From Labilibaculum antarcticum (lineage in GTDB: Bacteria > Bacteroidota > Bacteroidia > Bacteroidales > Marinifilaceae): a stretch of DNA of 64,000 nucleotides. Under the pieces are notes generated by a model. It saw only the letters and a list, made by a program, of their open reading frames with translations. It was not told where the DNA came from and made no database searches. Made by a program: the position numbers and the translations under genes. Numbering within the stretch: position 1 is the stretch's first letter; each line of letters opens with the position of its first letter. The stretch is from NCBI RefSeq assembly GCF_002356295.1, contig NZ_AP018042.1, forward strand, positions 1,396,361 to 1,460,360, read 5' to 3'. Positions 1 to 64,000 of the stretch are shown here, in pieces.

Positions 1-297
1 ACCATTTGTGCCACTTTCATCGAAAACTGTTCCATTCAAATAATAACCTTTATAGGCCACTGTTACATTAGAAGTTCCGTTTGGCTGTTCTCCCGTTCCC
101 AGTTCATCAATAACGTAATACAAACCAGACTCGCTTCGGCTTGCATCTAAATTGTTGGCAATAACATAGGCGGCTATATCTGCCTCGTTTTGTTCTGTGT
201 AATCAATCTCCTCTTGTGGTTCACTATTATCAATATTGCTGCTGAGATCGCAAGAAACTAAAAAGGCAAAACACAGGGCTAATAAGCTATACTTCAT
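1..297 (-). CDS. FKBP-type peptidyl-prolyl isomerase lipoprotein (5' part only)
   Basis: The gene starts at the ATG whose complement lies at 295-297 and runs off the left edge, so 99 codons are visible. The N-terminus has a lipoprotein signal: hydrophobic residues 4-15 and the lipobox LVSC with Cys17. An acidic linker follows (EPQEEIDYTEQNEADIAAY). From about residue 70 the sequence reads like the start of an FKBP fold, with VTVAYKGYYLNGTVFDES matching the family pattern V.V.Y.G...G..FD.S. FKBP lipoproteins fold or chaperone proteins at the cell surface or in the periplasm. The catalytic half lies outside the window, so activity cannot be judged. The upstream region has a TAnnTTTG-like box on the minus strand at 322-329. 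Confidence 0.8.
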   Translation of the reverse strand, partial: MKYSLLALCFAFLVSCDLSSNIDNSEPQEEIDYTEQNEADIAAYVIANNLDASRSESGLYYVIDELGTGEQPNGTSNVTVAYKGYYLNGTVFDESGTNG

Positions 298-536
298 ATC
301 TATCTATTTTAGTAAGAAAAACAAATATAGTAAAAAGTGGGAATGCTGCTTACTAATCTCAAAATTGTGCTTGTAAGATTGCAATTTTTAGGAAACACCA
401 TGGCATGTCCTTACTGTTTCACACCTCTTTTTTACCACTACACCTTCACCCTTATTTATATGTAGACACTTTTTAAATTATCGGTGAAGGACAACAATCC
501 AAACGATTTGCCGTAAATTCATCTAAAACCGCACTT

Positions 537-1406
537 ATGTCGAGATCTATACACGTTCTGTCCTTAGTCTTGTTTGTACTTATTGTAGTAGCAGCAATTG
601 TAGTTCTAAGTTATTATGGATTCACGTACTATCATCTGAACATTGAAGAACGATTCTATCATTCCGATCATCAGCTGCTGAGACCAAGCGGAGTGCTCGG
701 GCATGGATTGGGAATTATTGGTTCGTTACTGATTATTACAGGTGTGTTTCTGTATATGGTTCGCAAGAGAATTGCCCGGTTTTCGAGAATTGGCGTACTA
801 AAATACTGGCTCGAATTTCATATTTTTTTGTGCTCGCTAGGACCTGTTCTGATCCTCTTCCATACAGCCTTTAAATTTGGAGGCATTGTCTCCATTTCGT
901 TCTGGAGTATGGTGGCAGTTGTAATCAGCGGAATTATTGGGCGATTCATATATATTCAAATTCCCAGAACAATAGAAGGTCGGGAATTGAGTTTATTAGA
1001 AGTAAGAGATACTAAAACCGACGTAGGAGAACTGCTGAAGAAAGAGTACAATTTGAATGAGGAAAGCCATCAAATTATTGTAGCATCGGTGGCTGGAAAT
1101 TCAAATAACACATCGGGATTACTCCTATTTCGATTGATCAAAAAAATGAATCATGATCGAAAAACCTATAAAAAAATAGATTCAGAACTGAAACGAAACA
1201 AACTCTCTGGCACCGAACGAAAGAAAATTAAGCGTTTAGTGATTAATGAAATTGTACTAAATCGAAAAATTGATCGATTAAACTACATGCAGAAACTTTT
1301 CAAGTACTGGCATGTTGCCCATCTGCCATTTGCACTGGTTATGCTGGTTATTTTACTCATTCATGTAGCAGTTACAATCATTTTCGGATACAAGTGGATA
1401 TTCTGA
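537..1406 (+). CDS. Cytochrome b-like integral membrane protein (probable diheme)
   Basis: A 289-residue inner-membrane protein with about five hydrophobic segments: residues 7-30, 53-75, 92-112, 115-140 and 263-286. Two of these carry paired histidines 14 residues apart, H95/H109 and H262/H276. That is the spacing that lets one helix pair hold two stacked b hemes, as in ferric-reductase-like and b561-type proteins. A cytoplasmic, Lys/Arg-rich stretch (about 145-255) separates the fourth and fifth segments and could dock a soluble partner. It is the first gene of a co-directional set with a ferredoxin/flavoprotein (107 bp downstream) and two multiheme cytochromes. I infer that it carries electrons through the inner membrane between quinone or flavoprotein and periplasmic heme. 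The family name is uncertain; heme binding is inferred from the His pattern only. Confidence 0.75.
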   Translation: MSRSIHVLSLVLFVLIVVAAIVVLSYYGFTYYHLNIEERFYHSDHQLLRPSGVLGHGLGIIGSLLIITGVFLYMVRKRIARFSRIGVLKYWLEFHIFLCSLGPVLILFHTAFKFGGIVSISFWSMVAVVISGIIGRFIYIQIPRTIEGRELSLLEVRDTKTDVGELLKKEYNLNEESHQIIVASVAGNSNNTSGLLLFRLIKKMNHDRKTYKKIDSELKRNKLSGTERKKIKRLVINEIVLNRKIDRLNYMQKLFKYWHVAHLPFALVMLVILLIHVAVTIIFGYKWIF

Positions 1407-1512
1407 TTATTAGAAGTAATTAGTAATTAAAAATAAACAATCTCATCTCTGATTGCAATTTGCTCCTCAGATTATAGAATAAATACCTCGTCCTAAAACA
1501 GAAGCTTAAAAA

Positions 1513-2844
1513 ATGAATTTATTACTTGAGGAAATAATAATTTACGGCTCCGTATTCTTGCTTTGTTTGTTGGTTGTGTTCATTTACATCCGAAAGCAAA
1601 AAAGAGAATCGAACATTGTTGAGCAAAAAATTACGCAAGCCAAAGCTGATGGATTGTATGAACCGGTATCACTTCATCCGGTAGTTGATCAGCATTCCTG
1701 TATAAAGAGCGGTGCTTGCATAACGGTTTGTCCGGAGAAAGATATTCTGGGAATCCGAAATGGGAAGGCTACCGTAATTAATGCGTCTCAATGCATTGGT
1801 CATGGTGCGTGTTTTCATGCCTGCCCTACCCAAGCCATTAGTTTGTGTATTGGTACCGAAAAACGTGGCTTCGAATTGCCTCATGTCGATCAGAATTTTG
1901 AAACCAATGTACCAGGCATTTTTATTGCCGGCGAATTGGGTGGCATGGGCCTAATAAGAAATGCAGTTGAGCAAGGCAGACAAGCCATCGAGAATCTGAC
2001 CAAGAGCATCAAAAAAAATAGCAAAGCCGAATACGATGTACTTATTGTTGGAGCAGGACCAGCGGGAATATCAGCATCCTTAATGGCAAAGAAAAACAAA
2101 CTGAAGTTCATCACTTTGGAGCAAGATAGCCTTGGTGGAACCGTTTTTTCTTTCCCGCGATCGAAAATTGTAATGACCTCCCCTATGGATCTTCCCCTTT
2201 ACGGAAAAGTAAAGTTGTACGAAACAAGCAAAACAGAATTGCTCGAATTATGGGAAGATGTACTTGGTAAAAACGAAATCAGCGTAAGCGAAAACACAAA
2301 GGTTGATGCAATTGAAAAGAAGCACGATTTTTTTAGTATTCGCACAAAAAATGGGGAAGAATATACCTCCCAAACAGTACTAATTAGCATTGGCCGGCGT
2401 GGTAGTCCGCGCAAGCTGAATGTAAACGGGGAACATCTGGAAAAGGTTGCGTACCGATTGCTTGAGCCTGAAAATATCTCCAACAAGAATATTTTGGTGG
2501 TGGGTGGTGGCGATTCGGCCATTGAATCGGCTCTGCTTTTAGCAGATCAAAACAAAGTGAGCTTATCGTACCGAAAAGAATCCTTTAACAGGCTAAAGCC
2601 TAAAAACAGTGAGCAAATTAAAACTGCAATTTCAAAAGGCAGTATCGATGTAATCTACAATTCTAATATTGATCTGATAAAGGAAAATTCTCTTACGCTT
2701 TCGATTACTGATTCGGAAGATAAAATTGCCATTGATAACGATTTGGTTTACATTTTTGCCGGTGGCGAATTACCCTCTCAATTCCTGAAAAACTCGGGCA
2801 TACAAATCACCAAGAAATTTGGCGATGCGATGTTGAAACATTGA
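1513..2844 (+). CDS. Membrane-anchored 4Fe-4S / FAD-NAD(P) oxidoreductase with permuted flavin motifs
   Basis: A 443-residue protein. Residues 7-26 form one transmembrane anchor, leaving the rest in the cytoplasm. Residues 63-104 form a two-cluster ferredoxin: C63-x5-C69-x3-C73-P and C94-x5-C100-x3-C104-P. The usual second Cys of each motif is replaced by S66 and H97. Next comes VPGIFIAGELGGMGLIRNAV (about 133-152), the FAD-closing motif usually at the C-terminus of thioredoxin-reductase-like proteins. Only after it come the FAD-binding VGAGPAG (about 179-185) and the NAD(P)-binding VVGGGDSA (about 325). No CxxC disulfide redox pair is visible. The likely role is oxidation of NAD(P)H and transfer of electrons through Fe-S to the neighbouring cytochrome b-like protein. 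The direction and the partner are inference from the gene order. Confidence 0.8.
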   Translation: MNLLLEEIIIYGSVFLLCLLVVFIYIRKQKRESNIVEQKITQAKADGLYEPVSLHPVVDQHSCIKSGACITVCPEKDILGIRNGKATVINASQCIGHGACFHACPTQAISLCIGTEKRGFELPHVDQNFETNVPGIFIAGELGGMGLIRNAVEQGRQAIENLTKSIKKNSKAEYDVLIVGAGPAGISASLMAKKNKLKFITLEQDSLGGTVFSFPRSKIVMTSPMDLPLYGKVKLYETSKTELLELWEDVLGKNEISVSENTKVDAIEKKHDFFSIRTKNGEEYTSQTVLISIGRRGSPRKLNVNGEHLEKVAYRLLEPENISNKNILVVGGGDSAIESALLLADQNKVSLSYRKESFNRLKPKNSEQIKTAISKGSIDVIYNSNIDLIKENSLTLSITDSEDKIAIDNDLVYIFAGGELPSQFLKNSGIQITKKFGDAMLKH

Positions 2845-2850
2845 AGGAAA

Positions 2851-3195
2851 GTCTGGAAGAGTCTTGAAGAGTCGAAAACGGTCGAACAGTCAAACAGTCG
2901 AACAGTCGAAGAGTCAAAACAGTCGAACAGTCGAACAGTCGAAACAGTCAAACAGTCAAAACAGTCGAACAGTCGAAACAGTCAAACAGTCAAAACAGTC
3001 GAAGAGTCGAAGAGTCAAAACAGTCGAACGGTCGAACAGTCAAAACAGTCGAAGAGTCGAAGAGTCGAACAGTCGAAGAGTCAAAACAGTCGAACGGTCG
3101 AACAGTCGAAACAGTCAAAACAGTCGAACAGTCGAACGGTCGAACAGTCAAAACAGCCGAACAGTCGAACAATCGAAACAGTCAAACAGTCGAAT
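2851..3195. repeat. Minisatellite of 8-9 bp units (GTCGAACA / GTCAAAACA)
   Basis: About 345 bp between the flavoprotein stop and the first multiheme cytochrome are filled with imperfect copies of GTCGAACA, GTCGAAGA, GTCAAACA and the 9-bp form GTCAAAACA. The array begins seven bases after the stop and ends a few bases before the ATG at 3198. It therefore occupies the whole leader of the cytochrome gene. Open frames on both strands here are repeat artefacts. Unit lengths of 8 and 9 bp give no conserved frame. Confidence 0.95.
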
Positions 3196-3197
3196 AA

Positions 3198-4781
3198 ATG
3201 ATAAAACATACCCTCTTCATATTACTCTTGCTTGTTTCACAAGTTGTTCTTGCTCAATTGTCGCCGGGTGATTTAGCAAAGCCTCATGCCAACTTAGAAG
3301 GACTTTCGAATTGCACCAAGTGTCATATTTTGGGCGAAAAGGTAAATAACAGCAGGTGTTTGGATTGTCATACTTTACTCAAAGAAAGAATTGTTTCGAA
3401 TAAAGGTTATCATGCATCGAGCGATATTAAGGGGAAAGAATGCGTTGAATGTCACAGCGATCATCACGGGCGAAAATTTGAAATGATTCGCTTCGACAAA
3501 AACACCTTTAAGCATGACTTAACAGGTTACGAATTGCAGGGAGCGCATCTGAAACTAAATTGTAAAGAATGCCATCAAAGCAAGTTCATCGCTGAAAAGA
3601 AGATTGCCGAAAAAGATTATACATACATGGGATTGGAGCCCAAATGTGCGACTTGCCACACAGATGTTCATCAGCAAACGCTTTCGAATAATTGCAATGA
3701 TTGTCATGATCAGAATCAGTTTGCGCCTGCTTCAAAATTCAATCATAAAAGCACCCAATTCCCTTTGTTGGGCAAACATGAAAATGTATCCTGCGAAAAA
3801 TGCCATCAGGTGGATACAAAAAACAAGAAGAAATTTCAGCAGTTCGCAGGCATTAAATTCAATTCCTGCACTTCCTGCCATACCGATGTTCACAATAACA
3901 AATTCGGGCCAAACTGTACCGATTGCCATACCGTTAACTCATTCAGAACGGTAACAGCACTAAGCAATTTCGATCACAACATTGCCGATTTCAAACTAAC
4001 CGGCAAACATCAAAATGTAGATTGCAAAAGCTGTCACAAAGCTTCTTACACTGCACCAATTGCACACAACCGTTGTTCCAACTGCCATCAGGATTATCAC
4101 AAAGGGCAGTTCGCCAATAAAGGTGCATCGCCAGATTGCAGGGATTGCCATAGCGTAAATGGATTTGTTGGTTCAAGTTATACCATCAATCAGCACAACA
4201 AAAGTGAGTTTCCTTTGCGGGGAGCACATTTGGCCACTCCATGTTTTGCCTGTCATCAACAAAATGAAAAATGGCAATTCCGAAACATCGGTAAAACCTG
4301 TGTCGATTGTCACACCAACATTCACAAAAACTTGATTAGTGATGGTTTTTATCCCAATCAAAACTGCACAGTTTGTCATCAGGAAGATGCATGGACTGAG
4401 ATCGAATTTGATCACAACTTAACCGCCTTTAAATTGAAAGGAGCTCACAGTAAAAAAGACTGTCGCGCCTGTCATTTCAGCAAGAACAATCAGGGCGAAG
4501 CCACACAAAAATTTAGTGGATTTAATAATCAATGTTTGAGTTGCCATAAGGATGAACATCAGAAGCAATTCGAAAAAGAAGGCAAAACCGATTGCCTAAA
4601 CTGCCACCATCATGAGGATTGGAAGATCGCCAATTTTAATCATGATAAGACCGACTTTAAACTGGAAGGAAAACATGCCACTGCTGCTTGTTCGGCATGT
4701 CATAAGCCTCTGGAAATGAATCAAAGCTTTTACACGCAATATAAATTTAAAGATTTCTCATGCGCTACTTGTCATCAATAA
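3198..4781 (+). CDS. Periplasmic multiheme c-type cytochrome (20 CxxCH; cytochrome c3-like repeats)
   Basis: A 527-residue protein with a Sec signal peptide (residues 1-19, ending VVLA before Gln20) and no lipobox. I count 20 CxxCH heme-attachment motifs, from CTKCH near residue 39 to CATCH at the very C-terminus. Many additional His residues come in recurring phrases such as FDHN, GKHxNVxC and CHTDVH, which would supply distal ligands for bis-His hemes of the cytochrome c3/c7 type. The repeating unit contains paired motifs about 20-30 residues apart. The protein probably forms a long heme wire in the periplasm. Its start is preceded directly by the minisatellite, and its 3' end overlaps the next cytochrome gene by 22 bp, which suggests translational coupling. 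No catalytic domain is visible, so electron transfer rather than enzymatic reduction is the simplest reading. Confidence 0.93.
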   Translation: MIKHTLFILLLLVSQVVLAQLSPGDLAKPHANLEGLSNCTKCHILGEKVNNSRCLDCHTLLKERIVSNKGYHASSDIKGKECVECHSDHHGRKFEMIRFDKNTFKHDLTGYELQGAHLKLNCKECHQSKFIAEKKIAEKDYTYMGLEPKCATCHTDVHQQTLSNNCNDCHDQNQFAPASKFNHKSTQFPLLGKHENVSCEKCHQVDTKNKKKFQQFAGIKFNSCTSCHTDVHNNKFGPNCTDCHTVNSFRTVTALSNFDHNIADFKLTGKHQNVDCKSCHKASYTAPIAHNRCSNCHQDYHKGQFANKGASPDCRDCHSVNGFVGSSYTINQHNKSEFPLRGAHLATPCFACHQQNEKWQFRNIGKTCVDCHTNIHKNLISDGFYPNQNCTVCHQEDAWTEIEFDHNLTAFKLKGAHSKKDCRACHFSKNNQGEATQKFSGFNNQCLSCHKDEHQKQFEKEGKTDCLNCHHHEDWKIANFNHDKTDFKLEGKHATAACSACHKPLEMNQSFYTQYKFKDFSCATCHQ

Positions 4782-6220
4782 TCTTGATTTTATCATTTTC
4801 GCTCAATGTATTTTCCCAATCACCACACGGGGAAAACATGAAAATGGATTGTGAAACCTGCCATACTCAGGAAGGCTGGGAGGTTAACCCAAAGACTTTT
4901 ACTTTCGATCATCGGAAAACAAACTTCCTGCTCGAAGGTCAACATCAGGTAACTGATTGTAAATCGTGCCATACTAATTTGGTATTTTCCGAAGCACAAA
5001 ATGAATGCATGCAATGTCATACCGATGTTCACAGCAGTACGCTGGGTTCCGATTGTGCGCAGTGTCATACTTCACAATCGTGGTTGGTGACCAATATTAC
5101 CGAAATTCATCAGCAAACCAGCTTCCCCCTTTTTGGTGCTCATGCCTTAGCCGATTGTTTCGATTGCCATACTTCCAATAACTTTGCGCAATTCGAGCCT
5201 TTGCAGGTGGAGTGCATCAATTGCCACCGACAAGATTATGCGGCGGCAACCGAACCCAATCATGTTGCAGGAAATTACTCTACCAACTGTGAAGATTGTC
5301 ACGAAATGGGTGCTTTCCAATGGTCATCCGGCGGTTTCAACCACGATTTTTTCCCTTTAACGGAAGGTCATGCCATTAGCGATTGTTTCCAATGTCACAC
5401 AAATAATAATTTCTCATCGCTCTCCACCGATTGTTTTTCATGTCACCAAACAGATTACAATTCGAGCACAAGTCCGAACCATGTTTCATCCGGATTGCCA
5501 CAAAATTGTGAATTGTGCCACAGTACAAAAGTGGGTTGGAAACCCGCCAGTTTCGACACTCACAACGATTACTATGTGATACAGGGAGCGCACAATAGGA
5601 TTGCCAGCGATTGTTTTGCCTGCCATGAAGGCTCCTACTCCAACACGCCAAATTCCTGCGTTGGATGCCATCAGGCAGATTTTAATCAGACCACAGATCC
5701 GGCACACATTACATCTGGTTTCTCTACCGATTGTGAAACCTGTCATTCTCAGGACGCCTGGGAACCTGCGGCTTTAAATCACAACGATTATTATGTGATA
5801 CAAGGTGCACATACCAGCATTGCAACGGATTGTTTTGCCTGTCATCAGGGAAGCTATATTGATACTCCAAACACTTGTTTCGGTTGTCATTCCGATGATT
5901 ACAATCAAACAACCGATCCGGCTCATCAAGCAGCTAATTTTCCAACGGAATGCACTGAATGCCATAACGAAAATGCATGGGAACCTTCCACTTTCGATCA
6001 CGATGGACAGTACTTCCCGATTTACAGCGGAAAGCATCAAAACGAATGGAATTCATGTGTCGATTGTCACACCAACGCAAGCAATTACGCCATATTCTCG
6101 TGCATTACTTGTCATGAACACAATCAGGCTGACACCGATGATGATCACAACGAAGTGAACGACTACGTGTACCAAAGCACCTCTTGCTTATCCTGTCATC
6201 CGAACGGAGACAGTGACTAA
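4760..6220 (+). CDS. Periplasmic multiheme c-type cytochrome (19 CxxCH) with tandem modules
   Basis: A 486-residue protein whose ATG lies inside the last codons of the preceding cytochrome, in another frame. It has a Sec signal peptide (about residues 1-19, MRYLSSIILILSFSLNVFSQ) and 19 CxxCH motifs. The C-terminal two thirds are built from near-identical modules containing DYYVIQGAH, DCFACH, a TPN-type turn, a second CxxCH, and NQTTDPAH followed by another CxxCH. This points to recent internal duplication. Together with the upstream gene the pair could bind 39 c hemes. It is probably a periplasmic or outer-membrane-facing partner in the same electron route. No membrane anchor, lipobox or T9SS C-terminal signal is visible, so surface exposure is not supported by the sequence alone. 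Confidence 0.92.
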   Translation: MRYLSSIILILSFSLNVFSQSPHGENMKMDCETCHTQEGWEVNPKTFTFDHRKTNFLLEGQHQVTDCKSCHTNLVFSEAQNECMQCHTDVHSSTLGSDCAQCHTSQSWLVTNITEIHQQTSFPLFGAHALADCFDCHTSNNFAQFEPLQVECINCHRQDYAAATEPNHVAGNYSTNCEDCHEMGAFQWSSGGFNHDFFPLTEGHAISDCFQCHTNNNFSSLSTDCFSCHQTDYNSSTSPNHVSSGLPQNCELCHSTKVGWKPASFDTHNDYYVIQGAHNRIASDCFACHEGSYSNTPNSCVGCHQADFNQTTDPAHITSGFSTDCETCHSQDAWEPAALNHNDYYVIQGAHTSIATDCFACHQGSYIDTPNTCFGCHSDDYNQTTDPAHQAANFPTECTECHNENAWEPSTFDHDGQYFPIYSGKHQNEWNSCVDCHTNASNYAIFSCITCHEHNQADTDDDHNEVNDYVYQSTSCLSCHPNGDSD

Positions 6221-6295
6221 AAGTGATTCAAGAGGATAAAATTGATTATCAGAATATAAGAGAGAGAAAATTAATAGAGTTAAACGGAGATAGAA

Positions 6296-7903
6296 ATGAA
6301 AACTTTACCAGCAATTCTCGTGATTATTTTGCTTTGCCTAAGCCCCTCGCTTAGGGCACAGGAAAAGTTTTTGGAAGGTGAAGTCTCCTACCAAAGCTCG
6401 CAAAATACCTATGTGAAATTTTCAAATACCGAAGCACTTTCCATTGGCGATACGCTATATATTAAAAAGGATTCTGATTTCGTTCCCGTGTTGCTGGTCA
6501 ATAATAAATCATCCATATCGGTAATTGGAATTGCAATTGGAAGCATCAAGCTTGCCAAAGGCGATATAATCATTGCCTTTACGGCAGATGAAAAAACACC
6601 CGAAAAAGATATTATTCTGACTGAAGATTCCGAATATAATATTGAGGTTGTTGAAAAAACAACACCAGCACCCAGAACCAAACAAGAATTGAACCGGGAG
6701 GAACAAATCAAGGGTAAAATTTCAGCCTCATCCTACTCCAACTTGTCCAGTTCATCGGGTGGCAGTAATCACCGTATGAGATATAGTTTATCGATGAATG
6801 CTAAAAACATCGACAATTCTAAAATTTCTGCCGAAACCTACATTCGCTTTTCGCACAATTCAGGCGAGTGGGATGAAGTAAAGTCGGATATTTTTAATGC
6901 GCTAAAAATTTACAATCTGGCCATACGTTACGATGCCAACGAGAGCACCAGCATTTGGCTGGGGCGAAAAATTAATCGGAAAGTTTCTAACATTGGCGCC
7001 GTTGATGGTGTGCAGGCAGAAAAGAAATTTGGCAATTTCTCGCTGGGACTTATTGCAGGCTCGAGGCCTGATTACCAAGACTATTCTTTCAATTTTGATT
7101 TGATGCAGTTTGGAGGATATCTGGAGCATAGCATCAAAACAAAAGTGGGAAGCATGCAAAACACAGTATCCTTCTTCGAACAAAAATACAAATCGAATAC
7201 CGACAGACGATTTGCCTACTATCAGCACAGCAATTCTCTTTTGAAGAATTTGTTCCTGTTTGCCTCTTTTGAAGTTGACCTGTACAAATTGGAAGAAGAA
7301 GTTTCGAAAAACACTTTCGATTTAACCAGCATGTATCTTTCTTTGCGATATCGGGTAACGAAACAGTTATCGCTTTCGGGTTCACTCGATAGGCGCAAGA
7401 ACGTGGTTTACTACGAAACCTTTAAAAGTCTGGCTTTTCAGATATTGGAAAATGAAACACGTCAGGGAATTCGCTTTCGGGTAAACTACCGCCCAACGAA
7501 TCGTATTTCGCTGGGGGCAAATATCGGTCATCGTTCCCGAAAAAGCGAAGTGGAAGATTCTAAAAACTTATATGCCTTTGTTTCTTATCGCAACATTCCG
7601 GGAATTAACAGCAATGCTACTTTATCAAGCTCCATTTTGCAGACTCATTATTTAGATGGACAGATATACAAACTAAGACTTTCCCGAGATATTATTCCGG
7701 GCAAACTATTTGGAGGCATCAACTACAGCTATGTTAATTATCAATACAAATTCAACGATAGCGAATTGATTCAGCACATTGGTGAAGCAAATATATCGTG
7801 GCGAATCGATAAAAAGCTCTCCTTCTCGGCCAATTACGAAGGCACATTTCAATCGTCGCAGAATTACTCAAGGCTATATTTGAATTTGATTAAGAGGTTT
7901 TAA
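6296..7903 (+). CDS. Outer-membrane beta-barrel protein of the multiheme cytochrome locus
   Basis: A 535-residue protein with a signal peptide (about 1-21, ending LRAQ). Residues 22-95 form a small beta-rich domain (an SH3-like fold is my guess). A charged linker follows at about 105-140. From about residue 145 to the end there are alternating hydrophobic/polar strands rich in Tyr, Phe, Ser and Asn. The last residues, YLNLIKRF, end in Phe, the usual signal for outer-membrane barrel assembly. It starts 76 bp after the second cytochrome. A barrel beside multiheme cytochromes recalls porin-cytochrome conduits (MtrB/PioB type), but I see no CxxC and no convincing MtrB similarity. It may be the sheath for a heme wire, or an unrelated porin. 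Confidence 0.75.
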   Translation: MKTLPAILVIILLCLSPSLRAQEKFLEGEVSYQSSQNTYVKFSNTEALSIGDTLYIKKDSDFVPVLLVNNKSSISVIGIAIGSIKLAKGDIIIAFTADEKTPEKDIILTEDSEYNIEVVEKTTPAPRTKQELNREEQIKGKISASSYSNLSSSSGGSNHRMRYSLSMNAKNIDNSKISAETYIRFSHNSGEWDEVKSDIFNALKIYNLAIRYDANESTSIWLGRKINRKVSNIGAVDGVQAEKKFGNFSLGLIAGSRPDYQDYSFNFDLMQFGGYLEHSIKTKVGSMQNTVSFFEQKYKSNTDRRFAYYQHSNSLLKNLFLFASFEVDLYKLEEEVSKNTFDLTSMYLSLRYRVTKQLSLSGSLDRRKNVVYYETFKSLAFQILENETRQGIRFRVNYRPTNRISLGANIGHRSRKSEVEDSKNLYAFVSYRNIPGINSNATLSSSILQTHYLDGQIYKLRLSRDIIPGKLFGGINYSYVNYQYKFNDSELIQHIGEANISWRIDKKLSFSANYEGTFQSSQNYSRLYLNLIKRF

Positions 7904-7917
7904 TTTGAGTGCAATAC

Positions 7918-8012
7918 AAACCAGACAGGTCTATTTACATGATGTAAATAGACCTGTCTGGTTTATAAGAGATGTGTTTTTAATGCCCCAGCTAAAGCAG
8001 GGGACAAAAGGA
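7918..8012. repeat. Palindrome-containing intergenic repeat, copy 1
   Basis: It begins with a perfect 47-bp palindrome (23-bp arms around a single G, 7918-7964; arm starts AAACCAGACAGGTC). A shared tail follows: ATAAGAGATGTGTTTTTAAT, then a small CCCCAGC/GCAGGGG hairpin. The second copy lies 334 bp downstream. The palindrome could act as a terminator for the cytochrome operon or be a REP/MITE-like element. Confidence 0.9.
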
Positions 8013-8038
8013 AATAAGACCGAATCATTTGTTCTTAA

Positions 8039-8127
8039 ACCTCACCCCGGCCCTCTCCTGAAGGAGAGGGAGTTTAAAAACCAAAGCTGTTTTCTCTTCT
8101 CCTTCAGGAGAAGGATAGGATGAGGTA
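8039..8127. repeat. Inverted pair of a GA-rich element around CTCCTGAAGGAG
   Basis: Two roughly 35-bp copies face each other across about 17 bp. The left copy is 8039-8073 (CCTCACCCC...CTCCTGAAGGAGAGGG) and the right copy is 8091-8127, ending GGATGAGGT. Each contains its own small palindrome (CTCCTGAAGGAG or CTCCTTCAGGAG). This looks like a dispersed intergenic repeat. Immediately after it, 8153-8174 forms a further short palindrome, CTGTAAATT/AATTTACAG. Confidence 0.75.
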
Positions 8128-8251
8128 GCTAGACAATTCACCTCAATTCGCTCCTGTAAATTTGCAATTTACAGCTAAGGTGCTTAGGATTTACAATCCG
8201 ATTTGAAACAAAAGAAATTAGAAATTTCTTACTCCAGCTCTTCTAATACAG

Positions 8252-8346
8252 AAACCTGACAGGTCTATATACATGATGCAAATAGACCTGTCAGGTTTTA
8301 TAAGAGATGTGTTTTTAATGCCCCAGCTGAAGCAGGGGACAAAGGA
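8252..8346. repeat. Palindrome-containing intergenic repeat, copy 2
   Basis: The second copy of the element at 7918-8012. The 23-bp arms 8252-8274 and 8276-8298 are slightly degenerate near the centre. Several arm positions differ from copy 1 (for example CCTGACAGG against CCAGACAGG), yet the changes are paired on both arms. This suggests the hairpin, rather than the primary sequence, is maintained. The tail is nearly identical to copy 1. Confidence 0.9.
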
Positions 8347-8361
8347 AAAGACCAAACGATT

Positions 8362-8402
8362 GTCATTCTGATCCCGATAACTATCGGGACGAAGAATCTA
8401 TT
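8362..8402. repeat. Intergenic hairpin TCATTCTG...TCCCGATA/TATCGGGA...GAAGAATCT
   Basis: The hairpin TCCCGATA-act-ATCGGGA is flanked by TCATTCTG on the left and CGAAGAATCT on the right. From memory, sequences of this form recur between genes in many Bacteroidota genomes. No function is evident here; it sits in the same gene-free block as the other repeats. Confidence 0.6.
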
Positions 8403-8449
8403 CATTAAAATAAGATGTTTCGACAAACTCAACATCAGACTGCATTACA

Positions 8450-8705
8450 CCAGAAAATTAGATTTTGAAGCACTTGCGGGCTAAGTGCCAAGAAATTGGA
8501 TTTCGGAGCTCTCGCGACCTGCATTGTGCGAGGAAATCCGGTTTTGAAGCACTTGCGGACTGTAAGTGCCAGGAAATTAGATTTTGAGCTTCTCGCGGCC
8601 TGCATTGTTCAAGGAAATTCGGTTTTGAAGCACTTGCGGGCTGCAAGTGCCAGAAAATTAGATTTTGGAGCTCTCGCGGGCTGCAAGTGCAAGGAAATAT
8701 TTTAG
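8450..8705. repeat. Tandem array of six ~40-bp units plus a partial seventh
   Basis: The units start at 8450, 8488, 8529, 8569, 8610 and 8650, with a truncated one at 8690. Lengths are 38-41 bp. Each has the form C(C/A)AGGAAATTnGnTTTTGAAGC followed by (A/T)CTCGCGGnCTGCAAGTG or a variant. Alternating units resemble each other more (CACTTGCGG type against TCTCGCG type), so the array may have grown as about 80-bp dimers. Open frames across it are repeat artefacts. Confidence 0.9.
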
Positions 8706-8768
8706 ATTGTTCACGAAACTGTGTCTGAAGGCCTTAATTAATAAGGAAGTAATCAAATCATTTGTCGC

Positions 8769-8885
8769 CTGCTTTTGTTGGGGCAAACAAAAAAAACACC
8801 CCTCTGTCCTTCGGACATCTCCCCTTAAAAAAGGGAGAAACACCTCAACAAATAAATCCTTCCTTTTTAAGGGAAGGTGCCGGCA
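8769..8885. repeat. ~117-bp direct repeat, copy 1
   Basis: It starts CTGCTTTTGTTGGGGCAAAC and contains ACCCCTCTGTCCTTCGGACA (a GTCC-TTC-GGAC hairpin), then TCCCCTTAAAAAAGGGAG and CTTCCTTTTTAAGGGAAGG (two more hairpins), ending GCCGGCA. A second copy begins 162 bp later at 8931. The three consecutive hairpins suggest a structured transcript or a non-autonomous mobile element. Confidence 0.85.
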
Positions 8886-8930
8886 GGCGAAAGGGTGCAG
8901 TGTGAAAATTACAATTAACAGAATTGTTTA

Positions 8931-9048
8931 CTGCTTTTGTTGGGGCAAACAAAAACCACACCCCTCTGTCCTTCGGACATCTCCCCTTAAAAAAGGGAGA
9001 AACAGCTCAATAAATGAATCCTTCCTTATATAAGGGAAGATGCCGGCA
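8931..9048. repeat. ~118-bp direct repeat, copy 2, abutting the symporter stop codon
   Basis: It matches 8769-8885 over its whole length with scattered changes. Its last base, 9048, is adjacent to the minus-strand stop codon of the symporter at 9049-9051. It would be transcribed as the 3' untranslated region of that gene and could serve as its terminator. Confidence 0.85.
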
Positions 9049-10485
9049 TTATTTCTTACGAATCAACCACAAGCCAACGAAGGTTAAGAGTCCGTTTATC
9101 ATCAACAATTCGAATCCAATAGGAACACCAAATTTTGTCATTGCAATATCTTTAATCGCGTAGCAAATAACTGGAGCTAATATTGCTATAAAAGGCACTA
9201 GTTTGTCTTTCACCTGCAGTTTGGTGAACAGGCCAAAGGCATATAATCCCAGCAATGGACCATAAGTATATCCAGCAATGGTGAAAATAGCAGATATTAC
9301 GGAATCGTCGTTAATGGCTCTGAAGATTAATATAACTACGAGCAGTAACAATGAAAACAAAATGTGCGATCGGAATCTTAATTTTCGGGTCTGAACCTCA
9401 TCATTTTCATCTGCACCTAAAATATCAACAGTAAAAGAAGTTGTTAGTGATGTTAATGCGGAATCGGCACTTGAATATGCGGCAGCCATCAGTCCAATTA
9501 AAAAGAACAAGCTAACCACTGGTCCTAAATGTTGTGTTGCCAATATTGGAAATAGATCGTCTCCTCTTTCAGGAATTGCAATGCCTTCGTGCTGAGCAAA
9601 AATCAGTAACAAAGCACCTAAAATCAGAAATAAAAAGTTGGCAGGAATAAAAGCAAAGCCATACCAATACATGTTCTTTTTGGCTTCGCGCAGATTTTTG
9701 CAACTTAGGTTTTTCTGCATCATGTCCTGATCCAAACCTGTCATTACGATGGTAATAAAAGCTCCTGTGAAAAATTGTTTAAAGAAGTTTTGGGTGCTTT
9801 TCCAATCTCCAAACTCAAAAACTCTTGAATAATCGCTTTTGCTGATGGTATTGGCTAAACCAGAGATATCCATATTTAGCTTATCCATTATCAGGTAAAT
9901 ACTAACTCCAACCGCCAAAAGCATGAAGAGAGTTTGAAGTGTATCGGTCCAAACAATTGTTTTAATTCCGCCCCTAAACGTGTACAGCCATATCAGCAAT
10001 ATGGTAATTAAAACAGTTACAAAAAACGGCACATCCCAAGCATCAAAAACTGTAATTTGCAGAACATTTGCCATCAGAAACAATCGAAAAGAAGCACCAA
10101 TGGTTCGGGATAATAAAAAGAAAGAGGCTCCTGTTTTATACGAAGTCTTACCAAACCGGCCATCCAAATAGGAATAGATTGAGGTAAGATTTAGCTTGTA
10201 GTAAAGTGGCAACAGAATATTTGCCACAACAATATAACCCAGCATGTAGCCAAAAACCATCTGCATATAGGTGAAATCGATAGACTTTACCCAACCCGGA
10301 ACCGAGATGAAAGTAACGCCGGAAAGCGAAGCTCCTACCATACCAAACGACACCACATACCATGGCGATTGTTTGTTGCCAACAAAGAATCCTTTGTTAT
10401 CGGCCTTTCGACCCGTAAAATAAGAAATGAGTAGTAAAAGGCAGAAATACCCAACTACAACAAGCAGAATAGAAACTGGCGACAC
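9049..10485 (-). CDS. Sodium:solute symporter (SSS family)
   Basis: A 478-residue polytopic protein with about 13 hydrophobic segments spread along its length. The N-terminal part has the SSS hallmarks: FTGRKADNKGFFVGNKQSPW (about 24-43) and GMVGASLSGVTFISVPGWV (about 48-66). The middle contains TGLDQDMMQKNLSCKN and the stretch AAAYSSADSALTSLTTSFT near residue 340, typical of the family Na+ site. SSS transporters use the Na+ gradient to import sugars, amino acids, nucleosides or sialic acids. The substrate cannot be told from the sequence. The gene is alone on its strand, with a repeat block downstream and recR divergent. A Na+-coupled importer fits the Na+-based energetics implied by the nqr operon. 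Confidence 0.9.
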   Translation of the reverse strand: MSPVSILLVVVGYFCLLLLISYFTGRKADNKGFFVGNKQSPWYVVSFGMVGASLSGVTFISVPGWVKSIDFTYMQMVFGYMLGYIVVANILLPLYYKLNLTSIYSYLDGRFGKTSYKTGASFFLLSRTIGASFRLFLMANVLQITVFDAWDVPFFVTVLITILLIWLYTFRGGIKTIVWTDTLQTLFMLLAVGVSIYLIMDKLNMDISGLANTISKSDYSRVFEFGDWKSTQNFFKQFFTGAFITIVMTGLDQDMMQKNLSCKNLREAKKNMYWYGFAFIPANFLFLILGALLLIFAQHEGIAIPERGDDLFPILATQHLGPVVSLFFLIGLMAAAYSSADSALTSLTTSFTVDILGADENDEVQTRKLRFRSHILFSLLLLVVILIFRAINDDSVISAIFTIAGYTYGPLLGLYAFGLFTKLQVKDKLVPFIAILAPVICYAIKDIAMTKFGVPIGFELLMINGLLTFVGLWLIRKK

Positions 10486-10625
10486 AGGCTAAATTTTAAA
10501 ATGTAGATCAAAAATAGAGAAAGCATTCCATATTGCCCACAACATTTGTTGCTGAAAAGAGAATTCCAAGTCTTTTTTCCTCGGATTTTGCTACTTTTGA
10601 AGTAGACTAAAGAATCGATCGTAAA

Positions 10626-11249
10626 ATGAGTTACACCAATTTCCCTTCCAAGCTTCTTGAGAATGCTGTTGCTGAGTTTTCAAAACTTCCTGGTATAGGA
10701 AGAAAAACAGCATTGCGTCTTGTTTTGCATTTACTGAACCAACCCAAAGAGGATGTCAATCTATTTGGTTCTTCAATTATACAACTGCGCAATGAAATTA
10801 AGCATTGCAATTCCTGCTTCAACATCTCCGACACTGCTTTGTGCGACATTTGCGCCAACCCAAAGCGCGATCATGAAACCATTTGTGTGGTAGAAAGCAT
10901 CCGCGATGTGATGTCAATTGAAAGAACACAGCAATTTAATGGTATTTACCATGTTTTGGGTGGAATTATCTCCCCTATGGATGGAATTGGTCCCAGCGAT
11001 CTGAAAATTGAGCCATTAATTCAGAAAGTAAGCGAAGGCAAAGCAAAGGAAATTATTTTAGCCTTGAGCACTACCATGGAAGGAGATACAACCAATTTTT
11101 ACCTCTTCAAAAAACTGAACAAATTTGAAGTTCCAATAACAACAATTGCAAGAGGAGTTTCCATTGGAGATGAATTGGAATATACCGATGAAATCACACT
11201 GGGAAGATCGATATTACACCGAACTCCATTTAATCATAATTTACAATAA
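10626..11249 (+). CDS. recR: Recombination mediator RecR
   Basis: A 207-residue protein, the normal length for RecR. The N-terminus has the helix-hairpin-helix motif [17 protein letters not shown] (about 20-36). A four-Cys zinc finger follows ([16 protein letters not shown], about 60-75). The Toprim domain starts at [14 protein letters not shown] and contains the conserved [16 protein letters not shown]. The C-terminus carries the Walker-B-like [17 protein letters not shown]. RecR works with RecO (and RecF) to load RecA on gapped DNA. A TACTTTTG -7-like box lies at 10592-10599, 27 bp before the start, though I see no matching -33 element. The gene is followed at once by heptanucleotide repeats and appears monocistronic. 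Confidence 0.97.
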
Positions 11250-11286
11250 GCAGTGAGCAGTTAGCAGTTAGCAGTTAGCAGTTAGG
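11250..11286. repeat. Heptanucleotide repeat AGCAGTT (about 5 copies)
   Basis: Directly after the recR stop codon the sequence reads GCAGTGAGCAGTTAGCAGTT and continues with further AGCAGTT units to 11285. The period is 7 bp. It is a short simple-sequence tract in the recR 3' region. Confidence 0.9.
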
Positions 11287-11344
11287 CAAACTTCGGAGAT
11301 CCGTACTAAAAGGAAAAGATTTTCTGATCCTTTTTTACTTTAAA

Positions 11345-11496
11345 CTTGTTACTTTTTTCCTTGTTACTTGTTACATGAATCTTGTACCTTGATACTTTTT
11401 CCTTGAAACTTGTTACTTTTTTCCTTGTTACTTGACACTTGTTACTTTTTCCTTGTTACTTGTTACTTGTTGCTTGATACTTGATACTTGAAACTT
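11345..11496. repeat. Degenerate heptanucleotide repeat TTGTTAC / TTGATAC / TTGAAAC
   Basis: About 150 bp built from CTTGTTA, CTTGATA, CTTGAAA and CTTGACA units, interrupted by TTTTTTCC stretches. The most regular part is 11449-11494, where six 7-bp units run in series. The remainder of the gap between recR and the E2 gene (to 11592) shows no gene. Confidence 0.9.
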
Positions 11497-11592
11497 ATCC
11501 CTTTTCGGATGTATTTGTCCTTTTCTGTTATTTTATTAATTTCGTGTAGTATTTAGACTAAATAAACACAACAACAAAAACACAACACTAAC

Positions 11593-12912
11593 ATGGCTAA
11601 AATAGAAATCCTGATTCCCGCAATGGGTGAAGGAATTACTGAAGCAACAATTACTCAATTTCTTAAGAAAGTTGGCGATTTTGTTGAGGAAGAAGATTCC
11701 ATCATGGAAATTGCAACGGATAAAGTTGATTCTGAGATTCCAACTCCTCAAGCAGGTAAAATCATTAAATTTCTTTTTAACGAAGGCGACACTCCTCAAG
11801 TGGGAGATGTAGTTGCCATTATTGCTACTGAAGGAGAAGAAACGGATACTGAAGAAATTGAAGTAAGCCCAAAACCGGAAAAACAGGAACCAATAACTGT
11901 AGACATTGCAGCACCTGTTCTTTTAGAAACAATAGCTCCTCAAATCAGCAATAAAACTGAAGATGGTAATTTTATTTCTCCATTGGTGAGAACAATTGCT
12001 CAGACTGAAAATATTGGAACTGATGAATTAAATCAAATTCCAGGTTCAGGAGAAGCTGGCAGAATCACGAAAAAAGATATTCTTGAATATCTGAAAAATA
12101 AAAAATCACAACCTGCCAAAATCATTCCTGCAGAGCCAATAGTCGCACCAATTAGCTCCGGACCTTCTGCGGCAGTGCCTGCTCACAAAAGCTACGATGG
12201 CGAAAATGTTGAAATCATTGAAATGGATCGCATGCGTAAACTAATTGCGCAATACATGGTCAATTCCAAGCAGATCTCTCCTCACGTCACTTCTTTTATT
12301 GATGTAGATGTTACCGGTTTGGTACAGTGGAGAAACAAAGTGAAAGATGAATTTCTTAAAAAGGAAAATCAAAAACTAACCTTCACTCCTATTTTTGTTG
12401 AGGCCGTTACCGGTGCTTTGAAAGACTATCCGATGGTTAATATTTCTGTTGATGGTGATCGGATTATTCGCAAAAAATATATCAATATCGGAATGGCAAC
12501 GGCTCTTCCGAGTGGTAATTTAATTGTGCCGGTTATTAAAGCAGCTGATGAATTAAATCTTATTGGGATTACTACAAAAGTAAATGATCTGGCAGATCGG
12601 GCACGGAAGAATAAACTTCAGCCCGACGAAATAAAAGGCAGCACGTTTACCATTACAAACCTTGGAGCTTTTGGCAGTACGACAGGAACGCCAATCATTA
12701 ACCAACCAGAGGTAGCAATTCTTGCCGTTGGTGCCATTAAAAAGAAGCCCGCGGTTATAGAAACCCCTCACGGAGATACAATCGGAATTAGACACATTAT
12801 GGTTTTATCACTTTCTTATGATCATCGAGTAGTTGATGGAGGTCTTGGAGGAATGTTTCTAAAAAGAATTGCTGAAAATCTCGAAAACTTCGATACGAAA
12901 AGAACAATATAA
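11593..12912 (+). CDS. 2-oxoacid dehydrogenase E2 (dihydrolipoamide acyltransferase)
   Basis: A 439-residue protein with the full E2 order. The lipoyl domain is at 1-78, with lipoyl-lysine K44 in EIATDKVDSEIP. A flexible acidic/proline linker follows. The E3/E1-binding domain FISPLVRTIAQTENIGTDEL lies at about 126-165. The catalytic acyltransferase domain runs from about 205 to the end, with the active-site SYDHRVVDGGLGG near the C-terminus. It transfers the acyl group from lipoamide to CoA in a pyruvate or branched-chain 2-oxoacid dehydrogenase. The fused E1 at 28524-30968 is the obvious candidate partner, although the two genes lie 16 kb apart. Substrate preference is not decided by the sequence. 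A clean terminator follows at 12931. Confidence 0.93.
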   Translation: MAKIEILIPAMGEGITEATITQFLKKVGDFVEEEDSIMEIATDKVDSEIPTPQAGKIIKFLFNEGDTPQVGDVVAIIATEGEETDTEEIEVSPKPEKQEPITVDIAAPVLLETIAPQISNKTEDGNFISPLVRTIAQTENIGTDELNQIPGSGEAGRITKKDILEYLKNKKSQPAKIIPAEPIVAPISSGPSAAVPAHKSYDGENVEIIEMDRMRKLIAQYMVNSKQISPHVTSFIDVDVTGLVQWRNKVKDEFLKKENQKLTFTPIFVEAVTGALKDYPMVNISVDGDRIIRKKYINIGMATALPSGNLIVPVIKAADELNLIGITTKVNDLADRARKNKLQPDEIKGSTFTITNLGAFGSTTGTPIINQPEVAILAVGAIKKKPAVIETPHGDTIGIRHIMVLSLSYDHRVVDGGLGGMFLKRIAENLENFDTKRTI

Positions 12913-12930
12913 GCTCAAAAAACAATGAAT

Positions 12931-12963
12931 AAAAGCCATTGAATCTTCTTCAATGGCTTTTTT
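12931..12963 (+). terminator. Rho-independent terminator of the E2 gene
   Basis: Thirteen-bp arms (AAAAGCCATTGAA / TTCAATGGCTTTT) with a TCTTC loop are followed by a T run. The hairpin lies 19 bp after the E2 stop. Confidence 0.92.
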
Positions 12964-13152
12964 GCATCAATTTCTTGACTATTACTCAAAACACCAAACA
13001 AAATTATTTATTCTGTACAGTAAAAATGCTTATTCTTCACTACTTTAGCAGGAATTAAATAAAAAAGAGAAAAGAATAAGTTTTTATTAACAATTCTGCT
13101 TTTTTATTACATTTGTTTTTGGAGTTTAACCCTTATCTACTATATTTAGTTA

Positions 13153-16100
13153 TTGTTAATTAATTTAAACCATATAACCTGTTCAACAGCCCATAAACTG
13201 AACAAAGAAACACCTTTTGCGTTAAAGGTTTGTTTTATGGTACTTATCTCTATTTTTATAGGGATAATAAGCTCTCACTCTCTTTTCGCTTCTCCTCGAA
13301 AACAAAAAATCACATCGAAAAGACAATATCAAATTGCCGAAAAATTCCTGAACAATCGAAACTACGCAAAAGCAGCTCTCATTTACAAGGAGTTACTTGA
13401 TGAGTCATCACGAAATGCGGATTTGAATTTTAAATTGGGATTGTGTTATTTGAACATTGTTTCTGAAAAAGAAAAGTCTGTTGCCTTATTGGAGAAAGCA
13501 ATTCAATACACGAGTTCCAAGAACAATGTTTCGATGGATGTATACTTCAATTTGGCCAAGGCATATCATGCCAACTACCAATTTAACGAAGCACTAAAAG
13601 TATACAAAGATTTATTACAGATTATTTCACCTAGAAATATTTCCTTTAGGAATGACATTCAGCGAAATGTCGAGATGTGTAAAAATGGTATTGAGTTGAT
13701 GAAGAATCCAGTGAATATCTCAATTATCAATTTAGGAAATAAAATAAACACAGAATACTCGGAGCATAGTCCTGGAGTTACTGCTGATGAAAGCACCATG
13801 GTTTTCACATCCCGCAGAAACGGTACCGGAAGCAAAATAGATTCTGATGGTCAATATTTTGAAGATATCTATATCTCACATCGAGTAAATGGAATTTGGT
13901 CGGATCCCATTGGTATTGCAAAGCTGAATACAATAGACCACGATGCCTCCATCTCCATTTCAGCCGACGGACAGGAACTTTATATTTACAAAGCTGGATT
14001 TATTAACAGTCGGGAATCGGAAGGTGGAGATATTTACAGGAGTAAATTAAATGGTAAGGAGTGGAGCCAACCTGAAAAACTGGCCCCTGTTATTAACTCA
14101 TCAAGTAAGGAAAGTCATATTTCAATTTCTGCAGATAACAGAACGTTATTCTTTTCCAGTAATCGCCCAGGAGGATTTGGTGGCATGGATGTTTATACCG
14201 TTACCAAACTTCCAAACGGCAAATGGGGACGGGCAAGAAATTTAGGTCCTGCAATCAATACCGAATACGACGAAGATTCGCCATTCATTCATCCGGATGG
14301 TAAAACCCTATATTTCAGTTCGGCGGGCCATAAAACAATGGGAGGATTAGATGTTTTCAAAAGTAGTAACATCAACGGTCGCTGGACTTCACCAGTTAAT
14401 GTTGGTTATCCAATTAATTCAACAGATGATGATATTTATTACACTCCAACACCCGATGGTAAAAGAGCGTATTTTGCTTCGTACAGAAAAGGAAGTTTTG
14501 GAAGAACGGACATCTTTTTAATCAAAACTCCTGACGAAGATGTTGTGGGATTATTTGTTTTAAAAGGGAAGATTATTAATTCAAGTGGCGACGTGGTTAT
14601 AAATTCTAAAATCACAGTGAGTCAAGATGGAAATGTAATCGGAATATATACACCAAATGCAGCAACTGGTAAATTCTTATTTATTGTTGATGCCGGTAAA
14701 AAATACGATATCGAAATTGTTGCTGAAGGATACAGAACTCTTCGTACCGTTTTAAATATTCCACCTGAATTTGCCAACAAGGAAAATCACAGTGTGATTA
14801 CCCTGCTTCCATTAACCTTAAGAACCAAAGATGAACCAGACTATCCAAACACCTTGGAATTAATAGATCATCAAAAAAGTAAACTAAGTGAAACTGGACA
14901 ACTGCCTACTACTAAGGATACTATTCCAGAGGATAAAAAGTTTATTACTCCTGAAGTTATAAATGATACAATAAGTGCCCGAGAGGAAATTAAAATAGAC
15001 TCTGTTGTACCAGCAGAAACTACAATAGACTCTGATGTACCGGCAGAAACTAAAAAGGCTATTATTAGCCCTAAAACGGAGAGTGATACTGAAACAATTA
15101 TTTCTGAAGAGAAGGTGGATGCAATAAAATATCCACTTATAATTCCAGAAGCTAAGAAAAATGCACCAACTCCAAAAACCGAAGATGTTGCAATCGGGGA
15201 ACAATCTGAACTGATTAAGAAATCAATACCTGATTCCAAAGACTCCCAAATTGAGACATTGGATTCTGGCGACTTAGCTTTCACATTAGATTTAGGGAAT
15301 TTTAATTCTCCGAAACCTGAACTTTTTGAAGAGCTTGCAGGTGTTAAAGAGACAATAGGTTCCGATAAAAAATACCATTACACATACGGCAAATTTAAAG
15401 ATTACAAGAAAGCTGTTAAAGCACAAAAAGATATTGAATCAAAAGGATTTACCAGTTCAAAAATTAGAATTTTATCGAACGATAATCTAACCAAGGAACG
15501 AAAAGGTGGGGAAACCTATTACACGATTCAAATAATGGCGCTTAAATCTTCTGTTGAAGCTGAATTCTTTGATAATCTGGATAATGTAAAAGCTTTTCCT
15601 GGTGGGGATGGTTTTACGAGATATACCTATAAAAAATACACATCCTATCAGGAAGCCATTACAGAAATGAACCGTTTGATACGAATGGGGTATTGGGATG
15701 CATTTGTTCGAACAGTAATCGGTGACCAGTTGCTTTATTCTGGAATGAAATATTCCGAAAATTACGTTTACACCATCCAGGTAATGGCACTTCGATTTCC
15801 GAAACCTCTATCTTACTTTGCCGATTTAGGCAATGTAAAAGTATTCTCAGATTTAGATGGCTTGTATCGCTATACCTTTGGAACATATCAAAATAAAGGA
15901 GAAGCTATTTCGAAATTAGGATTTGTTCTTAAAAGAGGATACTGGGATGCATTCGTAAGAAAATCACTAAAAGGAGAACATGTTTTGAATTTTAACACCG
16001 ATGAAACAGATAACTTCTACACTATTCAGGTAATGGCTCTTCGCAATGCGAAAACTCTTTCCTACTTCAAAAATTTAGGTACAGATAACCTTCGAATCTA

Positions 16101-16242
16101 TAAGGGGAATGATGGTTTATCAAGATATGCTTTTCAAAAGTATTCATCATTCGAAAAAGCAAAAAGCAGACTTTCTTCAGTAGCGAAAAAAGGCTATTAT
16201 GATGCTTTCACAAGGGAAATTAAATGGTACAATAAACACTAA
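13153..16242 (+). CDS. TPR / PD40 propeller / regulatory-domain envelope protein with SPOR-like C-terminal repeats
   Basis: Up to 1029 residues from a TTG at 13153. An in-frame ATG at 13237 is an equally possible start and would leave MVLISIFIGIISSHSLFA as the signal peptide. TPR helices occupy about 55-180. PD40 propeller blades follow at about 195-450, with phrases such as FFSSNRPGGFGGMDVY and LYFSSAGHKTMGGLDVF. A carboxypeptidase-regulatory-like Ig domain lies at about 470-550. A Glu/Pro/Thr linker runs to about 690 and includes a small VPAETTIDSD duplication. Three strong copies and one weaker copy of a SPOR-like unit then end the protein (YYTIQIMAL...GYWDAFVR). The first parts match PorE-type T9SS proteins, but the OmpA domain is replaced by SPOR-like repeats, so peptidoglycan attachment by another route is plausible. 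A TACATTTG box at 13108-13115 may be its -7 element. Confidence 0.85.
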   Translation: MLINLNHITCSTAHKLNKETPFALKVCFMVLISIFIGIISSHSLFASPRKQKITSKRQYQIAEKFLNNRNYAKAALIYKELLDESSRNADLNFKLGLCYLNIVSEKEKSVALLEKAIQYTSSKNNVSMDVYFNLAKAYHANYQFNEALKVYKDLLQIISPRNISFRNDIQRNVEMCKNGIELMKNPVNISIINLGNKINTEYSEHSPGVTADESTMVFTSRRNGTGSKIDSDGQYFEDIYISHRVNGIWSDPIGIAKLNTIDHDASISISADGQELYIYKAGFINSRESEGGDIYRSKLNGKEWSQPEKLAPVINSSSKESHISISADNRTLFFSSNRPGGFGGMDVYTVTKLPNGKWGRARNLGPAINTEYDEDSPFIHPDGKTLYFSSAGHKTMGGLDVFKSSNINGRWTSPVNVGYPINSTDDDIYYTPTPDGKRAYFASYRKGSFGRTDIFLIKTPDEDVVGLFVLKGKIINSSGDVVINSKITVSQDGNVIGIYTPNAATGKFLFIVDAGKKYDIEIVAEGYRTLRTVLNIPPEFANKENHSVITLLPLTLRTKDEPDYPNTLELIDHQKSKLSETGQLPTTKDTIPEDKKFITPEVINDTISAREEIKIDSVVPAETTIDSDVPAETKKAIISPKTESDTETIISEEKVDAIKYPLIIPEAKKNAPTPKTEDVAIGEQSELIKKSIPDSKDSQIETLDSGDLAFTLDLGNFNSPKPELFEELAGVKETIGSDKKYHYTYGKFKDYKKAVKAQKDIESKGFTSSKIRILSNDNLTKERKGGETYYTIQIMALKSSVEAEFFDNLDNVKAFPGGDGFTRYTYKKYTSYQEAITEMNRLIRMGYWDAFVRTVIGDQLLYSGMKYSENYVYTIQVMALRFPKPLSYFADLGNVKVFSDLDGLYRYTFGTYQNKGEAISKLGFVLKRGYWDAFVRKSLKGEHVLNFNTDETDNFYTIQVMALRNAKTLSYFKNLGTDNLRIYKGNDGLSRYAFQKYSSFEKAKSRLSSVAKKGYYDAFTREIKWYNKH

Positions 16243-16243
16243 A

Positions 16244-16780
16244 ATGCAGATCCTGGAAGGCAAAAATATTCGTTTACGAGCTCTCGAACCAACTGATTTA
16301 AAACTACTCTACAAATGGGAGAACGATTCTACTGTTTGGGAGGTGAGTCATACCTTAAAACCATTTTCAATTTTTATCTTAAAACAATATCTGGAATCAT
16401 CACATTTGGATATTTTTGAGACCAAACAACTCCGTTTAGTCATTGAATTAATTGATACAAATACAGCCATAGGATTAATAGATCTTTTCGATTTTGATCC
16501 ATTCCACCAAAGAGCAGGAGTTGGAATCTTAATAAATAGTGCCGAAAATAAAAATAAAGGATTTGCTTCCGAGGCTTTGGAGATTTTTTGCAATTATGCA
16601 TTCAGTACTTTGCAAGTGCACCAGTTGTATTGTAACATTACTGCCAACAACGAAATTAGTCTTCGCCTTTTTACAAAACTAGGATTTGAAATTATTGGGA
16701 ATAAAAAAGATTGGATTCGCTCCAAAAATGGATGGATAGATGAATACAGCCTGCAGAAAATTAATCCTGAAAGTTTTTAA
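16244..16780 (+). CDS. GNAT family N-acetyltransferase (RimJ/RimL type)
   Basis: A 178-residue protein starting at the ATG at 16244, one base after the previous stop. An upstream in-frame ATG at 16199 would overlap that gene by 44 bp and only adds a non-conserved leader. The start IRLRALEPTDLKLLYKWEND is typical of RimJ/RimL-like acetyltransferases. The acetyl-CoA loop is seen in AGVGILINSAENKNKGFASEALEI (about 90-115). LRLFTKLGFEIIG near residue 145 is the conserved C-terminal motif. It transfers an acetyl group to an amine; the substrate is unknown. Its 3' end overlaps the convergent HSDR_N-like gene by 20 bp. Confidence 0.9.
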   Translation: MQILEGKNIRLRALEPTDLKLLYKWENDSTVWEVSHTLKPFSIFILKQYLESSHLDIFETKQLRLVIELIDTNTAIGLIDLFDFDPFHQRAGVGILINSAENKNKGFASEALEIFCNYAFSTLQVHQLYCNITANNEISLRLFTKLGFEIIGNKKDWIRSKNGWIDEYSLQKINPESF

Positions 16781-17225
16781 GACTTGCATACAAAGGAATT
16801 TCAGGAATAAATTTAAAACTCTTTTTCTCATAATCCATTTGACAGCAATAATGTTGCAGGCCATTGGTAACAACTAAAAAAGGAACTCTTAGTTTCATAT
16901 TGTAACGTGCAATTTGATTGAAAACATCCTGGGTTAGTTTCACCTTTACCGATTTACATTCAACAATCATAACAGCCTGTGCATTATTATTGTACAAAAC
17001 AATATCACTTCGTTGAGGAAGAAGATTAACATCAACTTTCTTTTCAATTGCAATTAAAGATCCCGGATAACCTTTTTCATCAACCAAATATTGAATGAAA
17101 TTTTGCCTGACCCACTCTTCCGGAGTCAATACCACATACTTCTTTCGAATACTGTCAAAAATTAGTTTTCTTTGCAGTTCCAATTTTATTTTAAAGGAAT
17201 AAGTTGGTAAATTTAAGTTTTCCAT
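16761..17225 (-). CDS. Type I restriction enzyme HsdR N-terminal-like nuclease-fold protein
   Basis: A 154-residue stand-alone protein resembling the N-terminal domain of type I restriction subunit R (HSDR_N_2 type). A PD-(D/E)xK-like core is visible: the acidic SDIVLYNNN (about 93-101), then VMIVECKSVKVKL (about 106-118), where E-C-K is the usual E-x-K catalytic pair. A conserved TPEEWVRQNFIQYL lies near residue 34. There is no helicase or methylase gene nearby, so this is not a restriction system. Such short proteins are common in Bacteroidota and of unknown role, perhaps in DNA repair. It sits alone on the minus strand between two plus-strand genes. Confidence 0.8.
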   Translation of the reverse strand: MENLNLPTYSFKIKLELQRKLIFDSIRKKYVVLTPEEWVRQNFIQYLVDEKGYPGSLIAIEKKVDVNLLPQRSDIVLYNNNAQAVMIVECKSVKVKLTQDVFNQIARYNMKLRVPFLVVTNGLQHYCCQMDYEKKSFKFIPEIPLYASLKNFQD

Positions 17226-17289
17226 GAAAATTGCTATAATAGTCTACAAAGGTAGAAGATTATTCCTGATATTTAATTCCTAAATCCAC

Positions 17290-18060
17290 ATGAAAACAAA
17301 AGAGGAAATTGTTAGAAACTGGTTAACAAGATATACTGGCAGAGAACTCTCTGATTTTAGCCCATATATACTTCTAACTAATTTTAGTTACTATGTTGAG
17401 CTTTTCGCGAAATGGCATAATGTTGAAATTATTGGAGAAGATAAAGCAATGCCAAATGCTTCTGCTGATAATATTACCATCATTAATTTTGGGATGGGAA
17501 GTCCGAATGCCGCAACCATTTTAGATTTACTAAGTGCAATCAAACCCAAAGGAGTGCTTTTTTTAGGCAAATGCGGAGGTTTAAAGCGCAAAAACAAACT
17601 CGGCGACCTGATATTACCCATAGCAGCAATTCGCAGCGAAGGAACCTCTAATGACTATCTTCCTCCGGAAGTTCCAGCATTGCCAGCCTTTAGCCTTCAA
17701 AGAGCCGTTTCTCAGGTAATTTCTGACAGAAATAGAGAATATTACACAGGAACAGTTTTCACTACCAATAAGCGGGTTTGGGAATACGACGAACGTTTCA
17801 AGAAATATTTATCCAAGACCAGAGCCATGGCCATAGATATGGAAACGGCAACAATTTTTACTGTTGGCTTCTATAATGGAATATCAACAGGTGCTTTGCT
17901 TTTGGTTTCCGATCAACCTATGATTTCGGATGGAATAAAAACAGATGAAAGTGATGCCAGTGTAACACTTAATTTTGTTGAGGAACACATAAAAATAGGA
18001 ATTGAATCCTTAAAAGAAATAATGCATAATAAGCAGTCGGTTAAACACTTGCGCTTCTAA
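17290..18060 (+). CDS. amn: AMP nucleosidase (short Bacteroidota form)
   Basis: A 256-residue protein of the nucleoside phosphorylase superfamily. It has the glycine-rich INFGMGSPNAATILDLLS (about 65-82), GKCGGLKRKNKLGDLILPIA with the phosphate/ribose-site residues, and the MAIDMETATIF segment (about 181-191) with the base- and ribose-contacting Met-Glu. The catalytic Asp is expected in LLLVSDQPM (about 205-213). It hydrolyses AMP to adenine and ribose 5-phosphate, and so helps set purine balance. This matches the short form annotated as AMP nucleosidase in Bacteroidota rather than the ~480-residue E. coli enzyme. It starts a co-directional run and is followed by holA after 10 bp. Confidence 0.85.
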   Translation: MKTKEEIVRNWLTRYTGRELSDFSPYILLTNFSYYVELFAKWHNVEIIGEDKAMPNASADNITIINFGMGSPNAATILDLLSAIKPKGVLFLGKCGGLKRKNKLGDLILPIAAIRSEGTSNDYLPPEVPALPAFSLQRAVSQVISDRNREYYTGTVFTTNKRVWEYDERFKKYLSKTRAMAIDMETATIFTVGFYNGISTGALLLVSDQPMISDGIKTDESDASVTLNFVEEHIKIGIESLKEIMHNKQSVKHLRF

Positions 18061-18070
18061 AACAAAACAT

Positions 18071-19072
18071 ATGACATTTGAGGATATCCTTAAAGGCTTA
18101 AAAAAGAAAGAATATGCTCCGATTTATTTTTTAATGGGAGAAGAAAGTTTTTTTATCGATCAAATTACCGATTACATTATTGCAAATGCTTTGAATGAAT
18201 CTGACAAAGATTTTAATCAAATAATATTGTATGGAAAAGATACTGATATCGGGACCATAGTAACAACAGCCAGAAGGTTTCCAATGATGGCCGAGAAACA
18301 GCTGGTTGTAGTCAAAGAAGCCCAAAATATTAAAAACATAGAACAACTTCAATCCTATGTTCAAAATCCTTTGCATTCTACAATTCTTGTCATTAACTAC
18401 AAATATAAATCCTTAGACAAGCGAAAAAACTTTACGAAAGAGGTTGCCAAAAATGGAATCTTGTTCGATTCAAAAAAAATATATGAAAATCAAGTTCCCG
18501 ATTGGATTAAAAATTATACAAGTAAACAAGGTTATCAAATAGATTCAAAAGCGTGCTTTCTACTCGCCGAATTTTTAGGTAACGATCTGGGCAAAATTAC
18601 AAATGCTCTTGACAAATTAACCATAAATATTACAGGAAATAGTACCATCACGCCAAGTGACATTGAAAAAAATATCGGAATCTCTAAAGATTTCAATAAC
18701 TTTGAATTACAAAATGCTCTCGGCAAAAAAGAGGTTTTTAAAGCCAATCAAATCATAAACTATTTTGCTACGAATGAAAAAAATAATCCGATGGTTGTAA
18801 CCATTGCCTTATTACACTCGTATTTCTCAAAAGTTTTAAAGTATTATTTTATCAAGAATAAAACCAACGATAAATTGGTTGCAACAAGCTTACACGTTAA
18901 TCCATATTTTGTAAAAGACTATAAACAAGCAGCAAAAAATTATAATCCTAAAAAACTGGTATCTATAATTGCATTGCTGCGGGAATATGATCTTAAATCG
19001 AAAGGAATTGGAGATGCAAGTACGAAGCATGGAGATTTATTAAAAGAATTGATCTTTAAAATTCTTCATTAG
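18071..19072 (+). CDS. holA: DNA polymerase III subunit delta
   Basis: A 333-residue protein of normal HolA length. The start, MTFEDILKGLKKKEYAPIYF, LMGEESFFIDQITDYI and the loop GKDTDIGTIVTTARRFPMMAEKQLVVVKEAQ are the typical delta-subunit N-terminal features of a degenerate AAA+ fold. The lid and C-terminal collar domain follow, with FLGNDLGKITNALDKL and IGISKDFNNFELQNALGKK. The delta subunit opens the beta clamp in the clamp loader. The gene is 10 bp after amn and 45 bp before the T9SS mini-cluster. Confidence 0.93.
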   Translation: MTFEDILKGLKKKEYAPIYFLMGEESFFIDQITDYIIANALNESDKDFNQIILYGKDTDIGTIVTTARRFPMMAEKQLVVVKEAQNIKNIEQLQSYVQNPLHSTILVINYKYKSLDKRKNFTKEVAKNGILFDSKKIYENQVPDWIKNYTSKQGYQIDSKACFLLAEFLGNDLGKITNALDKLTINITGNSTITPSDIEKNIGISKDFNNFELQNALGKKEVFKANQIINYFATNEKNNPMVVTIALLHSYFSKVLKYYFIKNKTNDKLVATSLHVNPYFVKDYKQAAKNYNPKKLVSIIALLREYDLKSKGIGDASTKHGDLLKELIFKILH

Positions 19073-19117
19073 CATTTTATTTAAAAAAAAATATTAAGTT
19101 GTACATAAATCCCAACT

Positions 19118-19792
19118 ATGAGATTTTATCTACCCGTTTTACTGCTTTCCATACTTTTTTGTCTAAACTTCTCAGAAAGTTTTGGACAGATTACTCCTGT
19201 TGCACAAAACGATACGGTTTCAATAACCAATAACAGTGTAGCAAACGAGGTGGTATATATAGAAGTTGATTTTTTAGAAAATGATAAATTTTCTGATGTT
19301 GATGAACTCAAGATCTCAATCTTAAGGCAATCCGATCAATATGGAAAAATGCATTTGATCGAAAACAACAGGTTAATGATTTTCTATCCTTATGAAAATT
19401 CATTTGGTACAGATACAATTCATTATCAGATTTGCGATGAAGCCAATAAGTGTAGTAAGGCATTTGTAGTTGTAAAGGTTATTGATCCAAATCAGGTTGA
19501 ACTTTTAATTCCAAGCTCCTTTACCCCGAATAATGACGGAGCTAATGAGAAGTTCTACATCAATGGAATTGAAAATTATCCTGAGAATCAATTCATTGTA
19601 TTCTCCAGATGGGGAACCAAGGTATTTGAAAAAAAGAATTATACTAATGATGACGCTTGGGATGGTGGATATAATAAAGCCGGGGCAAAATTAGGCCCTG
19701 GAGATAAACTACCCAAAGGAACGTATTTCTTTAAGTTGATTATTAGCGACAAACAGTATGTGAAAAGTGGATATATTGTTATTAAGTACTGA
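19118..19792 (+). CDS. Small secreted protein with a gliding-motility-type (type B) T9SS C-terminal domain
   Basis: A 224-residue protein. A signal peptide covers about residues 1-23. One cadherin/Ig-like repeat follows (QNDTVSITNNSVANEV ... FGTDTIHYQICDE, about 28-120). The C-terminal 95 residues begin LLIPSSFTPNNDGANEKFYI and continue with FSRWGTKVFEKKNY and AWDGGYN, the CHU_C/gliding-motility C-terminal domain that directs proteins to T9SS. It is followed after 2 bp by a PorP/SprF protein, the partner type needed by type B substrates. Most proteins with this domain are hundreds to thousands of residues long, so this one is close to the minimum: a single Ig unit plus the sorting domain. Confidence 0.9.
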   Translation: MRFYLPVLLLSILFCLNFSESFGQITPVAQNDTVSITNNSVANEVVYIEVDFLENDKFSDVDELKISILRQSDQYGKMHLIENNRLMIFYPYENSFGTDTIHYQICDEANKCSKAFVVVKVIDPNQVELLIPSSFTPNNDGANEKFYINGIENYPENQFIVFSRWGTKVFEKKNYTNDDAWDGGYNKAGAKLGPGDKLPKGTYFFKLIISDKQYVKSGYIVIKY

Positions 19793-19794
19793 TA

Positions 19795-20757
19795 ATGAGT
19801 CATAAATACACCCCTTTTCTTCTTTTTGTATGTATCCTTCTGTGTTCTTTAAAGATACAGGCACAGGAAGAAATCCGCTTTTCAAATCATAAATACAATC
19901 GACTATTTTACAATCCGGCTTACGCTGGGAGTAGTGGTTTTATGGAAGCTGTACTTGCCTACAGGAACCAATGGGTGGGTATTGAAGGATCACCGGAAAC
20001 AGCATTAGTTTCATTCCAGGCACCAATTAATTACACCAATTCAGGTGTAGGAGCTGTTGCATATCGCAATCAGTTTGGAATTCAATCGGACGTTGCCATT
20101 TTTTTAAATTACGCCTACCAAATTCAAATCAGTTACGAAGGTAAATTATCAATGGGACTGCAGGCTGGTTTTATCAACAAACAAATAAACTGGGCTGAAC
20201 TTAACTTTTACGATCCTAATATCAGCAGTAATCTTCAAGAAAGCGACAACATCGTTCCAGATAAGAACATCTCGACCTGGGTGCCTAATTTTGGTGTCGG
20301 ATTTTACTACTACACACCCGATTATTATTTTAGCGCATCAATTCCACGATTACTTTCCAATAACCAACCATCCACCGAAGGAATATCTAATAATGTAAGT
20401 TTTGATTCCAAATCTCTCTTCTACTATTTAGGTGCTGGTGTAACACTGCCTTTAAATCGCGAAATAGACTTCTCTCCTTCCGTTTTATTCGTGGGGTCAC
20501 ATAAAACATCGAATTTAATAAATGTAAATCTCGATTTTATTCACGATAGTGGTGTATCGGTTGGAGCAGGTTACAGAAGTGATCGAACCTGGGCGGCTTT
20601 ACTTGGTTATCAGCTCACTCAAAAACTAAGATTTTCATACTCTTATGAAAAATCTTTTGGAAAATATCCCACAAAAGGCTATACAAATCATGAAATAATA
20701 CTAAATTACAATTTATCATTACGTAAAAGTCAAATTACATCACCAAGATATTTCTAG
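19795..20757 (+). CDS. PorP/SprF family type IX secretion system membrane protein
   Basis: A 320-residue outer-membrane barrel with a signal peptide (about 1-23, ending KIQAQ). It has the family start FSNHKYNRLFYNPAYAGSSG (about 29-48) and the repeated beta hairpins seen throughout (AVLAYRNQWVGIEGSPETAL; VGAGYRSDRTWAALLGYQL). PorP/SprF proteins anchor or present type B T9SS substrates at the surface. The gene lies 2 bp after a type B substrate and 4 bp before the PorE-like gene, an arrangement seen often in Bacteroidota. It most likely handles the protein encoded just upstream. Confidence 0.95.
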   Translation: MSHKYTPFLLFVCILLCSLKIQAQEEIRFSNHKYNRLFYNPAYAGSSGFMEAVLAYRNQWVGIEGSPETALVSFQAPINYTNSGVGAVAYRNQFGIQSDVAIFLNYAYQIQISYEGKLSMGLQAGFINKQINWAELNFYDPNISSNLQESDNIVPDKNISTWVPNFGVGFYYYTPDYYFSASIPRLLSNNQPSTEGISNNVSFDSKSLFYYLGAGVTLPLNREIDFSPSVLFVGSHKTSNLINVNLDFIHDSGVSVGAGYRSDRTWAALLGYQLTQKLRFSYSYEKSFGKYPTKGYTNHEIILNYNLSLRKSQITSPRYF

Positions 20758-20761
20758 TAAT

Positions 20762-22846
20762 ATGAATAGAAGTCGAATCATATATTTTCTGTTGGTTATT
20801 GTATTTGCTCTTACTGGTGTTTCTTCATCATTAGCGCAAGCTCATCTAATTGTAAAAGGCGACCGCTTATACGAAAACAAAGAGTATGCGGCAGCAACCA
20901 GCTACTACGAAAAACAGCTTGAAAAATCTGAAGATATAGAGGTAAAAAGAAAGCTTGCTGATTGTTACCTTAAAATTCAAAAAGATACAGAGGCGAACTA
21001 TTTATTAGAGAATATTGTTGCAAGTCCTGAAGCAAATGCTGACGACTATTTACAATATGCAAATCTTCTAAAGAGAATACGTAACTATGAAAAAGCCAAG
21101 GTCTTTTTTAAAAAGTATGCCGAATTAAAACCCGAAGATCAAAACATAGCAAAACTGATTCTTTCCTGTAATTTAATAAATGAACTGCAGGATAATCAAT
21201 TGTATACAATAAAACCAATAAGTGTTAATTCACCACAATCTGATTTTGCCTCAGCATTTTATAAAAACGGACTTGTATTTGTTTCCGGGCGTAAAAACCG
21301 GACATCAAGACAAGTTGATGGAAGAAGTGGAGAATATTACCTGGATATGTACTATTCAGAAAAGTCGGGAGATCATTTTCTACCTCCTACTCCTTTTTCT
21401 GAAGATTTTAACACGAAATATCACGAAGGCCCAGCCTGTTTTAGCTCCAATGAAAAATTTATTTTCTTCACCAGAAATAAAGGAACTCTAAACCTGCAAG
21501 GTAAATCGGAATTAAACCTTTATACTGCAAGGCACAATGAGAATAACTGGGACAAAGCAGAACTATTCCAATTCTCGGGTCAGAGCTATTCCATGGGACA
21601 TCCCAGCATCTCTAAGGACGGAAGACACCTTTATTTTATTTCAAATATGGATGGAGGCTATGGAGGTACGGATATTTATGTTTGTCAAAAAATTGGTTTT
21701 GCCTGGAGTCGTCCAATTAACTGCGGGTCTTCAATAAATACCGATGGCAACGAAATGTTTCCATTTATTGCCGAAGATGGTTATCTCTATTTTGCTTCCG
21801 ACGGCCATATCGGATTTGGTGGATTGGATATTTTCAAATCAATTTTTGAGCAAAACGAATGGACCTATCCAGTAAATTTAGGACCTCCTTTCAATTCATC
21901 AAAAGATGATTTTGGATACCTAATCAGAAAAAATAAAGACATAGGCTATTTCTCTTCAAACAGAAATGGCAGTGATGATATTTTTGAATTTCATCAAAAT
22001 CCAGATAAAATACAAAATCTAAAAGGAAGATTAATTGCTAGTACCAACAAAGAAGCCTTGAAAGATGTTGAGCTTATTCTTATGGATAATTTATCGAAGG
22101 AGAATTCAACTAAATCGGACAAAAACGGACTTTTTTCTTTTGATATTTTCAAAGGCAAAAATTACAGTTTAATTGTTCGCAAACCTGGTTACAAAACAAA
22201 ACGAATTCTCTATTTCCCATCTAGTGAACAAACAGCCCCAAAACAATTAAATATTGCGATGGATACAACTCATTGGGTTCAATTCAAGGGTAATATTATT
22301 GATCAATTTTCTGCTCGTCCTGTTGAAGAAGCTTCAATTCAGATAATTAATCAAACCTACAAAAGTAATTCTCTATGTTTTAGTGATGAATATGGTGACT
22401 TTACAGAGGATATTGATCCTTCAAAAACCTACAATATTATTATCCAGAAAGAAGGTTATTTCACTAAAGTGATTAACAATTACAAGTTTCAAGCTAATAA
22501 ATTTGAACAAATAGAACTTCAAAAATACTCTGGAAATCAATACATGGAACTTTATGGAGTTGAATACGATGCAGGTTCATGGGAATTAAAGGAAAACACA
22601 ATTGCAGAACTAAATAACCTTGCTGGTTTATTAAAAGTAAATCCTCATATTTCGGTTGAAATAAATGGCTTTACTACTCAGGATAAAGGGAAAAAAGAAA
22701 ATAGGTTACTTTGCGAAAAAAGAGCTAAAATTGCCACAGAATATATTATATCCAAAGGCATAACTCCAAATCGTGTTCAATACAAATCAGCCGGATACGA
22801 TTCTGGCAGGTCAGCTCTAGTTGTAAAATTATCTGAGGCATTCTAA
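20762..22846 (+). CDS. PorE-like OmpA family protein (TPR, PD40, regulatory domains, OmpA)
   Basis: A 694-residue protein with a signal peptide (about 1-26, ending SSLAQ). TPR helices lie at about 30-140. PD40 blades at about 150-420 include GHPSISKDGRHLYFISNMDG and YLYFASDGHIGFGGLDIF. Two carboxypeptidase-regulatory-like Ig domains follow (about 420-500 and 510-590). The C-terminal OmpA-like peptidoglycan-binding domain (about 597-694) carries VEINGFTTQDKGKKENRLLC and KRAKIATEYIISKGI. This is the PorE domain order, linking T9SS outer-membrane parts to peptidoglycan. It overlaps no neighbour and sits 4 bp from PorP/SprF and 9 bp from the rhomboid gene. Confidence 0.92.
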   Translation: MNRSRIIYFLLVIVFALTGVSSSLAQAHLIVKGDRLYENKEYAAATSYYEKQLEKSEDIEVKRKLADCYLKIQKDTEANYLLENIVASPEANADDYLQYANLLKRIRNYEKAKVFFKKYAELKPEDQNIAKLILSCNLINELQDNQLYTIKPISVNSPQSDFASAFYKNGLVFVSGRKNRTSRQVDGRSGEYYLDMYYSEKSGDHFLPPTPFSEDFNTKYHEGPACFSSNEKFIFFTRNKGTLNLQGKSELNLYTARHNENNWDKAELFQFSGQSYSMGHPSISKDGRHLYFISNMDGGYGGTDIYVCQKIGFAWSRPINCGSSINTDGNEMFPFIAEDGYLYFASDGHIGFGGLDIFKSIFEQNEWTYPVNLGPPFNSSKDDFGYLIRKNKDIGYFSSNRNGSDDIFEFHQNPDKIQNLKGRLIASTNKEALKDVELILMDNLSKENSTKSDKNGLFSFDIFKGKNYSLIVRKPGYKTKRILYFPSSEQTAPKQLNIAMDTTHWVQFKGNIIDQFSARPVEEASIQIINQTYKSNSLCFSDEYGDFTEDIDPSKTYNIIIQKEGYFTKVINNYKFQANKFEQIELQKYSGNQYMELYGVEYDAGSWELKENTIAELNNLAGLLKVNPHISVEINGFTTQDKGKKENRLLCEKRAKIATEYIISKGITPNRVQYKSAGYDSGRSALVVKLSEAF

Positions 22847-22855
22847 ATTAAAAAT

Positions 22856-23461
22856 ATGACCATTATTATAATTGCCATTACTGCTCTAATATCAATAGCA
22901 GCCTTTAAGAAGGTTGAGTTATTGTACAAATACCAGTTTAATGCTTACCAAATAGTCAAAAGAAACCAATGGTATAGGATATTTACTTATGGGTTTCTTC
23001 ATGCCAATTGGGATCATTTATTGGTGAATATGGTGGTGCTTTTCTTCTTTGGTAGAGTGCTTGAAACCTATTTCAACTACTATTTTGGAGCTTCTGCTGT
23101 TCTCTATTTTATTCTTTTGTATGTTGGGGCTCTTGTATTTTCTACTCTTTACGATTTAAGGAAACATCGTGAGCATTATCATTACAATGCTGTTGGTGCT
23201 TCGGGTGCCACTTCGGCGGTTGTTTTTGCTGCTATTTTCTTTGCTCCCTTAGAGAAGATTTATTTCATGTTTTTTATTCCAATACCAGGAATCGTTTTTG
23301 CAATAGGCTATCTGTATTATTCCTATTACATGAGCAAAAAGAACTTGGATAATATTGGTCATAGCGCTCATTTCTATGGAGCTCTTTTCGGATTTCTATT
23401 TCCTATCCTTATTAAACCCCAATTATTCTCCTTATTTTTGAAGCAGATTCTCAATTTCTAG
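22856..23461 (+). CDS. Rhomboid family intramembrane serine protease
   Basis: A 201-residue protein with about six transmembrane segments. The rhomboid core is clear: HANWDHLLVNM (H49, H54, N58 for the oxyanion region), the catalytic Ser116 in GASG (114-117), and the catalytic His172 in SAHFYGALFGF. It cleaves substrates within the membrane. It belongs to the same tight run as the T9SS genes and GmhB (spacings 9 and 3 bp). Bacteroidota rhomboids are sometimes linked to processing of surface proteins, but no substrate can be named here. Confidence 0.93.
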   Translation: MTIIIIAITALISIAAFKKVELLYKYQFNAYQIVKRNQWYRIFTYGFLHANWDHLLVNMVVLFFFGRVLETYFNYYFGASAVLYFILLYVGALVFSTLYDLRKHREHYHYNAVGASGATSAVVFAAIFFAPLEKIYFMFFIPIPGIVFAIGYLYYSYYMSKKNLDNIGHSAHFYGALFGFLFPILIKPQLFSLFLKQILNF

Positions 23462-23464
23462 AAC

Positions 23465-23962
23465 ATGCAAAAAGCTTTATTCCTTGATCGTGATGGTGTA
23501 ATAAACTCTGACGAAGGACATTATTATATTTATAAAATTGAAGATTTTAAAATCAATGAAGGCATCATTCCTTCCTTAAAAAAAATTACAGAGGCAGGAT
23601 ATCTCTTATTTATTGTAACAAACCAAGGAGGAATTGCCAAAGGAATCTATTCCGAATCGGATGTAGAGATGGTTCATGATCATTTACTTTCGATATTAGA
23701 GAAGGAAAACATCCACATCGAACAAATCTACTTCTGCCCTCATCACGAAAGTGTGGCAGCGTGTGATTGCCGCAAGCCAAATCCTTATTTCATAAAAAAA
23801 GCCATTATCGATTACAATATCGACTCAACTAAATCGTATATGATTGGTGATAGTCCGAGAGATATTCAAGCGGCAGAAGCTGCAGGGATAAAAGGAATCA
23901 AAATTCAATCCAACGAAAACATTAGTGTTTATTGTGATCAAATAGTAAAAGGAGAAATTTAG
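23465..23962 (+). CDS. gmhB: HAD phosphatase, GmhB-like (D-glycero-D-manno-heptose 1,7-bisphosphate 7-phosphatase)
   Basis: A 165-residue HAD protein. Motif I is FLDRDGVINSD (D8 nucleophile, D10). Motif II is IVTNQGG. The zinc-loop CPHHESVAACDCRKPNP (about 91-107) is characteristic of GmhB and HisB-N. Motif IV is MIGDSPRDIQAAEAAG. The reaction would be removal of the 7-phosphate in ADP-heptose synthesis for lipopolysaccharide. A histidinol-phosphate phosphatase role is the main alternative, but no his genes are nearby. Spacing is 3 bp to rhomboid and 2 bp to the aminotransferase. Confidence 0.85.
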   Translation: MQKALFLDRDGVINSDEGHYYIYKIEDFKINEGIIPSLKKITEAGYLLFIVTNQGGIAKGIYSESDVEMVHDHLLSILEKENIHIEQIYFCPHHESVAACDCRKPNPYFIKKAIIDYNIDSTKSYMIGDSPRDIQAAEAAGIKGIKIQSNENISVYCDQIVKGEI

Positions 23963-23964
23963 TA

Positions 23965-24816
23965 ATGGATACAGTTGAAAAAATATGTTTAGACGGTAAA
24001 TTATACCCAAAAGACACACTGCTTTTTGGTGCAGGAAACCGAGCATTTCGTTATGGTGATTCGCTATTTGAGACCATTCACACAAACGGTACTGAAATTC
24101 AATTTCTTCCTGAACATCTTAATCGATTAACGAAAGGAATGGATTGTTTAGGCATGATTATTCCTTCTGGATTTCGTGAAAAGATTAAAACAAATATTAT
24201 TTTTTTAATCAATAAAAACAAAGCGTTTGCAGGCACTCGAATTCGTCTAAGCATTTTTCGAAAAGAAGGTGGATTGTACACTCCAACCGATAATTCCATT
24301 TCCTATGTAATTGAAACATCGGTTCTTGAAAATGCTCACTATTTGCTAAATCGAAAAGGACTAAAAATTGGGATTTACGAGGAAATGAGAAAATCGTACA
24401 GCATTGTATCGAGATACAAAACAGGCAACTCACTTCCTTTTATTCTTGCTGCCAACTACCGTAAAAAAATGAATTGGGATGATTGCCTTTTGCTAAACGA
24501 GAGAGGAAATATTGCTGAAAGTATAAGTTCGAATCTGTTCCTTGTAAAAGATGGTGTTTTGCTGACTCCCTCGATTGAAAATGGTGGCGTTTCAGGAATT
24601 ATGAGAGAGCAAATAATTGAAATTGCTACTAACTTGAACCTTACTGTTTTTGATGATTGCAATATCAATCATGAAAATATTTTAAATGCGGATGAAATTT
24701 TCCTCACCAATGCAATTTGTGGTATTCAATGGGTTGTTGCTTATCAGGAAAGAAGATATTTTAACAAAACAGCTAAACTTTTAATTGAAGAATTGAACCG
24801 AAAGGCCTTTGACTAA
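23965..24816 (+). CDS. Aminotransferase class IV (aminodeoxychorismate lyase / branched-chain type)
   Basis: A 283-residue fold-type IV PLP enzyme. FGAGNRAFRYGDSLFETIHT (about 21-40) is the N-terminal family motif. The PLP lysine lies in SRYKTGNSLPF (about 150-160). LLNERGNIAESISSNLFLV and GVSGIMREQI follow, as in PabC and BCAT proteins. It could be 4-amino-4-deoxychorismate lyase for folate or a branched-chain/D-amino acid transaminase; the sequence does not decide this. The length suits PabC-like proteins. It is the last gene of the run that starts at 17290 and ends 16 bp before the convergent YqgE gene. Confidence 0.88.
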   Translation: MDTVEKICLDGKLYPKDTLLFGAGNRAFRYGDSLFETIHTNGTEIQFLPEHLNRLTKGMDCLGMIIPSGFREKIKTNIIFLINKNKAFAGTRIRLSIFRKEGGLYTPTDNSISYVIETSVLENAHYLLNRKGLKIGIYEEMRKSYSIVSRYKTGNSLPFILAANYRKKMNWDDCLLLNERGNIAESISSNLFLVKDGVLLTPSIENGGVSGIMREQIIEIATNLNLTVFDDCNINHENILNADEIFLTNAICGIQWVVAYQERRYFNKTAKLLIEELNRKAFD

Positions 24817-24832
24817 CAGGTAAACACCGAAG

Positions 24833-25426
24833 CTAATTCATACCCGGATTTTCCGGAAAATTAGACCACATTTTGTATCGTCCGCCCATTCGCCGCAAAG
24901 ATTGTTCCCATAATTTTTCATTATTACAATTCATGATTTCCGAAACATCAAGTTGACTTACCAACCAAGAATTTTCATTGATTTCTTCGCTAAGCTGGCC
25001 AATGCTCCAGCCCGAGTACCCGGCAAAAAAACGCACTTGCTCTGGTCGAACCACCTTTTGCTCAATCAATTCTTTTAACACCATAAAATCGCCTGCCCAA
25101 TACAAATTATCGAATATATGAATGCTGTTCGGAATTAAATTAGGTATTGTGTGAATGAAATAGATCCGATTTATATCTACTGGACCTCCAACAAAAACGT
25201 CCCCTTCAAAATGTGCAATATTAATTAGCACTTCATCAATAGTTAGGTTAATTGGCTTGTTAAGGACAAAACCAATAGCACCATCCTCGTTACATTCTGC
25301 CAATAAAACGAGCGATCGTTTAAAATAACGACCTTCCAAAAAAGGCTCAGCAATTAGTACTTTTCCCTTTTTCGGATTGATGTTATTCTTTCCTCTTCCA
25401 AAAAAATCTGATGTCTCGTCCACCAT
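24833..25426 (-). CDS. YqgE/AlgH family protein
   Basis: A 197-residue cytoplasmic protein with the full YqgE/AlgH signature: KGKVLIAEPFLEGRYFKRSL (about 20-39), LLAECNEDGAIGFVLNKP, VFVGGPVDINRIYFIHT and RFFAGYSGWSIGQLSEEI (about 134-151). Its molecular role is unresolved in the literature. The gene is on the minus strand, convergent with the aminotransferase, and divergent from the NhaC-like gene. No transmembrane segment or signal is present. Confidence 0.95.
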   Translation of the reverse strand: MVDETSDFFGRGKNNINPKKGKVLIAEPFLEGRYFKRSLVLLAECNEDGAIGFVLNKPINLTIDEVLINIAHFEGDVFVGGPVDINRIYFIHTIPNLIPNSIHIFDNLYWAGDFMVLKELIEQKVVRPEQVRFFAGYSGWSIGQLSEEINENSWLVSQLDVSEIMNCNNEKLWEQSLRRMGGRYKMWSNFPENPGMN

Positions 25427-25573
25427 AATTCTTACTTATTTATAATTCCAAATTAACCAATTTTACTGATTAAAAAAAGAAATTCAGGAATTAGCCTTGT
25501 GCTTTACGGAATCAATTCAATTAGCATAAATATTACAAATTTATTATATTAGAGCTGCCCTAAAACTTGTTCC

Positions 25574-27520
25574 ATGCACAAACGAATAAATTCTACCTTA
25601 CTCCTATTCCTCTTCAGCTTACTTCCTTTTTTAACTCAGGCATCAAATCAGGCATATAATGAAGCCTTAGAAGAACTAAGAGTTGAACTTCCAAAGATCA
25701 TAGTGGCTGATATTCCGACAAAAATTAAAATTTCAATAGATAAAGAGAAAAGTAGTATCAATGAGAATGATAGCATCTGGGTTCGTGTAAACACACAAAA
25801 CATCTTGGCTAAAGTTGAAAATAGGCAAGTTGTATTTCATCATATTTTCAAGAAAAAAAGGGTACTTCAAATCAGTTTTCAAAACAAAAATTACAGCAGG
25901 GTAATTAATCCAATTCCTTTATGGTTATCAATACTACCACCACTTATAGCCATTCTTATGGCCCTTTTTTTTAAAGAAGTCTTTTCTGCATTATTCGTAG
26001 GTCTCTTTTCCGGAACCTTGCTAATCTATTCCTATCAGGAAGCTTCGATTTTTACCGCATTTTTTAAATCTATATTCGCCATATCAGATACTTACATTCT
26101 GCAATCTTTAGCCGACACCGGACATATTTCCATTATTCTATTTTCGATGTTGATTGGCGCAATGGTGAATTTAATTACCAAAAATGGTGGCATGCAAGGA
26201 ATTGTTAACAAACTTTCCAAATTTGCTAGCAGTCCGAGGTCTGGTCAGTTCGTAACTTGGTTTTTAGGTGTTCTTATCTTCTTCGATGATTATGCCAATA
26301 CATTGATCGTTGGAAATACAATGCGTCCTGTTACCGACAGATTAAAAATATCAAGAGAGAAACTTGCCTACATTGTTGATTCCACTGCCGCTCCTGTAGC
26401 ATCTATTGCCATGATCACAACCTGGATTGGTATTGAATTAAGCTACATTCAATCTGCAACAGTTCAAATCAATATAACAGAAAGTCCTTACAGTATTTTC
26501 CTGAATTCTTTACCTACGCGCTTCTATCCTTTCTTTACCCTATTCTTTATTTTGATGCTAATAATATTGAAGAAAGATTTTGGTCCCATGTTAAAAGCAG
26601 AACAGAAATGCAGAAAAGAATCAAATTCTTCAGATTCTTCGGAACCCGTAATGGTTTCATCTGAATTGAAAGAAATTGAGATTGATAAAGATACTCCAAC
26701 CCGTTGGTACAATGCAGGCATACCTGTTTTAATTGTAATTTTAGGAACATTCGCAGGATTGGTTTATACTGGATGGGATGCAAACATTTGGAATGATACA
26801 AATCTTGCCTTCGGCAAAAAACTATCCCACATTATTGGAGCATCAGATTCTTACCTTGCTCTTTTGTGGTCGTCGCTTTCGGCCGTTTTAGTCGCCATGG
26901 CGCTTACTCTTAGTCAAAGAATACTTAGTCTGGGTAAGGCTATTGATGCTTTAGTAAGTGGCTTTAAAACTATGCTGACTGCAATTCTTATTTTAGTACT
27001 TGCATGGGCTCTGGCCGACATCACCAAAGATATGCATACTGCAGATTTCATTTCGAATACTCTAATTGCAAGTAATGTTTCACCATTTCTCTTGCCATCC
27101 TTTACATTCATCCTGTCAGCTTTAATTGCATTTTCAACAGGCTCTTCATGGGGAACTATGGCAATTCTATATCCTTTAATCTTGCCCGCATCATGGGCTT
27201 TGTGTCATTCTGCCGGAATGAATGATCTTGAAAGCATGAACATTTTCTATATTACCGTATCGGCGATATTAGCAGGTTCTGTATTGGGCGATCATTGTTC
27301 TCCTATTTCCGATACGACCATCCTTAGTTCTCTGGCAAGCTCTTGTAATCACATAGAACATGTGCGAACGCAATTACCTTATGCTTTAACTGTTGGGTTT
27401 GTATCTATTTTTGCAGGACTGCTTCCCGCTGCCTATGGAGTTCCTTCATGGATTTTAATTCCAGTTGGTTTTACTCTTCTTTATTTAATTGTGAAATATG
27501 CAGGAAAGAAAACGGAATAA
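25574..27520 (+). CDS. NhaC-family Na+/H+ antiporter with an N-terminal extracytoplasmic domain
   Basis: A 648-residue protein. A signal-like segment (about 3-23) is followed by a ~95-residue beta-rich region before the first antiporter helix at about 116. The membrane part has 11-13 hydrophobic helices with NhaC-type motifs: VLIFFDDYANTLIVGNTMRP, FSTGSSWGTMAILYPL and LGDHCSPISDTTILSSLASS. An acidic cytoplasmic loop lies near 340-380. Members exchange Na+ (or an organic counter-ion) for H+. The extra N-terminal domain is unusual beside the ordinary form at 42564. Na+ homeostasis together with NQR is the obvious context. An inverted repeat follows at 27525. Confidence 0.88.
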   Translation: MHKRINSTLLLFLFSLLPFLTQASNQAYNEALEELRVELPKIIVADIPTKIKISIDKEKSSINENDSIWVRVNTQNILAKVENRQVVFHHIFKKKRVLQISFQNKNYSRVINPIPLWLSILPPLIAILMALFFKEVFSALFVGLFSGTLLIYSYQEASIFTAFFKSIFAISDTYILQSLADTGHISIILFSMLIGAMVNLITKNGGMQGIVNKLSKFASSPRSGQFVTWFLGVLIFFDDYANTLIVGNTMRPVTDRLKISREKLAYIVDSTAAPVASIAMITTWIGIELSYIQSATVQINITESPYSIFLNSLPTRFYPFFTLFFILMLIILKKDFGPMLKAEQKCRKESNSSDSSEPVMVSSELKEIEIDKDTPTRWYNAGIPVLIVILGTFAGLVYTGWDANIWNDTNLAFGKKLSHIIGASDSYLALLWSSLSAVLVAMALTLSQRILSLGKAIDALVSGFKTMLTAILILVLAWALADITKDMHTADFISNTLIASNVSPFLLPSFTFILSALIAFSTGSSWGTMAILYPLILPASWALCHSAGMNDLESMNIFYITVSAILAGSVLGDHCSPISDTTILSSLASSCNHIEHVRTQLPYALTVGFVSIFAGLLPAAYGVPSWILIPVGFTLLYLIVKYAGKKTE

Positions 27521-27524
27521 CAAA

Positions 27525-27559
27525 CCCGACATATAATGGTTGGTACCAAATATGTCGGG
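27525..27559. repeat. Inverted repeat CCCGACATAT / ATATGTCGGG
   Basis: Ten-bp perfect arms enclose a second palindrome, TTGGTACCAA. It begins four bases after the antiporter stop. It could terminate transcription, but there is no T run, so the role is open. The remaining ~160 bp to 27717 hold nothing I recognise. Confidence 0.5.
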
Positions 27560-27717
27560 AATAAATCCTATGCTGATTTGCAATTATCAAATTTGACAAT
27601 TATACCACTAACCACAATGCATCAAATCAACACTAACTAAAAGTTCTATACTCTATAGACAGCTTTATTCAATAAAAGGTGACAAGCCTCCTGTTGTTTT
27701 AACTTTTTTTAACACCA

Positions 27718-28201
27718 CTAATTTAAGATCAATTCCCAATATCCAACATCTACCCATTTATTAAATTTATATCCAACCTCCTTAAAGTGTGCAACTTTTT
27801 CGAAACCGAATTTTTCATGTAATGCGATACTTTCGTCATTGGGCAAAGAAATCCCCCCAATTGCAACATGTAAATCTAATTTAGTTAGCCTTTCTATCAA
27901 TTCTTGATACAATTTTGTGCCAATTCCTTTGCCTGTTGCATCCAAATGAATAAACTGTAGTTTCAACAGAAAATTTATAAGCGCATCTTAATTTCCATTC
28001 ACTTGCATAGGCATACCCAAGTATCCTTTCATTTTCATAAAAAACAATCCATGGCAATTCTGCCGTAACTCCTGCAATTCTTAATCTCATATCTTCCCGA
28101 GAAACTTCAATCTCCTCAAAAGTAATCGCGGAGCTTTTTACGTAGTGATTGTAGATTTCACAAATTTCCACAGCATCTGAAGAGAATACACTTCTTATCA
28201 T
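27718..28201 (-). pseudogene. Frameshifted GNAT acetyltransferase (Pat/MnaT-like)
   Basis: Two overlapping minus-strand frames together make one acetyltransferase. The 5' part (from the ATG at 28201) reads MIRSVFSSDAVEICEIYNHY ... FEEIEVSREDM ... ILGYAYASEWKLRCAY ... SVETTVY. The 3' part, in another frame, continues IHLDATGKGIGTKLYQELIE ... LHEKFGFEKVAHFKEVGYKF and ends at 27718. The break is at about 27948-27952, where TTTATTCAT would need two more bases (TTTATATTCAT) to keep the family pattern VYxH. A 2-bp loss from a TATATT stretch explains it. The family acetylates phosphinothricin or methionine-derived amines. Either the gene is dead or this is a sequencing error. Confidence 0.85.
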
Positions 28202-28458
28202 ATTAGTTAGATTTTCAGATCACTTTAAAGATACAAAAAAAGAGAAACCATCCCTTACGAGATGGCTGGTTCCTCAAGATATCTTGAAGCCCTTAAAAAT
28301 TGAATTGTCAGTCAAATTACCACATGCATCCAACAATTATTAACTAAAAATATTCAAGATTCTCCCCTATAGATCCTCTCGAACAATACTATAACAGGTT
28401 AATCCGAGAAAAGGGTGACAACAATATGAGAATAATCTCATGTTTAACTTTTAGTAAC
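28202..28458. other. Non-coding gap with short hairpins
   Basis: The gap between the GNAT pseudogene and the E1 gene holds no gene. On the minus strand CCATC-TCGTAAGG-GATGG is followed by TTTCTCTTTTTTTG (about 28228-28258), a weak terminator-like hairpin. CAAGATATCTTG at about 28276-28287 is a 12-bp palindrome. Confidence 0.5.
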
Positions 28459-28495
28459 AAAAAAAGAGACTGATTTTTTTCAAAATCAGCCTCTT
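28459..28495 (-). terminator. Rho-independent terminator of the E1 gene
   Basis: On the minus strand the stem AAGAGGCTGATTTT / AAAATCAGTCTCTT (one mismatch) is followed by a T run. It lies about 28 bp after the E1 stop codon. Confidence 0.85.
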
Positions 28496-28523
28496 CTCAT
28501 ATTTAAAGAAAGAAAATTCGTTC

Positions 28524-30968
28524 TTAATTGGTATAAATAGCAGTAAACTTTTGAGGATTTGATTCTCTCATGATATCGTAAATAATCTCAAATACATCTT
28601 CGGCATTGGGATTTGAAAAATAATCTCCATCGGTACCATATGCTGGACGGTGATCTTTAGCAGTTATTGTTCTTGGTTCTGAATCCAAATGGAAATAAGC
28701 ATTCTGCTCCTCTAAAACTTTCTGCATCATAAAAGCTGTAGCTCCTCCAGGAACATCCTCATCGAAAAATACAATTCGATTGGTTTTCTTTACTGATTCA
28801 AGAATTCGACTATTAATATCAAATGGCAATAAAGTCTGAACATCAATTAACTCAACAGAAATATTAAAATCTTTCAACTGCTTTACTGCATCTTCAGCAA
28901 TTCGCACACATGACCCATAAGTTACCAATGTAATATCGGTTCCTTCCTCCAAAACTTCAGGTATACCTAATGGTGTATTAAACTCGCCTAAATTATCAGG
29001 TAATTTTTCCTTCAGTCTGTAACCATTAAGTGGTTCAATTACTAATGCCGGCTCATCCGATTCTAAAAGCGTATTATAAAAGCCTGCCGCTTTGGTCATA
29101 TCTCTTGGCACACAAACATGAATTCCTCGTATAGAGTTGATGACCATGCTTAGAGGAGATCCTGAATGCCAAATTCCTTCCAGTCGATGACCACGAGTAC
29201 GAATAATTACCGGAGCCTTTTGACCCCCTTTTGTTCTGTAGTGCAGCGTAGCTAAATCATCACTCATGGTTTGCAAGGCATATAGCAGGTAATCGAAATA
29301 TTGTATTTCGGCTATTGGACGCAATCCTCTAACTGCCAAACCAATTCCTTGTCCTATAATTGTAGCCTCACGAATTCCAGTATCGGTAACCCTCAGCTCA
29401 CCGTATTTTTTCTGCATTCCTTCCAAACTCTGGTTTACACCGCCAATAAATCCGGTATCTTCTCCAAAAGTTAACAGCAAAGGATATTTGCTGAAAAGTT
29501 TATCAAAATTATCCCGTAATATTTCTCGCCCGTTTACCATTTTAGATTGCTCAGAATAGACCGGTTTACAGGACTTGATATTTTGCACTTTTAAATCAGT
29601 CTCACTATACAAATGACTACTGTATCGTTCATGATTCTCTGCAAGAGAATTTTTGAGCCACAACTGTAGTTGCGATTTTAAAGGTTTGAAGCTATCGCAT
29701 GAGCTGCAAATAAATCGTAGTATTTTCTTTGCTGCCGTAAAATTATCCTTTCGAATCGGATGAATAATCTTTTTCAGATCACTTACTATTTTGTCGATTC
29801 GTTCCGTTTTCTTACAATCACAACCTGCATTCTTTACCAATTCAATCAGGGCATCTCTTTCTTCAATAATCGGATCGATGAAAGATTTCCAAGCAGCTTT
29901 TCTTGCTTCCTTTACTTCTTGCAAAGCAATATTTTCAATTTCATCCAGAGTTTCTTCTTTCGCTAATTCCATAGAAAGAATCCACTCTTTCATTTTTTTG
30001 ATTGGATCGTATTCCGTTTCCCAATCCAAACGTTCTTTGGTTTTATATCGCTCATGTGAACCAGAAGTGGAATGACCTAAAGGTTGAGTCATTTCCGAAA
30101 CGTGAAATAGAACAGGAACATGATTCTTCCTGCAAAGTTCGACACCTTCCATATACATTTTACAAAGCGAAGGATAATCCCAACCTTTAGCCTTATAAAT
30201 TAGGTAGCCATCCCCCTTTTCATCTTGTTCAAATCCTTTAAGAACTTCGGAGATATTCGATTTTGTGGTTTGATATTTGTTGGGAACAGAAATTCCCCAG
30301 CCATCATCCCAAACGCTAATGGCCATTGGTACTTGCAGAACACCTGCCGCATTTATGGTTTCCCAAAAATGACCTTCGGAAGTACTGGAATCGCCAATTG
30401 TACCAAAAGCCACTTCGTTTCCCTTGTCTGAAAACTCAGGGAAATTATGCAATTCTTTGTTCTGTCTGAAAATTTTGGATGCATAAGCCAAGCCAAGTAA
30501 TCTAGGCATCTGACCTGCTGTAGGCGAAATATCCGCGGAAGAATTCTTCTGATTGGTTAAGTTTTTCCAACTCCCATCTTCATTTAAACTTCTGGAAGCA
30601 TAATGGTTATTCATTAAACGACCTCCGTTGGCTGGATTTTTGTCGAGCTTAGTATCCCCAAATAATTGAGCAAAAAATTCCTCGCTTGATAACATTCCAG
30701 AGGCAAGCATAAAGGTTTGATCACGATAATAACCTGAGCGCCAGTCACCATTTTTATAATATTTAGCCATTGCAATTTGAGCAATTTCCTTTCCGTCACC
30801 AAATATTCCAAACTTGGCTTTCCCGGTTAAAACTTCTTTTCGACCCCAAATACTTAGTTGACGACTGACATTGGCAATTCGATAATCCTCAAGAACTTCA
30901 GATGTAAAATCATTGAATGACAAATTCTCTTTATTTGTATCCTTATTTTCTTTTACCATTTCTGACAT
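28524..30968 (-). CDS. 2-oxoacid dehydrogenase E1, fused alpha and beta subunits
   Basis: An 814-residue fusion. The alpha half (about 1-400) has the thiamine-diphosphate site GTIGDSSTSEGHFWETINAA and SVWDDGWGISVPNKY. Segment 340-450 is a linker with a Cys-rich NAGCDCKK. The beta half (about 470-800) starts GREILRDNFDKLFSKYPLLL and has FGEDTGFIGGVNQSLEGMQ, EIQYFDYLLYALQTMSDDLA and VTYGSCVRIAEDAV. It decarboxylates a 2-oxoacid and acylates the lipoyl group of E2. The best partner in view is the E2 at 11593-12912. Branched-chain 2-oxoacids or pyruvate are the likely substrates; the annotation family is usually called alpha-ketoacid dehydrogenase subunit alpha/beta. No E3 gene is in view. Confidence 0.93.
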   Translation of the reverse strand: MSEMVKENKDTNKENLSFNDFTSEVLEDYRIANVSRQLSIWGRKEVLTGKAKFGIFGDGKEIAQIAMAKYYKNGDWRSGYYRDQTFMLASGMLSSEEFFAQLFGDTKLDKNPANGGRLMNNHYASRSLNEDGSWKNLTNQKNSSADISPTAGQMPRLLGLAYASKIFRQNKELHNFPEFSDKGNEVAFGTIGDSSTSEGHFWETINAAGVLQVPMAISVWDDGWGISVPNKYQTTKSNISEVLKGFEQDEKGDGYLIYKAKGWDYPSLCKMYMEGVELCRKNHVPVLFHVSEMTQPLGHSTSGSHERYKTKERLDWETEYDPIKKMKEWILSMELAKEETLDEIENIALQEVKEARKAAWKSFIDPIIEERDALIELVKNAGCDCKKTERIDKIVSDLKKIIHPIRKDNFTAAKKILRFICSSCDSFKPLKSQLQLWLKNSLAENHERYSSHLYSETDLKVQNIKSCKPVYSEQSKMVNGREILRDNFDKLFSKYPLLLTFGEDTGFIGGVNQSLEGMQKKYGELRVTDTGIREATIIGQGIGLAVRGLRPIAEIQYFDYLLYALQTMSDDLATLHYRTKGGQKAPVIIRTRGHRLEGIWHSGSPLSMVINSIRGIHVCVPRDMTKAAGFYNTLLESDEPALVIEPLNGYRLKEKLPDNLGEFNTPLGIPEVLEEGTDITLVTYGSCVRIAEDAVKQLKDFNISVELIDVQTLLPFDINSRILESVKKTNRIVFFDEDVPGGATAFMMQKVLEEQNAYFHLDSEPRTITAKDHRPAYGTDGDYFSNPNAEDVFEIIYDIMRESNPQKFTAIYTN

Positions 30969-31330
30969 ATAATTTTGCGTTTTTAGTCAACAAAACAATT
31001 TTCCCCCTTGCTTTGGAAACTAATATGTGTTAGTGCGTTTATTTAACAGAATATTCTCTAATTAAACTTACATCAAATTTAGTAAGAATAATTCTAAATA
31101 AGAATAATTCATCCAAGTATTTACAGACCTTAAGATCTTCTTTTGTTTGGAAGAACAATATCGAAATGATATCTTTGCTAGTAAATTATTAATAGCGATT
31201 CTTATTTTGTTTGTATCACTAATGTAATACACTTGTTGTTGCCAACAAATAATAAATTAGGAATACAACAAAATAATTTCGACGCTTTTCGTAGCTCAAG
31301 CTTTTTATAAATAGTACAAGATATATTCAA
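30969..31330. other. Divergent promoter region between E1 and the small membrane proteins
   Basis: There is no gene here. AGAATAATTC occurs twice around 31083-31110 (AGAATAATTCTAAATAAGAA), forming an imperfect palindrome that could be an operator. A promoter for the rightward genes lies at 31146-31177. The rest is AT-rich without further structure that I can see. Confidence 0.5.
31146..31177 (+). promoter_or_regulatory. Bacteroidota-type promoter for the small membrane protein genes
   Basis: The -33 element TTTG (31146-31149) and the -7 element TATCTTTG (31170-31177) are separated by 20 bp, matching the TTTG/TAnnTTTG consensus. The leader to the ATG at 31331 would be about 150 nt. Confidence 0.6.
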
Positions 31331-31573
31331 ATGATTACAGTCTTACTTATAACAATTATTCTTCTGGCAATTAGCTTTGCTGGTTTTGCAATTACAATAT
31401 TGATTAAAAAAAATGGTAAGTTTCCTGAACTTCATCTTGGAAAAAATGAAGATTTGAAAAAAAGAGGGATTGGATGTGCCACCTCTCAAGATAAAATGGA
31501 GCAAGCTAAAGCCAAAAGATCGCATCAATTTAAGCAACTTACGCTTTTAGATAAAGAAGTAAACTCGCTCTAA
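31331..31573 (+). CDS. Small single-pass membrane protein (conserved near NQR genes)
   Basis: An 80-residue protein with one transmembrane helix (residues 3-25) and a basic C-terminal tail. After the helix comes IKKNGKFPELHLGKNEDLKK, then RGIGCATSQDK with a single Cys. I recall similar short Bacteroidota proteins with a GKFP...N...L..KGI.CA.SQD pattern near respiratory genes, but cannot verify this. It lies 93 bp before a second tiny membrane protein that resembles NqrM and close to apbE and the nqr operon. Its similarity in layout to that neighbour (helix, then KxxGKF- or NAKF-type turn, then Cys) suggests a related membrane accessory role. Confidence 0.75.
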   Translation: MITVLLITIILLAISFAGFAITILIKKNGKFPELHLGKNEDLKKRGIGCATSQDKMEQAKAKRSHQFKQLTLLDKEVNSL

Positions 31574-31666
31574 CTCAAAATAAATTTAAATTTTAACATT
31601 AGATATATAACAATCTAATCTTAGAATCGTATTTACTTTGAGTTACTTTATTAAATCTAAATAAAA

Positions 31667-31834
31667 ATGGCGATGTTTTTCAAGATATTACTTTTATCAC
31701 TCTTTTTATTGCTACTGGCCTTTTTAGGAATGGGCATTAAGCTATTATTCGATAAAAATGCGAAGTTCACTGGTGGTAGCTGTGGCTCTTGTGCTTGCAC
31801 CAATCCGGATGAAGAAAATTGTGAAACCAAATAA
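31667..31834 (+). CDS. Tiny Cys-rich membrane protein, candidate NqrM-like NQR maturation factor
   Basis: A 55-residue protein that is easy to miss. One transmembrane helix covers about residues 6-28 and is followed by a short tail with four cysteines, GGSCGSCACTNPDEENCETK (C39, C42, C44, C52). NqrM (DUF539) is a small membrane protein with one helix and four conserved Cys after a GSCGG-like turn. It delivers the iron bound between NqrD and NqrE, and in Vibrio it is encoded next to apbE. Here the gene lies 125 bp from the 3' end of apbE, and nqrD/nqrE keep all four iron-ligand cysteines. Function is inferred from shape and place, as sequence identity is low. Confidence 0.7.
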   Translation: MAMFFKILLLSLFLLLLAFLGMGIKLLFDKNAKFTGGSCGSCACTNPDEENCETK

Positions 31835-31843
31835 ATGAAATAG

Positions 31844-31934
31844 GTTATCGGTTTTTTGGTCTCTGTTGTTTGTATTATTTCATAACAACTACTTATTTTC
31901 CGAGCTGCGGAAATCTAAGAACCGATAACTTTTT
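31844..31934 (+). terminator. Branched hairpin / terminator between the NqrM-like gene and apbE
   Basis: An outer 10-bp perfect stem, GTTATCGGTT (31844-31853) with AACCGATAAC (31920-31929), encloses two smaller hairpins. These are GTTGTT/AACAAC (31865-31889) and TTTCCG/CGGAAA (31897-31913). Five T residues follow the outer stem at 31930-31934. It is most simply an elaborate terminator of the two small plus-strand genes. A structured RNA is the alternative. Confidence 0.5.
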
Positions 31935-31958
31935 ACAACTCTTTCCAATAAATTCAAG

Positions 31959-32966
31959 TTATTCTATAATTGATTCCTTTAACCTTTCGCTTATATAGGT
32001 TTTATAATTGCCAAGTGAATCGCTATAAATAAAATAGGCTTTCAGAAGGGAGTCTTTTCCGACTAACTCTATGCTTTTTTCCAATCCCAACACCATAAAA
32101 CTGGTTGCATAGGCATCTGCCGACATACAATCAGGAGCAAATACCGAAGCCGAAAGTAAGCTGTGTTGAACTGGATATCCCAAACGAGGATCGATGGTGT
32201 GGGCATACTTTTTACCATCCTTAATGTAGAACTGTCGGTAATTTCCGGAAGTAGCGAGTGCTCCATTTTCCATCTGAATTACATCTTGTATCTCTCTTGA
32301 CATCGTTGAAGGATCATCAATTGGTTTATCAATACCCACTCTCCAAATTCTGCCCTTGTCATTTTTACCTTTAGCACGAATTTCACCACCAATTTCAACC
32401 ATATAATTAACGACCCCATTTAGTTCCAAAAGATCGGCTACAACATCAACACCATATCCCTTTGCAATAGCACTTGCATCAAACATGATTCTAGGATCGT
32501 CTTTCACCACTTTTCCGTCTTCTAAACGAACTTTGGTATATCCTACAACTTGAAGTAGACTATCAACAGGAATCAATTCAGGATCAAGCTTATTTTTGAA
32601 TCCAAAACCCCATGCATTCACTAAAGGAGCAACAGTCATATCAAATGCACCCTCAGTAATCCGGGAAATCTCTTCTCCTCTTTTAAAGGTTGTTAGAAAA
32701 TAGTGATCAAGCACTACGCTTGTATCGTTATTGTTCACCCTCGAGATTACCGATTGAGGCTTATAGGTAGACAAGGAAAGGTCGAATTCAGTTAGTTTAG
32801 CCATTATATCCTCCTGAAGATTATCATCACCTTTGTACTCATAAACGATGTGATAAAAGGTTCCGAAAATTGGGCCTTCATCGAAATAATACTTTTTACC
32901 GTTTTCCTGACAAGAAGTAAAGATCAGAACGCAAAAAAGAACAATTAAATTCAGTGATTTTTTCAT
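31959..32966 (-). CDS. apbE: FAD:protein FMN transferase ApbE (lipoprotein)
   Basis: A 335-residue lipoprotein; the lipobox FTSC places the acylated Cys at residue 19. ApbE motifs are present: GPIFGTFYHIVYEY, ISRVNNNDTS, GAFDMTVAPLVNAWGFG (about 106-122), FDASAIAKGYGVD with the Mg/FAD-site residues, and HTIDPRLGYPV (about 235-245). It moves FMN from FAD to a threonine hydroxyl in the flavinylation motifs of NqrB and NqrC. Both target motifs are present in this window (NqrB T212, NqrC T211). The gene follows nqrF on the same strand after a 97-bp gap that contains a terminator-like hairpin, so it may be partly uncoupled from the operon. Confidence 0.96.
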   Translation of the reverse strand: MKKSLNLIVLFCVLIFTSCQENGKKYYFDEGPIFGTFYHIVYEYKGDDNLQEDIMAKLTEFDLSLSTYKPQSVISRVNNNDTSVVLDHYFLTTFKRGEEISRITEGAFDMTVAPLVNAWGFGFKNKLDPELIPVDSLLQVVGYTKVRLEDGKVVKDDPRIMFDASAIAKGYGVDVVADLLELNGVVNYMVEIGGEIRAKGKNDKGRIWRVGIDKPIDDPSTMSREIQDVIQMENGALATSGNYRQFYIKDGKKYAHTIDPRLGYPVQHSLLSASVFAPDCMSADAYATSFMVLGLEKSIELVGKDSLLKAYFIYSDSLGNYKTYISERLKESIIE

Positions 32967-33020
32967 GACTTACTACTATTGATAATGGATAATTAATGCA
33001 ACAAATGTAACTAAGCTTGT

Positions 33021-33056
33021 AAAAACAAACAAGCCTCGAAAATTCGAGGCTTGTTT
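33021..33056 (-). terminator. Terminator-like hairpin between nqrF and apbE
   Basis: Fourteen-bp perfect arms (AAACAAGCCTCGAA / TTCGAGGCTTGTTT, 33027-33040 and 33043-33056) are followed on the minus strand by GTTTTTAC. It lies 8 bp after the nqrF stop and would end or attenuate the nqr transcript before apbE. Confidence 0.85.
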
Positions 33057-33063
33057 AATTATA

Positions 33064-34323
33064 TTACGATCCAAAATCGTCAAATTCAACCATTTCGTCT
33101 GGTACTCCTAATTCATACAGCATGTTTGTAGTCGCTGAATTCATCATTGGAGGTCCACAAAGGTAATATTCAACATCTTCCGGCTCTTCATGATTGATCA
33201 AGTAGTTGTCATAAATTACCTGGTGAATAAATCCAGTTGGTCCTTCCCAATTATCCTCTGGCTGAGGCTCAGAAAGAGCTAAGTGCCATTCGAAGTTAGG
33301 GAAATCAGCAGCGATAGCATCGAACTGATCTGCGTAGAACACTTCTTTTAATGAACGGGCTCCGTACCAGAAAGTAGCCTTTCGACCAGTTTTTACGGTG
33401 TGGAACAAGTGAAAGATGTGAGATCGCATTGGAGCCATACCAGCACCACCACCAATAAACATCATCTCGTTATTGGTCTCTTTAATAAAGAACTCACCGT
33501 AAGGTCCGGAAATAGTAACTTTATCGCCTGGTTTACGTGAGAAAATAAACGAAGAACAGATTCCAGGATTCACTTTCATCCAACCACCGTTTACACGATC
33601 GAATGGAGGAGTTGCAATACGAATGTTCAACATTACAATATTTCCTTCGGCAGGATGGTTAGCCATTGAGTAGGCACGATAGGTAGGCTCAGGGTTTTTC
33701 ATTGTAAGATCAAACATCTTAAACTTCTTCCAATCTTCGAGATACTCTTCGTCGATATCCATGCTCTTAAAATCAACCTCGATTTTAGGGACATCAATCT
33801 GAATGTATCCTCCCGATTTAAAGTCAATAATTTCACCTTTAGGCAACCTTACTACAAATTCCTTAATAAATGTAGCAACGTTTCCATTTGAAACCACTTC
33901 ACACTCCCATTTCTTAATTCCCATAATTTCCTGAGGAATCGCCATGCTCATGTCTTCTTTTACTTTTACCTGACAAGCCAAACGCCAATCAGTTAAAGCT
34001 TCTCTTCTAGTGAAAAATCCTGTCTCTGTTGGTAGAATAGTTCCTGCCCCTGAATGAACCTGGCATTTACACATTCCACAAGTACCTCCACCACCACAAG
34101 CTGATGGTAAAAAGATTTTTTCAGCACCTAAAGCTCCCAAAAGGGTATTACCCGGGTCTACAACCAATTTTAGTTTTCCTTCATTAATATCAATAGTCAC
34201 CTCTCCCGATGGAGTAAGCTTCTGTTTTGCATACAAAAGGATAGAAACCAGTACCAGGATCACAAGTAGGAAGATCACAATACTTGTGGCAATAACTGTT
34301 CCCTGTGTTGTTAATAATATCAT
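33064..34323 (-). CDS. nqrF: Na+-translocating NADH:quinone reductase subunit F
   Basis: A 419-residue subunit. A transmembrane helix (about 11-31) is followed by a plant-type 2Fe-2S ferredoxin domain with ligands C76, C82, C85 and C117. The FAD-binding domain has YRAYSMANHPAEGN (about 217-230), and the NADH-binding domain has MMFIGGGAGMAPMRSHIFHL and YLCGPPMMNSA. It takes electrons from NADH and passes them by FAD and 2Fe-2S into the membrane part of the Na+ pump. It is the last gene of nqrABCDEF, 55 bp after nqrE. Confidence 0.98.
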   Translation of the reverse strand: MILLTTQGTVIATSIVIFLLVILVLVSILLYAKQKLTPSGEVTIDINEGKLKLVVDPGNTLLGALGAEKIFLPSACGGGGTCGMCKCQVHSGAGTILPTETGFFTRREALTDWRLACQVKVKEDMSMAIPQEIMGIKKWECEVVSNGNVATFIKEFVVRLPKGEIIDFKSGGYIQIDVPKIEVDFKSMDIDEEYLEDWKKFKMFDLTMKNPEPTYRAYSMANHPAEGNIVMLNIRIATPPFDRVNGGWMKVNPGICSSFIFSRKPGDKVTISGPYGEFFIKETNNEMMFIGGGAGMAPMRSHIFHLFHTVKTGRKATFWYGARSLKEVFYADQFDAIAADFPNFEWHLALSEPQPEDNWEGPTGFIHQVIYDNYLINHEEPEDVEYYLCGPPMMNSATTNMLYELGVPDEMVEFDDFGS

Positions 34324-34378
34324 CTCTATTCCGATTAAATTTTTTGAAAATTCAATTTTACTTTATTCTTCTTTCAGC

Positions 34379-34996
34379 TTAGAGTTTGATCCCCATAAAG
34401 CTCATAAAAGCAATTCCCATTAATCCTGTTACAATAAATGTAATTCCAAGTCCACGTAATGGAGCAGGAATATTTGAGTAACGAATTTTTTCACGAATTG
34501 CAGCGATACCAATAATAGCAAGAAACCAACCAAGACCTGATCCAAGACCAAATGAAGTTGCCTCTGCTAAAGTTCCGTAGTCTCTTTCCTGCATGAAAAG
34601 AGAACCTCCTAAAATTGCACAATTAACAGCAATTAAGGGAAGAAAAATACCCAAAGAAGAATATAGTGTCGGAGCAAATTTTTCTACAATCATTTCAACC
34701 AACTGTACCAGAGAAGCAATTACTGCAATAAACATGATAAAACTTAAAAAGCTTAAATCAACATCCGCAAATGAAGGATCTACCCAAGTAAGAGCTCCAC
34801 TAACTAAAATGTATTTGTTTAGCAAGTAATTTAAAGGAACGGTTATTCCCAAAACAAAAATTACAGCGATACCAAGACCAACTGAAGTTTTTACTGTTTT
34901 TGAAACAGCCAGATACGAACACATTCCTAAGAAGAATGCGAACACCATGTTGTCGATAAAAATCGACTTGATAAATATATTAATCAGATTTTCCAT
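34379..34996 (-). CDS. nqrE: Na+-translocating NADH:quinone reductase subunit E
   Basis: A 205-residue, six-helix membrane subunit. C26 ([12 protein letters not shown]) and C126 ([12 protein letters not shown]) match the two conserved cysteines that, with two in NqrD, hold the iron centre in the middle of the membrane. The motif [22 protein letters not shown] is typical. It forms a pseudo-symmetric pair with NqrD and is part of the electron and Na+ path. Gene spacing is 20 bp to nqrD and 55 bp to nqrF. Confidence 0.98.
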
Positions 34997-35016
34997 GTTT
35001 CGATTTTTCTTTACAA

Positions 35017-35661
35017 TTAATTCGACTCAATTAAAGATTTATCTCTGGATCTTTGAACCCAAATAATAATTCCTACAGTAATCAATGCCATTGGAGGAAG
35101 AATCATTAAACCGTTATTTTGGTATCCCATGTCATAAAATGCTTGAGGAATAACCTTGAAACCATATATTGATCCGGATCCTAACAATTCACGGAAGAAT
35201 GCAATGATAATCAGGATCAAACCATACCCTGCAGCATTACCAATTCCGTCAAGGAAAGCTGGCCATGGACGATTTCCAAGAGCAAATGCTTCCAAACGTC
35301 CCATGATAATACAGTTTGTAATAATAAGACCAACAAATACTGATAGTTGTTTACTTACCTCGTAAGCAAAAGCTTTTAATATTTGATCCACAACAATTAC
35401 CAAAGCAGCAACAATTACAAGCTGAACAATGATACGAATACGTGAAGGGATAGTATTTCGAATTAATGAAATAATTACGTTAGCAAGTGCCAATACGGCC
35501 ATAACCGAGAGGCTCATCACCACTGCCGGTTCCAATTTTGCTGTAACCGCTAAAGCTGAACAAATTCCTAATACCTGAACGGTAATCGGGTTGTCGCTTC
35601 CCAATGGATTTTTCAGCAATTTCCGATTTTTAGCGGAGAATAAAGGTTCTTTATCGCTCAT
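35017..35661 (-). CDS. nqrD: Na+-translocating NADH:quinone reductase subunit D
   Basis: A 214-residue, six-helix subunit. The start [21 protein letters not shown]34 and C117 ([18 protein letters not shown]) are as in other NqrD proteins and supply two ligands for the iron centre shared with NqrE. The C-terminus extends into a polar tail ([15 protein letters not shown]). It is 7 bp downstream of nqrC, so probably translationally linked. Confidence 0.98.
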
Positions 35662-35668
35662 ATCGTGC

Positions 35669-36379
35669 TTATTTAGAAGATTTTAAAAACTTTTCATAAC
35701 TGCTTAGGTTATCTTGAAGCATTGCTTCCAAACCTTTTGAGGTAACAGTACCACCAGATACTGCATCAAATTCATGTGGGTTGCCGTCTGCTGCTCCTCC
35801 TTTAACCATAGCTAAAGAGGTAAACTTTCCTGCCTCATCAAAAATCTGTTTCCCAGTAAATGGTTCCTGAAATTCAGATTTTGAAATTTCAGCACCTAAA
35901 CCAGGAGTTTCACCCTTATTCCCAAATGTAGCACCGTAAATGGTTTTCCCATCAGGTTCCAAAGAAATAAAGCCCCAAATAGGTCCCCACATTCCTTTAC
36001 CCAAAATTGGAATAATCATTTTCTCCCCTACTCCTTCTTTTTCGAACACAAAAACAGGTAGTTTCCTTTCTACCACATTTTTTTTACTGTTCTCAATTTT
36101 CAAATTAACGCCAAAAGTTTTATTCTTGTCGTCTGAAGTGACAGTTCCTTCTGAGTTTACAATTAAAGCTTTCACAATGTATTTACTGTAAAGCTCCTCA
36201 GCGTTTTCTGGAGTAGAAGCAACATTCACAGCTTTTAAAATGTCTTGCTTTTTCTCTATTTCTATATTTCTCGTTTGGCGTGGCTTAAGTTGCAAAGCAG
36301 CAAAAGAAAGAACCGCCGCAACTATCACCACCATAACGGAGGCATAAAGAAATGTATATGTATTGCTTTGAGTATTCAT
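35669..36379 (-). CDS. nqrC: Na+-translocating NADH:quinone reductase subunit C
   Basis: A 236-residue subunit. One transmembrane helix (about 10-30) anchors a periplasmic FMN-binding domain. The flavinylation motif DAVSGGT (about 205-211) puts the covalent FMN on T211, in a GGT variant of the usual GAT. GLGAEISKSEFQEPFTGK is also conserved. NqrC passes electrons between the iron centre and NqrB FMN. ApbE encoded downstream is the enzyme that attaches the flavin. Spacing to nqrB is 19 bp. Confidence 0.97.
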   Translation of the reverse strand: MNTQSNTYTFLYASVMVVIVAAVLSFAALQLKPRQTRNIEIEKKQDILKAVNVASTPENAEELYSKYIVKALIVNSEGTVTSDDKNKTFGVNLKIENSKKNVVERKLPVFVFEKEGVGEKMIIPILGKGMWGPIWGFISLEPDGKTIYGATFGNKGETPGLGAEISKSEFQEPFTGKQIFDEAGKFTSLAMVKGGAADGNPHEFDAVSGGTVTSKGLEAMLQDNLSSYEKFLKSSK

Positions 36380-36398
36380 TTTCTAGTTGATTATTTGT

Positions 36399-37583
36399 TT
36401 AAGCACTCACCTTAACTCGTTTCAATCTTCTTTTGATATTACCTTGAACCACATAATGATCGATAAGTGGAGCAAAAGTATTCATGAAAAGGATTGCTAA
36501 CATCATCGCCTCCGGGAAACCTGCATTCAATACACGAATCAAAACAGCAAGGAAACCGATAAGGAAACCATAAATTATTTTTCCGCGAGCAGTTTGAGCT
36601 CCCGATACCGGATCAGTAGCCATAAATACAGCACCAAACGCAAAACCACCCATAATTAAATGTTGCCATGCTGGAATCAACTCCATATAAGCATTACCAC
36701 CAATTAGGTTGAAAAGCATTCCCATTACATATCCTCCGGCAAATACCGAAACGATAATTTTCCAGCTACCAACTCCTGTTGCAATTAAAACTACTGCCCC
36801 AATTAGAATAGCTATAGTAGATGTTTCTCCTATTGATCCCGGAATTAAACCAACAAACATATTCCAAACATCTGAAAGGTGTGTTTGATAAATATTAGCA
36901 GCTTCAGTACTAGTCGCATCAACCAAATTGGCTGCATGAGCCAATGGTGTTGCTCCCGAAAAGCTATCTGCTTTTTCAGCGATCCATACTGCTTCACCAG
37001 ACATTTTTGATGGGTAAGCGAAGAAGAAGAATGCACGGGCAATTAATGCCGGATTCCAAATATTCATTCCTGTTCCACCAAATACCTCTTTACCAATAAC
37101 TACAGCAAATGCAGTTGAAACTGCAACCATCCAAAGAGGTGCGCCAACTGGCATTATTAAAGGTATTAACATACCTGAAACAAGGAAACCCTCATTTACC
37201 TGATGACCGCGCATTTGTGCAAAAGCAAATTCAATACCCAAACCAACTACGTATGAAACGATGATGATAGGTAGAATTTCGATCAAACCATAAATGCAGA
37301 TATCCATAAAACTAGTCGTATTGATTAGATCTAGTGAAAGGAAATGCTGATATCCTGTATTGTAAATCCCAAATAACAATGCTGGAATTAAAGCCATGAC
37401 AACAATAGACATGGTTCTCTTCAAGTCGATAGCATCCTTAATGTGAGTTCCATTATGAGATGTAATATCGGGAACGAATAGAAAAGATTCAAAAGCCTCG
37501 AAAGACGATTGCAACTTTGCAAACTTCCCACCCTTTAAAAATAAGGGCTTCTTTTTATCAAGAAATTTTCTTAGTGCTTTCAT
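36399..37583 (-). CDS. nqrB: Na+-translocating NADH:quinone reductase subunit B
   Basis: A 394-residue subunit with about ten membrane helices. The flavinylation motif DSFSGAT (206-212) gives covalent FMN on T212. GHQVNEGFLVSGMLIPL and FMATDPVSGAQTARGK are conserved NqrB segments. This subunit carries riboflavin and FMN sites and the main Na+ channel, near the quinone site. It is 23 bp after nqrA. Confidence 0.98.
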   Translation of the reverse strand: MKALRKFLDKKKPLFLKGGKFAKLQSSFEAFESFLFVPDITSHNGTHIKDAIDLKRTMSIVVMALIPALLFGIYNTGYQHFLSLDLINTTSFMDICIYGLIEILPIIIVSYVVGLGIEFAFAQMRGHQVNEGFLVSGMLIPLIMPVGAPLWMVAVSTAFAVVIGKEVFGGTGMNIWNPALIARAFFFFAYPSKMSGEAVWIAEKADSFSGATPLAHAANLVDATSTEAANIYQTHLSDVWNMFVGLIPGSIGETSTIAILIGAVVLIATGVGSWKIIVSVFAGGYVMGMLFNLIGGNAYMELIPAWQHLIMGGFAFGAVFMATDPVSGAQTARGKIIYGFLIGFLAVLIRVLNAGFPEAMMLAILFMNTFAPLIDHYVVQGNIKRRLKRVKVSA

Positions 37584-37606
37584 TTTATAATATTATCCGT
37601 TTTTTC

Positions 37607-38962
37607 TTAGCTCATTTCTTTAATCATCAGATCAATTCCTTTACGAACCAAATCCTGTACATTAATTTTCGATGTACAAACAAATTCGCATAAGGCAAGA
37701 TCTTCCGGAGCAACTTCATATATCCCTAACTGCTCCATTTGATCAACATCCTCAATCATAATGGATTTAATCAATTGTTGTGGAAGCACATCCATTGGCA
37801 ATACCTTGTCGTACTCACCAGTCATAACGAAAGCACGATGCTCCCCATGAAGATTGGCATCTAAACGGAATTCTTTATTTGGAGTTAACCAAGAGAAGAA
37901 TGTTTTCGACATTGAGAATTTCTGTAAGCCAGGCAATGCCCAACCTAAAAATTCGAATTTATCTCCTTCTGGAATAACTGTAATTTGGGAATCGTAGAAA
38001 CTAATAAATCCATCTTCAGAGATTTGTTCTCCTGTTAAAACGTTACCTGAGATAACACGAATCTTCTCATCATCTTTCAACTTACCCTTTAATAAGGTTC
38101 GCACAGATGCTCCTTGAATTGTTTCAAAGTAACATGGATTTTTCACTTCAGATCCGCAAAGTGCAATTTTACGACTTACATCATAAATGCCTTTTGTGAA
38201 TAATCTTCCGATAAAAACAACTTCCTGCGGACGAATTACCCAAGCAACTTCATCTTTATTCATTGGGCTAATGTGGTGAATTTGAATACCAACATTTCCT
38301 GCGGGGTGAGCACCTGAAAATTGGCGAACCTCTACATTTTTAGCTTCAGAAGAAATTTTGTTTTGATTGAAATTTGGGTTGGTATTTAAATATACCTTTC
38401 CATCAGTCAGTTTTGCTAATGCATCTAAACCTGCCTGAAATGCTTCCGACTCTCCTTCTAGAAGGAAATCAATATCTGCAGCCAATGGTGCAGTATCGAA
38501 AGCTGAAATAAAAATTGCTTTTGGAGTATCTTTAGGTTTTGCAATCACATCATAAGGGCGTTGACGAACAAATGACCAAAGGCCACTTTTCAACAACTCT
38601 TCCTTAATCTCTTCTCTCGAAAGTCCGTTAGGATCAGCCTTTTTAAACTCCTGGTATTGAATCTTAGCATCTGCTTGAATCACTACTTCCAGAATCTTTC
38701 TTCGTTCTCCACGATTTACGGCAATAACCTTACCACTAACCGGAGAAGAAAAATTAATTTCAGGGCAATACTTATCGAAAAACAGGGAATCTCCTGCTTT
38801 TACTTCAGCATCTACCTTAACTTTTAATTTAGGTGTTAATCCGGGGAAGTTGGTTGGCTTAATTGCGTATGTCTCAGAACGATCAGCTTTCTCAAGTACT
38901 TTCTCAGCCTTTCCTGCCAGCTTAATATCTAAGCCTTTTTTGATCTTTTTAACTTCAGACAT
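37607..38962 (-). CDS. nqrA: Na+-translocating NADH:quinone reductase subunit A
   Basis: A 451-residue cytoplasmic subunit with the NqrA start KIKKGLDIKLAGKAEKVLE, the barrel-sandwich-like region FSSPVSGKVIAVNRGERRK, GLWSFVRQRPYDVIAKP (about 137-153) and AHPAGNVGIQIHHISPM. NqrA contributes to ubiquinone/menaquinone interaction. It is the first gene of the operon, with a good promoter 31-62 bp upstream. The C-terminal ELGIYEVAPEDLALCEFVC-like part resembles the RnfC family end. Confidence 0.98.
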   Translation of the reverse strand: MSEVKKIKKGLDIKLAGKAEKVLEKADRSETYAIKPTNFPGLTPKLKVKVDAEVKAGDSLFFDKYCPEINFSSPVSGKVIAVNRGERRKILEVVIQADAKIQYQEFKKADPNGLSREEIKEELLKSGLWSFVRQRPYDVIAKPKDTPKAIFISAFDTAPLAADIDFLLEGESEAFQAGLDALAKLTDGKVYLNTNPNFNQNKISSEAKNVEVRQFSGAHPAGNVGIQIHHISPMNKDEVAWVIRPQEVVFIGRLFTKGIYDVSRKIALCGSEVKNPCYFETIQGASVRTLLKGKLKDDEKIRVISGNVLTGEQISEDGFISFYDSQITVIPEGDKFEFLGWALPGLQKFSMSKTFFSWLTPNKEFRLDANLHGEHRAFVMTGEYDKVLPMDVLPQQLIKSIMIEDVDQMEQLGIYEVAPEDLALCEFVCTSKINVQDLVRKGIDLMIKEMS

Positions 38963-38992
38963 GTTAAACTATTTGAATTTATTAATTTGCAT

Positions 38993-39024
38993 CAAAAATA
39001 ACTAATTTAATCTCTAATTCACAA
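38993..39024 (-). promoter_or_regulatory. Promoter of the nqr operon
   Basis: Read on the minus strand, TTG (39024-39022) and TATTTTTG (39000-38993) are 21 bp apart, fitting the Bacteroidota -33/-7 consensus. The ATG of nqrA lies about 30 bp further on. Confidence 0.65.
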
Positions 39025-39169
39025 TCTTTGTTCCGATACACTACATGTTTCATAACGCTATAGTTATCGATTTAAGAGGCTGTAAAAAATTCGAACACAA
39101 ATATATAAAGCATTTTTGTATTTTTGAAATGCTTTGGTCTATTTTTAACCAGTACATATACATATTCAC

Positions 39170-40459
39170 ATGCCTAAAAATTTCGTTATTTCCATAAGTA
39201 TTGTATTCATTATCATTCCAGAGATATTGTTTGCTTACAATTCCGATTCTAAAACTGTTTATTTCAATGAAATAAAGAAAAAAAGCATCCACACTGTTCA
39301 AATGCATCCGGCGGATTGGGAACTAACCGAACCCATTATAGAACTTAATGGAGATAATCAACTCCTTTTTTCTTTTGACGACATTACGGAAAATATTCAG
39401 GATTACTCCTACAAAATCATCCATTGCACAGCAAATTGGCAAAATTCCTACCTTAGTGAGTTCGATTTTATTGATGGTTTTACCGAAAACCAGATTCAAG
39501 ACTACGAACATTCCTTTACTACCAATGTAGGTTATGTTCATTATTCATTAAAAATCCCCAATAATGAGATACAACTGAAATTATCGGGCAATTATATCCT
39601 TGAAATATTTGAAGATTTTGATCCTGATAAAGTTGTTATTCGCCAACGATTCATGCTTTTAGATTCGAAAGTAGAAGTTATAGGAGAGGTGAAACATCCA
39701 ATTGCAATTGATTTAAGAGAAACACATCAGGAGGTCGATTTTAGCATTCTTCATCCTAACTTTACTATTGACAATCCTCATTCGGATTTACAAGTTGTGC
39801 TGACCCAAAATAACAGATTGGATGGAAGCGAAAAAAATCTGAAGCCTATTTTTATCCGTAAAGATGAACTGGTTTTTGATTACGAAACGGAAAATGTTTT
39901 CCCCGGAGGAAATGAATTTCGAAATTTCGATTTAAAAAGCTTAAGGTACCAAACCCGATATATCAAAGAAATTTATAAAGAGAAGGAGCAAACACATATT
40001 CTGCTTACTGCTGGAAACAACCGCCATTTTAAGCAATACATCTACGAACAGGATTTAAATGGCCGGTTTTTAATTGATGTTCAGGAAAGAGACGAACCTT
40101 CAACCGAAGCGGATTATTGTTACATTACTTTTTGGCTTCCGTTCGATAATGAGATAAAACACGGCAACCTTTATGTGTACGGTGATTTCTGTAACTGGAC
40201 TTGTTCGGATAAAAATAAAATGGAATACGATTTTGATACCGGCAGCTATCGCAAGACTATATTTTTGAAGCAGGGATACTACAATTACCAATTCGCCTTA
40301 CTTGAAAATGGGAAGAAAACTCCAGATCTAACTTATATTGAAGGCTCTCATTGGGAAACAGAAAACGACTATGTGATTTACGTTTATTACCATGATATTG
40401 CCTTGAACTACGACATGCTTATTGGTTACAAAACCCTTAACTCTACAGCGAAATTTTAG
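39170..40459 (+). CDS. Type IX secretion system plug protein (DUF5103)
   Basis: A 429-residue protein with a signal peptide (about 1-22). It shows the DUF5103 pattern: MHPADWELTEPIIELNGDNQ (about 45-64), LLFSFDDITENIQDYSYKIIHCTANW, YILEIFEDFDPDKVVIRQRF and FPGGNEFRNFDLKSLRYQTR. The C-terminal beta domain contains VYGDFCNWTCSDKNKMEYD and YYNYQFALLENGKK. In Flavobacterium a protein of this family, called Plug, closes the periplasmic side of the SprA translocon pore. It stands alone here, divergent from nqrA. A TATTTTTG box lies at 39119-39126, but no clear -33 element is seen. Confidence 0.9.
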   Translation: MPKNFVISISIVFIIIPEILFAYNSDSKTVYFNEIKKKSIHTVQMHPADWELTEPIIELNGDNQLLFSFDDITENIQDYSYKIIHCTANWQNSYLSEFDFIDGFTENQIQDYEHSFTTNVGYVHYSLKIPNNEIQLKLSGNYILEIFEDFDPDKVVIRQRFMLLDSKVEVIGEVKHPIAIDLRETHQEVDFSILHPNFTIDNPHSDLQVVLTQNNRLDGSEKNLKPIFIRKDELVFDYETENVFPGGNEFRNFDLKSLRYQTRYIKEIYKEKEQTHILLTAGNNRHFKQYIYEQDLNGRFLIDVQERDEPSTEADYCYITFWLPFDNEIKHGNLYVYGDFCNWTCSDKNKMEYDFDTGSYRKTIFLKQGYYNYQFALLENGKKTPDLTYIEGSHWETENDYVIYVYYHDIALNYDMLIGYKTLNSTAKF

Positions 40460-40718
40460 ATACCGACAAGCAAGATCACGTATGATAATCAGGATTTATA
40501 AAGGTCCAAAATCTCTTGAGTTGATCTGTTTTTTCATATTGATTTTTCCCTTTAAGCTTCCCATTTTCATCTGCCTAAATCGTAAGAATCATAAATATCT
40601 GCGTCTGCATCCAACATGTTATAGAATCACATTCAAGTCAAAAAAAAAGAATACTTTTGACTCCGAATTAGGGAGAATCACTATCTTGGTTCTCTTTAAA
40701 TAAACAAAAAATATAAAT

Positions 40719-41078
40719 ATGAACCCTGTTACAAACAAAGGTCGATACAAATCGGACTCGCAGGTATTCAGACGATGGAGCCGAAAAGGCTATGCTGCTT
40801 TTGCCAGCATGAACAAGGAAATTAAAATTTCCTGTATCAATACCAGTTATAATTTGCTGGTTCCATCTACCGAATGCGGCTTTTCCGGATTTTGCTATGT
40901 ACCCTTAAACAGCAGGGATAAGAATGAGACTGATGAATTGGAAGCCTTGCGCTTCGAACTCATGCAAGTGATGGTGTTGCAAAATCAGAGCACTACCAAA
41001 ACCAGTCAGATTGAACCTCATCGTGAAGTAATAAAGGTTCTTTCTACTAATTCTTATTCCCGCAATTTTAGAAACTAA
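40719..41078 (+). CDS. Small uncharacterised protein upstream of bioB
   Basis: A 119-residue protein without signal peptide or membrane helix. The N-terminal part FRRWSRKGYAAFASMNKEIK (about 17-36) is followed by ISCINTSYNLLVPSTECGFS, and the C-terminal half is polar. I recall RxWSRKGYAAF-like starts in short proteins or leader regions near vitamin-uptake and biotin genes of Bacteroidota, but cannot check this. It lies 17 bp before bioB on the same strand, so the two are probably cotranscribed. A TACTTTTG box is at 40652-40659. Function unknown. Confidence 0.65.
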   Translation: MNPVTNKGRYKSDSQVFRRWSRKGYAAFASMNKEIKISCINTSYNLLVPSTECGFSGFCYVPLNSRDKNETDELEALRFELMQVMVLQNQSTTKTSQIEPHREVIKVLSTNSYSRNFRN

Positions 41079-41095
41079 AAAAAAGAACCTAAGTT

Positions 41096-42070
41096 ATGAG
41101 TGATATCAGAAACAACTGGACACACGAAGAAGTTAAAGCAATTTACGACCTTCCATTACTGGATTTGGTGAACAAAGCAGCCAACCTCCACCGCAAACAC
41201 CACGATTCTACAAAAATGAATATGAACACCCTGATTTCGGCTCGCACCGGAGCGTGTTCTCAGGATTGTAAATATTGTGCTCAATCGGCTCGTTACGACA
41301 CCCATGTAAAACCAAAGAAACTAAGTTTAGAGGACGTTTTAGCAGAAGCCAAAATAGCCAAAGAAAACGGTGTGAAACGTGTATGCTTAAGTTCTTCGGG
41401 AAGAGATGGCAACCGTGATGATCGTTTCGACGAAATGGCTGAAATGATTACGGAAGTAAAAAAGCTTGGACTCGAAGTTTGTTGTACCATGGGAATGATC
41501 AACAAAGAAAAAGCAAAGAAATTGGCTGGTTTGGGAATTACTGCAGTTAATCACAATCTGGACACTTCGGAGCGCTACTATCCAAGCATTACAACGACTA
41601 GAACTTATGCGGAACGTTTAGAAACATTAGCTAACCTTCAGGAAGCTGGAATTTCTTACTGCTCGGGCGGTATTTTAGGAATGGGCGAAACCAACGAAGA
41701 TCGAATCGAAATGCTTCGTACGCTATCCAATCAGGAAAAACACCCTTACAATGTTCCGTTGAATTCATTAGTACCTGTTGAGGGAACTCCATTTTTTGGT
41801 AAAGAAACCATTGGTATTTTTGATATGGTGCGTGCCGTTGCAACTGCCCGTATTCTAATGCCAAAAGCAGTTATTGCTTTTGCTGCCGGACGTACGCATT
41901 ACAGTCAGGAAGGACAAGCACTTTGTTTCCTTGCCGGAGCAAACTCTATCTTTTTTGGAGATAAATTGCTTACCGTAAAAAACATGACTGTGAACGAAGA
42001 TCAGCACTTACTTAATACGCTTGGAATTGTTCCAACCCGTTATCAGGAGTTGACTACTTTGGAGGAATAG
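41096..42070 (+). CDS. bioB: Biotin synthase
   Basis: A 324-residue radical SAM enzyme. The 4Fe-4S/SAM motif is C54-x3-C58-x2-C61 (TGACSQDCKYCAQSARY). Other BioB features are VCLSSSGRDG, VCCTMGMINKEKAKKLAGLG, AVNHNLDTSERYY (AYNHNLDTS in other species), ISYCSGGILGMGE and the RTHYSQEGQALCFLAGANSI region of the C-terminus. It inserts sulfur into dethiobiotin. No other bio genes lie nearby, apart from the small protein directly upstream. A terminator follows at 42098. Confidence 0.98.
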   Translation: MSDIRNNWTHEEVKAIYDLPLLDLVNKAANLHRKHHDSTKMNMNTLISARTGACSQDCKYCAQSARYDTHVKPKKLSLEDVLAEAKIAKENGVKRVCLSSSGRDGNRDDRFDEMAEMITEVKKLGLEVCCTMGMINKEKAKKLAGLGITAVNHNLDTSERYYPSITTTRTYAERLETLANLQEAGISYCSGGILGMGETNEDRIEMLRTLSNQEKHPYNVPLNSLVPVEGTPFFGKETIGIFDMVRAVATARILMPKAVIAFAAGRTHYSQEGQALCFLAGANSIFFGDKLLTVKNMTVNEDQHLLNTLGIVPTRYQELTTLEE

Positions 42071-42097
42071 AAATATACCAACATATTATATTTAGAA

Positions 42098-42129
42098 GGG
42101 ATATGCTTACAGCATGTCCCTATTTTTTT
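42098..42129 (+). terminator. Rho-independent terminator of bioB
   Basis: GGGATATGCT-TAC-AGCATGTCCC (one G-T pair) is followed by TATTTTTTT, 27 bp after the bioB stop. Confidence 0.85.
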
Positions 42130-42142
42130 ATTTGCTTTTTCT

Positions 42143-42320
42143 GACTTTCCGTCACTTTGGAGCAGTTCCCCCAGCTTTTAATCAATTTATTTTGCTTTTT
42201 AGCGACTTTCTGTCATATTCCAGCAGTTTCCCCAGCTTTCCATCAATTTATTTCACTCCTGAGCAATTTCCCTGCGTTTTTCACTACTTTTCTCTCCTCT
42301 TGATTAATTTTCCCGAACTC
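42143..42320. repeat. Imperfect 61-bp tandem repeat in the bioB-nhaC gap
   Basis: Two clear 61-bp units, 42143-42203 and 42204-42264, share GACTTTCnGTCA, AGCAGTTnCCCCAGCTTT and ATCAATTTATTT. A third, more decayed unit follows to about 42320. A unit of 61 is not a multiple of three and the long frame across it is Phe/Leu-rich with no family, so I treat the region 42071-42563 as non-coding. Confidence 0.75.
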
Positions 42321-42563
42321 GTGTACCATCTTCCTTCGCTTCTTGATATTTTTCTGTACTCCGGACTAAAAAATCTATATTCTATACTGGCTGGCATTTA
42401 TTTTACATCCTTTTTAAAAAATCTTCCTGATAAATATGAGAAACGAATCCTTATTTTATTAGGACGCTATTGGTAAAAACCAATAATTAAAACAGACAAT
42501 TCCTTTTCCCAACCTTTTTTACGTAATTTCAGTCCTTAATTAACCAAGCCCATTAGATCAAAC

Positions 42564-44018
42564 ATGAAGCCACAAACTAAATCCCTCTCTCTTGGGGAAT
42601 CTCTTATTCCTATTGTTCTATTAATTGCACTCCTTAGTATTAATGCCATTGTTTTTGGCGATGAAGCCATTGAAGGCGCCAACCAGTTTTCACTTTTAAT
42701 TGCAGCTGCAATTGGTGGATTAATTGCTCTCCGCCACGGAAAAAAATGGGATGAGCTACAAAAGGGCATTGTAGAAAGTATTGGCACTGCAATGCCATCG
42801 ATGCTGATATTGCTGTTAATTGGTTCTTTAGCGGGAACATGGATGATCAGCGGTGTGGTGCCTGCAATGATTTACTATGGATTAGAATTCTTAAATCCGA
42901 AGTTGTTTTTAATGCTCTCGGTGGTGATATGTGCAATTGTCTCGGTCGTTTCAGGGAGCTCATGGTCTACCATTGCAACCATCGGAGTTGCTTTATTGGG
43001 TGTTGGCAACGCAATGGAATACAATAATGCAATTGTGGCAGGTGCAATTATATCCGGCGCTTATTTTGGCGATAAAATTTCTCCTTTATCCGATACAACC
43101 AACCTGGCTTCCGCAATGGCAGAGGTCGACTTATTTGTACACATTCGTTATATGATGTACACAACGATACCTTCCATCATTATTACTCTGCTTATTTTTC
43201 TGGCAATTGGTTTTAATAAGCAAGGAGAAATTAATCCGGAGAGCATTCATGAAGTTCAGCTTGCAATCAAAGAAACCTTTACCATTACACCTTGGCTGTT
43301 TTTAGTCCCAATATTACTTTTTGTGATTATTAGCAAAAAAGTTCCTGCCCTGCCTGCCATTTTTGCGGGTACCTTAATCGGAGGAGTATTTGCCATTATT
43401 TTTCAGCCACAAATCATTCAACAAATTTCAGGAAGTGATTCCTACATACAAGCTTGCTATCATACGGTAATGCAATCCATCTTTACGGATATTAGTATTC
43501 CTGTTCGAAATGAAAATATACAAGATTTATTATCGACCGGAGGAATGGCCGGAATGCTAAATACGATTTGGCTGATTTTAACGGCAATGGTTTTTAGCGG
43601 TATCCTGGAAACAGCAGGTATTCTGCACAAAATTACAGGAACCATGATGAAAGCGGTTAGCTCGACCGGATCATTGGTAACAACGACAGTTTTCAGTTGT
43701 GGATTTTTGAACCTAACTGCTTCCGATCAATACATTTCTATTGTAGTTACCGGAAGAATGTTTTCGGAATCGTACAAAGATCGGAATTTAAAACCTGAAG
43801 TGTTAAGCCGAACTCTTGAAGATGGAGGAACTGTTACATCGGTACTGGTTCCGTGGAATACTTGTGGAGCTGCTCAGGCTGGAGCTTTAGGTGTGGCAAC
43901 TATGGCCTTCGCCCCTTTTTGTTTTTTCAACATCATCAGCCCTATTATGACCATAGCAATGGCTTATCTGAATATTAAAATCAGGAGAACATCCGATACA
44001 GTCGTTAAATCATCATAA
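42564..44018 (+). CDS. NhaC-family Na+/H+ antiporter
   Basis: A 484-residue protein of about 11-12 membrane helices and normal NhaC length. It carries the hallmark VVSGSSWSTIATIGVALLGV (about 127-146) and GDKISPLSDTTNLASAMAEV (about 170-189), and NLTASDQYISIVVTGRMF near 390. It exchanges Na+ for H+ and would help hold the Na+ gradient that NQR builds. The gene is alone between bioB and pruA. It differs from the longer NhaC-like protein at 25574, which has an extra N-terminal domain. Confidence 0.92.
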   Translation: MKPQTKSLSLGESLIPIVLLIALLSINAIVFGDEAIEGANQFSLLIAAAIGGLIALRHGKKWDELQKGIVESIGTAMPSMLILLLIGSLAGTWMISGVVPAMIYYGLEFLNPKLFLMLSVVICAIVSVVSGSSWSTIATIGVALLGVGNAMEYNNAIVAGAIISGAYFGDKISPLSDTTNLASAMAEVDLFVHIRYMMYTTIPSIIITLLIFLAIGFNKQGEINPESIHEVQLAIKETFTITPWLFLVPILLFVIISKKVPALPAIFAGTLIGGVFAIIFQPQIIQQISGSDSYIQACYHTVMQSIFTDISIPVRNENIQDLLSTGGMAGMLNTIWLILTAMVFSGILETAGILHKITGTMMKAVSSTGSLVTTTVFSCGFLNLTASDQYISIVVTGRMFSESYKDRNLKPEVLSRTLEDGGTVTSVLVPWNTCGAAQAGALGVATMAFAPFCFFNIISPIMTIAMAYLNIKIRRTSDTVVKSS

Positions 44019-44183
44019 GTATAAAAATAAGCGATTCGTTCAATACTTGTGAAATTCTTAACCTGCGGGATTTTTACGCTTTTTTGAAAGTATGATAATA
44101 CTCATAAATGATGTATTATTATTTTTTCTACATTTGCTCAGAGTGAAAGAATATTATAAAATAACCCTTTAAACCACAACGAT

Positions 44184-45815
44184 ATGTCAAAAGGTGTATA
44201 CAACGTTCCAGCCGTAACTAACGAGCCAATTTTATCTTATGCTCCAGGTTCTCCTGAAAGAGCAGAATTGCAAGCAACAATTAAAAAAATGCGTTCTGAA
44301 GAAATCGATGTGCCGATGTATATTGGTGGCAAAGAGGTTCGTACAGGCAATTTATTTGCAATGACTCCTCCTCACGATCATAAGCATGTATTGGGTCATT
44401 ATCACCAAGGTGAGAAAAAACATATACAAATGGCTATTGATGCTGCTTTAGCTGCGAAACCAGCTTGGGAAGCAATGGCTTGGGAGCACCGTGCTTCAAT
44501 TTTCTTGAAGGCTGCAGAATTAATTTCCGGTCCTTACCGTCAGAAATTAAATGCTGCGACCATGTTGGGACAGTCGAAAAATGCATTTCAAGCTGAGATC
44601 GATTCTGCTTGTGAAATTGCTGATTTCTTGCGTTTCAACGTTCAATATATGACTGATATTTACAAACAACAGCCTGTATCCTCAAAAGGAATTTGGAATC
44701 GAGTTGAACATCGTCCGTTGGAAGGATTTGTGTTTGCACTAACTCCTTTCAACTTTACTGCAATTGCTGGTAACCTGCCTACAGCTCCTGCTATGATGGG
44801 TAACTGTATTGTTTGGAAACCATCAAAAACTGCGGTTTATTCAGCTCAGGTTTTAATGGAAATTTTCATGAAAGCAGGTGTTCCTGCCGGAGTTATCAAT
44901 TTGGTTTACGTATCGGGTCCTGCTGCTTCAGAAGTACTATTCAGTTCTCCTGATTTCGCAGGTATTCACTTTACAGGATCAACAGCCGTTTTCCAAAACA
45001 TTTGGAAAAATATTGGCGACAACATTCATAAATTCAAATCGTATCCACGCATTGTAGGTGAAACAGGAGGTAAGGATTATATCTTTATGCATCCTACTGC
45101 TCCTACTAAAGATGTAGCTACAGCAATTACCCGTGGTTCTTTTGAATATCAAGGACAAAAATGTTCTGCTGCTTCTCGTGCTTTCATTCCAGCAAGCAAA
45201 TACGACGAGGTGATGGCATATGTTAAGGAAGATTTAAGCAAGATTAAGATGGGTGGAACTGAAGATTTCACAAATTTCGTGAATGCCGTAATCGACGAGG
45301 CTTCTTTCGATAAGTTAGCTTCAGCTATCGATGCGGCTAAGGCTTCACCAGATGCTGAAATTGTAGCAGGTGGAACATACGACAAGTCTGTTGGTTACTT
45401 TATTGCTCCAACTATTATCAGAGCTCTTAAGTCTGATTACATTAGTATCAGAGAAGAACTATTCGGTCCTGTTATGACCATTTTTGTATATGATGACAAT
45501 AAAGTAGATGAGACACTTGATATTTTGGATAAAGGTTCAATGTATGCTTTAACAGGTGCTATATTTGCTGATGATCGTTATGCTATTGAAAAATTAGTGA
45601 AGCGTTTAACTCACACAGCAGGTAACTTCTATATTAACGATAAGCCTACTGGTGCTGTTGTTGGACAGCAGCCATTTGGTGGTGGTAGAGGTTCTGGAAC
45701 TAACGATAAAGCAGGTTCTATGATTAACCTATTGCGTTGGGTTTCTCCTCGCACAATCAAAGAAACATTTATACCAGCTACAGATTATATGTATCCTAAC
45801 TTTTTAGAGGATTAA
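44184..45815 (+). CDS. pruA: L-glutamate gamma-semialdehyde dehydrogenase (P5C dehydrogenase)
   Basis: A 543-residue aldehyde dehydrogenase of the PruA type. FVFALTPFNFTAIAGNLPTA (about 180-199), GNCIVWKPSKTAVYS, FTGSTAVFQNIWKNIG, the catalytic Glu in IVGETGGKDYIF and the catalytic Cys in GQKCSAASRAF are all visible. It oxidises glutamate semialdehyde to glutamate as the second step of proline breakdown. The first step, proline dehydrogenase, is at 48815 on the same strand but separated by four genes. A TACATTTG box at 44129-44136 may be the -7 element. Confidence 0.97.
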   Translation: MSKGVYNVPAVTNEPILSYAPGSPERAELQATIKKMRSEEIDVPMYIGGKEVRTGNLFAMTPPHDHKHVLGHYHQGEKKHIQMAIDAALAAKPAWEAMAWEHRASIFLKAAELISGPYRQKLNAATMLGQSKNAFQAEIDSACEIADFLRFNVQYMTDIYKQQPVSSKGIWNRVEHRPLEGFVFALTPFNFTAIAGNLPTAPAMMGNCIVWKPSKTAVYSAQVLMEIFMKAGVPAGVINLVYVSGPAASEVLFSSPDFAGIHFTGSTAVFQNIWKNIGDNIHKFKSYPRIVGETGGKDYIFMHPTAPTKDVATAITRGSFEYQGQKCSAASRAFIPASKYDEVMAYVKEDLSKIKMGGTEDFTNFVNAVIDEASFDKLASAIDAAKASPDAEIVAGGTYDKSVGYFIAPTIIRALKSDYISIREELFGPVMTIFVYDDNKVDETLDILDKGSMYALTGAIFADDRYAIEKLVKRLTHTAGNFYINDKPTGAVVGQQPFGGGRGSGTNDKAGSMINLLRWVSPRTIKETFIPATDYMYPNFLED

Positions 45816-45957
45816 TCCCAGTAAGAGATCAGATTTAAGCAGTGAGACTTGAGAAAATTAATTCCAATTCGAACCAAGATTTCTGATAATAAAACAAAAA
45901 AAAGAAGATATACTGGTTCTGCCAGTCTTCAATTATTACATGCATATTTTGAATACA

Positions 45958-45987
45958 ACGACCGGAGTTCTCTTCGGTCGTTTTTTA
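45958..45987 (+). terminator. Rho-independent terminator of pruA
   Basis: AACGACCGGAG-TTCT-CTTCGGTCGTT is followed by TTTT, about 140 bp after the pruA stop. The stretch in between holds no gene that I accept. Confidence 0.85.
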
Positions 45988-46086
45988 TGTCCTCTATTAT
46001 TGAGTCTTTGGTCATTTGTCTTTTCGAGCGTTCGATTTTCAGATTTTGATATATTCTTTGTAATTTAGCACTTTAATAGTAACAAA

Positions 46087-46392
46087 ATGGATCAGAAAAA
46101 CGTTCAAAATACACTTCTAAAAATCATACGTAACAAATACGTAATCACCTTCGTGGGCTTTTATTTTTGGCTGTTCTTTTTTGACCAACGCTCCGTTTGG
46201 GAACGAATGGAACATGAAAATAAAATTGAATCTCTGGAAAAAGAAAAGGCTTACTTCATTGAAAAGATTGAAACTGACAAGAATCGGATTGACGAGCTGA
46301 AAACCAATCGGGAAAATCTCGAAAAATTCGCTCGTGAACAATACCTGATGAAGAAGGATAACGAAGATATATTTATAATGATTAAAGAATAA
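46087..46392 (+). CDS. FtsB/DivIC-like septum formation initiator
   Basis: A 101-residue protein. A short basic start is followed by one membrane helix (about 19-34, ITFVGFYFWLFFF) and then a coiled coil (about 40-80, heptads of Glu/Lys/Leu/Ile). The end, LEKFAREQYLMKKDNEDIFI, matches the FtsB/DivIC family (EK.ARE...M...E..F). These proteins join FtsL and FtsQ in the divisome. It stands alone between pruA and a convergent glycosyltransferase. Confidence 0.93.
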   Translation: MDQKNVQNTLLKIIRNKYVITFVGFYFWLFFFDQRSVWERMEHENKIESLEKEKAYFIEKIETDKNRIDELKTNRENLEKFAREQYLMKKDNEDIFIMIKE

Positions 46393-46398
46393 TAAGAA

Positions 46399-46432
46399 GG
46401 GCCGTTGTATGCAATGGCTCTCCTATTTTTTT
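46399..46432. terminator. Hairpin between convergent divIC-like and glycosyltransferase genes
   Basis: GGGCCGTTG-TATG-CAATGGCTC (with two G-T pairs) is followed by a T run, about 7 bp after the divIC-like stop. It overlaps the last codons of the convergent glycosyltransferase. Confidence 0.65.
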
Positions 46433-47688
46433 TCGTATTCCCGATAAATCTCTAACAACTCTTTCGCAGAATAAATCCCTTTTGTTTCGATGCCCAAATC
46501 GACTAACAGTTGTTTGGCGCAAACCACAATGCTCTCCTCATCAATAAATTCTTCGTGAACATTGTTCATATATTTCAATACTTTAAAGGCATTAAAAGCT
46601 CCAAAAAATTTCTTTCGGAATGACTCGATACTGGAACAGTTCCGATTGATTTCATCCAAAACTTCAAAGAAATTATCCTCTTTTAAATAAGAACGCACGG
46701 GTCCAGGAAGACCAACAATCAATTTATTTAAATAAGTATCGTAATCGACACCAAAAAAGTCATCGACACGATCGAAGAATTTTTTCAGATCCTTAAAGGC
46801 AGAGTAATTGTAAGTTTTGTAATCGATAATTCCTTCATCCATGAAAGTGGAAATGGCTTTGCCTGTTCCAAAAGGAACCCGATCCGATTCTCGGGGAGAT
46901 GGAATTACCCGAGTGGTGTTAAGTTCATAAAACTTCCCTAAGGCAATTATTTTCTGAAGAAAATAGAAATCCTCACCTGCCTGGCGGCGATTCATACCAC
47001 CTTGCTTGATGTAGGCATTTGCCGAAACAGCAAAACTGGACCCTACCGTATGATATGCATGTGGATGCCCGGCAAAACGCATGGCCAACATATAGTATCG
47101 TAAATACAGCTCGTACTGCGCAATGGCATTATAAATTGGCTGCTCGAATTCTGTTCCCTCCAATGGATGCTCATAAAAAATATTGGCACCATTGGCTTTC
47201 GGATATTTGTTGAACAATTTTTCAATTTCAATAAAATAACTGGTATCACAACCCGAATCGGCATCGAAACCAGTTATGATCCCATTTGGCTTATCAATTT
47301 TATTGAAACGACTTACCGCCTCATCCATGGCAATTTTTCGCGCCAAACCAACACCTGCAAATTTCTTTGGCAAATTGGGCTGATGAATCAAATAAAACTT
47401 CAACTTCTCATCCTGATGTGAATCCATCCACACAGTAACATCTGCTATGGTCTTCTCATTTTGGGCTAAAACGTCTTGGCTTGCCAACTCTCCTGAATTC
47501 ACAATTACAATTACCTCTGCAAGGCAATTCGCACGTTCGCAATTCCACAAAGCTTCCAAACTTGGAATTAAGTCAGGCTCGTTAAAACAGGGAATAGTTA
47601 CAATGATATTCAATTGATCGGAAACTGTATCAGTAATATAGTCAGGATATAGACGTTGTTTCTTCAGGTATTTATCAGCGAAAGCCAT
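46423..47688 (-). CDS. Family 2 glycosyltransferase
   Basis: A 421-residue cytoplasmic protein. The GT-A nucleotide-binding start is IIVTIPCFNEPDLIPSLEAL (about 28-47). The metal site DxD-like GIITGFDADSGCDTSYF (about 137-153) is followed by AGHPHAYHTVGSSFAVSANAY and RQAGEDFYFLQKI, where Glu-Asp would be the catalytic-base region. No membrane helix is visible. The acceptor is unknown. It stands alone between convergent and co-directional genes, so no pathway can be read from the context. Confidence 0.85.
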   Translation of the reverse strand: MAFADKYLKKQRLYPDYITDTVSDQLNIIVTIPCFNEPDLIPSLEALWNCERANCLAEVIVIVNSGELASQDVLAQNEKTIADVTVWMDSHQDEKLKFYLIHQPNLPKKFAGVGLARKIAMDEAVSRFNKIDKPNGIITGFDADSGCDTSYFIEIEKLFNKYPKANGANIFYEHPLEGTEFEQPIYNAIAQYELYLRYYMLAMRFAGHPHAYHTVGSSFAVSANAYIKQGGMNRRQAGEDFYFLQKIIALGKFYELNTTRVIPSPRESDRVPFGTGKAISTFMDEGIIDYKTYNYSAFKDLKKFFDRVDDFFGVDYDTYLNKLIVGLPGPVRSYLKEDNFFEVLDEINRNCSSIESFRKKFFGAFNAFKVLKYMNNVHEEFIDEESIVVCAKQLLVDLGIETKGIYSAKELLEIYREYEKK

Positions 47689-47850
47689 TTTATTAATTTA
47701 GATGTGAGATAAGAGATTTGAGAAATGAGAGATTGCTATACATTTTCATCCTTAACTTTAAGAGAAAAAGTAGATTGGAGCTTATTCATCGCTTCCGTAA
47801 TCGAACTTCTCACATCCGATATCTCAAATCTGTTGTAAACGCAAAGATAT

Positions 47851-47888
47851 AAAAAAGGGCAGATAGCTTGCATAGCTAATCTGCCCTT
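47851..47888 (-). terminator. Rho-independent terminator of the OmpH-like gene
   Basis: On the minus strand AAGGGCAGATTAGCT-ATGCA-AGCTATCTGCCCTT (one bulged base) is followed by TTTTATATC. It lies about 20 bp after the stop at 47909. Confidence 0.9.
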
Positions 47889-47908
47889 CAAATATGATAT
47901 TTTATTAT

Positions 47909-48499
47909 TTATTCAGGTTTTGCAGTATATCTGCTATTCAAACCAACAATAACGTCTTGGGTAATATCCAGTCCATCCTGAGAAAGAAGAACATTTCCAC
48001 CTTTGGTTGTGCTTAAAATTAAACTATAATTATGAGCCGCATTGTATTCTTTTAAATAGTTAGTAACACTATCGAACAATCTTTTGCTATTTGCTTGTTG
48101 TTCGCCCATTAATTTGTTTGACAACTCACGATCCAACTGTTGTAAATTCTGTTGCTTGGCCATTAATTTACGTTGAGCTTCTTCTGCTCTCTCACGACTT
48201 AAGAAACCTCCATTTTGAGCTTTATATTGAAATTCACCTGCTTCTTTCTCTAACTTCTGAGCTTTAAAGTTAAAATCAGTTCTTGAATCTTCTTGCTTCT
48301 TCAAAAATTTCTCATTCAAATCACGAGAAAAATTATAGCTGGTTAATAACGAATCTGTATTAATATATACAACAGCACCTTCACCTGCTACCGATTTTAA
48401 ATTTTTCGAATCTGCTGATGAATTAGAAAAATGAAGTACGTACAGAATTCCAACTGCTACAATTAGTACTGCATTTAAAACAATAGATAAATTTTTCAT
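47909..48499 (-). CDS. OmpH/Skp family periplasmic chaperone
   Basis: A 196-residue protein. Residues 1-25 are a signal or anchor helix (LSIVLNAVLIVAVGILYVL). The Skp pattern is then seen: VVYINTDSLLTSYNFSRDL (about 43-61), a long coiled-coil with Lys/Glu/Gln heptads (about 65-140), and YNAAHNYSLILSTTKGGNVL near the end. Skp-like chaperones hold unfolded outer-membrane proteins in the periplasm. It is monocistronic with its own terminator. Confidence 0.9.
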   Translation of the reverse strand: MKNLSIVLNAVLIVAVGILYVLHFSNSSADSKNLKSVAGEGAVVYINTDSLLTSYNFSRDLNEKFLKKQEDSRTDFNFKAQKLEKEAGEFQYKAQNGGFLSRERAEEAQRKLMAKQQNLQQLDRELSNKLMGEQQANSKRLFDSVTNYLKEYNAAHNYSLILSTTKGGNVLLSQDGLDITQDVIVGLNSRYTAKPE

Positions 48500-48814
48500 A
48501 GGTATTTATAAAATTAATTTTTCAAGATTATTTCCCGATCTGTTGAAAATGTTGAGTCAGAATAAAACTTCATCCCTTTTCGAACATCATACTCATTACG
48601 GGTTGGATTTATTTTTTTTGATTTTGCCTAACAAATATAAGCTTAAAAAGGAAACTAAAAAAATACTGCGTCATCATATTTATTATTCAGGATTCCTTTA
48701 TCCACTTAAAGTGTAGGAAAAATTAATTACTGATAAACGTCATTCTTTTATTTTGGAATACTATATACATTGAACTCATAAAGAAACCCAAATAACAATT
48801 TAAAACCTAACCCT

Positions 48815-49726
48815 ATGTTTAATAAATTAATAGCGGCTACCCTGCCATATATGCCCAAAAAGCTAGTTTGGATCTTCTCGAAAAGATACATTGCCGGTGA
48901 AACCATTGATGACGCAATTGCGGCTTCAAAAGAACTCAACAGCCAAGGTATTAAAGTTACCGTTGATCTTTTGGGTGAATTTATTAAAGATTTAAGTCAG
49001 GCTACTGAAAACAAAGAGGCTTATATTGAAATCATTGAAGCGTTTCAGGAAAATAAAATTGATGGAAACTATTCGATTAAGCCTACCTTTTTTGGTTTAT
49101 TAATTGATGAAGACGTTTGTTATCAAAATATCCGCACTGTTGTAGCGAAAGCCGCAGAGTACAACAACTTTATTCGTGTTGATATGGAAGATTCTCCATG
49201 TGTAGACAAAGAAATTAAACTTTTTAGAAAATTAAAAGCAGAATTCCCTCATAATGTAGGCTTAGTTGTTCAAGCTTATTTAAAAAGAACATTAAATGAT
49301 TTGGACAATATGATGGACATGCAAAACGGTATCTCCAAATTAAACTATCGCCTTTGTAAAGGTATTTATGTTGAACCAGATGAGCTTGCTTACAAAAAGT
49401 ACGATAAGATTAATGAAAACTTCATAAAAGGATTGGAATTCATGTTAAAAAATAACGTGTACCCGGGAATTGCAACTCACGATAGGAATATAGTTGAACC
49501 TGCATTCGAATTAATCGAAAAATACAATGTCCCTAAGGATAAGTATGAATTTCAAATGCTTTATGGAGTAACTCCTGAACTTAGAAAAATGATAATTGAC
49601 AAAGGACATACCATGAGGGTTTACGTTCCTTTTGGAAAAGACTGGTTTGGATATTCAACCAGAAGGTTGAAGGAAAATCCTAAAATGGCTATGCTGATTA
49701 TAAAGGCTTTATTTAGAAGAGGGTGA
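48815..49726 (+). CDS. Proline dehydrogenase
   Basis: A 303-residue stand-alone PRODH. FAD-site and catalytic motifs are visible: FIRVDMEDSPCVD (about 126-138), LVVQAYLKRTLNDL, YRLCKGIYVEP, PGIATHDRNIVEPA, YEFQMLYGVTPELR and RVYVPFGKDWFGYSTRRLKE (about 269-288). It oxidises proline to pyrroline-5-carboxylate and gives electrons to quinone. PruA encoded at 44184 completes the pathway. The long upstream gap (48500-48814) contains no gene. A bidirectional terminator follows. Confidence 0.96.
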   Translation: MFNKLIAATLPYMPKKLVWIFSKRYIAGETIDDAIAASKELNSQGIKVTVDLLGEFIKDLSQATENKEAYIEIIEAFQENKIDGNYSIKPTFFGLLIDEDVCYQNIRTVVAKAAEYNNFIRVDMEDSPCVDKEIKLFRKLKAEFPHNVGLVVQAYLKRTLNDLDNMMDMQNGISKLNYRLCKGIYVEPDELAYKKYDKINENFIKGLEFMLKNNVYPGIATHDRNIVEPAFELIEKYNVPKDKYEFQMLYGVTPELRKMIIDKGHTMRVYVPFGKDWFGYSTRRLKENPKMAMLIIKALFRRG

Positions 49727-49747
49727 AAATTCTCTGAGTTTTGGCAA

Positions 49748-49778
49748 CAAAAAAGCGGTGAAATATCACCGCTTTTTT
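49748..49778. terminator. Bidirectional terminator between proline dehydrogenase and a convergent gene
   Basis: AAAAGCGGTGA-AATA-TCACCGCTTTT has an A run before and a T run after, so it can serve both the plus-strand proline dehydrogenase and the minus-strand gene that ends at 49778. Confidence 0.92.
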
Positions 49779-50491
49779 TATTCTTTTTTCTTTGTACTAT
49801 ACTTATACATTTGCTTTAAAGTAGTAATCTCCTTATCGGTCACCAAATTATCAGGAATTTTCAAATCTCGCTTCCTCTTCATCCTGCTAATCTCAGGTAA
49901 AGTTCGAGACATGCTGACTCCTACCATCATATCAGGGGGCACCATTACATGATGCTCATTCATCACCACATGATTCTTAATCAACAAATCGGTATTTGCC
50001 TTAGCATCCATTTTTTCAGGAGCCTTGGTAAGAGCTTCGTAAGTGGCCGAATTGATATTGTTTTTAGCTCTAACATATTCCGGAGTATTCACTTTTGCAT
50101 TGATAAAAGCTTCCCTAAAATCACCAAAACGAGGCAAAATAAGTACTTCCTGCAAAGCTATCGTATCCTTTGCCATAAATACCCCAAACAAATAAGCATT
50201 CTGTTTTAGGCTATCACTCACTATTATTTTTACATCATGATATCCGACATAAGTATAATGTATGGTGTCACCAGAGTTTACCCAAAATGAAAATCTTCCG
50301 AAAGAATTTGTGGTACCTGCTCTTTTTTCATTTACCCGAAAATGAGAATAAGGCAAAGGAGATAATTCCTTTTGATCCATTACTGCACCAGTAAAAAAGA
50401 TGGAATCATTTCTAATTTTTTGTGCACTTACATCTTCTATTATAAGAAGAAACAGAAGTACAACCAAACAACTAAATACGTTTTTTTTCAT
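49778..50491 (-). CDS. Carboxypeptidase-like regulatory domain protein
   Basis: A 237-residue protein with a signal peptide (about 1-23, ending DVSAQ). A single CarboxypepD_reg-like Ig domain (about 30-118) has FTGAVMDQKELSPLPYSHFR, GTTNSFGRFSFWVNSGDTI and YTYVGYHDVKI. The C-terminal part (about 120-237) is helical, Lys/Met-rich and of unknown fold. Such proteins in Bacteroidota are periplasmic or surface-associated and of unknown function. The next gene upstream on the strand (nitroreductase) ends 18 bp away, so the two may be cotranscribed. Confidence 0.8.
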   Translation of the reverse strand: MKKNVFSCLVVLLFLLIIEDVSAQKIRNDSIFFTGAVMDQKELSPLPYSHFRVNEKRAGTTNSFGRFSFWVNSGDTIHYTYVGYHDVKIIVSDSLKQNAYLFGVFMAKDTIALQEVLILPRFGDFREAFINAKVNTPEYVRAKNNINSATYEALTKAPEKMDAKANTDLLIKNHVVMNEHHVMVPPDMMVGVSMSRTLPEISRMKRKRDLKIPDNLVTDKEITTLKQMYKYSTKKKE

Positions 50492-50509
50492 ATCTCAAAA
50501 TTTTTCTCT

Positions 50510-51082
50510 CTATAAGTCTCCTATAATCAAATCATCCAAATTCCGCTTTGGAACATGATGAATCTGATTTTCATCCCGCCAATATTTTATATCACCATTC
50601 TTCATTTCATCAATCACAACCTCTTCCTTTGGTTTTCCTAACGCCACAACTTGTATTATTTTATAATTCAACGGAATTTGCAACACTTCCCTTACTTGTT
50701 TTTCCTTAAAAGCGCGAATAATACATCCGCCATATCCACTTTCCACAGCTCCAAGCAAAAGGTTCTGAACAGCAATTCCATCATCACTAAAATAGTTCTT
50801 CCCTAAGTCTTCATCATTAAGCATGATGACATAAGCTGTTGGTCTTTCACCTTCTACAGGTCCATCCCAATCTGATAAATAACCGGCCCATGCCAAAGTC
50901 TCAAATACTTCTTCTCGTTTCTTCTCACTTAAAACGATTTGATATTTAATAGTTTGACCATTACGCCCTGATGCACCCATTCGTGCCAAATCAATCCATT
51001 GTCGAATATTTTCAAGAGAAATTTGCTCTTCTCCGTAGAATCTTCGGTAACTTCTGTTTTTTAAAACAAGTTCTTTTAACAT
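50510..51082 (-). CDS. Nitroreductase family protein
   Basis: A 190-residue FMN-dependent oxidoreductase. The N-terminal RSYRRFYGEEQISLENIRQW (about 11-30) and ARMGASGRNGQTIKYQIVLS are FMN-site motifs. DDGIAVQNLLLGAVESGYGGCII (about 107-129) and VVALGKPKEEV near 155 are also family features. Members reduce nitro groups, quinones or flavins with NAD(P)H; the true substrate is unknown. It lies 18 bp upstream of the carboxypeptidase-regulatory-like gene on the same strand. Confidence 0.92.
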   Translation of the reverse strand: MLKELVLKNRSYRRFYGEEQISLENIRQWIDLARMGASGRNGQTIKYQIVLSEKKREEVFETLAWAGYLSDWDGPVEGERPTAYVIMLNDEDLGKNYFSDDGIAVQNLLLGAVESGYGGCIIRAFKEKQVREVLQIPLNYKIIQVVALGKPKEEVVIDEMKNGDIKYWRDENQIHHVPKRNLDDLIIGDL

Positions 51083-51676
51083 TTGATAATAATAAGAATT
51101 TAGTAGATGAATTTATCCAAATCAAAAGCTAGAATATTCATTAAATTAAGGGAATTTTCCTTATCTGTCAAGAAATTTGACAATCCTTTTACGATTTAAT
51201 CTAAAGTTGAAATTACACAATTATTGAAACAAAACTAATATGCTGAGCAAGTATCTAATAATGAACAGGAATCAGATTTCCTGAACTAAAATCAAGGAAT
51301 AATTATCTAATTGATGCTGACCGACACTCTACATGCAGAAATAAATTAACCCGATAAAAAAAGCAGTAATCTCAATTAGTAAGATCACAGCTTTTCAACT
51401 ATTTTATTACACTATAATTCATTGTATCTTTTTAAAAATCAATTGCAGATTATGCAATAAGAATATCACTCTGTTAAAAAATTTGTGCGCTCTGTAGATT
51501 TTCCATAAATTTATTAATAGACCTATTTTATTTTGTATGTTATTTTTTATAATCCGAAGATCTATGCAAAAACAAAACTCTTCTTTTTCATAAAGTTTGC
51601 CCCATATAACTCCACCACCTGGGAGCTAAGGTTTATATTTCCCTTTGCTAATACTAAGCTTAAAACCACTTAACCT
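51083..51676. other. 594-bp gap without a gene
   Basis: AT-rich sequence between divergent genes. I find no tRNA, ORF, strong hairpin or repeat here. It should contain the promoters of the nitroreductase and of the WbqC operon, but no full TTTG/TAnnTTTG pair stands out. Confidence 0.5.
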
Positions 51677-52402
51677 ATGAAAACCGCCATCATGCAACCC
51701 TATTTCTTACCCTATATTGGGTATTTTCAGCTTATAAACTTGGTTGATATTTTTGTGATTTATGACAACATACAATACACAAAAAAAGGATGGATCAATC
51801 GAAACAGGTATATGTTAAATGGCAAGGATTCATATTTTACTATTCCAATCAATAGAAGCTCAAATTATTTATCCATCAAGGAAAAATCTATTTCTAATAA
51901 TTTTGACAAGAAAAAACTTCTAAGTCAAATTACCAACGCTTATAGAAAAGCGCCTCATTTTAAACATACTTTCCCTCTACTGGAAGAAATAGTAGGCTTC
52001 GAGAGCAATAATCTTTTCAATTATATTCTCAATTCAGTCAATCTAACCTGTAATCACTTAGATATAAAAACTAAAATCATAAAATCTGCAGACATCAATA
52101 TTAATCATGATTTAAAAAAAAGTGATAAAGTGATCGCTATTTGTAAGCAGTTAAATTCATCTATCTATATCAATCCCATAGGAGGCATCAATTTGTATTC
52201 TACAATGGAATTTAATAAAAATAATATTGAAATATTTTTTTTAAAATCCAATCCCTTTACTTACGAACAATTTAAGAACGAATTTGTACCATGGCTATCG
52301 ATACTGGACGTTATGATGTTTAATTCTAAAGCTGATGTAATTGATGTTATAAAAAATAGATTTTCTCTTGTTACAGAGAAAAGCCATAAAATTTATTCAT
52401 GA
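51677..52402 (+). CDS. WbqC family protein
   Basis: A 241-residue protein with the WbqC signature: the start IMQPYFLPYIGYFQLINLVD (about 5-24), FVIYDNIQYTKKGWINRNR, and the end EQFKNEFVPWLSILDVMMFN. WbqC proteins occur in surface-polysaccharide and amino-sugar gene sets; a role near sugar acylation or amidation is often suggested, but the reaction is not established. Here it opens a four-gene operon with two propeller proteins and a GNAT. It overlaps the next gene by 4 bp (ATGA). Confidence 0.92.
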   Translation: MKTAIMQPYFLPYIGYFQLINLVDIFVIYDNIQYTKKGWINRNRYMLNGKDSYFTIPINRSSNYLSIKEKSISNNFDKKKLLSQITNAYRKAPHFKHTFPLLEEIVGFESNNLFNYILNSVNLTCNHLDIKTKIIKSADININHDLKKSDKVIAICKQLNSSIYINPIGGINLYSTMEFNKNNIEIFFLKSNPFTYEQFKNEFVPWLSILDVMMFNSKADVIDVIKNRFSLVTEKSHKIYS

Positions 52403-53367
52403 TGTTTAAATGGAAAAAACTAGGAAGGGTTTTTAATCCTCAGGATGTAGAGAACGTAAGTTGGTTGAATGAATTTGCTCAAGCTCCTTCTGTTCTTATT
52501 TTTGATAAATTTATACGTGTCTATTTTTCCTGCAGACCAAAACCTGATGAAAATGGACAATATGTAAGCTATACAGGCTATGTTGATTTGAATCGGTTCA
52601 ATTTATTTGAGGTTCTGAATATCGCAAAAGAACCCATTTTATCTTTAGGTGAAAAAGGAACTTTTGATGAATTTGGCATATATCCAACTTCTGTCATCAG
52701 AAATGAAAACCAGGTTCTCGCCTATTATGCTGGCTGGACAAGATGCGAATCGGTTCCATTTAATGTAGCGATAGGTATGGCAGTGAGCAATAACAATGGA
52801 GAAACTTTTACAAAAATGGGAAGTGGTCCTATTCTTTCCTACAGCATAAATGAGCCATTTATTCTAAGTGGTCCAAAAATCAGACGCTTTAACAACCAAT
52901 GGTACTTGTGGTATATAGCAGGTAGCAAATGGATCAAAAACAATGGGAAACCCGAACCAGTTTATAAAATCAGAATGGCAAGTTCTTCCGACGGTATCCA
53001 CTGGATAAAACAAGATCAGGATTTAATAAAAAACAAGCTTGAAGAAAATGAAGCACAGGCCAGTCCCGATGTGTTTTTCTACAAAAACAAATACCATATG
53101 TTTTTTTGCTATAGATACAGTTTAAATTTTAGAGGCAAAGAAGGTGGATACAGAATAGGATATGCTTCTTCGGATGATTTAATCACATGGGTTCGGGATG
53201 ATCGTAAAGTGGGAATCGACATCTCAGATGAAGGTTGGGATTCAGAAATGATTGCTTACCCTCATGTTTTTGAATTGGATGATAAAATCTATATGTTTTA
53301 TCTTGGAAATCAGGTTGGAAGATATGGATTTGGTCTGGCAGAACTTGAGCAATATAAATCGGAATAA
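52399..53367 (+). CDS. Five-bladed-propeller glycosidase-like protein, copy A
   Basis: A 322-residue cytoplasmic protein (no signal peptide). A GH43/GH32/GH130-like propeller is suggested by repeated blade phrases: EFAQAPSVLIFDKFIRVYFS, GTFDEFGIYPTSV, YKIRMASSSDGIHWIKQD, YHMFFCYR, YRIGYASSDDLITWVRDD and the end EGWDSEMIAYPHVFELDDKI. Acidic residues in FDEFG and DSEM are candidate catalytic or binding groups. The start at 52399 has two ATGs in a row; either can be used. It overlaps wbqC by 4 bp and is a paralogue of the next gene. Substrate unknown; lack of a signal suggests action on a cytoplasmic sugar precursor. Confidence 0.85.
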   Translation: MMFKWKKLGRVFNPQDVENVSWLNEFAQAPSVLIFDKFIRVYFSCRPKPDENGQYVSYTGYVDLNRFNLFEVLNIAKEPILSLGEKGTFDEFGIYPTSVIRNENQVLAYYAGWTRCESVPFNVAIGMAVSNNNGETFTKMGSGPILSYSINEPFILSGPKIRRFNNQWYLWYIAGSKWIKNNGKPEPVYKIRMASSSDGIHWIKQDQDLIKNKLEENEAQASPDVFFYKNKYHMFFCYRYSLNFRGKEGGYRIGYASSDDLITWVRDDRKVGIDISDEGWDSEMIAYPHVFELDDKIYMFYLGNQVGRYGFGLAELEQYKSE

Positions 53368-53379
53368 TTGAATCGTATT

Positions 53380-54336
53380 ATGAAATGGAAAAAACTAGGA
53401 AAAATTTTTGATCCAACAGAACATGAGCTCCCCAATGCTTGCCTTGAGTTTGCCCAATCTCCTCAAGCCATTGTTTTTGATGACTTTGTTCGGATATACT
53501 TTTCAACAAGGCAAATAGATAAAAACGGAAAATTTTTAAGCCATATTGCTTTTGCCGATTTTGATAAAAGCTTGAAAAAAATCATCCAGATCTCATCAAA
53601 ACCTGTTATCAGCTTAGGCAAACTAGGATGTTACGACGAGCATGGGATATTTCCTTTAAATGTAGTGAGAGACGAGGATAAAATCCTAGGCTATATTGGA
53701 GGATGGACCAGAAGAGTATCAGTATCAGTTGAAACCTCCATAGGCTTATCTGAAAGTTTTGATAACGGTCTAACTTTTAAAAGAATTGGAGATGGACCTG
53801 TTTTAACTTCATCTTTACACGAGCCTTACCTGGTTGGAGATCCTTTCGTTGCCATTTTCGACGACATTTATCATATGTGGTATATATACGGAACCAAATG
53901 GGTTCAGCCCGAAGGTACAGATGAACCTCAACGGGTTTATAAAATTGGATATGCCACATCTGATAATGGAATTTCATGGCAAAAGCACAACAAACAGCTA
54001 ATCACCAACAAACTAAATACCAATGAATGTCAGGCACTGCCAAGTGTCATCAAATACAATAACAAATACCACATGGTATTTTGTTACCGGGAAGCAACTA
54101 ATTTTAGGAATAACAGCCAAAGAGCTTATCGGATTGGATATGCTTTCTCTGAGGACATGAAAAACTGGATTCGCAAGGATGACCAAGTTGGTATTGATGT
54201 CTCTATGGATGGCTGGGACTCGGAAATGCAATGCTACCCGCACATGTTCCATTGCGATGGGAAAATATATCTTTTATATAATGGAAATAAATTTGGACGT
54301 TATGGCTTTGGACTTGCTGTTCTAGAAAACTTGTAA
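53380..54336 (+). CDS. Five-bladed-propeller glycosidase-like protein, copy B
   Basis: A 318-residue paralogue of the preceding protein. The ATG at 53380 is preferred over a TTG at 53368 because MKWKKLGKIFDP aligns with MFKWKKLGRVFNP of copy A. The same blade phrases recur: EFAQSPQAIVFDDFVRIYFS, GCYDEHGIFPLNVV, YKIGYATSDNGISWQKHN, YHMVFCYR, YRIGYAFSEDMKNWIRKD and DGWDSEMQCYPHMFHCDGK. Differences such as DEH for DEF near the putative active site suggest the two copies act on different sugars or form a heterodimer. It is 12 bp after copy A and 4 bp before the GNAT gene. Confidence 0.85.
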   Translation: MKWKKLGKIFDPTEHELPNACLEFAQSPQAIVFDDFVRIYFSTRQIDKNGKFLSHIAFADFDKSLKKIIQISSKPVISLGKLGCYDEHGIFPLNVVRDEDKILGYIGGWTRRVSVSVETSIGLSESFDNGLTFKRIGDGPVLTSSLHEPYLVGDPFVAIFDDIYHMWYIYGTKWVQPEGTDEPQRVYKIGYATSDNGISWQKHNKQLITNKLNTNECQALPSVIKYNNKYHMVFCYREATNFRNNSQRAYRIGYAFSEDMKNWIRKDDQVGIDVSMDGWDSEMQCYPHMFHCDGKIYLLYNGNKFGRYGFGLAVLENL

Positions 54337-54340
54337 CAAG

Positions 54341-54784
54341 ATGAAGATAAGCTACAAAATAAAAAGTGCAAATGAGCAAGACATTCACAATCATTTAATT
54401 GAGTGTAAAGATCGTTTCATTCCTCCGCTCGACAAAACAGTCTGCCTTCAGGACTATTCGAGAAAAATATATAATCAAGCGATCACATTCGAAGCTTGGG
54501 TTGAGAACAGACTTATTGGATGTGTTGCTGCTTATTTTAATTATTCAGAAAATCATTCCGGATTCATAACCAATGTAAGTGTCACCAAGGATTATACTGG
54601 AAAAGGGGTTGCTTTAGAGTTAATGTCAGCTTGTATTAAATATTCTTTTGAAAACCAAATCAAGGAAATTAGTTTAGAGGTTTGTAAAAAGAGTACCGGC
54701 GCCATTCATTTGTATGAGAAATTAAACTTCCTAAAAATAGAGGACAAGAATGATTTTATTATTATGAAACACAACCTGAATTAA
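54341..54784 (+). CDS. GNAT family N-acetyltransferase
   Basis: A 147-residue acetyltransferase. The acetyl-CoA loop is in VSVTKDYTGKGVALELMSAC (about 86-105), and SLEVCKKSTGAIHLYEKLNF (about 117-136) is the conserved C-terminal segment. Its start 4 bp after propeller copy B marks it as the last gene of the WbqC operon. An amino-sugar substrate would fit that context, which is inference. A bidirectional terminator follows. Confidence 0.92.
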   Translation: MKISYKIKSANEQDIHNHLIECKDRFIPPLDKTVCLQDYSRKIYNQAITFEAWVENRLIGCVAAYFNYSENHSGFITNVSVTKDYTGKGVALELMSACIKYSFENQIKEISLEVCKKSTGAIHLYEKLNFLKIEDKNDFIIMKHNLN

Positions 54785-54823
54785 TCTTAAAATATTTAGA
54801 AATATATAATACAGAATTTACAG

Positions 54824-54880
54824 GCAAAAAAAACCTGTCATCGCTAAGATTATTTAGGGATGACAGGTTAGAATTTTTTA
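54824..54880. terminator. Bidirectional terminator after the WbqC operon
   Basis: AACCTGTCATC (54832-54842) pairs with GATGACAGGTT (54859-54869). An A run precedes it and T residues follow. It serves the plus-strand GNAT and the minus-strand superoxide dismutase. Confidence 0.88.
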
Positions 54881-54888
54881 AAAAAAAA

Positions 54889-55470
54889 TTATTCCTCGAA
54901 TCGTTTTTCAATCACATCCCAATTCACCAAATTCCAGAAGTTCTCAATGTATTTCGGACGTGCATTTTGTGTATCCAAATAATAGGCATGTTCCCAAACA
55001 TCCATAGTTAATATTGGTGTCATGCCGTCAGTAAGTGGATTACCGGCATTATTTTTCTTCACAATTCTTAATTTGTTATGAGAATCGGCTACCAGCCATA
55101 CCCAACCCGATCCAAATAATGTTGCACCAGCTTTCGAAAATTCTTCTTTAAATGCAGCTAATGATCCAAATGTTTCGGTTAATGCATCAGCTAATTTCCC
55201 TTTAGGTTCTCCTCCTCCATTTGGACTTAAAGCCATAAAATAAAAAGTGTGATTGTAAACCTGCGCCCCATTATTGAAAATTCCACCTTCGGAATGACGA
55301 ACAATTTCGTCTAAGCTAGCTTTCTCAAAGGCAGTTCCTTTAATTAAATTATTCAAATTGGTAACGTAGGCCTGATGATGCTTTCCATAATGAAACTCTA
55401 ATGTTCTTTGGCTAATTGATGGTTCAAGCTCATTTAAAGCATAAGGTAATTGCGGTAGTTCGTGTATCAT
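54889..55470 (-). CDS. sodB: Superoxide dismutase, Fe type
   Basis: A 193-residue Fe/Mn superoxide dismutase. Metal ligands are in FHYGKHHQAY (H26-type), YNHTFYFMAL and [21 protein letters not shown] has the Gln before the second His that marks Fe enzymes, and NAGNPLTDGMTPIL resembles the Fe-type NAG segment. It has no signal peptide. It is the downstream gene of a tandem pair with a Mn-type enzyme, with a hairpin between. Both remove superoxide; an organism meeting oxygen irregularly may use one or the other by metal supply. Confidence 0.93.
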   Translation of the reverse strand: MIHELPQLPYALNELEPSISQRTLEFHYGKHHQAYVTNLNNLIKGTAFEKASLDEIVRHSEGGIFNNGAQVYNHTFYFMALSPNGGGEPKGKLADALTETFGSLAAFKEEFSKAGATLFGSGWVWLVADSHNKLRIVKKNNAGNPLTDGMTPILTMDVWEHAYYLDTQNARPKYIENFWNLVNWDVIEKRFEE

Positions 55471-55540
55471 ATCTTTGTTTTTTTTGATTTACGATACAAT
55501 TTCAACATAATTTTCCACATATTCAATAATTGACAAAACT

Positions 55541-55570
55541 AAAAGACCGGCTTTCAAAAGAAAGCCGGTC
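55541..55570 (-). terminator. Hairpin between the two superoxide dismutase genes
   Basis: GACCGGCTTTC-TTTT-GAAAGCCGGTC (perfect 11-bp arms, minus-strand reading) is followed by TTTTAG. It would end the Mn-type sod transcript before the Fe-type gene, so the two are likely regulated apart. Confidence 0.85.
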
Positions 55571-55597
55571 CCAAAATCAAAAAAACAATAAACAAAA

Positions 55598-56200
55598 CTA
55601 ATCCTGAAAGCGTTTAGCCACTTCCTCCCAATTTACTACATTCCAGAATTCTGAAATGTAATCTGGTCGTTTATTCTGAAATTTCAGATAATATGCGTGT
55701 TCCCAAACATCCAATCCTAAAATTGGTGTTCCTTTTACGTCTGCTAAATCCATTAGTGGATTATCTTGATTTGGAGTTGAACTCACAACAAGTTTGCCAT
55801 TTGATTGTTTCACCAACCAAGCCCAACCTGAACCAAAACGAGTAGCAGCAGCTTTGGAAAATTCTTCTTTAAATGATTCAAACGATCCAAAATCTTTTTC
55901 AATTGCAGCTAATAATGAACCTGAAGGATTTCCTCCTCCATTTGGAGACATTACGTTCCAAAATAAATCGTGGTTGAAAAATCCACCTCCATTATTTCGC
56001 ACAGCAACTGATTGCTTCGAAATGTTTGCTAATATATTTTCTATGCTTTGTCCTTCAATATCTGTTCCCGCAATAGCAACATTCAAGTTATTTGTATATC
56101 CTGCGTGATGTTTTGAATGATGGATTTCCATTGTTCTTGCATCAATATGTGGCTCGAGAGCATCGTAAGCATATTGTAATTTTGGTAATTCAAATGCCAT
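55598..56200 (-). CDS. sodA: Superoxide dismutase, Mn type (or cambialistic)
   Basis: A 200-residue superoxide dismutase. The ligand segments are [31 protein letters not shown] and [20 protein letters not shown]. The GGG before NHDLFW and the Gln in [11 protein letters not shown] follow Mn-type enzymes rather than Fe-type. No signal peptide is visible. It is 127 bp upstream of the Fe-type paralogue. Metal preference from residues alone is a prediction, since some Bacteroidota enzymes use both metals. Confidence 0.92.
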
Positions 56201-56388
56201 ATCTTGTATCTATTTTAATTGTAATTATTATCTATTTTCGTAACACTAAAACAAAGCTAATTTTTATCTGGACTAAATCCAATTAAATTAAAGACTTTTT
56301 TGTCTTTTATTTTCAACACTTCCAAAAGCCTGTTAGCTAAAAGATTTTTAGCTACTTTCGTGCCTTAAAATATTCTTAATATCAACCA

Positions 56389-57690
56389 GTGAACAAACGA
56401 ATTCTCAAAATAGCGCTTCCAAATATTGTCAGTAATATTACCATTCCCCTTTTAGGTATTGTCGATCTGGCTTTGATGGGACATTTGGGAAAAGTTGATT
56501 TTATTGGTGCCATAGCCTTGGGAGGAACCATTTTTAATTTTCTTTATTGGGGATTTGCCTTTTTGCGCATGGGTACAACAGGAATAACTGCCCAAGCCTA
56601 TGGAGCAAGAAATCTGAGCGAAACAATTCTGTCCTTGTCTAGAGCACTTTTAGTTGCACTACTTGGAAGTATTGTTATATTATTACTACAAAAACCAATT
56701 GCTGATTTAAGTTTCTATGTGTTTGACTGTGAAGCATCGGTGGAGAAAATAGCTAAATCGTACTATTACATTAGAGTTTGGGCGGCACCTGCAACAATTG
56801 GTTTGTATGCCTTAACGGGATGGTTTATTGGTATGCAAAACTCGAAGATCCCAATGATAATTGCCGTTGTGAGTAATATTATCAACATTGCGTTGTCCAC
56901 CTACTTTGTTTATGGAATGAATTTAGATGCTCGTGGTGTTGCCTTAGGAACTGTAATTGCCCAGTATTGCGGATTATTTATGGCTCTGTTTTTCATCCTT
57001 CGATTTTACCGTCGATTGTTTCACTACTGGAGTAGAAAAGGGATGATGCAAATTAAAGAATTGAAGAACTTCATTGCAATTAATAAGGATATTTTCATTC
57101 GAACGCTCTGCATCATATTCGTGTTCACATTTTTCACAACAGAATCGGCTAACACAAACAAAACCATTCTGGCCGTAAATTCACTACTCCTGCAATTTTT
57201 ATTCATCTTCTCTTACTTTATGGATGGCTTTGCATTTGCGGCCGAGGCTTTAGTGGGGAAATTTATTGGAGCTAAAAACCAAACTGGATTGAGAAGTGTA
57301 ATTCGTCTGCTTTTTATTTGGGGAATTGGAATAAGCCTCGCCTTCACTATTTTTTATGCGACAAGCAGTAATTGGATTTTAGCAGCATTAACAAATAGTG
57401 AATCGACGATATTAGAAGCACAAGCCTATATAAAATGGATTGTATTATTGCCAATTCTAAGTTTCAGCTCTTTTTTACTGGATGGAATTTTTATCGGTGC
57501 AACCGCTTCGGTCTATATGAGGAAAACAATGATCGCAGCAACTTTATTTGTTTTTATACCCAGTTACTATTTTCTGAGTAACAGCTTTCAAAATCATGGA
57601 TTATGGATGGCCATGCTTGGATTCATGCTGGCTCGCGGAGTATTTCAAACTATATATTACAAAAAGGCAATACTTTTAAAATTCAATTAA
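56389..57690 (+). CDS. MATE family efflux transporter
   Basis: A 433-residue protein with about 12 membrane helices. The start is GTG at 56389 (protein MNKRILKIALPNIVSNIT). MATE features are PLLGIVDLALMGHLGKVDFI (about 20-39), FLRMGTTGITAQAYGARN and the symmetric second half with FMDGFAFAAEALVGKFIGAKN (about 279-299). The exporter removes drugs or metabolites using Na+ or H+. It is of the DinF-like subgroup by the MGHLG motif. The 3' end overlaps the convergent mqnB-like gene by 4 bp. Confidence 0.95.
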   Translation: MNKRILKIALPNIVSNITIPLLGIVDLALMGHLGKVDFIGAIALGGTIFNFLYWGFAFLRMGTTGITAQAYGARNLSETILSLSRALLVALLGSIVILLLQKPIADLSFYVFDCEASVEKIAKSYYYIRVWAAPATIGLYALTGWFIGMQNSKIPMIIAVVSNIINIALSTYFVYGMNLDARGVALGTVIAQYCGLFMALFFILRFYRRLFHYWSRKGMMQIKELKNFIAINKDIFIRTLCIIFVFTFFTTESANTNKTILAVNSLLLQFLFIFSYFMDGFAFAAEALVGKFIGAKNQTGLRSVIRLLFIWGIGISLAFTIFYATSSNWILAALTNSESTILEAQAYIKWIVLLPILSFSSFLLDGIFIGATASVYMRKTMIAATLFVFIPSYYFLSNSFQNHGLWMAMLGFMLARGVFQTIYYKKAILLKFN

Positions 57691-58376
57691 TTCAGATTCA
57701 GAACCCCAGCTAGTGTGAGTTGCAAAGCTTCCGTTAATTTTAAAACTTCTTCTTCCTCAATATTATAGTTTTCACTCGCATTTTCAAGTCGATCGACCAC
57801 ATAAAAAAGCTGAATTAATTTCACGTTCTCTTCCAAACAAACATACAATACACTGGCACCATCCCGACTAATTACATCGGGCTGATTTTTTTGATACATG
57901 CTAGCAATCCCGAACAAATTGGAAGGAATGCAATTACAACTAATTCCACTTGCCTTAATATGTGGTGTTTGAAATTCAGGCAAGCGTAAATTGTTTTCAA
58001 GAATTTCATTTGCGAATGGGAATTCATTTTTATTCCGTATCCCCAAATCAAATACAGAGGAAAATGCGTCTTCAGTTTCAAAACCTAAATCGCCAAAATA
58101 ATCATCAATTAAATTGATTACAATTCCCGATTCCTGTTGATCCTTTAATGAAAAACATCTTCCCAAATGAATAACAACATCATACTTTTTATTATTCAGC
58201 GATTTGGTCAAAGAATAGGATGTAACACTTCCACCAGTTCCAGAGATAAGAATATCCAGCTCCGTTTCCTGATAGCTAAAACGTGCATAGTTCTTCCCTA
58301 AATTTTCAACTAAAACCAGTTGACTAATAAAGTTTTGCATGGCTGAAAAAGCGCCTGCTATTATTAATATCTCCAT
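57687..58376 (-). CDS. mqnB: Divergent futalosine hydrolase-like protein
   Basis: A 229-residue protein of the nucleoside phosphorylase/nucleosidase superfamily. The segment IHLGRCFSLKDQQESGIVIN matches the G-x-A/C-G-x-F core, and DDYFGDLGFETEDAF (about 91-105) corresponds to the futalosine hydrolase 'FADLG.E' motif. The substrate-binding MEGAA motif appears as RDGAS (about 172-176), an unusual change. MqnB splits futalosine to dehypoxanthinyl futalosine and hypoxanthine in menaquinone synthesis. Other mqn genes are not in the window. Because of the altered motif the enzyme may be degraded or altered in specificity. Confidence 0.7.
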   Translation of the reverse strand: MEILIIAGAFSAMQNFISQLVLVENLGKNYARFSYQETELDILISGTGGSVTSYSLTKSLNNKKYDVVIHLGRCFSLKDQQESGIVINLIDDYFGDLGFETEDAFSSVFDLGIRNKNEFPFANEILENNLRLPEFQTPHIKASGISCNCIPSNLFGIASMYQKNQPDVISRDGASVLYVCLEENVKLIQLFYVVDRLENASENYNIEEEEVLKLTEALQLTLAGVLNLN

Positions 58377-58414
58377 TGATGCAATAACTTAGCCAGAACA
58401 AAACTTTCGAAAAG

Positions 58415-58448
58415 TTTGTTATATAGGTGAAATTTATACTTACTTTTG
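58415..58448 (+). promoter_or_regulatory. Bacteroidota-type promoter of folE
   Basis: TTTG (58415-58418) and TACTTTTG (58441-58448) are separated by 22 bp. The folE start codon is 40 bp further on. Confidence 0.6.
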
Positions 58449-58488
58449 AAAGTCAATATTACGACTTGAATTAAAACACTAAATACAG

Positions 58489-59118
58489 ATGGAATTTTCA
58501 ACCAACGGAGACAGTCATAACGGTTTCACAAAAATAGAAAAATACAATCAAGATACTACAGAACAGCTAATGTTTCACTATAAAAAAGTTCTTGAATTGT
58601 TAGGCGAAGATGCCGAACGCGAAGGTCTTTTAAAAACCCCGTTACGAGTTGCTAAAGCAATGCAGTTCTTAACACAAGGATACCATAACAACCCAGAAGA
58701 TATTTTAAAATCGGCTATATTTAAGGAAGATTACCGCCAAATGGTAATTGTGAAAGATATTGAGGTTTATTCTATGTGTGAGCATCATATGTTGCCTTTT
58801 GTGGGTAGAGCACATGTTGCATACATTCCAAACGGCACCATTACCGGATTGAGTAAAATTGCCCGGGTTGTTGATGCTTTTGCTCGAAGATTACAGGTAC
58901 AAGAGCGTTTAACCACGCAGATTAAAGACTGCATTCAAAACACTCTAAATCCATTAGGGGTTGCTGTAGTTATTGAAGCTCAGCACATGTGTATGTCCAT
59001 GCGTGGAGTTCAAAAACAAAATGCAATTACAACGACATCTGATTTTACCGGCGCCTTTGAAAAGGTTGCTACAAGAGAAGAGTTTATTCGTTTGATTTCT
59101 ACTAAATCTAACTACTAA
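58489..59118 (+). CDS. folE: GTP cyclohydrolase I
   Basis: A 209-residue enzyme with the full FolE pattern. [21 protein letters not shown] (about 44-64) is followed by the zinc ligands in [20 protein letters not shown] (Cys and first His, about 94-113), with [20 protein letters not shown] and the third ligand Cys in [13 protein letters not shown]. It converts GTP to dihydroneopterin triphosphate for folate or other pterins. No other fol or que genes lie close, and fabD follows after 177 bp with its own promoter. Confidence 0.98.
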
Positions 59119-59176
59119 TTAAGTTGAGTATTCCTAAGAATCAAAGATTTACCAATTTACATTGTTCTTATTAAAA

Positions 59177-59207
59177 TTGCACATTGTAAATTGAATAGAT
59201 ATCTTTG
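59177..59207 (+). promoter_or_regulatory. Bacteroidota-type promoter of fabD
   Basis: TTG (59177-59179) and TATCTTTG (59200-59207) are 20 bp apart. The fabD ATG is about 90 bp downstream. Confidence 0.6.
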
Positions 59208-59295
59208 TGCCTGGGATATTTTAAATCTTACCGTGATAATCAATTCATTACCTTAAATTTATTGATGAATTGGGAATTATTAATTGAAGAAGAAT

Positions 59296-60186
59296 ATGAA
59301 AGCATATGTATTTCCAGGGCAAGGAGCCCAATTTGTTGGTATGGGAAAAGACCTGTACGAAAATTCAGACCTTGCCAAAGATCTTTTTGAACAAGCCAAC
59401 GATATTTTAGGTTTTAAAATTACCGACCTGATGTTTGAAGGAACTGATGAAGATTTACGTCAAACTAATGTTACTCAGCCTGCGATTTTTTTGCATTCTG
59501 TAATTTTAGCTGAAACTCTTGGTGTGAATTTCAAACCAGAAATGGTAGCTGGGCACTCATTAGGTGAATTTTCTGCTTTGGTTGCTAATGGAGCCTTATC
59601 TTTCGAAGATGGTCTTAAATTGGTTTCTCAGCGTGCTGTAGCAATGCAAAAAGCCTGCAAAATTGAACCATCAACCATGGCCGCAATAATCGGATTGGAT
59701 GATGAAACTGTAATAAAAATATGTGGAGAAATTAACGAAATTGTAGTCCCTGCTAATTTCAACTGTCCTGGACAATTGGTTATTTCCGGTAGCATGAAAG
59801 GCATTGAGATTGCTTGCGAAAAACTACTTGAGGCTGGTGCTAAAAGAGCTATTCCTTTAAAAGTAGGTGGTGCATTTCATTCTCCTTTAATGGAGCCTGC
59901 GCGTGTAGAATTGGAGGAAGCTATTGAGAATACGACTTTCTCAACTCCAATCTGTCCGGTATATCAGAATGTAAATGCAATGCCTGTTTCAGATCCTGAT
60001 GAAATCAAGAAAAATTTGGTTTCTCAATTGACTGCTCCGGTTCAATTTACTCAAACCATGGTTAATATGATTGCTGATGGTGCGACCTTATTCACAGAAG
60101 TAGGTCCGGGAAAAGTTATTCAAGGATTGGTAAAAAAAGTTGACCGTAAAATGGAAACTGCAGGTGTAGATTCATTTCAAGGATAA
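59296..60186 (+). CDS. fabD: Malonyl-CoA:ACP transacylase
   Basis: A 296-residue enzyme. The ATG at 59296 is taken; a TTG four codons earlier only adds MKKN. The N-terminal FPGQGAQFVGMGKDL is typical. The active-site Ser88 is in GHSLGEFSAL and the catalytic His195 is in GGAFHSPLM. FTEVGPGKVIQGLVKKV ends the protein. It loads malonyl groups on acyl carrier protein for fatty acid synthesis. It is monocistronic here and convergent with the 991-residue gene, with a shared terminator. Confidence 0.97.
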   Translation: MKAYVFPGQGAQFVGMGKDLYENSDLAKDLFEQANDILGFKITDLMFEGTDEDLRQTNVTQPAIFLHSVILAETLGVNFKPEMVAGHSLGEFSALVANGALSFEDGLKLVSQRAVAMQKACKIEPSTMAAIIGLDDETVIKICGEINEIVVPANFNCPGQLVISGSMKGIEIACEKLLEAGAKRAIPLKVGGAFHSPLMEPARVELEEAIENTTFSTPICPVYQNVNAMPVSDPDEIKKNLVSQLTAPVQFTQTMVNMIADGATLFTEVGPGKVIQGLVKKVDRKMETAGVDSFQG

Positions 60187-60200
60187 AAATACAATTCATA

Positions 60201-60237
60201 AAAAAAGCCGTTTCAATACTTATTGAAACGGCTTTTT
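60201..60237. terminator. Bidirectional terminator between fabD and the PEP-utilising protein
   Basis: AAAAGCCGTTTCAAT pairs with ATTGAAACGGCTTTT, with A residues before and T residues after. It lies 15 bp after the fabD stop and ends 2 bp before the convergent gene's last codon. Confidence 0.9.
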
Positions 60238-60238
60238 G

Positions 60239-63214
60239 CTATTTAAAGCTTATTACACTTTTTTGTTTTTTACCATCCATTAAAATCTCCAATGGTTCTT
60301 TAAATCGAACGTGTTTAAAGTAATGAATTTGTTCTACGACCTTCTGTTTACTAAGAATATCAAGGTTCACGAAACTCTGTTCGGTATTGTTTCTCACCGA
60401 AAAATACCCCACATTCATCGAAGTCACATTGTGAAAGAAATGAGAACCTAAGGAAGCATCTAACGGAAAATCCTCTAAACCTTGTTCCACAATCACTTTT
60501 GCATTGGATATTTGAGACCACAATACAGGAATTCCAGTAAACTTATCTTTTGTTCCCCATCGTCCAGGACCAATTAGTACATATTGACGATCTTGTTCTT
60601 TCATCTTCTGGTTCAATTTTTCAATTTCCAGAGCCATCTCTTCGGTTTTAGTCCGGTCAAATTTATCAATATCCATATAAACGATATCCCGCACATGATC
60701 AACCTTTCCATTCCCCATACCTTTACTTGCCAGTAAAACAAGTTTATTCTTATCAACCTTGCTCATATCAATATCAATACTCATTTCCTGACGAATAAGC
60801 GGTTTAATCTGCAACAGCTGGAAAGTTGGGAAGTTATTTTTTCCTTTTGAAAGATCAACAGCAAACTCTATTTCAATAGGAGCACCCATCGCTTGCTTAA
60901 AAATATTTAAAAGTACACTTAGGGCATGAGCAACCGGAACTTGATTGTATTTCAGAATATTTGCGAAATTCACCACTCTTGGTCCGCGTAAATTCAAATC
61001 TGGCTCCAATCTATCATTCTGATAATCGTAAACAGATGCGCAATGCAATAAATTTCCATCTTTTTCGGCATCTGCAAGTTGATACTTAGTGGTTATGGCA
61101 TCTTCCCCATCCTTTACCAGATCAAAAACATCTTTATGCATGTCGATTCCATAAAAATACTTTTGCGAATCTTTCATCTGATCTTCAATTGAAGCCAATT
61201 GCAATTTTGGATGTTCGGGACAAAAACGATGCGTTTTCTCACCACCAACAACATACTTTCCAAGACCTATGGCAATAACAGCAAAACCATCCTCAGGCTT
61301 CATATAAGAAAAAGGATAGTAATTATAGGATTGCGCAACACCACTGATATTTGGATAATACCTTCCATTGGTTTCTTGCCCAACGACCTCCTGAATAATG
61401 ACAGCCATTTTTTCTTCTTCAATTTTATAGTCTACCGCACTAAAATAAGATTGAGCCTCAGGCGTAAAAATAGAAGCGTAAATAAGTTTAACCGCGGTTA
61501 CCAACTGACGAAATCTCTCCTCAATATCCGGATGATTATTTGGCAGCAAATAAGTTGCATAAACACCTGCAAATGGCTGCATCAATGAATCTTCAAACAA
61601 TCCTGATGATCGTACAGCTATTGGACAAGTCATTTCCTCTAGGTATTGTCGAAGTCTTCGTCTTAATTTATCTGACAGTTCGCCTTTCGCAAATAAATTT
61701 CTAACTTTTTTGTAATTTTTATCTATGTAAATCTTATCGTAAAGGTTATTTTTCTCAATAAAATTATCGTATTCATCAACACCTATAATTGCTGTTTTAG
61801 GAATCGAGATATTAATATCCTTGATTAATTTAGTGAAGTAAATGTTCTCTATAAAATTACACAAGAAAGCTAATCCACGACCTTTTCCTCCTAAAGAGCC
61901 TTGTCCCAAACGCACAATGTAGTGGTTCGAATTTACAATATTGGGTCTGAATTTAATAATACGCCCACGTAACTGTTTTATGCGTGAAGATTCAAATACA
62001 TCCAAACAAAATTTACGTAATTCTTTTACTGATTTAAAATCCTCAATCTGATATCTTCTTAGCTTTTTGGCAATATTAATTTCTCCACGTGCCATTAACC
62101 AGGTCGAAATTCCATTTCTTTTTGAATGAAAAAGTAGTGATTCATCAGGAACGTATTTAAGTTTTTCTTCAAATTCTTCCATGGACTTTGCCATAGCAAC
62201 CTTAGTTCCACTTTGGTTTCGAAAAACAAAATCACCAAAACCGAGTTTTGTATAAATAAAATTGTAGATATCTAAAGCCAGTGTGTCACTGTTTTTATTA
62301 ATAAAATCAGCATCAACCTGCATGGCACGAATCGCATTATCTGTATCATGCGATTGCATTAAACATGGAATCTTCATGTTTTTTTCCTGCACATATTTAA
62401 TCAGATCTACCCCCGAATCATCATCTAATTTGCCATCTTTTGAAAAACGAACATCAGAAATTACACACAACAGGTTTTCCAAGTAATTATCTATAACTTC
62501 AACTGCATCCTCATACGTGCTCACCAAAATAACTTTTGGTCTGGCCCGCATTTTCAAAATCTTATGCATTTCATCAATATCACCTTCATCCGATATTACT
62601 TTTTGGGTTTGGGTCATTACTGATGTATACAACAATGGCAGATATCTGGAATAATATTTTACCGAATCCTCAACCAACAAAATGACTCTTACATCTCCAC
62701 TTTTGGTATCGGTTTCCAAATTCATTCGATCCTCAACATACTTGGTCATGGCCATAAAAATCTTGGTTGAGCCATTCCAGACAAAAACTCTGTCAATATT
62801 GTTCTTTATCTTGTCAGCAGCTCTGTCAAAATAAGCCAAATCGCTATTGTTGTTCACCAAAACCAAAACAGGAATTTCGGGATGATCCAATTTAATTTCC
62901 TGACTTAATTTCAGCGGAGATTCCTTATCCAAGCCTGCCATTAAGATGACCACATCGTAAGTCCTGTTTTTTAAGGCTTCCAATGCTTCATCGTTGGTGG
63001 AGACACTCGTAAATCGCGGAGCTGCATATAAATTTAATTGCAAATACTCTCCTACAATTTTATCTGAGAATTGTCCTTCCCGAACAATTGTATAAGCATC
63101 ATAATAGGTTGCGATCAAAAGAATTTCCTTCACTTTAAAAGGCATCAATTCCTGAAAAATATCCCTATCATTCTTTTTCCGTTTGTATATTTTGGAAATT
63201 GAAACTTCTTCCAT
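60239..63214 (-). CDS. Double-receiver / PEP-utilising ATP-grasp protein
   Basis: A 991-residue protein. Receiver-like domain 1 (about 27-165) has Met92 where the phospho-Asp should be (YDVVILMAGL), so it is a pseudo-receiver. Domain 2 (about 175-315) has the acidic pair E182/D183 (VEDS), the phospho-Asp candidate D254 (VISDVRF), S288 and K307. From about 430 to 835 it resembles the ATP-binding N-terminal domain of PEP synthase / pyruvate phosphate dikinase, with GGKGRGLAF (442-450) and VRSSGLFEDS (533-542). The last 150 residues contain VLIGPGRWGTKDKFTGIPV. The phosphohistidine and PEP/pyruvate barrel domains are absent. Activity may be nucleotide-dependent phosphorylation of another protein or a sensory role, both inferred. 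Confidence 0.82.
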   Translation of the reverse strand: MEEVSISKIYKRKKNDRDIFQELMPFKVKEILLIATYYDAYTIVREGQFSDKIVGEYLQLNLYAAPRFTSVSTNDEALEALKNRTYDVVILMAGLDKESPLKLSQEIKLDHPEIPVLVLVNNNSDLAYFDRAADKIKNNIDRVFVWNGSTKIFMAMTKYVEDRMNLETDTKSGDVRVILLVEDSVKYYSRYLPLLYTSVMTQTQKVISDEGDIDEMHKILKMRARPKVILVSTYEDAVEVIDNYLENLLCVISDVRFSKDGKLDDDSGVDLIKYVQEKNMKIPCLMQSHDTDNAIRAMQVDADFINKNSDTLALDIYNFIYTKLGFGDFVFRNQSGTKVAMAKSMEEFEEKLKYVPDESLLFHSKRNGISTWLMARGEINIAKKLRRYQIEDFKSVKELRKFCLDVFESSRIKQLRGRIIKFRPNIVNSNHYIVRLGQGSLGGKGRGLAFLCNFIENIYFTKLIKDINISIPKTAIIGVDEYDNFIEKNNLYDKIYIDKNYKKVRNLFAKGELSDKLRRRLRQYLEEMTCPIAVRSSGLFEDSLMQPFAGVYATYLLPNNHPDIEERFRQLVTAVKLIYASIFTPEAQSYFSAVDYKIEEEKMAVIIQEVVGQETNGRYYPNISGVAQSYNYYPFSYMKPEDGFAVIAIGLGKYVVGGEKTHRFCPEHPKLQLASIEDQMKDSQKYFYGIDMHKDVFDLVKDGEDAITTKYQLADAEKDGNLLHCASVYDYQNDRLEPDLNLRGPRVVNFANILKYNQVPVAHALSVLLNIFKQAMGAPIEIEFAVDLSKGKNNFPTFQLLQIKPLIRQEMSIDIDMSKVDKNKLVLLASKGMGNGKVDHVRDIVYMDIDKFDRTKTEEMALEIEKLNQKMKEQDRQYVLIGPGRWGTKDKFTGIPVLWSQISNAKVIVEQGLEDFPLDASLGSHFFHNVTSMNVGYFSVRNNTEQSFVNLDILSKQKVVEQIHYFKHVRFKEPLEILMDGKKQKSVISFK

Positions 63215-63404
63215 GTCAATTGGTATAAATGTTTTTTGTTGTCTTTATTTAAAAATACAAAATAAGATAAATATCCGGTTTGATATCAACCTTTTTATAA
63301 CGAGTCCTGATTTCATTCAAAATCAAATACTGAAAAGGAAAATCATTTTTCAGTATTTCCTTTTTCCTTTTAAATGATATCGCAAATAGTAAAAAATACG
63401 AATA

Positions 63405-63437
63405 AAAAACAAAGAGGAAACTCATGGTTTCCTCTTT
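63405..63437 (-). terminator. Rho-independent terminator of the 2-oxoacid:ferredoxin oxidoreductase gene
   Basis: AAAGAGGAAAC-CATGA-GTTTCCTCTTT is followed by GTTTTTTATT on the minus strand, about 33 bp after the stop at 63470. Confidence 0.9.
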
Positions 63438-63469
63438 TTATTAATGATAAATTAAAATTTCACTTTGTG

Positions 63470-64000
63470 TTATTTAACGTCCCAGGTATCACCGCTATTC
63501 AGCAAATCATCCATGCACTTGATTGTTGCTGTTGCTTGAACATCTTTAATTTGCTGAACCAATTTCTCCTCATAAGAAAGTGCTGAAACATCTCTAATTA
63601 CACCTAGTGCCACAGGATACTCCGGTGCCGACATATTAGATAATAACCAAGCCATATGAGGGTCTGGATTGTGTGCATCGTGAATAAGAACATCCTGTTC
63701 AGCAATCCCAAATTCACCAATCGTAACTACAATTAGCTTTCCGTTACCACCTAAAACCAATCCTTTATTCCTCTGCTTTCCAAAAATCATTCTCTCGCCA
63801 TGATGCAGAAGCAATTGAAAATCGTCCTTCGTTTCCTTGTCTGTGATTAATGTATGTGCACCATCATTATAGATTACACAATTTTGAAGAACTTCAATTA
63901 TAGATGTTCCTTTGTGTTTCGATCCAGCTAAAATTAATTCAGTAGTCAACTTAATATTTGTATCAATTGTTCTTGAATAAAATTTAGACTGAGCTCCCAA
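63470..64000 (-). CDS. 2-oxoacid:ferredoxin oxidoreductase, beta subunit (C-terminal part)
   Basis: A partial gene that enters from the right edge; 176 residues are visible. The first visible codon is TTG read as internal Leu, not a start. The sequence ILAGSKHKGTSIIEVLQNCV (about 24-43) with NDGAHTLITDKE and DAHNPDPHMAWLLSNM is the C-terminal half of the thiamine-diphosphate beta subunit of 2-oxoglutarate/2-oxoacid ferredoxin oxidoreductases. The thiamine site lies outside the window. The enzyme decarboxylates a 2-oxoacid to acyl-CoA and reduces ferredoxin. The alpha subunit is likely just beyond the edge. Confidence 0.9.
   Translation of the reverse strand: MGAQSKFYSRTIDTNIKLTTELILAGSKHKGTSIIEVLQNCVIYNDGAHTLITDKETKDDFQLLLHHGERMIFGKQRNKGLVLGGNGKLIVVTIGEFGIAEQDVLIHDAHNPDPHMAWLLSNMSAPEYPVALGVIRDVSALSYEEKLVQQIKDVQATATIKCMDDLLNSGDTWDVK

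Follow-up and report, generated by a model that had tools for sequence, protein, structure and literature searches.

The window analyzed here, i.e., the whole 64 kb stretch of DNA, includes five genes forming one compact operon, all on the plus strand. ORF calls placed them exactly where, and in the order in which, an earlier sequence-only reading had put them. The features of the locus are as follows:

537-1406, plus strand: gene for a b-type membrane protein (289 aa)
1513-2844, plus strand: gene for an Fe-S flavoprotein (443 aa)
1699-1824, plus strand: two ferredoxin-type Fe-S motifs of the flavoprotein (homologue alignment)
2866-3194, plus strand: array of the imperfect 8-bp tandem repeat AACAGTCG, between the flavoprotein and cytochrome 1 genes
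3198-4781, plus strand: gene for cytochrome 1 (527 aa)
4760-6220, plus strand: gene for cytochrome 2 (486 aa)
6296-7903, plus strand: gene for an outer-membrane barrel (535 aa, C-terminus KRF)
7920-7962, no strand: perfect 20-bp palindrome directly 3' of the barrel gene
b protein, H95/H109 in helix 3 and H262/H276 in helix 5: His pairs
b protein, residues 131-135 in helix 4: SGIIG
Flavoprotein, residues 8-26: N-terminal membrane helix (helix prediction)
Flavoprotein, residues 174-434: FAD/NAD(P)H domain, YpdA/thioredoxin-reductase-like
Barrel protein, residues 24-96: small N-terminal beta domain, with a signal peptide before and a linker after it (AlphaFold2)
Barrel protein, residues 137-534: 22-strand barrel region with C-terminal Phe (AlphaFold2)

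The same five-gene order was found again in relatives. The two cytochrome genes overlap by 22 nt, and by motif count no other ORF of the window holds even two CxxCH motifs. The ~330-bp repeat array fills the gap between the flavoprotein and cytochrome 1 genes, which spans only 76–220 bp in close relatives, while the palindrome, with a terminator-like score on the minus strand, is the likely end of transcription. The cluster is preceded, at a distance of a few kb, by genes for an NrfH-like cytochrome and for ResB/CcsA maturation.

The 39 c hemes of the sequence-only reading could be counted exactly: 20 CxxCH motifs in cytochrome 1 and 19 (1 + 6 × 3) in cytochrome 2, each protein carrying a signal peptide. 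These counts are not a matter of chance, since both proteins match Pfam cytochrome c7/c3 domains (E about 1e-23). All 20 motifs of cytochrome 1 are kept across 22 relatives, save one degenerate motif in one sequence, and its heme number is 20 or 23 in 93/98 relatives and in 63/66 type-I loci. Other multiheme cytochromes (MHCs) of type-I loci range from 9 to 73 hemes, with counts of 1 mod 3 in 71/85 (binomial p 2e-21), and close relatives differ in cytochrome 2 by the gain or loss of whole triheme units. Cytochrome 1 thus appears to be a fixed ruler and cytochrome 2 a variable wire that changes mostly in three-heme steps, a pattern that is apparently new. Among solved structures, the best match to cytochrome 1 (E 8e-9), which we take to be the GSU1996 dodecaheme “nanowire” cytochrome (PDB 3OV0), is built of tandem c7-type triheme modules; cytochrome 1 itself gave no usable AlphaFold2 model (pTM 0.35), and a fold search with it found no match. 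For cytochrome 2, neither a lipobox nor a T9SS tail was detected. A match to the MtrC-type model PF22113 (46 bits vs a cut-off of 30) was discounted, as scores of this kind can be inflated by CxxCH repeats. The long forms of cytochrome 2, at least, probably reach outside the cell, because a wire of 73 hemes would not seem to fit into the periplasm without folding.

The b protein has five predicted hydrophobic helices and four His residues that are invariant among the relatives compared. Because these form two HX13H pairs, the protein probably binds two b hemes, in which case the system would hold 41 hemes in total (39 c + 2 b); residues 135–264 make up a large basic loop, probably on the cytoplasmic side. 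Across the b-protein family, PF01794 (FRD domain) was unmatched, and DUF4405 matched weakly in 2/23 members only.

The flavoprotein combines Pfam matches to Pyr_redox and to a dicluster Fer4. Its first Fe-S motif reads C63-x5-C69-x3-C73-P, with S, C, T, or A at residue 66 in relatives and G in one, and the second reads C94-x2-H97-x2-C100-x3-C104-P, with His97 invariant in 154/154 homologues. On inspection, the FAD domain is without the CxxC of thioredoxin reductases, so electrons probably leave the flavoprotein via its Fe-S clusters.

For the barrel protein, AlphaFold2 predicted 22 strands (pLDDT 81.5, pTM 0.64), in agreement with the barrel ending in Phe that had been read from the sequence. 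A fold search returned only generic barrels (MOMP, FimD/PapC, AlgE), with no MtrB among the matches listed.

Taken together, these components identify the system as a form of PCC3 found in Bacteroidota. PCC3 is a porin-cytochrome cluster that He et al. (2017, PMC5566968) described in Proteobacteria that oxidise Fe(II), among them Sideroxydans lithotrophicus ES-1 (Slit_0867-0870). The PCC3 inner-membrane protein (IMP) is defined by ~300 aa, five TM helices, two WX3HX13H motifs in helices 3 and 5, and SGXXG in helix 4 (PMC5566968): the b protein here has the five helices and the motifs (W91-H95-H109 and W258-H262-H276), and is homologous to the Sideroxydans IMP (hhalign E 6e-20). Both systems share the order b protein, cytochrome 1, cytochrome 2, porin; a ~21-heme periplasmic cytochrome with few amino acids per heme (here 20 hemes, 26 aa/heme); a large and variable second MHC (here 19 hemes, 9–73 in relatives); and an outer-membrane barrel. 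Sideroxydans proteins of 21–27 hemes score 285–384 bits with the cytochrome 1 model of the window family. As for the second MHC of PCC3, we infer an extracellular position for cytochrome 2. The two versions differ in that the flavoprotein gene is part of the operon here, whereas in Sideroxydans it is encoded on the opposite strand, the hemes of cytochrome 1 number 20/23 here vs 21/24/27 there, and the barrel has 535 aa and no TPR-like insert vs 711–777 aa. Homology of the barrel to the proteobacterial porin is only suggestive: direct hhalign was not significant (prob 1%, E 0.05), and alignment through type-II relatives gave E 1e-4 and prob 54%. The sequence-only reading had proposed an undescribed system of Bacteroidota, and neither term holds, as PCC3 was described in 2017 from Proteobacteria and has relatives in many other phyla. 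In the literature searched, we found no biochemistry or genetics for any PCC3, and nothing linking PCC3, Bacteroidota, and multiheme cytochromes.

The linkage of all five genes is conserved. Across 247 genomes of the order, 28 carried both barrel and flavoprotein, one the barrel only, and one the flavoprotein only (Fisher p 1e-34, uncorrected for relatedness). The cluster is present in about 12% of sampled genomes of the order; within the genus, 4/9 members have the flavoprotein. Named hosts include Maribellus, Emticicia, Yeosuana, and Arenibacter. A barrel found elsewhere without the cytochromes had been named beforehand as evidence against a common system, yet both cytochromes and the flavoprotein are present in 55 of the 57 barrel loci whose upstream sequence was long enough; of the remaining two, one has a barrel gene interrupted by in-frame stops. 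When loci were fetched by flavoprotein only, 74 of 80 contained a b protein and/or a cytochrome with at least 10 hemes, and 58 both. Similarly, in 34 genomes of the genus Sideroxydans, IMP and flavoprotein occurred together in 27, the IMP only in one, and the flavoprotein only in one, and the flavoprotein adjoins a PCC3-type cluster in 16/18 fetched loci. Adjacency is not absolute, since a second PCC3-like IMP of ES-1 (G709:C1:1435288) lies >500 kb from both flavoprotein genes. Overall, the flavoprotein appears to be a conserved PCC3 partner, apparently new and missing from the published model (although the supplements of He et al. may include it), and the spread of the cluster in this order and, via the flavoprotein, in many other phyla also appears to be new.

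The pieces are thus a conserved unit with the predicted topology of a chain from NAD(P)H to the outside, as first read, and we consider a PCC3-type conduit with a cytoplasmic entry module the best interpretation (probability roughly 0.55). Electrons would pass from NAD(P)H to FAD and the two Fe-S clusters of the membrane-anchored flavoprotein, then to the cytoplasm-side b heme (H95/H262) and the periplasm-side b heme (H109/H276), across the periplasm through the 20-heme cytochrome to the 22-strand barrel with cytochrome 2, and finally to an extracellular Fe(III)/Mn(IV) oxide, humics, an electrode, or a partner cell. Contact and electron transfer between the proteins, the passage of cytochrome 2 through or beyond the barrel, and outward flow are all inferred. 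The direction would follow from general bioenergetics, in that entry via NAD(P)H, FAD, and Fe-S follows a logic like that of NOX/ferric reductases, while electrons moving inward from Fe(II) to NAD(P)+ would have to go against both membrane potential and redox potential.

The same conduit could instead be quinone-linked, the b protein exchanging with menaquinol and the flavoprotein acting separately or as a regulatory input. In the proposal of He et al. 2017, the quinone pool supplies the electrons for extracellular respiration, and the two HX13H pairs do resemble quinone-active cytochromes b; however, the flavoprotein and the IMP/barrel are nearly always inherited together, and no quinone-site motif was identified in this analysis, so that we regard this option as rather unlikely. 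Less likely still is electron uptake, in which extracellular Fe(II), Mn(II), or solid donors would feed quinone or reductive metabolism: direct NAD(P)+ reduction by Fe(II) is uphill, and the four hosts named above are heterotrophs that, as far as we know, have not been described as iron oxidisers. PCC3 was nonetheless discovered in Fe(II) oxidisers, and Sideroxydans genomes commonly carry it (PMC5566968, PMC10734462). Expression points both ways: that of the ES-1 genes falls rather than rises on Fe(II) (PMC8788666), while the inner-membrane gene of PCC3 copy 2 in Sideroxydans CL21 goes up when cells can oxidise iron (PMC12442390), which favors the opposite direction in CL21. Finally, it is very improbable that the system stores electrons in the periplasm or supplies them to a soluble reductase, the barrel being an ordinary porin: high heme counts have been suggested as a capacitor (PMC10734462) and the NrfH-like and ResB/CcsA genes are nearby, but no reductase genes were recognised in the clusters, no terminal reductase domain was found (as the sequence-only reading had said), no intact barrel clearly lacks cytochromes among the 57 loci, and up to 73 hemes per protein are hard to explain in a periplasmic store.

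Lists of possible iron oxidases have included PCC3 since 2017, and the flavoprotein partner now offers a concrete entry point and a testable direction. Extending the NAD(P)H-driven reading, we tentatively suggest, as a conjecture somewhat short of an even chance, that PCC3 generally may be a NOX-like trans-envelope exporter and not an iron oxidase, with entry through a His-ligated Fe-S flavoprotein and a reach set by triheme gain and loss. If true, such an exporter could explain how fermentative Bacteroidota like Labilibaculum reduce metal oxides (PMC5760507). Given how widely the cluster occurs in Bacteroidota and other phyla, many heterotrophs that have not been considered electroactive may be electron exporters. 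The contrast between fixed and modular heme lengths is a natural experiment in how wide the periplasm is and how far the wire reaches.

Among other known systems, the earlier separation from Mtr, Pio, Omc, and Ext sets stands (Mtr/Pio were tested, and Omc/Ext models scored below cut-offs), while the impression of an unrecognised system does not, given PCC3. MtrCAB/MtoAB/PioAB similarly combine a porin with multiheme cytochromes as an outer-membrane conduit, but here there is no DmsE/MtrA-type decaheme (TIGR03508 45 bits vs a cut-off of 192), the barrel has no MtrB/PioB-family match in Pfam or NCBIfam, and CymA is absent from the cluster. GSU1996 shares the tandem c7-type triheme modules of cytochrome 1 but has 12 hemes, and we know of no porin operon in which it occurs with an IMP and a flavoprotein. 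NOX/FRE enzymes share the logic of NAD(P)H, FAD, two stacked b hemes on HX13H pairs, and inner-membrane crossing; here, in contrast, a separate YpdA/TrxR-like Fe-S flavoprotein takes the place of the FNR-like domain and PF01794 is absent, so that the likeness is one of mechanism only.

The cluster comprises five plus-strand genes, and a recount returned exactly the open reading frames, coordinates and CxxCH numbers (20 and 19) of an earlier sequence-only reading; beyond the two cytochrome genes, no ORF in the window carries even two CxxCH motifs. The genes and repeats are as follows.

537-1406 (+), b protein, 289 aa
1513-2844 (+), flavoprotein, 443 aa
2866-3194, 8-bp tandem repeat array, unit AACAGTCG, 38 imperfect copies, between flavoprotein and cytochrome 1
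3198-4781 (+), cytochrome 1, 20 CxxCH
4760-6220 (+), cytochrome 2, 19 CxxCH
6296-7903 (+), barrel
7920-7962, 20-bp perfect palindrome, directly past the last gene (barrel)
8463-8698, 81-bp tandem repeat, after two palindromes

The 22-nt overlap of the cytochrome genes and the small intergenic gaps argue for a single transcript, with the exception of the 353 bp between flavoprotein and cytochrome 1, which the 8-bp array fills. Since this gap measures 76–220 bp in close relatives, changes in its length could alter cytochrome expression. A second, similar long palindrome (both are of the CAGGTCTAT...ATAGACCTG type) lies at about 8251-8297, a few hundred bases from the first. Upstream of the window and a few kb from the cluster, L061:96-5589 (G000:C1:1388595-1394088) encodes a NapC/NirT-type tetrahaem cytochrome, a barrel of alginate-export-like type and a ResB/CcsA fusion for cytochrome c maturation.

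Across 247 Bacteroidales genomes, searching with the barrel alone yielded 29 strong carriers and searching with the flavoprotein alone 29 carriers, 28 being common to both. A barrel occurring without the cytochromes had been named beforehand as evidence against the proposed system; instead, of the 57 barrel loci whose upstream sequence reached 6.5 kb or more, 55 included the 20-haem cytochrome together with the flavoprotein and two or more multihaem cytochromes (MHCs), and 54 the b protein. One of the two exceptions has an 18-haem cytochrome alongside and a contig end close by; the other belongs to genome G504. There, the barrel copy (L197, G504:C26:36458-37933) contains two in-frame TAG codons, lacks neighbouring genes for the 20-haem cytochrome, the flavoprotein and the b protein, and is probably a decayed duplicate. 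When named genomes were searched with the flavoprotein alone, 74 of 80 loci held a large MHC, the b protein or both within the fetched stretch. In the flavoprotein tree, Bacteroidota/Ignavibacteriota formed a single, strongly supported clade of 44, outside which fell Gallionellaceae and other Pseudomonadota, Nitrospirota, Acidobacteriota, Calditrichota, Fidelibacterota, Planctomycetota and others. An alternative Bacteroidota arrangement places the flavoprotein after the barrel. For the window's barrel, a structure model predicts 22 strands and a small beta domain at the N-terminus.

Both cytochromes are built of triheme modules of ~75 residues, and the nearest solved relative of cytochrome 1 is GSU1996 (PDB 3OV0). 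In 93 of 98 relatives the haem number of cytochrome 1 is either 20 or 23. Other MHCs of window-like clusters span 9–73 haems, one more than a multiple of three in 71 of 85; within this bacterial family, cytochrome 2 has 16, 19 or 22, differing by whole triheme units (~73 residues). The simplest reading is a fixed wire for a fixed periplasm and a variable wire beyond it, with which length arguments in PMC10734462 agree.

The b protein contains five helices, and its two HX13H pairs are invariant; from charge distribution (positive-inside rule), H95/H262 would face the cytoplasm and H109/H276 the periplasm. In the flavoprotein, a single N-terminal helix and a pair of ferredoxin-type motifs precede an FAD/NAD(P)H domain of YpdA/thioredoxin-reductase-like type. 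The second motif (CxxHxxCxxxCP, window 1792-1824, residues 94-104) retains its His in all 154 homologues compared, which come from many phyla, and the residue matching the second Cys of the first motif is usually S, C, T or A. Together these features suggest an unusually ligated cluster; CxxHxxCxxxCP possibly marks a His-ligated Fe-S cluster as a family signature. R354, R360, K362 and N365, nearly invariant in the same comparison, presumably fall in the NADPH-binding region of YpdA-type enzymes. A Myxococcota homologue (L127), a 1314-aa ORF adjoining an IMP (PCC3 inner-membrane protein), is possibly a fusion or an artefact of an ORF extending to the contig end.

The flavoprotein would be the cytoplasmic entry point for electrons. 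By analogy with NOX enzymes, flow from NAD(P)H to the outside would be downhill in both redox and membrane potential, and would dissipate the latter rather than conserve it, which fits fermenters shedding excess reductant. According to PMC5760507, oxides of Fe(III) and Mn(IV) are reduced by Labilibaculum, which is a fermenter of the Bacteroidetes. Expression data from iron oxidisers are mixed.

The sequence-only reading had considered the system unrecognised and possibly undescribed; it is instead a variant of PCC3, the cluster of porin, large variable MHC, periplasmic MHC (~21 haems) and an IMP bearing SGXXG and a pair of WX3HX13H motifs (PMC5566968). Porin, both MHCs and the IMP with its motifs all match, and IMP profiles of the window and Sideroxydans groups are homologous (E 6e-20); sequence comparison is only suggestive of homology between Bacteroidota-type and Sideroxydans barrels. 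In the Sideroxydans genome G709, taken to be S. lithotrophicus ES-1 because its 17- and 21-haem MHCs fit Slit_0868/0869, the flavoprotein is the porin's neighbour, encoded on the opposite strand; most other Sideroxydans have it divergent from the IMP. A more divergent IMP type recurs in Sideroxydans without an adjacent flavoprotein (e.g., G709:C1:1435288-1436121), probably the IMP of a second PCC3 copy. He et al. (PMC5566968) mention neither flavoprotein nor FAD in their main text, and the Gallionellaceae pangenome paper (PMC10734462) mentions neither flavoprotein nor NADPH. The operon is a real, strongly conserved, predicted electron conduit and a new variant of PCC3, whose flavoprotein partner and breadth of distribution seem new.
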